DNA of 33,274 bases, taken from an uncultured Massilia sp. (GTDB taxonomy: Bacteria > Pseudomonadota > Gammaproteobacteria > Burkholderiales > Burkholderiaceae_D). The DNA lies in assembly GCA_913777025.1 (NCBI GenBank), contig CAJYQM010000060.1, positions 1 through 33,274 of the forward strand, read 5' to 3'. Below, in pieces: positions 1-33,274 of the stretch. The stretch's first letter is position 1; each line of letters opens with the position of its first letter. Below the pieces are notes generated by a model. It saw nothing but the letters and a program-made list of their open reading frames with translations, was not told where the DNA came from and made no database searches. A program made the position numbers and the translations under genes.

Positions 1-42
1 CGTGACACTCCCCTGGCTGACCCGTTGCAGCAGGCCGATCAT
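1..42 (-). CDS. dtd: D-aminoacyl-tRNA deacylase, N-terminal fragment (cut by window edge)
   Basis: Only the first 14 codons are in the window, reading [14 protein letters not shown] on the minus strand. This matches the usual start of Dtd (M-I-x-L-L-Q-R-V-x-x-x-S-V), the homodimeric enzyme that removes D-amino acids, especially D-Tyr, from mischarged tRNAs in the cytosol. The start codon overlaps the tyrS stop as ATGA (42-39), so translation of the two genes is probably coupled. Pairing with tyrS makes functional sense, because TyrRS is the main source of D-Tyr-tRNA. The call rests on a short N-terminus plus context; the rest of the gene lies left of the window. Confidence 0.8.
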
Positions 43-1328
43 GCGGCCGGCGCGCCGGCAGTCAGCGTGACGCGCGCGAACTTGCGCTTGCCCACCTGCA
101 GCACGAAGCTGCCGGCCTGGATTTGCAATGCCTTGTCGGACACGACCGTGCCGTCGATGCGCACGCCGCCCTGGTCGATCATGCGCATCGCTTCCGACGA
201 GGAAGCGCACAGGCCGGCCTGGCGCAGCAGCTGGGGCAGGCCCAGCGGGGCGCCGCCGATGCCGACTTCCGGCACGTCGTCCGGGATGCCGCCCTTGGAA
301 CGGTTGACGAAGTCGGCCAGCGCATCCTCGGCCGCCTGCTGCGAGTGGAAGCGCGCCACGATTTCCTGGGCGAGCGCGACTTTCGCGTCGCGCGGGTTCT
401 TGCCGCCCTCGACCTCGGCGCGCAGGGCGGCCAGTTCCTGGATCGAGCGGAAGGACAGCAGTTCGTAGTACTTCCACATCATGACGTCGGAAATACTCAT
501 CAGCTTGCCGAACATGGTGTTGGCCGGCTCGGTGATGCCGATGTAATTGTTCTTGGACTTGGACATCTTGTCGACGCCGTCCAGGCCTTCCAGCAGTGGC
601 ATGGTGAGAATGCACTGCGGCTCCTGTCCGTAGTCTTTCTGCAACTCACGGCCAACCAGCAGGTTGAATTTCTGATCCGTTCCACCTAGCTCAAGATCAG
701 ATTTCAAAGCCACGGAATCGTAGCCCTGCATCAAAGGATAGAGGAACTCATGGACAGAAATCGGGGTCCCACTCTTGTAGCGCTTGGTGAAGTCGTCGCG
801 TTCCATCATGCGCGCCACGGTGTAGCGCGAAGCCAGCTGGATCATGCCGCGCGCGCCCAGCGGATCGCACCACTCCGAGTTGTAGCGGATTTCGGTGCGC
901 GCCGGATCGAGCACGAGGGAAGCCTGCTTGAAGTAGGTCATCGCATTGGCTTCCACCTGCTCGCGGGTCAGCGGCGGACGCGTCACGTTGCGGCCCGACG
1001 GGTCGCCGATCATCGAGGTGAAGTCGCCGATCAGGAAGATCACCTGGTGGCCGAGGTCCTGCAGCTGGCGCATCTTGTTCAGCACCACGGTGTGACCCAG
1101 GTGCAGGTCCGGCGCGGTCGGGTCGAGGCCCAGCTTGATGCGCAGCGGCGTGCCGCTCTGCTCGGAACGCGCCAGTTTCTGGGCGAATTCGCTCTCGATC
1201 AGCAGTTCGTCGACGCCACGTTTGGTAATGGCAAGCGCTTCCTGGACGGCATCGCTGAGAGGGAGAATCGCAGTGCCGCCAGCAGATGTTGCCTTTTTTG
1301 CATTATCAGAAAGCTCTTGGGGTGTCAT
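39..1328 (-). CDS. tyrS: tyrosyl-tRNA synthetase
   Basis: Charges tRNA-Tyr with tyrosine in the cytosol; a class I aminoacyl-tRNA synthetase of 429 residues. The class I signatures are clear: HLGH at residues 76-79 and KMSKS at 254-258. The tyrosine-pocket region includes the stretch QGYDS (201-205) and GGTDQKFN (215-222). A C-terminal S4-like RNA-binding domain covers roughly residues 360-425. The length and the late KMSKS suit the TyrZ-like TyrRS form common in betaproteobacteria. No clear Shine-Dalgarno sequence precedes the ATG; the start is kept because residues 1-25 form a plausible, poorly conserved leader before the conserved region. It overlaps dtd downstream (ATGA) and diverges from the M23 peptidase gene. 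Confidence 0.97.
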
Positions 1329-1358
1329 AAATTTCGTGTAGGAATATGGCTAAAACGG

Positions 1359-1385
1359 TTGTAGGACGCCGTATTTTGATATAAT
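1359..1385 (+). promoter_or_regulatory. Probable sigma-70 promoter for the M23 peptidase gene
   Basis: A perfect -10 hexamer TATAAT lies at 1380-1385. A partial -35 (TTGTAG, 1359-1364) stands 15 bp upstream, which is a short spacing. It sits in the 169-bp divergent region between tyrS and the peptidase gene and would give a leader of about 105 nt. The -10 is strong and the -35 weak. Not tested against a scoring model. Confidence 0.45.
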
Positions 1386-1497
1386 TCGCGATCCCATCAA
1401 TCTTGCTGCTAGAAAAGTTTCACAGACGACTAGACTAAGAAAAACAATAAAAGAGAGTTCGCCCTGAAGCTTCAAGCGGCAAATTTTAACTGATTGC

Positions 1498-2862
1498 ATG
1501 AACCCAATACAGAAAATCACCGGCAAACGCTGGTTTGGACTGGCAGACACCAGCCGCAAAACCCGCATCATTGCCGGCGGCGCCACCGCGCTGGCCCTGT
1601 GTGCTTTCGGTGCAACCGCAGTCGCTCCCATTGCCCCGGACGCGTCGGACATGCCGGTCAAGCTGACCGCGCAAGACCTCCAGCTGCCGAACCTCTCGGA
1701 CCAGATCGCCGCCCTGCAGCAAGACCAGCAGCAATTCATCCACGAAGACCGCATCCGTGCCGGTGACTCGCTGGGCTCCGTGTTCACCCGCCTCGGCATC
1801 GAAGACCAGGAAGCCCAGGCCTTCGTGCGCAAGGACAAGCTCGCCCGCAGCATCCTGAGCCTCAAGACCGGCAAGCGCATCCAGGCCGAGACCGACGAGA
1901 ACGGCCTGATGCTGAGCCTGCGCGCCACCATCGCCGTCGGCAAGGACAACTTCAAGACCGTCACCGTGATGCGCAAGGGCGACAAGTTCGTCGCCGTCGC
2001 CGCGCCGGCCGAGCTCGAGCGCCGTGTCGAAATGCGTTCGCGCGAAATCACCAACGGTTCGCTGTACGCCGCCACCGACGCCAACGTCGACGGCGGCCAG
2101 ATCCCGGACCAGGTGGTCAGCCAGATCGTCGAGATGTTCTCGACCAGCATCGACTTCCGTGGCGACCTGAAGAAAGGCGACCGTTTCAACGTCGTCTACG
2201 AAAACTTCTACCAGGACGGCGAACTCGTCCGTACCGGCCGCGTGCTGGCCGGCGAGTTCATCAACCGCGGCGTCGCCTACCAGTCCGTCTGGTACGAAGA
2301 CCCGGTCACCCATCAGGGCGGCTACTACAGCCCGGACGGCAAGGCACTGAAAAAGGCCTTCCTGAAGTCCCCGGTCGCCTTTACCCGCATCTCCTCCGGT
2401 TTCTCGATGCGCGTCCACCCGGTGTTCAATGTCTGGAAGGCACACAAAGGCATCGACATGGCGGCCCCGATGGGCACCCCGATCCGCGCATCCGGCGACG
2501 GCACCGTCGACTTCGCAGGCACCTCGAACGGCTACGGCAACCTGGTCGTCCTGAAGCACTGGTCGAACTACAGCACCGCCTACGGCCACATGAGCCGTTT
2601 CGCCAGCGGCCTGCGCCGCGGCCAGAAGGTGCACCAGGGCGACATCATCGGCTACGTCGGCGCCACCGGCTGGGCCACCGGCCCGCACCTGCACTATGAA
2701 TTCCGCATCGGCGGCCAGGCAGTCGACCCGATGGGCCTGAAGAACCTGCAGCAGCAACCGCTGAACCAGGGCGAACTGAACCGCTTCCGCATGGCGGCCG
2801 CCGACATGTCGCACCGTTTCTCGCTGCTGGCCCCGGCCGGCAACACGATGGCTGCGCACTGA
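1498..2862 (+). CDS. M23-family (LytM-type) peptidoglycan endopeptidase, membrane-anchored
   Basis: Zinc metallopeptidase of 454 residues expected to cut peptide cross-links of peptidoglycan from the periplasmic side of the inner membrane. A hydrophobic segment at about residues 22-45 looks like a signal anchor. A long middle region (about 80-290), as in MepM-like proteins, precedes the catalytic domain (about 295-415). The metal ligands are intact: HKGID (His316, Asp320) and HLHYE (His397, His399), with a further His364 in AYGHMS. A full set of ligands suggests an active enzyme and not an EnvC/NlpD-type activator. The ATG at 1498 has no strong Shine-Dalgarno sequence. A strong hairpin terminator follows directly, so it is probably monocistronic. 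Its neighbour anmK also acts in cell-wall turnover. Confidence 0.93.
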   Translation: MNPIQKITGKRWFGLADTSRKTRIIAGGATALALCAFGATAVAPIAPDASDMPVKLTAQDLQLPNLSDQIAALQQDQQQFIHEDRIRAGDSLGSVFTRLGIEDQEAQAFVRKDKLARSILSLKTGKRIQAETDENGLMLSLRATIAVGKDNFKTVTVMRKGDKFVAVAAPAELERRVEMRSREITNGSLYAATDANVDGGQIPDQVVSQIVEMFSTSIDFRGDLKKGDRFNVVYENFYQDGELVRTGRVLAGEFINRGVAYQSVWYEDPVTHQGGYYSPDGKALKKAFLKSPVAFTRISSGFSMRVHPVFNVWKAHKGIDMAAPMGTPIRASGDGTVDFAGTSNGYGNLVVLKHWSNYSTAYGHMSRFASGLRRGQKVHQGDIIGYVGATGWATGPHLHYEFRIGGQAVDPMGLKNLQQQPLNQGELNRFRMAAADMSHRFSLLAPAGNTMAAH

Positions 2863-2883
2863 TCCCAGTTTGCGCTCACAGGC

Positions 2884-2926
2884 AAAGCGCCTTGTCCTGC
2901 TCCTGGCAGACAAGGCGCTTTTCTTT
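2884..2926 (+). terminator. Rho-independent terminator after the M23 peptidase gene
   Basis: A perfect 13-bp stem pairs 2884-2896 (AAAGCGCCTTGTC) with 2909-2921, with a 12-nt loop, followed by a T-rich run (TCTTTT). It ends only about 20 bp before the anmK start codon, which leaves little room for an anmK promoter. Confidence 0.88.
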
Positions 2927-2946
2927 TGGTTCCATACACTATATAT

Positions 2947-4050
2947 ATGGCTGCTTCTTCCCTCTACATTGGATTGATGTCCGGCACCAGCCTGGATGGC
3001 GTCGATGGCGTGCTGGCTGACTTCGGCGGGCGCGGCATCCGCACGCTGGATGCCGCCTTCACGCCCTTCCCCGCCGCACTGCGCGCCGAACTGATGGCGC
3101 TGCAGGCGGCCGGCGAGAACGAGCTGGAGCGTGAAGCGCTGGCCGCCAACGCGCTGGCGCGCTGCTACGCCGATTGCGTCCGGCAACTCGCCGCACGCGC
3201 GCCGGGGCCGGTGCGCGCCGTGGCCGTGCATGGCCAGACCATCCGTCACCGCCCGGAACTGGGTTTTACACGCCAGGCCAATAACCCCGCCCTGCTGGCC
3301 GAACTGGCCGGCATCGACGTCATCGCCGACTTCCGCTCGCGCGACGTCGCCGCCGGCGGCCAAGGCGCGCCGCTGGTGCCGGCTTTTCATGAGGCGCGCT
3401 TCGGCAAGCGCGGGCAGGTGCGCGTGGTGGTGAACATCGGCGGCATCGGCAACATCAGCGTGCTGCACGGCGATGGCCGCGTCAGCGGCTACGACACCGG
3501 GCCGGGCAATGTGCTGATGGATCTGTGGATCGCGCGCCACCTGGGCAAGGACTACGATGCCGACGGTGCCTGGGCCGCGACCGGCCGGGTGGATGCGCCC
3601 TTGCTGGACCTGCTGCTGGACGAACCCTTCTTCCGCCAGCCGCCGCCCAAGTCGACCGGCCGTGACCTGTTCCACGCACAATGGTTAGATAGCAAGCTGG
3701 CGCAGCGGCCCGGCCTGGCGCCAAGCGACGTGCAGGCCACGCTGACGCGGCTGACCGCGGTGTCGATCGCACAGGCGATCCGGATGGAAACGGGAGCGCA
3801 GGGAGCGCAGGCGGTCTATGTCTGCGGCGGCGGCGCCTACAATGTCGTGCTGCTGGCCGAGCTCGCCGATGCACTGGGCGGCGCCACCCGGGTCGAGTCG
3901 ACCGAGACGCTGGGTGTGGCGCCGAACCGGGTCGAGGCGCTGGCCTTTGCCTGGCTGGGCTACCAGTTCACGCGGCGCAAGCCGGGGAACTTGCCGGCCG
4001 TCACCGGCGCGGCGGGCTTGCGGGTGCTGGGTGCGCTGTATCCCGCTTGA
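2947..4050 (+). CDS. anmK: anhydro-N-acetylmuramic acid kinase
   Basis: Phosphorylates 1,6-anhydro-MurNAc with ring opening to MurNAc-6-phosphate, a cytosolic step of cell-wall recycling. The protein has 367 residues, the normal family length. It shows the ATP-binding signature [12 protein letters not shown] (9-20), HGQT (95-98), the loop from DFRSRD to GAPLVP (128-145), NIGGIGN (163-169), and GYDTGPGN (181-188), whose Asp183 matches the family's catalytic base. A GGGAYN motif lies near residue 300. The ATG at 2947 begins the conserved region. An in-frame TTG at 2926 is possible but would lie inside the preceding terminator's T-run. No Shine-Dalgarno sequence is visible. Adjacent to the M23 peptidase, it fits a muropeptide turnover neighbourhood. 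Confidence 0.96.
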
Positions 4051-4192
4051 AACGACGGCCGCGCGCCGGCAACTGCCAATCGGCGGGAACGATGTCCCGA
4101 AATGATCGAAACCGGTCTGCCGGCGAGCGGTGCAAAGCATGCCTCACTGGGAAAATACGGCTCCATACTTCACTTGAACAGGAGTTCCCCCC

Positions 4193-4750
4193 ATGAAAAC
4201 GTGTCTGCTTGTGATCGATGTCCAGGAATCATTCCGCCACCGCCCCTTTTTCACCGAGCACGGCATCGAGGACTATCTGCAGGCCCAGAACGCCTTGATC
4301 GCCGGCGCCGAAGAGCGCGGCATCCCCATCGTCCGGGTGCTGCACACCGACGGTCCGGCGCAGGCGGATAATCCGTTTGCGCTCGAGTCGGGCCACGTGG
4401 TGCCGATGCGCGGCTTGCGCGCATTCACCCCCGCGGCCAGCTTCCTGAAGCGCCGCCACAGCGCGCTGGTGGGGACCGGACTCGATGTCTGGCTCACCGA
4501 ACAGGGCATCCGGCGCCTGATCGTCAGCGGCATCCGCACCGAGCAGTGCTGCGAGACGACGACCCGCCATGCGTCCGACCTCGGGTGGGGCATCGATTTC
4601 GTCACCGACGCCACCCATACCTTCGACATGCGGCAGCCCGATGGCAGCCCCTTGCGGGTGGCCGACATCAAATCGCGCACGGCCACGGTCTTGAGCGGGC
4701 GTTTCGCCACCTTGTGCACGGTGGAACAAGCCTTGGCACGGGCCGCATGA
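4193..4750 (+). CDS. isochorismatase-like cysteine hydrolase
   Basis: A 185-residue protein of the isochorismatase-like superfamily, which includes nicotinamidases, N-carbamoyl amidases and related amidohydrolases. The catalytic triad can be placed: Asp9 in LLVIDVQESF, Lys86 in the segment before HSALVGTGLD, and the nucleophile Cys119 in GIRTEQCCE, the usual G-x-x-T-x-x-C context. A well-placed AGGAG lies 8 nt before the ATG. The stop overlaps the start of the downstream GlxA-type regulator (ATGA, 4747-4750), so the two are co-translated and the regulator probably controls a small catabolic or detoxifying unit. The natural substrate cannot be read from the sequence. The unit stands between anmK and erpA, so it looks like an accessory insertion. 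Confidence 0.9.
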   Translation: MKTCLLVIDVQESFRHRPFFTEHGIEDYLQAQNALIAGAEERGIPIVRVLHTDGPAQADNPFALESGHVVPMRGLRAFTPAASFLKRRHSALVGTGLDVWLTEQGIRRLIVSGIRTEQCCETTTRHASDLGWGIDFVTDATHTFDMRQPDGSPLRVADIKSRTATVLSGRFATLCTVEQALARAA

Positions 4751-5760
4751 TCGACGTGCTGTTCCTGCTGTTGCCGGGCAGCCTGATCCTCGATTGGGCG
4801 GGTCCGGCCGAGGCCCTGCGCACTGCCAATGGATTGATGCGCAAGCAGGGCAAGGCCGCTCCGTTCTCGCTGCGCTTTGCTTCTCCGCGGCCGGAATCGA
4901 CCACCTCGGTCGGCGTGCAGCTGGCGGGACTCGAAGCGCTGCCGGCATCGCTCGGGCCGCATGCCAGCTGGGTGGTGCTGGTGGGACAGACAGGCACACG
5001 CATCGGCATCGACTCGCCCGACACGCGCGCCCTGCTCGACTGGCTGCGCCCGCTGCAGCTGGCGCCGGGCCGGGTGGAACTGGTCACGATTTGCGCCGGC
5101 GCCGTCCTGGCCGCCCATGCGGGCTTGCTGGCGGGACGGCGCGCCACCACCCATCACCACCACCTGGATGAATTGCAAAGCGTGGCGCCGGCATGTGAAG
5201 TGGTGCGCAACCGGGTATTCGTGGAAGACAGTCCCATATATAGCAGCGCAGGCGTTACCACCGGCATCGACCTGATCCTGCACCGCATCGGCGCCGTTTG
5301 CGGTCCCGCGCTGGCGGCCCAGGTGGCGCAGACGATGGTGGTGGCACTGCGGCGCGGTCCTCACGACCCCGAGCTGTCGCCCTTTCTCAGCTATCGCAAC
5401 CACATGCACCCGGCGCTGCACCGGGTGCAGGACGCAGTGAGCCAGTCGCCCCGCTCGGATTGGTCGGTGTCCGGCATGGCGGCGGTAGTCCACACTTCGC
5501 CCCGCCACCTGACACGGTTGTTCGTCGACTATGCGCAGATCGCGCCACTGCAGTACCTGCGCCGGATCCGCCTGGCCGTGGCGCAAGCGGCGCTGGCATC
5601 GGGCGACAGCGTGACGCAGGCGGCAGCGGCGGCCGGATTCAGTTCAGATACCCAGCTACGCCGCACATGGCATCATTTCGCGCTGCCCGGTACGCCGTCC
5701 CACCCTGGGGACACGGTTGCGGGCCGAGGTGCCGGCATCAAGGCTGCGCTTGATCGATGA
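4747..5760 (+). CDS. GlxA-type transcriptional regulator (DJ-1/PfpI domain plus AraC HTH)
   Basis: A 337-residue regulator. Residues 1-190 form a class I glutamine amidotransferase-like (DJ-1/PfpI) domain with the nucleophile-elbow segment TICAGA (Cys116) and the following GLLAGRRATTHH typical of GlxA proteins. Residues about 235-312 form an AraC-type double helix-turn-helix ending in GFSSDTQLRRTWHHF. Such proteins usually sense a small metabolite through the first domain and bind DNA with the second. The start is the ATG that overlaps the isochorismatase stop; a longer upstream reading frame only runs through the hydrolase gene. The last 23 bp overlap the convergent small gene at 5738. The tail after the HTH is short and rich in Gly and Ala. 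Confidence 0.9.
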   Translation: MIDVLFLLLPGSLILDWAGPAEALRTANGLMRKQGKAAPFSLRFASPRPESTTSVGVQLAGLEALPASLGPHASWVVLVGQTGTRIGIDSPDTRALLDWLRPLQLAPGRVELVTICAGAVLAAHAGLLAGRRATTHHHHLDELQSVAPACEVVRNRVFVEDSPIYSSAGVTTGIDLILHRIGAVCGPALAAQVAQTMVVALRRGPHDPELSPFLSYRNHMHPALHRVQDAVSQSPRSDWSVSGMAAVVHTSPRHLTRLFVDYAQIAPLQYLRRIRLAVAQAALASGDSVTQAAAAAGFSSDTQLRRTWHHFALPGTPSHPGDTVAGRGAGIKAALDR

Positions 5761-5995
5761 CGCGGAATGCGCCACCCAGGTGCATCATGCTCATCAAATA
5801 CAGCATGCCGTCGAAGTAGCGCTGCTCGCCGGCCGGCACCGGCGTTTCCCACCGCGCCTTGAGGAAGGCGTCGGGCAGCTGGCCCGGCGTTGCCGCCATG
5901 GCGCAGACCGCCGCCGCGGCCAGCATGTCGGTGCGATAGGCGACCTTGCCGTCGTCCTGCGCGCTTTCCCACTCCTCGCACATAGGCGTTGTCAT
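5738..5995 (-). CDS. Small hypothetical protein (85 aa)
   Basis: I do not recognise a family. The 85-residue product begins MTTPMCEEWESAQ and contains an Ala-rich helix (about 22-35), a central LPDAFLKARWETP segment and a Met-rich stretch FDGMLYLMSMMHLGG (about 62-76). It has no signal peptide or clear membrane span. Codon choice is strongly GC-ending like the neighbouring real genes, which supports coding. The ATG at 5995 is preferred; upstream in-frame codons run into the palindrome at 6003-6018 and the erpA terminator. It lies downstream of erpA on the same strand but beyond that terminator, so it probably has its own promoter. Its 3' end overlaps the GlxA-type gene by 23 bp. Confidence 0.65.
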   Translation of the reverse strand: MTTPMCEEWESAQDDGKVAYRTDMLAAAAVCAMAATPGQLPDAFLKARWETPVPAGEQRYFDGMLYLMSMMHLGGAFRVIDQAQP

Positions 5996-6002
5996 TTCAT
6001 AA

Positions 6003-6018
6003 TTGTTTGCGCAAACAA
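6003..6018. promoter_or_regulatory. Perfect 16-bp palindrome upstream of the small gene (possible operator)
   Basis: TTGTTTGCGCAAACAA is a complete inverted repeat with no spacer. It lies 8 bp upstream of the start of the small gene and directly beside the erpA terminator stem. A spacer-free symmetric site of this length is typical of a dimeric repressor operator. It may instead simply extend the terminator's T-run. No matching regulator is encoded beside it except the GlxA-type gene. Confidence 0.4.
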
Positions 6019-6051
6019 AAAGCCGCGACGGCAAACACCGGCGCGGCTTTT
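6018..6051 (-). terminator. Rho-independent terminator after erpA
   Basis: AAAAGCCGCG (6018-6027) pairs with CGCGGCTTTT (6042-6051) around a 14-nt loop. On the minus strand the stem is followed by TGTTTGC, giving a T-rich end. It lies about 20 bp beyond the erpA stop. Confidence 0.85.
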
Positions 6052-6070
6052 CGGCAAAGCGAAACTGGTC

Positions 6071-6448
6071 TTACATCGAGAACGAGGAACCGCAACCGCA
6101 GGTCGAGGTGGCGTTCGGGTTCTTGATGACGAACTGCGCGCCTTCCAGGTCGTCCTTGTAGTCGATCTCTGCGCCGACCAGGTACTGGTAGCTCATCGAG
6201 TCGATCAGCAGGGTGACGCCGTTCTTGACCATCGAGGTGTCGTCTTCGTTGACAATTTCGTCGAAGGTGAAGCCGTACTGGAAGCCCGAGCAGCCACCGC
6301 CCTGCACGAACACGCGCAGTTTCAGGTCAGGGTTGCCTTCTTCCTCGATCAGCTGGGCGACCTTCTGCGCGGCGCTGTCGGTAAAGTTGATGGGCGACGG
6401 CATGGCGTCCTGCTCTTGCGAGCGATGCAATTCGGCGATTGCGGTCAT
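6071..6448 (-). CDS. erpA: iron-sulfur cluster insertion protein ErpA
   Basis: A-type carrier that receives Fe-S clusters from the scaffold and inserts them into target enzymes, including those of isoprenoid synthesis in the enterobacterial model. The 125-residue product has the three ligand cysteines in their usual places: Cys53 in [11 protein letters not shown], and Cys117 and Cys119 in [11 protein letters not shown] at the C-terminus. The N-terminal 16 residues are an extra, less conserved leader. AGGAG is located 7 nt upstream of the ATG at 6448, so the long start is supported. A perfect TATAAT lies 34 bp upstream and a strong terminator follows, so it is likely transcribed alone. The position near anmK and the bactofilin follows an order familiar from Burkholderiales. 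Confidence 0.95.
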
Positions 6449-6481
6449 GGATAAACTCCTGATTGAATTCGGATTTCGTCC

Positions 6482-6487
6482 ATTATA
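6482..6487 (-). promoter_or_regulatory. Probable -10 element of the erpA promoter
   Basis: The minus strand reads TATAAT here, 34 bp before the erpA start codon. The region 17 bp further upstream (CAGCAT) is a poor -35, so the promoter may need an activator. It lies between erpA and the bactofilin stop codon. Confidence 0.45.
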
Positions 6488-6502
6488 GACGGTTGGCGCC
6501 AG

Positions 6503-6919
6503 TCATGCTGGGGCCCCTGCCGCCGCTTCGCCTAAATGAAACACCGGTTCGGCGCCGGGTGCCACCGGGGCCGGCTGGTGGGTCAGCTTGCCGGTGACGA
6601 GGGCGCCGCCGTGCATTTCGAGCAGGCGGTAATGGACATCACCATGTATGCGGCCTTTCGGCTGCAATTCAAGAAGTTCCGTGGAATAAACAGTGCCGGC
6701 GATATAGCCGTTGACCACCAGGCTGGCGCAGCGCACCTGGCCCTCGATGCGCGCATGCTCGGAGACGATCAGGACGCTCTCGCCGCCATCGGCAGCGAGC
6801 ACGTTGCCATGCACTTCGCCGTCGATGCGCAAGCCGCCGGTGAAGATCAGGTCTCCCTCGATGCGTGCGGAAATGCCGATCAGGCTATCGATTTCGCTTT
6901 TGGCGTTACGACCGAACAT
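6503..6919 (-). CDS. bactofilin family polymer-forming protein
   Basis: Small cytoskeletal protein of 138 residues. Bactofilins polymerise without nucleotide through a right-handed beta-helix and commonly organise cell-wall or polar proteins. Residues about 15-110 show the repeating pattern expected of the beta-helix (ARIEGDLIFTGGLRIDGEV, then SEHARIEGQVRCASLVVNG, then KGRIHGDVHYRLLEM). The first 14 and last 25 residues are low in structure and Pro/Ala-rich, as in other bactofilins. A purine-rich AAGGG lies 6 nt before the ATG. A possible promoter (TTGACC at 6969-6974 on the minus strand, 17 bp from a weak TTGCAT) lies upstream. It stands between argC and erpA. Confidence 0.92.
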   Translation of the reverse strand: MFGRNAKSEIDSLIGISARIEGDLIFTGGLRIDGEVHGNVLAADGGESVLIVSEHARIEGQVRCASLVVNGYIAGTVYSTELLELQPKGRIHGDVHYRLLEMHGGALVTGKLTHQPAPVAPGAEPVFHLGEAAAGAPA

Positions 6920-7052
6920 GGTAGACCCTTGGCAAGATAAGAAAGATGCAAAACGGAAAGAGTGCAGCGGTCAATGTACCGCTCCTACTGCCGACTGCCT
7001 TGATCTGCATCTGCTCGTCAATCTTGCCAGGAGAGCAATCCCTGTTCCGGCC

Positions 7053-8090
7053 TTACGGCAGCAGCGCGATCTGCTTCAGGCCGGTGCTTTCCGGCAGGCC
7101 GAACATCAGGTTCATGCACTGCACGGCCTGGCCCGACGCGCCCTTGACCAGGTTGTCCTGCACCACCAGGATGACGACGGTGTTGCCGCCCTCCGGACGG
7201 TGCAGCGCGATGCGCAGCATGTTCGAGCCGCGCGTCGAACGGGTTTCCGGATGCGAGCCGAACGGCATCACGTCGACGAATTCCGAATCGCGGTACTGGT
7301 CTTCGAACAGCGCCTGCAGGGCTTCATTGGTGATGTCCTGGGTCAGGCGCGCGTACAGGGTCGAATGCATGCCGCGGATCATCGGCACCAGGTGCGGCGT
7401 GAAGATCAGCCCGACCTTCTGGTCCGTGAAGCGCTGCAACTGGGCCGAGGTTTCCGGGGTGTGGCGGTGGCCGTGCACGCCGTAGGCCTTGAAGTTGTCG
7501 CTGGCTTCCGAGAACAGCGTGCCGATCTCGGCCTTGCGGCCGGCGCCGGAGACGCCCGACTTGCAGTCGGCGATCAGGTTGCCGGCATCGACGATGCCCG
7601 CCTTCAGCAGCGGGTAGAAGCCCAGCTGCATCGTGGTCGGATAGCAGCCCGGGTTGGCGATCAGGCGCGCGTTCTTGATGTCGTCGCGGTTCAGCTCGGC
7701 CAGGCCATAGGCGGCTTCTTCCAGCAGTTCCGGCGCGGTGTGCGGGATCTTGTACCACTTCTCGAAACTGGCCTGGTCCTTCAGGCGGAAGTCGGCGGCG
7801 AGGTCGATCACCTTGACGCCGGCGGCCAGGAGTTCCGGCGCCTGGGCCATCGCGACACCGTGCGGGGTGGCGAAGAACACCACGTCGCACTCCTTGAGGT
7901 CGGCCTTGTCCGGGCTCGAAAAAGCGATGTCGACATGGCCGCGCAGCGACGGGAACATGTCCGCGACCGGCAGGCCGTCTTCCTTGCGCGACGTAATGGC
8001 CGTCAGCTGCGCTTCCGGATGGGCGGCCAGCAGGCGCAGCAGTTCCACGCCCGTGTAACCGGTGCCGCCAACGATGCCAACTTTGATCAT
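7053..8090 (-). CDS. argC: N-acetyl-gamma-glutamyl-phosphate reductase
   Basis: Catalyses the NADPH-dependent reduction of N-acetyl-glutamyl phosphate to the semialdehyde, the third step of arginine synthesis in the cytosol. The product has 345 residues, typical of the long-form ArgC. The nucleotide-binding loop GGTGYTG (8-14) and the catalytic cysteine in ANPGCYPTT (Cys149) are present, as are SGVSGAGR and a conserved HRHTPE segment. The start is fixed by GAAGGA 6 nt before the ATG at 8090. The frame stays open upstream across the divergent SDR gene, but that is an artefact of the GC-rich antisense strand. No other arg genes are nearby. Confidence 0.97.
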
Positions 8091-8250
8091 GTCTGTTCCT
8101 TCTCGGTAAAAAAGAGTCATTCCCGTACGAGCTCGCAATTTTAGCAGGCTGCTATGGCTTGTGTTGCGTGTTGCCGCGAGGCAGTCGCGCGCGCCGCCCG
8201 ACACGGCAGTGCTAGCATCTGCTGCATCGCAACATACAGCGGGAGAGCAC

Positions 8251-9261
8251 ATGAAACCGATCGCCGGGCAAGTTGTCGTGATCACGGGCGCGTCCAGCGG
8301 TATCGGCCGCGCCAGCGCCCTCGCCTTCGGCGCGCAAGGCGCCAGCGTGGTGCTGGCGGCACGTAACCGTGAAGCGCTGGAGCACGTCGCGGCGGAGATC
8401 GAAGCCAGCGGCGGCCAGGCGCACGTGGTCGTCACCGACGTCGGCGTGTGGGCCCAGGTCGAGCGCCTGGCCGAGGCCGCGGTCGAGCGCTTCGGCCGCA
8501 TCGACACCTGGCTCAACAATGCGGCGGTCAACGAGCACGCCTCCGTGGCCGACATGACGATCGAAGAACTCGACCGCATCATCCAGGTCAACCTGATGGG
8601 CCAGATCTACGGCGTGAAGGCGGCGCTGGGGCCGATGCGGCGCCAGCGCAGCGGGACCATCATCAACATGGGCTCGGCGGCATCGGATCGCGCCGTGCCG
8701 CTGCACTCGGCCTACGTGGCGTCCAAGCATGGCATCGCCGGCTTCACCGACAGTATCCGGCTCGACCTGAAGCACGAGAAGATGCCGATCACCGTCACCC
8801 TGATCCAGCCCGGCTTCCTTGACACGCCCTTGTTCCACAATGCGCGCGCCAAGTTGCAAGGCCACCAGTCGCGGCCGATCCCGCCGATCTATGCGCCGGA
8901 AGTGGTGGCCGAGACCATCCTGTTCGCGGCCACGCACCCGCGCCGCAACCTGGTCGTCGGCGGCCAGGCGGCGATGGCGATCTTCCTCGACAAGCTCAGC
9001 CCGGGCCTGGTCGACAAGCTGATGCTGGCGCGCGGCGCAGGCGTCAAGCTGCAGACCGAAAGCAAGCCGGACGACCGTTACGACAATTTGTTCGAACCTG
9101 TGCCCGGGATCGGCTCCGTGCGCGGCACCTGGGGCGACGAGGCGATCGAATCGAGCTTCTATACGCGCCACATCGAGTGCTATCCGAACCGCAAGCGCAT
9201 GCTGTGGGCCGCGCTGGGGATCGGGCTGGTGGCGCTGGCGCGGCGCCGGCCCGGCCGCTGA
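8251..9261 (+). CDS. SDR-family oxidoreductase with C-terminal hydrophobic segment
   Basis: Short-chain dehydrogenase/reductase of 336 residues. The cofactor loop TGASSGIG (12-19), NNAA (89-92), and the catalytic YVASK (Tyr155, Lys159) with upstream Ser142/Ser144 are all present. Basic residues after the glycine loop (AARNR) suggest NADP(H) preference. Beyond the usual 250-residue fold there is an extension of about 85 residues ending in a hydrophobic stretch ([12 protein letters not shown], about 319-330) and an Arg-rich tail, which could anchor the enzyme to the membrane. The substrate is unknown. GGGAGA lies before the ATG. It diverges from argC and converges on the LysR gene. Confidence 0.88.
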
Positions 9262-9274
9262 ACGGGCGGCGCCT

Positions 9275-10192
9275 TCAGGCTTCCGATGGCGCCGCGCCGG
9301 CAGGCTGCGTCGCTTCGCCGACCAGCCAGTCGGCGAAACCCGACAGCAGGCGGCCCGGGTCGGCCTGGCGCGGATAGATCGCGATGTAGCCGGTCCGCGG
9401 TACACGGACATCCGGCAGCGGCGTCACCAGATTTCCGCGCGCGATGTCGATCTCCAGCAGGGGCAAGGGGCCGATCCCGATGCCCAGTCCGTCTTCTACC
9501 GCCTGCCGGGTGACGAAGAAGTGATCGAAAGTCTGGCGCGGCAGGTCCGCGAAATGCTGGAGTTGCGCCGCTTCCAGCCAGTTGTCCCAATCGCCGACCC
9601 GCGTCTGGCTGGCCAGCCAGGCATGGCCTTCGACGTCGGCCGGCGCATGGATCGGCCGCCGGGAAAACAGTGCCGGACTCATGATGAGCGTGTCGACCTC
9701 GTCCAGCAGGGGCATGACGTGGTGTTGCGGCCAGAGATCCTTGCGTGCCACGCCACGCCGTATCGCCACGTCGACGCCGCCGCGCAGGTCTTCCACCAGC
9801 GATGACACGGTCGTGACGACGACCTCGACATCGGGATGGCCGGCGTGGTAACGGTGCAGCCTGGGGATCAGCCAGCGCATCGCAAGGCTGGTCGGCGCAC
9901 TCACACGGAGGATGCGGCGCACGCCAGGCCGGCCGCAGGCCTCGGCGGCAAGCGCCAGCCGGTCCAGGGAGAGGCCCACTTCGGCGGCAAAGACGCGCGC
10001 CATCGGCGTGGCGACCATGCGCCGCCCTTCCCGGGTGAACAGCGCATGGCCCAGCCAGTTTTCGAGCGTGGCGATCTGCTGGCTGACTGCGCCATGGGTG
10101 ACGCCGAGCTGCAGGGCCGCGTCGGCATGGCTGCCGGTGCGGACAACAGCTTCGAAGGCGCGCAGTGCGTTGAGAGGTGGTAGACGACGCAT
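9275..10192 (-). CDS. LysR-family transcriptional regulator (GcvA-like)
   Basis: A 305-residue LysR-type regulator. The winged helix-turn-helix covers about residues 5-65 (LNALRAFEAVVRTGS, then HGAVSQQIATLENWLG), and the effector-binding domain about 90-295. The opening MRRLPPLNALRAFE is typical of the GcvA-like subgroup, which supports the ATG at 10192 even though no Shine-Dalgarno sequence is present. It diverges from the MFS exporter gene across an 81-bp AT-rich region, the usual arrangement of a LysR regulator and its target. A 16-bp palindrome ends 2 bp from its start codon, so autoregulation is likely. The inducer cannot be deduced. Confidence 0.92.
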   Translation of the reverse strand: MRRLPPLNALRAFEAVVRTGSHADAALQLGVTHGAVSQQIATLENWLGHALFTREGRRMVATPMARVFAAEVGLSLDRLALAAEACGRPGVRRILRVSAPTSLAMRWLIPRLHRYHAGHPDVEVVVTTVSSLVEDLRGGVDVAIRRGVARKDLWPQHHVMPLLDEVDTLIMSPALFSRRPIHAPADVEGHAWLASQTRVGDWDNWLEAAQLQHFADLPRQTFDHFFVTRQAVEDGLGIGIGPLPLLEIDIARGNLVTPLPDVRVPRTGYIAIYPRQADPGRLLSGFADWLVGEATQPAGAAPSEA

Positions 10193-10194
10193 GT

Positions 10195-10210
10195 ATTTTC
10201 TATAGAAAAT
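10195..10210. promoter_or_regulatory. Perfect palindrome, likely LysR binding site
   Basis: ATTTTCTATAGAAAAT is a 16-bp perfect palindrome containing a T-N11-A core (T10196 to A10208), the LysR-type consensus layout. It stands in the AT-rich gap between the LysR and MFS genes. Partial repeats of the half-site (AATTTCTC near 10230, AATTTTCTC near 10246) occur on the MFS side, which could be the activation site. Confidence 0.55.
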
Positions 10211-10273
10211 CTATCTGATATGGGCCAGAATTTCTCGATTGTATAAATTTTCTCTCATATCTACCATGAGGGC

Positions 10274-11455
10274 ATGCCCACATCGACCACATCGCGCAGC
10301 CTGTTGGCGGCGTGCCTGACCCACGCACTCCATGATGGCTACACGGATGGCCTCTATGCCTTCCTTCCCGTGTGGCAGACCCAGTTCGGTCTTTCCTATG
10401 CGGCGCTGGCGCTGGTGCGCGCGCTCTATTACGGCACGATGGGCGGCTTGCAGATCCCGGCCGACCGCGTGCTGCGCAACTGGTCGCCACGGGCGGCGCT
10501 GATGCTCTCGACCGTGCTGGCGGCGGCGGGCTTGCTGCTGATGGCACTGCCGCTGGGCTTTGCCGGCCTGTGCACGGGACTCGTGGTCGCGGGCATCGGC
10601 TCCAGTATCCAGCATCCGCGCGCTTCGATGCTGGTCACCGATACCTACGGCGCGGCCTCGCGCCGGCCCTTGGGCATCTACAATTTCTCGGGCGATCTCG
10701 GGAAAGCCGCGTTGCCGGCGCTGGTCGCGCTGCTGCTGCCGCTGATCGCATGGCGGCCCGTGCTGGGACTGATGGCCGCGCTTGGCCTCGCCGTCCTGGC
10801 CGCCCTCGCCATCATGGCACCCGGGACCCCCGCCGCACGGCGCGCGCCGGGGAAGACCCCGGCCGGCCGGGGCCGTGGGGGCTTCGGCATCCTGGCGACG
10901 ATCGGCGCGCTCGACACCGCGACCCGCATGGGCTACCTGCTGTTCCTGCCTTTCCTGATCCATGGCCGGGGCGGCGGCTCGCCGATGGTGGGACTGGCGC
11001 TGGCCCTGCTCTTCCTCGGCGGCGCTTTCGGAAAATTCACCTTCGGCTGGCTCGCGGAGCGGCTGGGTGTGGTGAGGTGCGTCATGCTGAGCGAGGCCGT
11101 CACGGCCCTGCTGGTCGCCGGCACCCTGTTCACGCCGCTGGTGCCGACACTCATCCTGCTGCCGCTGCTCGGGACGGTCCTGAACGGCACCTCATCGGTC
11201 CTCTACGGTACCGTCCCTGACCTGTCCGATGGTGATACCGGCCGCAGCTTCGCCGTCTTCTACACGAGCGTCATCGGCGCCGGCGGTGTCGCACCGATCC
11301 TCTACGGCGCGATCGCCGATCACGGCAGCCAGCGGGTCGCCCTGCTGGCCACGGCGGCGACGGCGGCCGCCATCCTGCCCCTGGTGCTCGCACTGGGCCC
11401 CTATTTGAACCAAGAGAAGGAAGCATCATGCAGACCATCCCGGACAGTCCCGTGA
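10274..11455 (+). CDS. MFS transporter
   Basis: A 393-residue major facilitator superfamily membrane protein with about 12 hydrophobic segments and a basic central loop (about 178-200). The N-terminal HALHDGYTDGLYAFLP and the segment GIGSSIQHPRASM (about 114-126) resemble the Fsr (fosmidomycin-resistance-like) group of drug exporters, where H-P after a G-rich helix is common. Substrate and direction of transport are inference. The ATG at 10274 has only a GAGGG one base upstream, too close to act normally. The last 28 bp overlap the next SDR gene in another frame, so the pair is co-transcribed. The divergent LysR gene is the likely regulator. Confidence 0.88.
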   Translation: MPTSTTSRSLLAACLTHALHDGYTDGLYAFLPVWQTQFGLSYAALALVRALYYGTMGGLQIPADRVLRNWSPRAALMLSTVLAAAGLLLMALPLGFAGLCTGLVVAGIGSSIQHPRASMLVTDTYGAASRRPLGIYNFSGDLGKAALPALVALLLPLIAWRPVLGLMAALGLAVLAALAIMAPGTPAARRAPGKTPAGRGRGGFGILATIGALDTATRMGYLLFLPFLIHGRGGGSPMVGLALALLFLGGAFGKFTFGWLAERLGVVRCVMLSEAVTALLVAGTLFTPLVPTLILLPLLGTVLNGTSSVLYGTVPDLSDGDTGRSFAVFYTSVIGAGGVAPILYGAIADHGSQRVALLATAATAAAILPLVLALGPYLNQEKEASCRPSRTVP

Positions 11456-12189
11456 TATTGATCACGGGCGGCAGCCGTGGCATCGGCGCCGCGACCGCCC
11501 GGCTGGCCGCCGCACAAGGCTATGACGTGGCCATCAGTTTCGTCTCGAACGAAGCCGCCGCCCTTGCCGTGGCGGCCGATGTCGAAGCCGCCGGGCGCCG
11601 TGCCCTGTCCATCCATGCCGACAGTGCCGACCCCGAACAGGTCGCCCGGCTGTTCGACCGCATCGACGGGGCATTCGGCCGCATCGACGTACTGGTGAAC
11701 AACGCGGGGATCATCGCCACCCAGTCCCGGCTGGAAGACCTCGGCTTCGAGCGGATGCGGCGCATCTTCGCGGTGAATGCGATCGGGCCGATGCTGTGCG
11801 CGCAGCAGGCGGCCAGGCGCATGTCGCAGCGCCACGGCGGACGTGGCGGCGCGATCATCAACGTGTCGTCGGCAGCGGCCAGGCTCGGCAGCCCGAACGA
11901 GTACGTGGACTACGCGGCCTCGAAGGGCGCGCTCGAGACCTTCACCACCGGCTTCGCCAGGGAAGTTGCACGAGAAGGGATCCGGGTCAACTGCGTCCGT
12001 CCGGGCCACATCTATACCGAGATGCACGCCAGCGGCGGCGAACCGGGACGGGTGGACCGTATCCGGGACAGCATCCCAATGGGGCGTGGCGGCCAGCCGG
12101 AGGAAGTGGCACGGGCGATCCTGTGGCTGGCAAGCCAGGAAGCGTCGTTCGTGACCGGCACCTTCCTCGACGCCACCGGCGGCAAGTAG
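11428..12189 (+). CDS. SDR-family oxidoreductase (FabG-like)
   Basis: Classical short-chain dehydrogenase of 253 residues. It has TGGSRGIG (13-20), NNAG (91-94), Ser147/Ser148 and the active-site YAASK (Tyr162, Lys166), plus the C-terminal FLDATGG typical of FabG/glucose-1-dehydrogenase-like enzymes. The SPNEYVDYAASK context is a common subgroup of uncharacterised reductases. An AAGGAAG stretch precedes the ATG, inside the end of the MFS gene, so the two overlap by 28 bp. It ends the small LysR-controlled unit and is followed by a bidirectional terminator. The substrate is unknown; a partner role with the exporter is inference. Confidence 0.92.
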   Translation: MQTIPDSPVILITGGSRGIGAATARLAAAQGYDVAISFVSNEAAALAVAADVEAAGRRALSIHADSADPEQVARLFDRIDGAFGRIDVLVNNAGIIATQSRLEDLGFERMRRIFAVNAIGPMLCAQQAARRMSQRHGGRGGAIINVSSAAARLGSPNEYVDYAASKGALETFTTGFAREVAREGIRVNCVRPGHIYTEMHASGGEPGRVDRIRDSIPMGRGGQPEEVARAILWLASQEASFVTGTFLDATGGK

Positions 12190-12201
12190 CGCAGACAACA
12201 A

Positions 12202-12233
12202 AAAAGCCGCCGGCTTTGCAGCGGGCGGCTTTT
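12202..12233. terminator. Bidirectional terminator between the SDR gene and rpsI
   Basis: AAAAGCCGCC (12202-12211) pairs with GGCGGCTTTT (12224-12233) around a 12-nt loop. A-rich and T-rich flanks occur on both sides, so it can end both the rightward SDR transcript and the leftward rplM-rpsI transcript. Confidence 0.88.
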
Positions 12234-12279
12234 CGTGGGAAGCGGCACATGCGTGCTGCGCTTCCGCGGATGAAACGAA

Positions 12280-12672
12280 TTAACGCTTCGAGAACTGCTT
12301 TGCGCGACGTGCTTTGCGCAGACCAACTTTCTTACGCTCGACTTCACGGGCGTCACGGGTGACGAAACCGGCACGTGCCAGGTCGCCCTTCAGGCCTGCG
12401 TCGTAGTCGATCAGTGCACGGGTGATGCCGTGGCGCACTGCACCTGCCTGGCCGGACTCGCCGCCGCCATGCACGTTGACCTTGATGTCGAAACGCTCGA
12501 CGTTGCCGGTCAGTTCCAGCGGTTGGCGGATGACCATCAGGCCGGTTTCGCGCGAGAAGTACTCGGCGGCCGGTTTGCCGTTCACGATGATCTGGCCGGT
12601 GCCTGCCTTGATGAAGACGCGGGCGACTGCACTCTTGCGACGGCCGGTGCCGTAGTTGTAGTTACCGATCAT
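12280..12672 (-). CDS. rpsI: 30S ribosomal protein S9
   Basis: Ribosomal small-subunit protein of 130 residues. It has the characteristic [12 protein letters not shown] near the N-terminus, [15 protein letters not shown] in the middle and the conserved basic tail ending SKR, whose last Arg contacts P-site tRNA in ribosome structures. It is second in the rplM-rpsI operon with a 9-bp gap. Its Shine-Dalgarno sequence AAGGAA overlaps the rplM stop codon, which favours coupled translation. A bidirectional terminator lies about 50 bp downstream. Confidence 0.99.
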
Positions 12673-12681
12673 GTCAGTTCC

Positions 12682-13110
12682 TTAGAAATCGAGTGCTTGC
12701 GGTTGCTGGGCTGCGTGCGGGTGGGTACCTTCCGCATAGACCTTCAGCTTCTTGATCATTGCATAGCCCAGCGGGCCCTTCGGCAGCATGCCTTTGACGG
12801 CTTTTTCCAGGGCGCGGCCCGGGAAACGCTGTTGCATTTTCAGGAAGTTGGTTTCGTAGATACCGCCCGGGTAGCCCGAGTGACGGTAGTAGGTCTTCTG
12901 GGTGGCTTTGGTGCCGGTCACGCGCAGCTTGCCTGCGTTGACGACGACGATAAAGTCACCGGTGTCGACGTGCGGAGTAAATTCAGGCTTGTGCTTGCCG
13001 CGCAGTCGGCGTGCCACTTCGCTGGCAACACGGCCGAGGACTTTGTCCGTCGCGTCAATCACGTACCAATCGCGCTGGACTTCATGGCCCTTAGCGGAAA
13101 AAGTTTTCAT
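12682..13110 (-). CDS. rplM: 50S ribosomal protein L13
   Basis: Ribosomal large-subunit protein of 142 residues, standard length. Conserved segments include [36 protein letters not shown] and MLPKGPLG. It starts the rplM-rpsI operon, with AGGAAG 6 nt upstream of the ATG. A 12-bp palindrome (CCTATATATAGG, 13119-13130) overlaps the Shine-Dalgarno sequence, and a good sigma-70 promoter lies about 110 bp upstream, so there is an untranslated leader of about 105 nt. Autoregulation at the L13 leader is known in other bacteria; here it is only a possibility. Confidence 0.99.
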
Positions 13111-13221
13111 GTTGACTTCCTATATATAGGTGTAAATGCTCAAATGGTGGTTCCGCTCGCCACTACTGCATGCTGCGGACTCTGCCTTATTGTCTTTTCC
13201 TGAGCAAATGGAAAGCCTGCG

Positions 13222-13251
13222 ATCATAGCCGATTTCTCTCTCTTCAGTCAA
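13222..13251 (-). promoter_or_regulatory. Sigma-70 promoter of the rplM-rpsI operon
   Basis: On the minus strand TTGACT (13251-13246) is followed after 18 bp by TATGAT (13227-13222). Both hexamers match five of six consensus bases. The start point would be near 13215, leaving a leader of about 105 nt before rplM. Confidence 0.65.
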
Positions 13252-13351
13252 GCCAGCCTTGGCGCGCCAGTGGGACGACCTGCAACAACTTGCTTGTTGT
13301 AAATATGCTCCAGGATTGGGGATTGGCTTAGTGCATATCTGCAACTTTAGA

Positions 13352-13384
13352 TTGACCTTGAAAACAATAGCAAATTAGTATGAT
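13352..13384 (+). promoter_or_regulatory. Probable promoter of the secreted hydrolase / ABC exporter operon
   Basis: TTGACC (13352-13357) is 18 bp from TAGTAT (13376-13381). An overlapping alternative is TTGAAA (13358-13363) with TATGAT (13379-13384) at 15 bp. The region is AT-rich against the background. The predicted leader to the GTG at 13406 is very short, under 20 nt, and contains AAGGAG. Confidence 0.5.
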
Positions 13385-13405
13385 CGGATCGTATAAGGAG
13401 ATGTC

Positions 13406-14833
13406 GTGAAACCGAGCCTGATCCTTGGCGCGCTGCTGCTGGCGGCCACCCTGCCTGCCGCGCAAGCGGCGCCGGCGCAGACCCGCAATTGCCACCTGCC
13501 CGGCGTCGAGGATGCGCTGCGCTGCCTGAAGCTGCCTGTTCCGCTCGACCCGGCCAGCCCCGGCAAGACGCTCCAGCTGCACGTCACGATCGCGCCGGCG
13601 CTGCGCGAAGGCGCGCGCTCCGATCCGCTGTTCGTGCTGGCCGGCGGCCCGGGCGAAGCCGGCAGCGAGGTGCTGCCGCTGCTGTCCACCGCCATGCGGC
13701 GGGTACGCTCCACGCGCGACATCGTGTTCGTCGACCAGCGCGGCACCGGCCTGTCCGGCAAGCTCGAATGCCCTTCCGAGCCCGAGCACGACAAGGAGAT
13801 GAGCGACGACGAATCCGACGCCGCGATCCGCCGCTGCATCGCCGACATCGGCAGCAAGACGCCGCTCGCCGCCTACACCACGGCCAACGCCGCGCGCGAC
13901 ATCGAACAGGTGCGGCGCGCCCTCGGCTACGGCAAGATCAACCTGTGGGGCGGTTCCTACGGCACGCGCCTGGGCCAGGCCTATGCGCGCCTGTATCCTG
14001 ACAACGTGCGCTCGCTGATCCTGGATGCCGTGGCCGCACCCGACCAGGTGATCCCGGCCGGCGGGCGCGACAGCCAGGCCGCGCTCGACAAGCTGTTCGC
14101 CCAGTGCGAGAAGGATGCGCCCTGCAGCAAGGCCTACCCGAACCTGCGCGCCGAATTCGATGGCCTGGTGGCGAAGCTTGGCGGCAAGGGGGTGCAGCTG
14201 TCGCTGCCCGATCCGCGCACCGCCGAGCAGGTCGGCGTGACAATGACCAGCGACCGCCTGCTCGGCACCGTGCACCGCATGCTGTACGCGCCGGCCGACG
14301 CGCGCCGCATGCCCTTCCTCGTGCACAGCGCAGCCCAGGGGCGCTGGCAGCCCTTCGTGGCGCGCCGCAACCTGGCCGCCGATTTCACGCCCGAGGGGTC
14401 GGGCGCGACCCTGCTCTACCTGGCCGTGATCTGCGCCGAAGACATCCCGCGCTTCACGCCGGCGCTGATGGCCAGCGACGTCACCCCGCTCACCCGCGCC
14501 GTGGCCGAACGCCTGCCCGGCCTGTGCCGCACGCTGAACGTGCCGACCGTGGCCTGGACCGCGCCGACCCCCATCGACGCGCCCGCCCTGCTGCTGTCCG
14601 GCGCGCTCGACCCGGTCACGCCGCCGCACCGCGCCGCCAGCGCCGCCAAATCCATGAGCCGTGCCCAGCTCCTCACCGCGCCCAACGTCGGCCACGGCGT
14701 CTCGCAGCTGGGCTGCGCGCCGCGCCTGCTGCGCGAATTCCTCGACCATCCGGACCAGAAGCTCGACGGCAGCTGCCTGAACGAGATCCCGGCCCCCACC
14801 TTCCAGCTCGGCAGCGCCGGCCCCCAACCCTGA
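13406..14833 (+). CDS. Secreted alpha/beta-hydrolase, S33 tripeptidyl-aminopeptidase type
   Basis: A 475-residue exported hydrolase. Residues 1-21 form a signal peptide with an A-Q-A cleavage site. The oxyanion motif GGPG (80-83), DQRGTGLSG (110-118), nucleophile elbow GGSYG (Ser184), Asp402 in LSGALDPVTPP and His430 in NVGHG complete the catalytic set. The last third matches the C-terminal domain of TAP-type peptidases that release short N-terminal peptides or proline. Several cysteines could form disulfides in the periplasm. The start is GTG with AAGGAG 5 nt upstream. The ABC ATPase gene begins 6 bp after its stop and the permease overlaps that, so the three form an operon. The true substrate is unknown. 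Confidence 0.9.
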   Translation: MKPSLILGALLLAATLPAAQAAPAQTRNCHLPGVEDALRCLKLPVPLDPASPGKTLQLHVTIAPALREGARSDPLFVLAGGPGEAGSEVLPLLSTAMRRVRSTRDIVFVDQRGTGLSGKLECPSEPEHDKEMSDDESDAAIRRCIADIGSKTPLAAYTTANAARDIEQVRRALGYGKINLWGGSYGTRLGQAYARLYPDNVRSLILDAVAAPDQVIPAGGRDSQAALDKLFAQCEKDAPCSKAYPNLRAEFDGLVAKLGGKGVQLSLPDPRTAEQVGVTMTSDRLLGTVHRMLYAPADARRMPFLVHSAAQGRWQPFVARRNLAADFTPEGSGATLLYLAVICAEDIPRFTPALMASDVTPLTRAVAERLPGLCRTLNVPTVAWTAPTPIDAPALLLSGALDPVTPPHRAASAAKSMSRAQLLTAPNVGHGVSQLGCAPRLLREFLDHPDQKLDGSCLNEIPAPTFQLGSAGPQP

Positions 14834-14839
14834 TCCGCC

Positions 14840-15570
<731 letters not shown>

Positions 15571-15574
<4 letters not shown>

Positions 15575-16785
15575 AGCCCGCACCCCGCAGCTCCACGCAT
15601 CACAAGTCGAAATTCCTCGTGGTCTTCCTGAAGGAATTCCGGGAAACCCTGCGCGACAAGCGCGCCGTCGGCATGCTCGCGATGTTCACGCTGATGTACC
15701 CGATCATGTTCGGCGTCATCCTGCACCAGACCATCGAGCGCGCCACCCGCACCGAGCGCGAGGGCATCGAACTGGCCGTGATCGGCGCGGCCCAGGCGCC
15801 GACCCTGATGTCCCAGCTCAAGCAGAAGAACATCACCGTGCAGGACCTGGCGCCGTCCGGCGAGGACGCGATCGCCGAGCTGCTGCGATCCAAGAAAGTG
15901 GCGGCGGTGCTGCGCCTGCCCGAGAAATTCACCGAGAACTACCAGGCCATGCGCCCGGCCCAGGTCGAGCTGTGGTTCGATTCGGCCGCCGACGAGGACC
16001 GGCGCCGGCGCGACGTCGAGGACGTGCTCAAGGCCTACAACGCCAACATCGCCAGCGCGCGCCTGCTGGCGCACGGGGTGTCGCCGGCGACGCTGTCGCC
16101 GATCGACTTGCAGCGCTACGACACCGGCACCAACGCCGCGCGTTCGGCCGGCATGATCGGCAGCCTGCTCGGCTTCCTGTTCTTCCCCGCCTTCATGTGC
16201 GGCATGGCGGCAGCGGTCGACAGCACCGCCGGCGAACGCGAACGGCGCTCGCTCGAGGTGCTGATGGCGCAGCCGATCCGGACCTGGGAACTGGTCGGCG
16301 GCAAATGGCTGGCCGCCGGCCTGCTGTCCGTGATCGGCATCACGCTGGAGCTGGTCCTGGCCCACATCGGCCTGTCCTGGCTGCCGCTTGAGGAAATCGG
16401 CATGACCTGGCGCATGAACTGGGGCGACCTGGCCCTGCTGTGCCTGGTCTCGGTGCCGCTGTCGCTGTTCGCGGCCAGCGTGCAGATCGCGGTGGCGATG
16501 AACGCCAAGTCGTTCAAGGAAGCGCAGAGCGTGCTCTCCTTCATCCTGCTCGTGCCGATGCTGCCGGGGCTGGCGGTGTCGATGCTCGAGCTGAAGACGG
16601 CGACCTGGATGTACGCGGTGCCGATGCTGTCGAACCAGACCCTGATGCGCGAGATCGCCAAGGGCGGCGAACTGGGCGCGCTGCCCTTCGTGCTGACCTT
16701 CGCCTGCTCGGCCGTCGGCGCGCTGGCGCTGGTGGTGTTCTCGAGCTGGCGCATGAAGAGCGAGCGCTACGTGCTGGCGGTCTGA
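15571..16785 (+). CDS. ABC-2 type permease (NatB type)
   Basis: Membrane subunit of 404 residues. A first transmembrane helix (about 32-52) is followed by a large soluble domain (about 55-185), then about five helices (about 190-400), the layout of NatB/YhaP-like ABC-2 permeases. The motif TAGERERRSLEVLMAQPI in the cytoplasmic loop is typical for coupling with the ATPase. Its start overlaps the ATPase stop. Together with the secreted peptidase encoded first in the operon, it forms an export module whose cargo is unknown. A sodium role is possible by family name but is not shown by the sequence. Confidence 0.92.
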
Positions 16786-16831
16786 AAGCGCCTTACAATA
16801 CAGGCCATTCGACACATCAGCGGAGAACGCA

Positions 16832-17254
16832 ATGGAAGTGAAAGTCAGCTGGAACGGCCCGTCCGGGATGAGTTTCCGGGCCGAGACCGGCTCGGGCCAC
16901 CTGGTCAGCATGGATGGCGCACCCGAGGGCGGCGGCCATAACCTGGCGCCGCGCCCGATGGAAATGGTGCTGCTGGGGACCGGCGGCTGCACCGCCTACG
17001 ACGTGGTCCTGATCCTCAAGCGCGGCCGCGAGGACGTGCGCGGCTGCGACGTCACGCTGAAGGCCGAGCGCGCCGACACCGACCCCAAGGTGTTCACCAA
17101 CATCCACTTCCACTTCACCGTCACCGGCCGCAACCTGAAGCCGGCCGCGGTGGAGCGTGCGGTGAACCTGTCGCACGACAAGTACTGCTCGGCGTCGATC
17201 ATGCTGGCCAAGACGGCCGAGATCACGCACTCCTTCGAGATCGTTGAAGGCTGA
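16832..17254 (+). CDS. OsmC family protein
   Basis: A 140-residue OsmC/YhfA-like protein. The two cysteines of the family are conserved: Cys53 in GTGGCTAYDVV and Cys119 in HDKYCSAS. In OsmC and Ohr this pair reduces organic hydroperoxides; the YhfA branch, which this resembles by its PRPMEMVLLG segment, is less well defined. GGAGA lies 5-6 nt before the ATG and a possible -10 TACAAT stands at 16794-16799 just after the permease gene, so it may be transcribed separately. It converges on coq7 with a REP-like hairpin between them. Confidence 0.92.
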   Translation: MEVKVSWNGPSGMSFRAETGSGHLVSMDGAPEGGGHNLAPRPMEMVLLGTGGCTAYDVVLILKRGREDVRGCDVTLKAERADTDPKVFTNIHFHFTVTGRNLKPAAVERAVNLSHDKYCSASIMLAKTAEITHSFEIVEG

Positions 17255-17257
17255 TGC

Positions 17258-17286
17258 GTAGGGTGGACGGCTGCGCCGTCCACGCG
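17258..17286. repeat. Solitary REP-like palindrome
   Basis: A 9-bp stem GTGGACGGC (17263-17271) / GCCGTCCAC (17275-17283) with a TGC loop, preceded by GTAGG and followed by GCG. Nearly the same unit occurs twice, inverted, at 31057-31172. The hairpin lies between the convergent osmC and coq7 genes and could help end transcription. Confidence 0.75.
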
Positions 17287-17329
17287 GTGATAGTTGGCGG
17301 TCGATCAATTACACCCGCGAACGGAATCC

Positions 17330-17977
17330 TTAGATGTAATACGCGGTGGTGGTCATGACCTTGGCCATCGCCCGCATCGCCATCTTCACCGGCAGCGGCA
17401 TATCGGCCGCCCCCATGGCCTGGGCCTTGGCGCCGTGCTCGATCTCGTCGTCGCGCATCTGGGTGACGATCGCACGCGACTTGCCGTCCTGCGGCGGCAG
17501 CTCGTCGAGGTGGCTGTTCAGGTGCGCCTCGACCTGGCGTTCGGTCTCCACCACGAAGCCCAGGCTGACCGCGTCGCCCATGCGCGCCGCCACCGTGCCC
17601 AGCGCGTAGGCGCCGGCATACCACAGCGGGTTCAGCAGGCTGGGCTGGGAACCGAGTTCCGACAGGCGCTCGGCGGTCCAGGCCAGGTGGTCTTCCTCTT
17701 CGCGGCCGGACTGCGCGAACTGGTCGCGCATCGCCGGAGTCGTCGCGTGGCGGCCCTGCGAATCGTAGAGCGCCTGGGCGCAGACTTCACCCACATGGTT
17801 CACCCGCATCAGGCCGGCGCTGTGGCGCGCTTCCTGGGCGTTCAGCTCGCAGTCCTTGGCCTGGGTGCCGGGGTTCGGGCGCGAGGCCTTGGCCACGCCG
17901 CCCACCACGCGCAGCGCGCGGTCGAAGCCGACGATCAGGTTGTCGAGAGGGTTGATGGCGCGTTGTGGAGTGTCCAT
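17330..17977 (-). CDS. coq7: 2-polyprenyl-3-methyl-6-methoxy-1,4-benzoquinone monooxygenase (Coq7)
   Basis: Di-iron hydroxylase for the penultimate step of ubiquinone synthesis, at the inner membrane. The 215-residue product has all six expected metal ligands: Glu64 (NHVGEV), Glu94 and His97 (EEEDHL), Glu146 (ETERQVEAH), Glu178 and His181 (DDEIEHG). A non-conserved N-terminal segment of about 40 residues precedes the ferritin-like helices. Coq7 replaces the flavin enzyme UbiF in many proteobacteria, including Burkholderiales. It has no clear Shine-Dalgarno sequence. A TATAAT about 35 bp upstream overlaps the end of the neighbouring gene. Confidence 0.96.
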
Positions 17978-18008
17978 GGCTTGCTATATCGAATACGTGG
18001 AAGGCTCA

Positions 18009-18014
18009 ATTATA
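18009..18014 (-). promoter_or_regulatory. Possible -10 element of coq7
   Basis: The minus strand reads TATAAT, 31 bp upstream of the coq7 start and overlapping the stop codon of the upstream gene. The -35 region (ACTGGC) is poor, so this is a weak call; read-through from the upstream gene is an alternative. Confidence 0.35.
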
Positions 18015-18453
18015 TGCTCTTCCTCTTCTCCAGCCAGTCCTGCACCGGGCCCGTCACTTCCAGCTTCGAGATGTTCTTCGCCACCCCCAGGTTCAGTTCC
18101 AGCAGGAAGGGAATCGATTCGGCCGGCACGTCGGTGCAGGTCTCGGCGAACAGCGCCATGAAGCGCTCCGATTCCAGCACCGCCAGCACCCCTTGCCCGC
18201 TCATGAACTGCAGAACGCTGGTGATCGAATGGCCGCCGCCGATGCTGTGGTAGATGAAGCGGTTGTAGTCGCCGTCCACCGCCTTGAAGTCGATGGCGTC
18301 CTTGGTCATCAGCCCGGCCAGGTAATGCAGGCCGACGGCGACGCGGAACCAGTCCGTGGCTTCGGCGCGGGTGCGCCCCTGGCGCGTGAGGGCCAGGATC
18401 CTGTCCCGGGTAGCGGTTTCCATGATCGTCGTGTCCATGCTGCGATTATCCAT
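18010..18453 (-). CDS. Hypothetical protein (147 aa), upstream of coq7
   Basis: I do not recognise a family. The product begins MDNRSMDTTIMETATRD and appears soluble and alpha-helical. It has a basic TRQGRTRAEATDWF segment (about 24-37), a hydrophobic AVGLHYLAGLM (about 40-50), then GGGHSITSVLQFMSGQGV (about 75-92), and a C-terminal tail EKRKSI. The start is uncertain. The ATG at 18453 has GAGG 11 nt upstream; ATGs at 18438 and 18423 are also possible. The frame extends further upstream to 18630 but that portion has unlike codon use. It is followed at 33 bp by coq7 on the same strand, so co-transcription is possible. Confidence 0.75.
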   Translation of the reverse strand: MDNRSMDTTIMETATRDRILALTRQGRTRAEATDWFRVAVGLHYLAGLMTKDAIDFKAVDGDYNRFIYHSIGGGHSITSVLQFMSGQGVLAVLESERFMALFAETCTDVPAESIPFLLELNLGVAKNISKLEVTGPVQDWLEKRKSI

Positions 18454-18679
18454 ATTTCCACGGACCTCGGCACGAATGTTGACAAAGTAGACAGAAAGTT
18501 TCCACGGGCGTATGCTCAGGTGCTGATTGTCCATCGCCCCGGCCCCGCTTTTTTGCACTCCAGGCGCTTGAAAATGCGGTGTATCGCATTGGCACTGCCA
18601 TGGGTGCTCCTTTTTAATACAATGCAACAATCATAAAATACGCGCATTCTCACGCGTGCCTTGGTTACCAGGAGTGTTC

Positions 18680-19573
18680 ATGGAATTACGCATCCGCAAT
18701 CTGTCCAAGACCTACGCCAATGGCGTGGTCGCACTGGACGGGGTCACGCTGCACATCCCGACCGGGATGTTCGGCCTGCTGGGGCCGAACGGCGCCGGCA
18801 AGTCGACCCTGATGCGTATCCTGGCCACGCTGCAGGAATGCGACAGCGGCTCGGTGTTCCTGGAAGACATCGACGTGCTCGACGAGAAGGACGCCGTGCG
18901 CCGCTTGCTCGGCTACCTGCCGCAGGACTTCGGCGTCTACCCGAAAGTGACGGCTTACGAATTGCTGGACCACTTCGCGCAGTTGAAGGGCCTGTCGCAG
19001 CGCGGCCGCCGGCGCGAAGTCGTCGACGGCCTGCTCCAGCAAACCAACCTGTTCGAGGTGCGCAACCAGAAGCTCGGCACGTTTTCGGGCGGCATGCGCC
19101 AGCGCTTCGGCATCGCCCAGGCGCTGCTGGGCGACCCGCAGCTGATCATCGTCGACGAGCCGACCGCCGGCCTCGACCCGCAGGAACGGGTGCGCTTCCA
19201 CAACCTGCTGTCCGACATCGGCGATGAAAAAACGGTGATCCTGTCGACCCACATCGTGTCCGACGTGGCCGACCTGTGCGCCAACATGGCGATCATCAAC
19301 AAGGGCCACGTGCTGCTGTGCGGCGAGCCGGCGCGCCTGATCGAAGGCATCGAAGGCCGCATCTGGGCACGCTTCATCACCAAGCAGGAACTGCCGATGT
19401 TCCAGCGCCGCCACACGGTCATCTCGACCCGCCTGCTGAGCGGCCAGCCGCTGGTCCACGTGTACGCCGAGCGCGACCCTGGCGACGGTTTCGAACCCAT
19501 CCATCCCACCCTCGAGGACGTGTACTTCGCCACCATCGCCGGCCGCCACAACGCCGCGTCCGGGAATTGCTGA
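18680..19573 (+). CDS. ABC transporter ATP-binding protein, partner of the permease-M1 fusion
   Basis: A 297-residue ATPase. Walker [10 protein letters not shown] (35-43), signature FSGGM (135-139), Walker B LIIVDE (155-160) and switch His191 are present. The last 75 residues form a C-terminal extension ending in HPTLEDVYF, typical of ABC-2 exporters. AGGAG lies 5 nt before the ATG at 18680. Possible -10 elements TACAAT (18618-18623) and TAAAAT (18634-18639) lie upstream, neither with a convincing -35. The fusion permease begins 4 bp after its stop, so the pair forms one transporter. Confidence 0.93.
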
Positions 19574-19577
19574 GGCC

Positions 19578-22500
19578 ATGCGCGCACTGCTCGCCATCGC
19601 CGGGTTCGAAGCGCGCCAGCGCCTCAAGCTGCTGTCGACCTGGATTTATTTCTTCGCCTTCCTGGCAATGGCCATGCTGTGGGTCGCGGCCGCCGGCGGC
19701 GCCATGCGCGACATCAGCATCTCGTTCGGCGGCCGGGTCCTGATCAACGCGCCGCGCCAGATCGCGCTCGGCACCGCCGTCCTGGGCTGCCTGGGCGTGG
19801 TGGTGGCCGCGGCGCTGGTGGGGCGCTCGGTGCAGCAGGACTTCGAATACGAGATGCACCACTTCTTCTTCAGCGCCCCGATCCGCAAGTACGCCTACGT
19901 GTTCGGGCGCTTCCTCGGCGCGCTGGCGACGCTGGCCGTGATCTACGCCTCGATCCCGCTCGGGAACCTGCTGGGCGCCCTGCTGCCCGGGATCGACCCG
20001 GCCCGGCTCGGGCCGTTCTCGGCCGCCGGCTACCTGGGGCCGTATTTCACGACGCTGCTGCCCAACCTGTTCATCTTCGGCGCCCTGTTCTTCATGCTGG
20101 CGGCCCTGAGCCGGCGCATGCTGCCGGTGTATGTGTCGAGCGTGGTCATGATGATCGGCTACATCGTGGCGCCCTCGCTGGCGCGCGACCTCGACTACAA
20201 GACCCTGGCCGCGCTGATGGACCCGTTCGGCACCACGGCCCTGATCCGCCTGACCGAATACTGGAGCCTGGCCGAGCGCAATGCCAGCCAGATCCCGCTC
20301 GAGGGCGTGTACCTCGTCAACCGCGGCATCTGGCTGGGGTTCGCCGTGGTCGTGCTGCTGCTCGGCTACTGGCGCTTCACCTTCGTGGCGACGCCCGGCG
20401 GGCGGCGCCATGCGCGGCCGGACGGCGAATCGGCAGCCGCCGCACCGGCCGCGGCAAGCGCCGTGCCCTCGCTGTCCTTGCCGGCACAGGCCGCGCCGGA
20501 CGCGCGCGAACGGCCGGACTTTGCCGCGCGCAGCCTGGCGGCCCTGCTGGCCAGGTCGAGCTGGATGAATTTCCGCGAATCGGTCAAGAACGTCTACTTC
20601 GCCGTGATCGCGCTGGCCGGCGTGCTGCTGCTGGTGGTCAGCGCGCTCGATCTCGGCGCCGTGTACGGCACCAAAACCTATCCGCTGACCTACATGGTGC
20701 TGGAGCTGATCCGCGACGTGTTCGTCCTGTTCATCCTGATCGTCACCACGCTGTACGCGGGCGAGATGGTATGGCGCGAGCGCGAGGCGCGCATGGGCCT
20801 GATGATGGATGCGCTGCCGGTGCCGAGCTGGCTGCCGCTGGCGGCCAAGACCATCGCGCTGGTCGGGCTGCAGGCGCTGCTGCTGGTGCTGGCCATGCTG
20901 TGCGGGATGCTGATCCAGCTGTTCCACGGCTACCTGGCGCTGGAGCCGGGGCTGTACCTGACGACCCTGTTCGGGGTCCTGCTGCCGAACTACGTCCTGC
21001 TGGCCGCGCTGGCGATCTCGGTCCACGCCATCGTCAACCACAAGTACCTGGCCAACTTCCTGCTGGTGCTGTATTGGGTGGCCGCCGTCACCCTGACCAA
21101 CCTCGGCCTGGGCCACCCGCTGCTGCTGTACGGGATCCTGCCCGACATCACCTATTCGGCGATGAACGGCTGGGGCCACTACCTGGCGCGCCACAACGCT
21201 CTGCTGGCCTACTGGAGCGGCGCGGCCCTGGTCCTGCTGACGCTGGCCCTGGTGCTGTGGCCGCGCGGCGTGAGCGACCGCTTCAAGGAGCGCGTGCGCC
21301 TGGGCCAACGGCGCCTGGTGCCCGGCGTGCTGGCCGCCTTCGGCATCGGGGTCCTGCTGTTCGCCGGCAGCGGCGGCCTGCTGTGGTACAACATGAGCTA
21401 CCTGGGCGGCTACCAGACCGATTGGCACAAGGACAAGATCAGCGCCGAGTACGAGCTGCGCTACCGGCGCCTCGCCAGGCTGCCGCAGCCGCGCGTGAGC
21501 GACGTGCGCCTGCAGGTCGACATCCTGCCCGAGACGCGCACGCTCAAGGTGCACGGCCTGTATCAACTGGAGAACCGCAGCGGCCAGCCGCTCCGCGACA
21601 TCGTGCTGGTCCAGCAGCCGGGCCCGAAACTCGTGCCGCGCCTGTCGCAGCCGGCGCGCCTCGTGCTGGCCGACCCCGGGCGCGGCGTGTGGCGCTACCA
21701 GCTGTCCACGCCGCTGCCGCCGGGCGCCAGGATGGGCCTGGAATTCGATCTCGAAGATGCGCCCGGCGGCATCTTCAAACTGGGCCGCGACACCGCGGTG
21801 GTCGGCAACGGCACCTTTTTCACCAACGCCAGCCTGCCGCGCATCGGCTACCAGCCGGCGATGGAACTGCAGGACGACCGCGACCGCCGCCGCCACGGCC
21901 TGGGCGCGAAGACGCCGATAGCCGCGCGCGACGACGCGCTGGCGCCGGCCAACAACTACCTCGCCAACGACGCCGACTGGATCAATTTCGACGCCGTGGT
22001 CAGCACCAGCGCGGACCAGACCGTGGTCGCGCCGGGCACGTTGACCCGGGAATGGATGGACAAGGGACGGCGCTTCTTCCACTTCCGGATGGACAAGCCG
22101 ATCCTCAACTTCTATACCGTGCAGTCGGCACGCTACGAAGTGCGGCACGACCGCTGGCAGGACGTGACCATCGACGTCTACTACCACCCGGGCCACGAGG
22201 TCAACGTCGACCGCATGATCCGCGGCGCCAAGGCCGCGCTGGCCTATGGCTCGAAGCACTTCAGCCCCTACCAGAACCGCGACCTGCGCATCGCGGAGTT
22301 CCCGCGCTACGAGAGCCTGGCGATGTCGGCGCCGGGCACCATTCCGTTCTCGGAAAGCGCCGGCTTCATCGCCAAGGTCGATCCGGACGGGCCCAAGGAC
22401 ATCGACTATCCGTATTTCGTCAGCGCGCACGAGGTCGGGCACCAGTGGTGGGGGCACCAGATGGTCGGCGCCGACAGCCGCGGCGCCACCGTGCTGTCGG

Positions 22501-23195
22501 AAAGCCTGGCCCAGTACACGGCCCTGATGGCGATGAAGAACACGACCGGTTCCAGCAAGATGCGGCGCTTCCTGCGCTACGACCTGGAGCGTTACCTGAT
22601 GGGCCGCGCGACCGAGAACCGCAGGGAACTGCCGCTGGCGCAGAACGAGAACCAGGCCTACATCCACTACGACAAGGGCAGCATGGCGATGTACCTGCTG
22701 CAGGACCTGCTGGGCGAAGCCGTGGTCGACGAGGTGCTGCACGACCTGCTGGTCGATCACGCCTTCAGCGGGCCGCCCTACCCGACCGTCTCGGCGCTCG
22801 TCGAACGCCTGCGCGCGGTCACGCCGGCCGACAAGGCCTACCTGATCGACGACCTGTTCGAATCCATCGTCCTGTACGAGAACCGCGCCGACGCCGCCAG
22901 CGCGCGCCGCCTGCCGGACGGCCGTTACGAAGTCACGATCCGCGCCAGCGCCGGCAAGGTGCGCACCGGCGCGGCGGGCGAGGAAAAGCACGTGCCGCTG
23001 GCCGATTTCATCGAATTCGGCGTCGACGACGACGACGGCAACCCGCTGGCACGCGAGCGGCGCCGGGTGACGGCAGCAGCGCAGGTGGTGACGCTGGTGG
23101 TCGGCGGCCGCCCTGCGCGCGCGGGCATCGACCCCGACAACAAGCTGATCGACAGGAAGCCGACAGACAACATGCTGCCTGTCGACATGCCGTAG
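19578..23195 (+). CDS. ABC-2 permease fused to M1-family aminopeptidase domain
   Basis: A 1205-residue fusion. Residues 1-270 contain about six transmembrane helices. An Ala/Pro-rich linker follows (about 275-325), then a second permease half of about six helices (335-560). One more helix (about 579-602) precedes a long soluble part (605-1205). That part is a gluzincin aminopeptidase domain: HEVGHQWW (zinc ligands His951 and His955, catalytic Glu952), third ligand Glu975 in LSESLAQY, and the likely transition-state Tyr1031 in [11 protein letters not shown]. The exopeptidase loop reads [12 protein letters not shown] in place of GAMEN, as in other ABC-linked M1 proteins. Thirteen helices with a cytoplasmic N-terminus would put the peptidase in the periplasm. 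It follows its ATPase by 4 bp. The substrate is unknown. Confidence 0.93.
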
Positions 23196-23210
23196 AGTTC
23201 GCGCTATGAT
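23182..23210 (+). promoter_or_regulatory. Probable sigma-70 promoter of the small antitoxin-like gene
   Basis: TCGACA (23182-23187) and TATGAT (23205-23210) are separated by exactly 17 bp, each five of six against consensus. The -35 lies inside the last codons of the permease-M1 gene. It predicts a leader of about 25 nt. Confidence 0.55.
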
Positions 23211-23239
23211 TCGGTCACAATATTATGTTAGGAGACACC

Positions 23240-23437
23240 ATGTCCATCGTCGCTGACCTCGCCACACAGATCCAGTTGCTGTCCCCCGCGGACAAGCACG
23301 ACCTGCTGCGCCTGCTGCTGACGGACAGCGACGAGCCCGAGCAGGATGCCGACGAAGTCTGGCGCGCCGAAATCGTGCGCCGCGTAAAGGCCATTCACAA
23401 TGGCGAGGCGGCGCTGCGTGCGTTGCAGGAGGACTGA
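23240..23437 (+). CDS. Addiction-module antitoxin-like protein, no toxin partner
   Basis: A 65-residue acidic protein beginning MSIVADLATQIQLLSPADK. The layout, an N-terminal helix with LSPADKHDLLRLLL, an acidic spacer, then EVWRAEIVRRVKAIHNGEA, matches the short addiction-module component family (Unstab_antitox), which normally precedes a RelE/ParE-type toxin gene. No toxin reading frame follows. Instead a terminator begins 25 bp after the stop and topB converges. AGGAG stands 5 nt before the ATG at 23240; the in-frame ATG at 23225 lacks one. It has its own probable promoter. It could be an orphan antitoxin, a remnant of a pair, or a repurposed small regulator. Confidence 0.8.
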   Translation: MSIVADLATQIQLLSPADKHDLLRLLLTDSDEPEQDADEVWRAEIVRRVKAIHNGEAALRALQED

Positions 23438-23461
23438 GGCGAACCAGTTCGCCCGCTCATG

Positions 23462-23497
23462 AAAAAACCGCGATACCGAAGGGGTCGCGGTTTTTTT
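23462..23497. terminator. Bidirectional terminator between the antitoxin-like gene and topB
   Basis: AAAAAACCGCGA (23462-23473) pairs with TCGCGGTTTTTT (23485-23496) around an 11-nt loop, with seven T residues on the plus strand and a matching run on the other. A second, GC-only inverted repeat (CCCCCCGC to GCGGG) lies at about 23508-23527. Confidence 0.9.
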
Positions 23498-23539
23498 ACG
23501 TCACGTCCCCCCGCGCGGGCGGGGGGGAAGGTCCGAGGC

Positions 23540-26212
23540 TCAAGCCACTTTCTTGGCAGCCGTCGCCCGCTTCGCAGGCGCCTTCTTCGCCGCCACCGTC
23601 TTGGTGGCGGTCTTGCTGGCTGCCGTCTTGGCCGCGGCCGGCTTGGCGGCCGCCTTGCGCGCCGTGGTCTTGGTCGCCACCGCGGTATCGCCGCCGTCGC
23701 CCTCGCCCTCGTCGGCCGCCTTGGCCTTGGCGCCCGGCTTGGCCTTGCGCTCCTCGAACTCGAAGCTGATCTTGCCATCCTTGCCACGCACCAGGAAGGC
23801 CTTGAACGGACGGCGCGTGCGCTGGGAGATGAAGCCCGGCAGCAGGTCGGTCTTGCCTTCGTTCAGCAGCTTGGCCATCTGCTCGGGCAGGATTTCCTGC
23901 TGCAGGATGATGCGGCTGCTGCGGAAATCGCAGGTCTTGGGTTTCGCGACCTGGTGTTCGCACACATAGGCCAGGCCCATTTCATACACGCCGCCGTTGC
24001 ACTTCGGGCAGGGGCCGAGCGGGGTCTGGCCGGTGAAGTCGACGCCCTCGCCTTCCTCGCCCTCTTCCTGGTCCTGGCCGAAGTCGAATTCCAGCTTGTA
24101 GTTGTGGATCTCGTCGTCGCGCGCGATGCGCAGGATGGCGGCGAAGGGACGGCCCATCTTCGAGCGGAAGCCCTGCAGCGGGCCGATGGTGCGGTTCTGC
24201 AGGAGTTCCTCGACTTCCTCGATCTCGAACTGGCGCCCGCCGGGCACCTTGCTCATCGAGAAATCGCACTTGGTGCAGGCGAAACGGCGGTAGTTTTCCT
24301 TGACCACGCCGGCGCAGTTCGGGCACGGCGTCTTGAGGGTCGCGTACTCGCCCGGGATGGTGTCGTTGTTGTATTCCTTGGCGCGCTTGACGATGATCTG
24401 GGTCATCTCGGCGATCTCGCGCATGAACTCCTCGCGCGTGATCTGGCCCTTTTCCATCTGCGACAGCTTGTATTCCCATTCGCCGGTCAGTTCCGGCGCG
24501 GTCAGTTCGTTCACGCCCAGGCCGCGCAGCAGGGTCATCAGCTGGAACGCCTTGGCGGTCGGGATCATCTCGCGCCCTTCGCGCAGCAGGTATTTCTCCG
24601 TCAGCAGGCCTTCGATGATGGCCGCGCGGGTGGCCGGCGTGCCCAGGCCCTTGCCCGCCATCGCGTCGCGCAGTTCGTCGGAATCGACGAGTTTGCCGGC
24701 GCCTTCCATGGCCGACAGCAGCGTCGCCTCGTTGTAGCGTGCGGGCGGCTTGGTGACCAGGGCGTTCGGCGTGACCTTCTCGGCCAGGACTTTTTCATCC
24801 TTGGCCACCGGCACCAGGTTGGCGCCATCCTTGTCGTCGCCGGCGGCTTCCTTGCCGTAGACGGCCAGCCAGCCGGGGTTGGTCATGACCTTGCCCTCGG
24901 TCTTGAACTGGTGGCCCGAGACCTCGGTGAATCGGGTCGTGACCAGGAACTCGGCGGCCGGGAAGAACACGGCCATGAAGCGGCGCGTCACCAGGTCGTA
25001 CAGCTTCTGTTCCGGCTCCGACAGGTTCTTCGGCACCACGCCGGTCGGGATGATCGCGAAGTGGTCCGAGATCTTGCTGTTATCAAAAATGCGCTTGTTC
25101 GGCTTGACCCAGCCCTTGTCCAGGATCTGCTTGGCGAACTGGTGGTAGTTCGAGTTGCCCTTCAGGACTTCCAGGGTCTGCTTGACCGTGTTCAGGTAGT
25201 CTTCCGGCAGTGCGCGCGAATCGGTACGCGGGTAGGTCAGCACCTTGTGCTTTTCGTACAAGGCCTGGGCCAGGCCCAGCGTGTTCTTCGCCGAGAAGCC
25301 GAAGCGGCCGTTGGCTTCGCGCTGCAGCGAGGTCAGGTCGAACAGGGCCGGCGCCATCGAGGTGGTCGGCTTCGATTCTTCGGTGACGGTGCCCTGCTTG
25401 CCCAGGCAGGCCGCGACGATGTCTTCGGCTTGGGCACGGGTCCACAGGCGCTCGGCGCGCTTCTCGGGGTCGTTCTCGTCCTTCTTGAACTTGGTGTCGA
25501 TCCAGCGGCCTTCGTAGACGCCGGCAGCGCAGGCGAACTCGGCGCGCACTTCCCAGTAGTCGCGCGGCACGAACTTGCGGATCTTTTCCTCGCGCTCGAC
25601 CACGATCGACAGCGTCGGCGTCTGCACCCGGCCCACGGTGGTCAGGAAGAAGCCGCCCTCTTTCGAGTTGAAGGCGGTCATGGCGCGGGTGCCGTTGATG
25701 CCGATCAGCCAGTCGGCTTCGGAGCGGCAGCGCGCGGCGTCGGCCAGCGGCAGCATTTCCTGATCGCTGCGCAGGTGGGCGAAGCCGTCGCGGATCGCGT
25801 TCGGCGTCATCGACTGCAGCCACAGGCGCTTGACGGCCTGCTTGGCCTTGGCGTTCTGGGCGATCAGGCGGAAGATCAGTTCACCTTCGCGCCCCGCGTC
25901 GCATGCGTTGATCAGGGTGGTGACATCCTTGCGCTTGATCAGCTTGTTGAGCACCTTGAGGCGCGACTCGGTCTTGGCGATCGGGTTCAGCGCGAAGTAC
26001 GGCGGAATCATCGGCAGGTGCGTGAAGCTCCATTTGCCGCGCTTGACGTCGTATTCCTCGGGCACCGCGATTTCGAGCAGGTGGCCGACGGCGGACGACA
26101 GGACGTACTCGTCGGATTCGAAGTACTCATCGTGCTTGGTAAAGCCGCCGAGCGCCTTGGCGATGTCGTTCGCCACGGAAGGCTTTTCGGCAATGATGAG
26201 GGCTTTGGTCAT
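23540..26212 (-). CDS. topB: DNA topoisomerase III
   Basis: Type IA topoisomerase of 890 residues that decatenates DNA. The toprim domain carries Glu9 (IIAEKPS) and DAGREGELI (105-113). Catalytic Tyr327 lies in LTYPRTDS. VGRVQTPTL (193-201) and other conserved cores are intact. Two zinc-ribbon-like cysteine clusters follow in the last third (CPNCAGVV with CTKC, and CPKCNGGV with CEHQ and TCDF). The final 50 or so residues are a Lys/Ala/Thr-rich tail that probably binds DNA non-specifically. The start at 26212 begins the conserved MTKALIIAEKP; the frame extends 23 codons upstream but without family similarity. A terminator separates it from smg upstream. Confidence 0.97.
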   Translation of the reverse strand: MTKALIIAEKPSVANDIAKALGGFTKHDEYFESDEYVLSSAVGHLLEIAVPEEYDVKRGKWSFTHLPMIPPYFALNPIAKTESRLKVLNKLIKRKDVTTLINACDAGREGELIFRLIAQNAKAKQAVKRLWLQSMTPNAIRDGFAHLRSDQEMLPLADAARCRSEADWLIGINGTRAMTAFNSKEGGFFLTTVGRVQTPTLSIVVEREEKIRKFVPRDYWEVRAEFACAAGVYEGRWIDTKFKKDENDPEKRAERLWTRAQAEDIVAACLGKQGTVTEESKPTTSMAPALFDLTSLQREANGRFGFSAKNTLGLAQALYEKHKVLTYPRTDSRALPEDYLNTVKQTLEVLKGNSNYHQFAKQILDKGWVKPNKRIFDNSKISDHFAIIPTGVVPKNLSEPEQKLYDLVTRRFMAVFFPAAEFLVTTRFTEVSGHQFKTEGKVMTNPGWLAVYGKEAAGDDKDGANLVPVAKDEKVLAEKVTPNALVTKPPARYNEATLLSAMEGAGKLVDSDELRDAMAGKGLGTPATRAAIIEGLLTEKYLLREGREMIPTAKAFQLMTLLRGLGVNELTAPELTGEWEYKLSQMEKGQITREEFMREIAEMTQIIVKRAKEYNNDTIPGEYATLKTPCPNCAGVVKENYRRFACTKCDFSMSKVPGGRQFEIEEVEELLQNRTIGPLQGFRSKMGRPFAAILRIARDDEIHNYKLEFDFGQDQEEGEEGEGVDFTGQTPLGPCPKCNGGVYEMGLAYVCEHQVAKPKTCDFRSSRIILQQEILPEQMAKLLNEGKTDLLPGFISQRTRRPFKAFLVRGKDGKISFEFEERKAKPGAKAKAADEGEGDGGDTAVATKTTARKAAAKPAAAKTAASKTATKTVAAKKAPAKRATAAKKVA

Positions 26213-26251
26213 AGGTTTGTCTCGTAGGTGTTCGGGTCGCCGGGCTCGCGC

Positions 26252-26257
26252 ATCATA
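26252..26257 (-). promoter_or_regulatory. Possible -10 element of topB
   Basis: The minus strand reads TATGAT 39 bp before the topB start. The -35 position holds TGCGGC, a poor match. Repeated GCTATC/GATAGC half-sites lie 30-70 bp further upstream and could bind an activator or repressor. Confidence 0.35.
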
Positions 26258-26286
26258 CAGGATGGATGAAGGCAGCCGCACGGCCG

Positions 26287-26328
26287 GCTATCGCTTTGAT
26301 AGCTTAAAGGTAACAATTGGCAGATAGC
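26287..26328. repeat. Three GCTATC/GATAGC half-sites upstream of topB
   Basis: GCTATC (26287-26292), GATAGC (26298-26303) and GATAGC (26323-26328) lie in the topB upstream region. The first can pair with the second (5-nt loop) or, with flanking GGCC on both sides, with the third. If transcribed these would be mutually exclusive hairpins; if not, they form a repeated operator. Confidence 0.5.
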
Positions 26329-26423
26329 GGCCAATGATAAGCGGGTTGACGCGCACTCCGCAAGTAGACTGTGCCTGGCTTGTCCTGAGGGAAAATACGC
26401 TTCCCCTTGCTTCAATGCAAGAA

Positions 26424-26447
26424 AAAACGGGGCTGCAGCCCCGTTTT
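26424..26447 (-). terminator. Rho-independent terminator after smg
   Basis: A 24-bp perfect inverted repeat centred at 26435/26436, with the core CGGGGCTGCAGCCCCG flanked by A and T runs. On the minus strand it ends in TTTTTT. It closes the LysM-dprA-smg unit, 22 bp beyond the smg stop. Confidence 0.9.
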
Positions 26448-26469
26448 CGTCACGACAATCGTTAAATTC

Positions 26470-26934
26470 TCAATGGAGCAGGCGCGGTTCGGCATCCTCG
26501 TCGTCGGACCCGAACAGGTCGTCGAACATGAGCGCGTCCGGTTCCTTGCCCTGGCTCCACAGGAGCATCAGGACGATGATCTTGAGCTTGCCCAGCGTGA
26601 CCGGGGCTTCGTCCAGCGCCAGCGCGCGTTCGATGACGATCTCGCGCTGCGAGGCGCTGAGCAGGCCGGCCAGTTCCAGGAACTGGATGAAACCGACAGC
26701 GGCGCTGCCGAGGGTATCGACTTCCTGGGCAATATAGAAGCGGGTGCCGCTGGATTCAAGGGCTGGGTCGACGGCGCTTGCCATTTCTGTCAGGCCATTC
26801 AGCCAGTCCAAGGCCTCGGTAATCTCGACATCGTCGAAACCGACGGCCGACAACTTGCGCGCCAGGGCTGCCGGCTCGGGGCAGGCATCGGGACGATAGT
26901 ACGTCTCGTAGAGGTAGACTAGGATGTCGAACAT
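26470..26934 (-). CDS. smg: Smg family protein (DUF494)
   Basis: A 154-residue protein of the Smg/DUF494 family, conserved beside dprA and topB in beta- and gammaproteobacteria; molecular role not established. It starts [13 protein letters not shown] and contains the typical [30 protein letters not shown] segment in two halves (about 97-128), ending in an acidic [17 protein letters not shown] tail. The ATG at 26934 fits the family start; the frame runs 21 codons further upstream without similarity. No good Shine-Dalgarno sequence is seen. It follows dprA by 111 bp. Confidence 0.93.
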
Positions 26935-27045
26935 AGTGACGCTACTGTAGCAGCTAAACTTCGGGCGGCACAAGTGTGGCACGAGCACAGTTGCCATACG
27001 GAAAACATCACCGTTGTTTATGCGCCTTATGCACTTCGCTATGGT

Positions 27046-28194
27046 TTACGACATGTCCTTGGCCACCCGTTGGACGAATCCGCCGGGCAAACGCTCGAGC
27101 AATCCGTCCAGTTCCAGCAACAGCAGGCGTGTGCTGAGTTCGCCTGGCGTGCCGCCGATCCGGGCCAGCAACGCATCGGGCTCGACCGGATCGTGGCCGA
27201 GCGCGGCCAGCAAGGGATCGTCGCTGGCCTGCGCGGCAGGCGCGGCCGGCGGCGCATGCGCGAGCACCAGCGGCGACACCTGCATCGCCTCCAGCACGTC
27301 CTGTGCCGTATCGACCAGCTTGGCGCCTTCGCGGATCAGTTCATGGCAACCCTTGGACAGGGCGGCATGGATCGAGCCGGGAATCGCGAACACCTCGCGC
27401 CCCTGCTCGGCCGCCTGGCGCGCCGTGATCAGGGAGCCGGACTTGGCCGCCGCCTCAACCACCAGCACGCCGGCGACCAGGCCGCTGATGATCCGGTTGC
27501 GCTTGGGGAAATTACTCGGCAACGGCGGCGTGCCGATCGGATACTCGCTGACGATGCAGCCCGCCTGCCCGATGCGCGCGGCCAGCGCCCGGTTGCGCGC
27601 CGGGTAGATGAGGTCGGGGCCGGTGCCGACCACGGCGATCGTGCCGCCGGGACCGCGCAGCGCCCCTTCGTGTGCGGCCGCGTCGACGCCCAGCGCCAGG
27701 CCGGACACGATGGCCACGCCCGCCATGGACAGGGCTTCGGCAAAGGCTTGCGCATTCGCCTTGCCCTGCGCGCTGGCATTGCGGCTGCCGACGATGGCCA
27801 GCGCGGGCATGTTCAGTGATTCCATGCGCCCATTTATATAGAGCAGTATCGGCGGGTCGTGGATATTGGCCAGCAGCGCCGGGTAGCCGGGCTGCCCGAG
27901 GGCCAGCAGGTGGTGGCCGGGCTCGTCGAGCCAGCGCCGGGTGGCGTCGACCAGGCGCGCGGTGTCGGGAGAAACGGGTTGCCGCAGGGCGCGCGCCTGG
28001 GCCGGGCTGACGTGCGCGCCCAGCGCGCCGACATCGGCATCGAAGATGGCTTCGACGCTCCCGAAAGCGGCCAGCAATGCCGCCGCCGTGCGCGGCCCGA
28101 TGCCGTGCGTGCGTTCCAGGCGCAGCCAGGCCGCCAGCCTGGCCGGCGGCATGGACGCGGAAGCAATGCCGAGATTGGAATCCGTGTCCTGCAC
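27046..28194 (-). CDS. dprA: DNA-processing protein DprA (Smf)
   Basis: Loads RecA onto incoming single-stranded DNA during natural transformation; cytosolic. The 382-residue product has an N-terminal SAM/HhH-like part (about 18-70), a Rossmann-like core with GSRNAS (136-141), SGLALGVD (164-171), FPKRNRIISG (229-238) and KSGSLITA (251-258), and a C-terminal winged-helix domain (about 325-380). All core motifs are intact. Start codon at 28194, with GGAG 9 nt upstream that overlaps the end of the LysM gene. The gap to that gene is 7 bp, so the two are co-transcribed. Confidence 0.96.
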   Translation of the reverse strand: MQDTDSNLGIASASMPPARLAAWLRLERTHGIGPRTAAALLAAFGSVEAIFDADVGALGAHVSPAQARALRQPVSPDTARLVDATRRWLDEPGHHLLALGQPGYPALLANIHDPPILLYINGRMESLNMPALAIVGSRNASAQGKANAQAFAEALSMAGVAIVSGLALGVDAAAHEGALRGPGGTIAVVGTGPDLIYPARNRALAARIGQAGCIVSEYPIGTPPLPSNFPKRNRIISGLVAGVLVVEAAAKSGSLITARQAAEQGREVFAIPGSIHAALSKGCHELIREGAKLVDTAQDVLEAMQVSPLVLAHAPPAAPAAQASDDPLLAALGHDPVEPDALLARIGGTPGELSTRLLLLELDGLLERLPGGFVQRVAKDMS

Positions 28195-28201
28195 GGTAGG
28201 C

Positions 28202-29323
28202 TTACTCCGGTGATTTCACCACGTCGCCGACCTGCACCGGCGCCGTGACTTGCATGACCAGGCCGTACGAAACGCGCCCGAAGACCCGGAAGATGAACAA
28301 ATCGCCGTAGCGCTCTTCCGGGAGCCGCATCTTGTCCGCGCCGATTCCGAGGAAGCCCTTGCTGCCACCCGGATCCTGCACGGTCTGGCCCCGATGATAA
28401 AGCTGCAGCACGGCGCCGACATCGAGTCCGTCAACTGCACCCCGATTGACAGCCACGACCTGGCTCTGGGTCGCGTGGTTGACGCCGGTCGGGACCGCCA
28501 TCACGCGCGCCGTGACCGGCTGCGCCGGCGGATGCGGCACGTAGTTGCGGGCCGGGGCCGGCATCGCCGGCAGCAGGCGGTCGCCCACGGCCATTTCCTG
28601 GACCGAACGGGTGACCGTCATGGTGTGCACGTCCACGCCCGGCCTGGCCTCCGCCACCAGGCGCGCGGCGCCGACGAAGGCGGCTTCATGCGCGATGACC
28701 TTGTTGGTGTCGGGGTCGCGCAATTCCTTGCCCGGACGGAAGACCTGGAAGCTGGTCGCGCCGTGCAGCTCGCCACGCACGTAGATGCGGTCGCCTTCGG
28801 CCAGGTAGACCCGGCCTTCCTGCGACGCGGCGATGCGCGGCATGCCGGCCAGGGCGTCGTCCTCGACCAGCAGCGGCTGGGTCAGGTAAGGCTCGATCAC
28901 GCCGGCCGGGATCGCCGGTATGGCGCCGTCCGCGCCCATGTTGTCGGTGCGCACCTGGGGCGAGAGCCGGGTGAGCGGCGGCAGGCCGGCGTTCGCGTCG
29001 GCCGTGCCCGGCCTGGTCAGGCTGAGGCGGCCATGGACGCGGTCGAAATAGATGACCTGGCCCGGATAGATCCAGTGCGGATTGCGGATCTCGTCGCGGT
29101 TCATGCCCCAGACCTGGGGCCAGCACCATGGATGCTCGAGGAAGGTGCCCGAGATGTCCCACAGGGTGTCGCCCTTGACCACCAGGTGCTGGTCGGGCGC
29201 GTTCGGACGGAAGCTGCAGGTCGGCGCGGCCAGGCCGGGCGCGACTGCGAGGCAGGCCAGGCTGGCGGCGGCAAGGCTGCGGACCAGGAGCGAGCGGGCG
29301 GCGCCTGTGCTAAAATTTTTCAT
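28202..29323 (-). CDS. LysM domain-containing secreted protein
   Basis: A 373-residue exported protein. Residues 1-33 form a signal peptide ending A-P-G-L-A-A. One LysM domain (about 45-93: HLVVKGDTLWDISG, then NPHWIYPGQVIYF) binds peptidoglycan. The remaining 280 residues form a conserved C-terminal region of unknown fold that shows several beta-rich segments (GRVYLAEGDRIYVRG, QSQVVAVNRGAVDGLDVG). This LysM/tail architecture is common next to dprA in betaproteobacteria. The ATG at 29323 begins the signal peptide; the open frame continues 33 codons upstream without a signal-like start. It diverges from def across 246 bp. Confidence 0.93.
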   Translation of the reverse strand: MKNFSTGAARSLLVRSLAAASLACLAVAPGLAAPTCSFRPNAPDQHLVVKGDTLWDISGTFLEHPWCWPQVWGMNRDEIRNPHWIYPGQVIYFDRVHGRLSLTRPGTADANAGLPPLTRLSPQVRTDNMGADGAIPAIPAGVIEPYLTQPLLVEDDALAGMPRIAASQEGRVYLAEGDRIYVRGELHGATSFQVFRPGKELRDPDTNKVIAHEAAFVGAARLVAEARPGVDVHTMTVTRSVQEMAVGDRLLPAMPAPARNYVPHPPAQPVTARVMAVPTGVNHATQSQVVAVNRGAVDGLDVGAVLQLYHRGQTVQDPGGSKGFLGIGADKMRLPEERYGDLFIFRVFGRVSYGLVMQVTAPVQVGDVVKSPE

Positions 29324-29569
29324 TAGAGAGTCCGTAAATGCGGCATGAACAGGATTGCTGCCAGCCACGGCGCAAGAGACAGCACGAGACAGCAAGTGAG
29401 CAAAAAGTCCCTCCGACCGCACGGCATGACGCCGCGGACGACGAAGGGTTGCCTTACTGAATCAAATTCTGCCGAGAAATCCTTGAACTAGCAAGACAAA
29501 CCGCGTCCCTGCCCCGGGTCGGGGTGTTGTGTTTATGCCTGTTCACCTTTAACTAATTAACGAATAACC

Positions 29570-30082
29570 ATGGCCTTACTGAACATTCTCCGCTATCCCG
29601 ACCCGCGCTTGCACAAGGTGGCCAAGCCTGTCACCGAATTCGGCGCGCGCCTCGAACAGCTGGTCGCGGACATGGCCGAGACCATGTACGACGCCCCCGG
29701 CGTGGGCCTGGCCGCAAGCCAGGTCGACGTGCACGAGCGTGTTGTCGTGATCGACGTGAGCGAAACCCACGATGCCCTGATGGTCTTCGTCAACCCGGAA
29801 ATCGTCTGGGCCAGCGAGGAAAAGCAGGTCTACGACGAAGGCTGCCTGTCGGTGCCGGGCGTGTACGACGGCGTCGAGCGTCCGGCGCGCGTGAAGGTGC
29901 GCGCGGTCGACCAGTTCAACAAGCCCTTCGAAGTCGAAGCCGACGGCCTGCTGGCGGTCTGCATCCAGCACGAGATGGACCACCTGATGGGCAAGGTCTT
30001 CGTCGAATACCTGTCGCCGCTCAAGCGCAACCGCATCAAGACCAAGCTGCTCAAGGAAGAGCGCAGCGGACGCCGCGCATGA
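29570..30082 (+). CDS. def: peptide deformylase
   Basis: Removes the N-formyl group from nascent proteins. All three family motifs are present in the 170-residue product: GVGLAASQ (44-51), EGCLS (90-94, metal ligand Cys92) and QHEMDH (133-138; ligands His134 and His138, catalytic Glu135). It opens the def-fmt operon and overlaps fmt by ATGA (30079-30082). No strong Shine-Dalgarno sequence precedes the ATG at 29570. The AT-rich segment just upstream (29545-29569) may hold its promoter but no clear hexamer pair is visible. Confidence 0.98.
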
Positions 30083-31029
30083 GGGTCGTCTTTGCCGGCA
30101 CCCCCCAATTCGCAGCCGTCGCGCTGCGCGAGCTGATCGCCGCCGGGTTCACCGTCCCGCTGGTGCTGACCCAGCCCGACCGCCCTGCCGGCCGCGGCAT
30201 GCAGTTGCAGGCGTCCGCCGTCAAGCAGGTGGCGCTGGCGCACGGCATCGAGGTGCTGCAGCCGCTGTCGCTGCGCATGGACGCGAAGGACCCGCAGCGC
30301 GCCGAGGAAGCGAAAGCGGCGCACGAACGCCTGCTGGCCACCGGGTACGACGTCATGGTGGTGGCCGCCTACGGCCTGATCCTGCCGCGCGCCACGCTCG
30401 ACATCAAGCCCTGCATCAATATCCACGGTTCGCTGCTGCCGCGCTGGCGCGGCGCCGCGCCGATCCACCGCGCGATCGAATCGGGCGATGTCGAGACCGG
30501 CGTGACCATCATGGAGATGGAGGAAGGCCTGGACACCGGCCCGATGCTGCTGATGGAGCGCATCGCCATCGAGGACAGCGACACCACCGGCACCCTGCAT
30601 GACAAGCTGGCCGCGCTCGGCGGCCGGATGATCGTCGAGGCGCTGCGCAAGATGGAAGCCGGCGCCCTGCCGGCGGTGCCGCAGCCGGAAGACGGCGTCA
30701 CCTATGCCGCCAAGATCAGCAAGGAAGAAGCGAAGCTGGATTTCGCCATGCCGGCGAAGGTGTTGGCACGCAAGGTGCGCGCCTTCAACCCCTTCCCGGG
30801 GGCACATGGACAGGCGGGTGGCATGACGGTCAAGATCTGGCATGCCCGGGCCGTGGACGGCAAGGGCCAGCCCGGCCAGGTGCTCTCGGCCGATGCCCAG
30901 CAGGGGATCGTGGTGGCGTGCGGCGACGGCGCGCTGCGCCTGACGGAACTGCAGAAACCGGGCGGCAAGCGCCTGGCGGCGGCGGAATTCCTGAAGGGAT
31001 TCAGTCTTGAGGGCGTGCCGTTCGAATAA
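30079..31029 (+). CDS. fmt: methionyl-tRNA formyltransferase
   Basis: Formylates initiator Met-tRNA using 10-formyl-tetrahydrofolate. The 316-residue product has the catalytic set Asn114, His116 and Asp152 within [19 protein letters not shown] and [10 protein letters not shown]. The N-terminal Rossmann-type domain covers about 1-200 and the OB-fold tRNA-binding domain about 205-310. It overlaps def by 4 bp, so the formylation and deformylation enzymes are made together. It ends 27 bp before a REPIN-like element. Confidence 0.98.
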
Positions 31030-31056
31030 GACGGACGTTGCGTTTTTGCGTAGTGA

Positions 31057-31172
31057 GTAGGGTGGACAGCTCTGCTGTCCACGCGTTCAACAGGCGGTAG
31101 AGATGCCGTCGAACCTATTCTGCCAATTTCAGCGCCGCTTGAACGCGTGGACGGCACAGCCGTCCACCCTAC
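31057..31172. repeat. REPIN-like inverted pair of REP palindromes
   Basis: Two REP-like hairpins face each other. The left one has the stem GTGGACAGC (31062-31070) / GCTGTCCAC (31074-31082). The right one is the reverse complement with GTGGACGGC (31148-31155 region) / GCCGTCCAC. Inner flanks also match in inverted form (ACGCGTTCAA at 31081-31090 against TTGAACGCGT at 31140-31149). The unit resembles the solitary copy at 17258-17286. It fills most of the 174-bp gap between fmt and the BrnA-type gene. Confidence 0.8.
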
Positions 31173-31203
31173 CTGAGGCACCTGCTGCCTCGATCACTTC
31201 TTG

Positions 31204-31434
31204 TCAGTGCTGCTCGCCCTGGGCACGCACGCGATTGGCTTCCATGTACTCGCGCAGGACCTGGTTGATGCGGGTCTGGTAACCCGGACCGGCCGATTTG
31301 AACCATTCCAGCATGTCCACGTCCAGGCGAATCGTGACGATTTGCTTCACACCCGACGCAGCGTGCTTGGCCGGCGCGCTGTCTTCATTGCGAGCGCTGG
31401 CTTGGTCCCACTCAGGCACATATTCTTTGTTCAT
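31204..31434 (-). CDS. BrnA-type antitoxin-like protein, no toxin partner
   Basis: A 76-residue protein beginning MNKEYVPEWDQAS. The C-terminal half VKQIVTIRLDVDMLEWFKS, then GYQTRINQVLREYMEA, is the ribbon-helix-helix pattern of BrnA (DUF4415) antitoxins. In complete systems brnT lies directly upstream; here 332 bp upstream contain no BrnT-like frame. GGGAAG lies 8 nt before the ATG at 31434, favouring it over in-frame ATGs at 31449 and 31464. It may be a free-standing DNA-binding regulator or the rest of a lost toxin-antitoxin pair. Confidence 0.85.
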   Translation of the reverse strand: MNKEYVPEWDQASARNEDSAPAKHAASGVKQIVTIRLDVDMLEWFKSAGPGYQTRINQVLREYMEANRVRAQGEQH

Positions 31435-31766
31435 GACAATTCTTCCCATTAAGCGGCGGAGCAACGGGTCCGCGCATACCGTTGATTTGGACTAGGGACC
31501 GCGCTTCAGGCGGTTCCATGGGGTTAATTGTCACCGCTGTATGTATCCGGGAAATTGCTGTTTTGCCGCAATTTGTATCCGTATGTAACAGTCGCCGCCT
31601 CGCAATGGTGCAAAAAACATATCGACGCGCTGACTTCGCGCTACTTTGATGCATCATGCATTGGCGGCCCGCCGTCGGGACAAACTCTCCAGTAACGGTA
31701 TAATCGAAGACCCGCCTCACAGTAATCAGCCCGCCGGCCTTGAACCGGCCTCAGGAAAACATAACG
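31435..31766. other. Intergenic region between the BrnA-like gene and metH
   Basis: 332 bp without a supported gene. It holds a perfect TATAAT at 31699-31704 for metH and a 62-nt leader with a short hairpin (GCCGG 31733-31737 / CCGGC 31745-31749). No BrnT-like frame, tRNA or long repeat is visible. The left part is relatively AT-rich and presumably also contains the promoter of the BrnA-like gene, which I cannot pinpoint. Confidence 0.6.
31699..31704 (+). promoter_or_regulatory. -10 element of the probable metH promoter
   Basis: Perfect TATAAT. A weak -35 candidate GGGACA (31677-31682) stands 16 bp upstream. The leader would be about 55-60 nt, and AGGA lies 9-10 nt before the metH ATG. Confidence 0.5.
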
Positions 31767-33274
31767 ATGACCACCGCCCGCCCCGCCATGTCCCCCGCCG
31801 ACACCCAGCTGCGCGAGATCCTCGCGCGCCGCATCATGATCCTCGATGGCGCGATGGGCACGATCATCCAGCAGTACAAACTCGACGAAGCGGCCTACCG
31901 CGGCGAACGCTTCGCGGATTTCTCGGCCCCGGTCGGCAGCGGTGCACGTGAGCTCTTCGTCAAGGGTAACAACGAGCTGCTGAACCTGACCCGCCCGGAC
32001 GTGATCCAGGAAATCCACGAGCGCTACCTGGCGGCCGGCGCCGACATCATCGAGACCAACACCTTCGGCGCGACCAGCATCGCCCAGGACGACTACCACA
32101 TGGCGCACCTGGTCTACGAGATGAACGTGCAAGCCGCGCAGCTGGCGCGCGCCGCCTGCGCCAAATATTCGACGCCGGACAAGCCGCGCTTCGCCGCCGG
32201 CGCGCTGGGCCCGACGCCGAAGACCGCTTCCATTTCCCCGGACGTGAACGACCCGGCCGCGCGCAACGTGACCTTCGACCAGCTGGTCACCTCTTATTAT
32301 GAACAGCTCCGCGGCCTGGTCGACGGCGGCGCCGACCTGCTGCTGGTCGAGACCATCTTCGACACGCTGAACTGCAAGGCGGCGCTGTTCGCGATCGACC
32401 AGTACTTCGACGAGCATCCCGATACCCCTCGCCTGCCGCTGATGATCTCCGGTACCGTCACCGACGCCTCCGGCCGCATCCTGTCCGGCCAGACCGTGCC
32501 GGCGTTCTGGAATTCGGTGCGCCACGCGAAGCCGCTGACCATCGGCCTGAACTGCGCACTCGGCGCCGCCCTGATGCGCCCGTATGCGCAGGAACTCTCG
32601 CAGATCGCCGACACCTACGTCTGCATCTACCCGAACGCCGGCCTGCCCAACCCGATGAGCGACACCGGCTTCGACGAGCTGCCGGCCGACACCTCGAACC
32701 TGCTGAAGGAATTCGCCGAGGCCGGCTTCATCAACGTGGCCGGCGGCTGCTGCGGCACCACCCCGGAACACATCCAGGCCATCGCCGAGACCATGGCGAA
32801 GGCCACCCCGCGCACCGTGCCGGACGTGCCGGTGGCCCTGCGCCTGTCCGGCCTGGAGCCCTTCACCGTCGACGACAACTCGCTGTTCGTGAACGTCGGC
32901 GAGCGCACCAACGTGACCGGCTCCAAGGCGTTTGCCCGCATGATCCTGAACGAGCAGTTCGACGAGGCGCTGTCGGTCGCGCGCCAGCAGGTCGAAAACG
33001 GCGCGCAGGTCATCGACATCAACATGGACGAAGCGATGCTCGATTCCATGGCCGCCATGACGCGCTTCCTGAACCTGATCGCGTCCGAACCGGACATCTC
33101 GCGCGTGCCGATCATGATCGACTCCTCGAAATGGAGCGTGATCGAGGCCGGCCTGAAATGCGTGCAGGGCAAGGCCATCGTCAACTCGATCTCCATGAAG
33201 GAGGGCGAGGCGCAGTTCCTAAGCCAAGCCCGTCTCTGCCGGCTCTACGGCGCGGCGGTCGTCGTCATGGCCTT
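31767..33274 (+). CDS. metH: cobalamin-dependent methionine synthase, N-terminal part (cut by window edge)
   Basis: The first 502 codons are in the window and remain open to the right edge. MetH transfers methyl from methyltetrahydrofolate to homocysteine through cobalamin. The homocysteine-binding domain (about 20-340) starts with ILDGAMGT and has the three zinc ligands: Cys263 (GLNCALGA), Cys328 and Cys329 (GGCCGTT). The pterin-binding domain follows in the same frame from about residue 370 ([28 protein letters not shown]). Many Burkholderiales split the homocysteine domain into a separate gene; here it is joined. The ATG at 31767 follows AGGA and precedes a short non-conserved lead. Confidence 0.97.

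Follow-up and report, generated by a model that had tools for sequence, protein, structure and literature searches.

Does a single chain that joins an ABC-2 permease to an M1-fold metallopeptidase act as a pump that hands its substrate to a protease of its own, and if so, what kind of cut would that protease make? The question is raised by a gene in the window, by which we mean the whole stretch of 33,274 nucleotides analysed here, taken from an uncultured Massilia sp. whose assembled genome (4.73 Mb, 542 contigs) is 83.5% complete. The fusion gene (19578-23195, + strand) begins with an ATG and encodes 1205 residues with no internal stop, and directly upstream lies a gene for an ABC ATPase of 297 residues (18680-19573, + strand), which its open reading frame, its motifs and its pairing in related loci mark as a dedicated partner. 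The likely start of the ATPase is the ATG at 18680, with a ribosome-binding-like AGGAG (18670-18674) just 5′ of it; its TGA ends at 19573, leaving a spacer of 4 bases before the fusion ATG, and the Walker A, Q-loop, signature, Walker B and H-loop motifs are all complete. Two features of ABC-2 exporters, relatives among ABC-2 permeases and a cognate ATPase with all of its motifs, are present, and the system is in this respect a putative exporter. A sequence-only reading of this DNA had described one uninterrupted 1205-residue chain whose partner ATPase gene ends 4 bp upstream, and the frames bear this out. In the PDB, the best matches of the partner ATPase are ABCA7 and ABCA1 (E about 1e-59). 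The window also holds a second ABC-2 system (14840-16785, + strand; a 244-residue ATPase and a 404-residue permease). Because the window's other ATPase, our control, likewise matches the ABCA family (best match ABCA3), these matches were not used as evidence for lipid export.

The same architecture recurs in homologues from many genomes, and an origin of the fusion by chance or artefact was therefore rejected. The closest named relatives of the fusion gene, with up to 75% identity, come from Massilia and allied Oxalobacteraceae: whole-length homologues of 56-75% identity were found in 23 named genome records, 22 of which are Massilia (17), Pseudoduganella (2) and, for the rest, Telluria, Rugamonas or Oxalobacteraceae, the last one being a Pseudomonadota MAG. 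In three genome samples that overlap one another, and with the source genome counted in each, the fusion gene is present in 46 of 145 genomes of the family sample and 10 of 370 of the class sample (both E ≤ 1e-30) and in 25 of 299 of the phylum sample (E ≤ 1e-20). Relatives also stand on 13 plasmid records (Pseudoalteromonas 5, Hymenobacter 4, and Gemmatirosa, Sphingomonas, Granulicella and Spirosoma), genera that to our knowledge all belong to diderm groups, and the family spans at least three phyla, with relatives from Pseudomonadota, Bacteroidota and Acidobacteriota. A same-strand ATPase lies directly upstream in 105 of the 107 related loci (five genes are counted twice among these), the exceptions being L018, which is cut by a contig end, and L059, where the ATPase is in two open reading frames. 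In L059, on a Granulicella plasmid, these are two short open frames upstream of position 5974, and the fusion is whole. The two parts of the fusion also stay together when searched for separately, as all 16 matches of the permease part (199 genomes, E ≤ 1e-5, own included) lie in frames of at least 1143 residues, and 14 of the 15 matches of the M1 part (150 genomes, E ≤ 1e-8, own included) lie in frames of at least 1094 residues, the fifteenth being the genome's own PepN-like protein. Outside these half-part searches, the fusion is split into two open frames by a frame change or an in-frame stop in three relatives (L057, L067 and L086, namely one Sphingomonas plasmid and two other genomes), by decay or sequencing error.

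The N-terminal part of the chain is a twin ABC-2 permease. Its first half, residues 1-270 (19578-20387, + strand), has six predicted helices according to hydropathy, hhalign and Pfam, and its second half, residues 310-584 (20505-21329, + strand), has six predicted helices and a basic end according to the same methods and the structure model. An hhalign comparison shows the two halves to be homologous (probability 97.4%, E 1.5e-11, 248 columns), and among 29 permease parts from the family ABC2_membrane_3 and ABC2_membrane_4 are each matched by 23 at E ≤ 0.01; the window protein's own Pfam ABC-2 match stays under the cutoff (20.8 vs 27 bits). When hydropathy is averaged over 91 sequences, twelve peaks appear, or 13 segments in a 6 + 6 + 1 arrangement if the 40-residue stretch 157-196 is counted as two helices. 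That stretch is also two helices in the full-length structure model, whose helices agree with hydropathy at a mean pLDDT of 66.8 and which is unreliable in its first half (pLDDT < 50 over model residues 1-243) and too poor for use there. The thirteenth helix, residues 585-605 (21330-21392, + strand; hydropathy and model), is preceded by a loop (563-584) that, with helix limits set by hand as for all our loop counts, carries 7 Lys/Arg and 2 Asp/Glu in the window protein and 5.5 and 1.2 in the family average. A loop this basic would be cytoplasmic by the positive-inside rule, and the peptidase domain should therefore lie on the periplasmic side. By the same kind of count the rule is less clear-cut elsewhere: the loops after helices 2 and 8, which are cytoplasmic in the 13-helix scheme, are about neutral and acidic, respectively, and residues 606-640, directly beyond helix 13, are basic too (7 basic to 4 acidic residues in the window protein; 5.8 to 4.7 on average). 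The twin ABC-2 permease and the approximately 13 helices of the earlier description are thereby supported, and its placement of the peptidase outside the inner membrane stands as a prediction.

The explanation that we favour for this architecture, with a probability of about one half, is a two-gene ABC machine that presents an exported or membrane substrate to its own periplasmic metallopeptidase, the cut being probably atypical. Two copies of the ATPase would bind the cytoplasmic loops of one fusion chain, which supplies both ABC-2 halves, and such a 2:1 complex is plausible. By way of helix 13, the M1-fold zinc metallopeptidase would be placed on the periplasmic side, next to the outer face of the pump. 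ATP-driven movement would bring a peptide-like or lipopeptide-like substrate, exported from the cytoplasm or drawn out of the inner membrane, to the active site tethered there, and that site would then cleave it.

NosY stands for the relay of energy to a periplasmic partner and PmtD for the export of amphipathic peptides, and both are solved ABC-2 permeases (of NosDFY and PmtCD) related to the permease profile of the fusion. They are in fact its only relatives in the PDB at E ≤ 1, where the profile finds five sequences, one NosY (1.8e-4) and four PmtD (about 6e-4), the latter in entries named as the phenol-soluble-modulin exporter subunit. The solved chains (276 residues for NosY, 247-266 for PmtD), each of which by helix count we take to be one permease half, have no peptidase domain, unlike the fusion. 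NosFY is thought to drive NosD, and FtsEX its hydrolases, by mechanotransmission. If the fusion works in this manner, no substrate would cross the membrane, and ATP hydrolysis would instead act through the ABC-2 helices on the periplasmic protease, opening, closing or positioning it. We regard this main rival as rather unlikely, even though the solved structure that the permease profile matches best is NosY, NosF is among the relatives of the partner ATPase (E 1.3e-33, PDB search) and a TCDB relative, 3.A.1.145.3, carries an annotation for multi-copper enzyme maturation (PMC3924187). Against a pure relay stands the almost equal match of PmtD, which by its name is part of a peptide exporter; conversely, the PmtD match is weak (E 6e-4 vs the better 1.8e-4 for NosY), and this counts against the export that we favour.

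Beyond helix 13, the chain has the fold of an M1 peptidase. A structure model of residues 605-1205 (pLDDT 80.4) matches ERAP1, IRAP and PepN (Foldseek E down to 3.0e-24) as well as LTA4H, and Neisseria PepN aligns to it with Z 23.4 and an rmsd of 4.7 Å over 487 residues (model 18-596 to PepN 4-541 of 864). Structure model and structural matches delimit an N-terminal beta domain, residues 606-860 (21393-22157, + strand), followed by the catalytic domain, residues 861-1100 (22158-22877, + strand; Pfam Peptidase_M1 and structure), and by a C-terminal beta domain, residues 1101-1205 (22878-23192, + strand; structure), the counterpart of M1 domain III. Peptidase_M1 (PF01433) matches the window protein with E 8.7e-13 (48.8 bits for the whole chain and 46 bits for the domain, cutoff 27.7) and 34 of 35 family members at E ≤ 0.01. 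PepN of E. coli and of Neisseria can be aligned only as far as residue 541-550 of 864-866, and the helical domain IV, or lid, is absent because the fusion chain ends where the PepN alignment ends, after the domain III counterpart.

The zinc site of this domain is intact. By translation and family alignment, HEVGH at 951-955 (22428-22442, + strand) provides the zinc ligands H951 and H955 and the catalytic E952, and the family alignment adds E975 (22500-22502, + strand) as third zinc ligand and Y1031 (22668-22670, + strand) as catalytic tyrosine. Residues were counted over 98 distinct sequences including the window's own, after L001 (the own gene again), L056 (the same gene as L081) and the split, frame-changed or partial L057, L067, L086, L073 and L018 had been dropped and four further duplicates merged. 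H951, E952, H955, E975 and Y1031 are kept in 96, 97, 96, 97 and 96 of the 98, respectively, and all five together in 96. The sequence-only reading had called HEVGH, Glu975 and Tyr1031 intact, and the positions are as it gave them; to be corrected is the spacing of the third ligand, which in the window is HEXXH-X19-E rather than the X18 of the M1 consensus, X19 being present in all 96 intact copies and X18 in none.

In the 40 relatives of 30-45% identity, the catalytic subdomain is better conserved than every other segment in each of the 40 (mean 48.6% vs 30.8-34.0% elsewhere), which argues that catalysis matters and, since it makes the enzyme the best conserved part in distant relatives, also suits a relay of ATP hydrolysis to the protease. 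In the 50 closer relatives it is the first permease half that leads (72.0% vs 69.0% for the catalytic part), and this counts against the explanation that we favour. Two copies have lost their active site: in L050:7001-10534 (Massilia sp. YIM B02769), all five catalytic residues are replaced and the ATPase and a conserved permease are retained, a second copy in that genome (L115) having an intact HEXXH-X19-E, and in the distant L093 both zinc histidines and the tyrosine are gone. These losses suggest that the permease may serve a purpose independent of proteolysis, and the conserved permease beside a dead enzyme in L050 would be odd if the pump merely served the enzyme. They would also fit an M1 domain that is merely a binding or gating ectodomain, which is the least probable of the readings considered here and scarcely to be expected where 96 of 98 sequences keep all five catalytic residues with their spacing and where distant members conserve the catalytic part best.

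If the domain is a typical aminopeptidase, the GAMEN motif should carry its glutamate. According to the alignments, the counterpart of GAMEN is LAMSA at residues 914-918 (22317-22331, + strand), with S917 in place of the glutamate, and over the family this column holds Ser in 57 and Ala in 41 of the 98 sequences and Glu in none, the alignment being uncertain here in seven distant members (<30% identity) and the loop being a low-confidence region of the structure model. The genome's own PepN-like protein keeps GAMEN and aligns gaplessly with the fusion across the motif, and the phmmer and profile alignments to ERAP2 are also gapless there. Another M1-like protein of the same genome (L003, G000:C469:2067-2588) has GGMEY in the GAMEN region. 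Five relatives have a Glu at 916, one position before the GAMEN-Glu column, and Glu926, nine residues after S917, is kept in 94 of 98 and might stand in for the lost glutamate. The distance to HEXXH falls within the published GXMEN range of X22-38 (PMC2241622) for both E926 and S917. S917 is nonetheless the likelier counterpart on alignment grounds, because P909 and the next columns align gaplessly to the GAMEN protein of the genome and to ERAP2.

GXMEN is described as an M1 consensus motif in which Glu and Asn are implicated in stabilising the transition state and may contact the substrate N-terminus (PMC2241622), and the GAMEN Glu has been linked to exopeptidase activity (PMC13039773). The M1 enzymes AplP and NosP cleave within RiPP leader peptides, NosP with GAMEN retained (PMC13039773), and M1 chemistry therefore need not be exo-trimming. 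As both the GAMEN glutamate and the helical lid are missing from the fusion, an endo- or otherwise atypical cut is more likely than stepwise aminopeptidase trimming. The earlier description had named the domain an M1 aminopeptidase that would trim an exported peptide at once. The name finds no support at the exopeptidase-linked glutamate, absent from all 98 fusions and kept in the genome's PepN-like protein, so that 'aminopeptidase' is unproven for the fusion and its defining motif speaks against it; cleavage at once remains part of what we favour, as a conjecture, and trimming is weakened by the motif. Counting against an atypical enzyme are the conserved Glu926 and the NCBI aminopeptidase N model TIGR02412, which matches 32 of 35 members at E ≤ 0.01, though in the case of the window protein far below its cutoff (22.9 vs 591.2 bits).

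The GAMEN position also bears on the only published suggestion of a function that we found, namely that what is exported is an amino acid, one of its derivatives or a metabolic product of amino acids (PMC3924187). This presumes an aminopeptidase, for which the exopeptidase-linked glutamate is wanting in 98 of 98 sequences, and we hold it to be very unlikely. The proposal was made in 2013 for Myxococcus xanthus Q1D520 (TC 3.A.1.145.1), an uncharacterised protein that by its description is like the window protein, with about 1200 residues (1200 aa), an ABC-2 N-terminal part with 13 TMS and a C-terminal M1 domain (PMC3924187); that paper names the domain an aminopeptidase, which the GAMEN position of the window protein does not support. 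The window protein hence belongs to a kind of fusion already described and uncharacterised, its architecture is not new, and the sequence-only reading was right that related fusions exist without an established substrate. PMC3924187 was the sole paper on the fusion found in our literature search, which also found no transport or peptidase assay of any family member, many subscription papers lying outside its reach.

The neighbouring genes were examined for clues to the substrate. In the 76 loci with gene calls, made with our own codon-usage script rather than a standard gene finder, no neighbour other than the ATPase is constant over the family and no precursor peptide gene is constant, the latter counting against the explanation that we favour. 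The genes flanking the operon in the window are OsmC, COQ7 and a bacterial topoisomerase by Pfam, together with a frame at 18010-18630 that has no Pfam match, and this set recurs beside close relatives, as in ordinary synteny. In 12 of the 76 loci, e.g. L033, a 68-residue protein with Pfam Unstab_antitox (putative addiction module component) lies 3′ of the fusion on the same strand. A two-component pair with a LytTR-type regulator adjoins the operon in 9 of the 76 loci, a count that leaves out L064, L100 and L102, where the regulator probe matched only weakly (E 1e-6 to 2e-5). The pair is found in six of the seven most distant members (L060, L074, L075, L105, L108 and L109, where it is upstream and divergent; not in L093) and in L066, L069 and L058; in L060 both the LytTR and the histidine-kinase domain were confirmed and in L058 the LytTR regulator, in agreement with their existing annotation, and the rest were assigned by similarity to these. 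Such a pair would suit a role in detoxification or immunity, in which an antimicrobial or misinserted peptide would be extracted from the inner membrane and destroyed in the periplasm, with induction by envelope stress in some lineages. It is, however, absent from 67 of the 76 loci, the window's own flanks offer only OsmC, COQ7, the topoisomerase and the frame without a match, and we know of no resistance phenotype for these fusions; we consider this role unlikely.

Other proteins share single traits with the fusion. PepN, ERAP and IRAP share the fold of domains I-III, the HEXXH, the third-ligand glutamate and the catalytic tyrosine; the fusion differs from them in having no GAMEN glutamate, X19 instead of X18, no domain IV and a membrane tether to an ABC permease. 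Aminopeptidase O and short actinobacterial M1 proteins have, like the fusion, an M1 zinc site with GXMEN partly lost, Ap-O being without the GXMEN glutamate, and a transporter fusion is not part of their description in the accessible portion of PMC2241622. Another permease-protease fusion is known to NCBI as NF041647 (ABC permease/CPBP intramembrane protease), which differs from the M1 fusion in both its protease family and its permease. The window's other permease (15571-16785) matches the permease part of NF041647 with 214 bits, below the cutoff of 435, and ends without its protease part.

The accessible portion of PMC3924187 mentions neither the X19 spacing nor the absent lid, nor that the GAMEN glutamate is lost throughout the family. 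Since the glutamate is absent from all 98 sequences, these fusions may be misnamed by the automatic label 'M1 family aminopeptidase', and the choice of assay changes with it, as standard aminoacyl-pNA substrates could yield a false negative. Should the favoured explanation hold, ATP spent in the cytoplasm would be coupled to proteolysis in the periplasm. For the family as a whole, we would suggest, as a doubtful reading, a widespread and obligate pump-protease of two-membrane bacteria, in which an ABC-2 motor would draw peptides or lipopeptides out of the inner membrane or cytoplasm and pass them to a tethered M1-fold enzyme; with the GAMEN glutamate and the lid gone and the zinc motif changed to X19, this enzyme would have lost aminopeptidase specificity and would serve as a periplasmic endopeptidase or other hydrolase. 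On that reading it would be an ATP-powered extraction protease that faces the periplasm, a compartment devoid of ATP.
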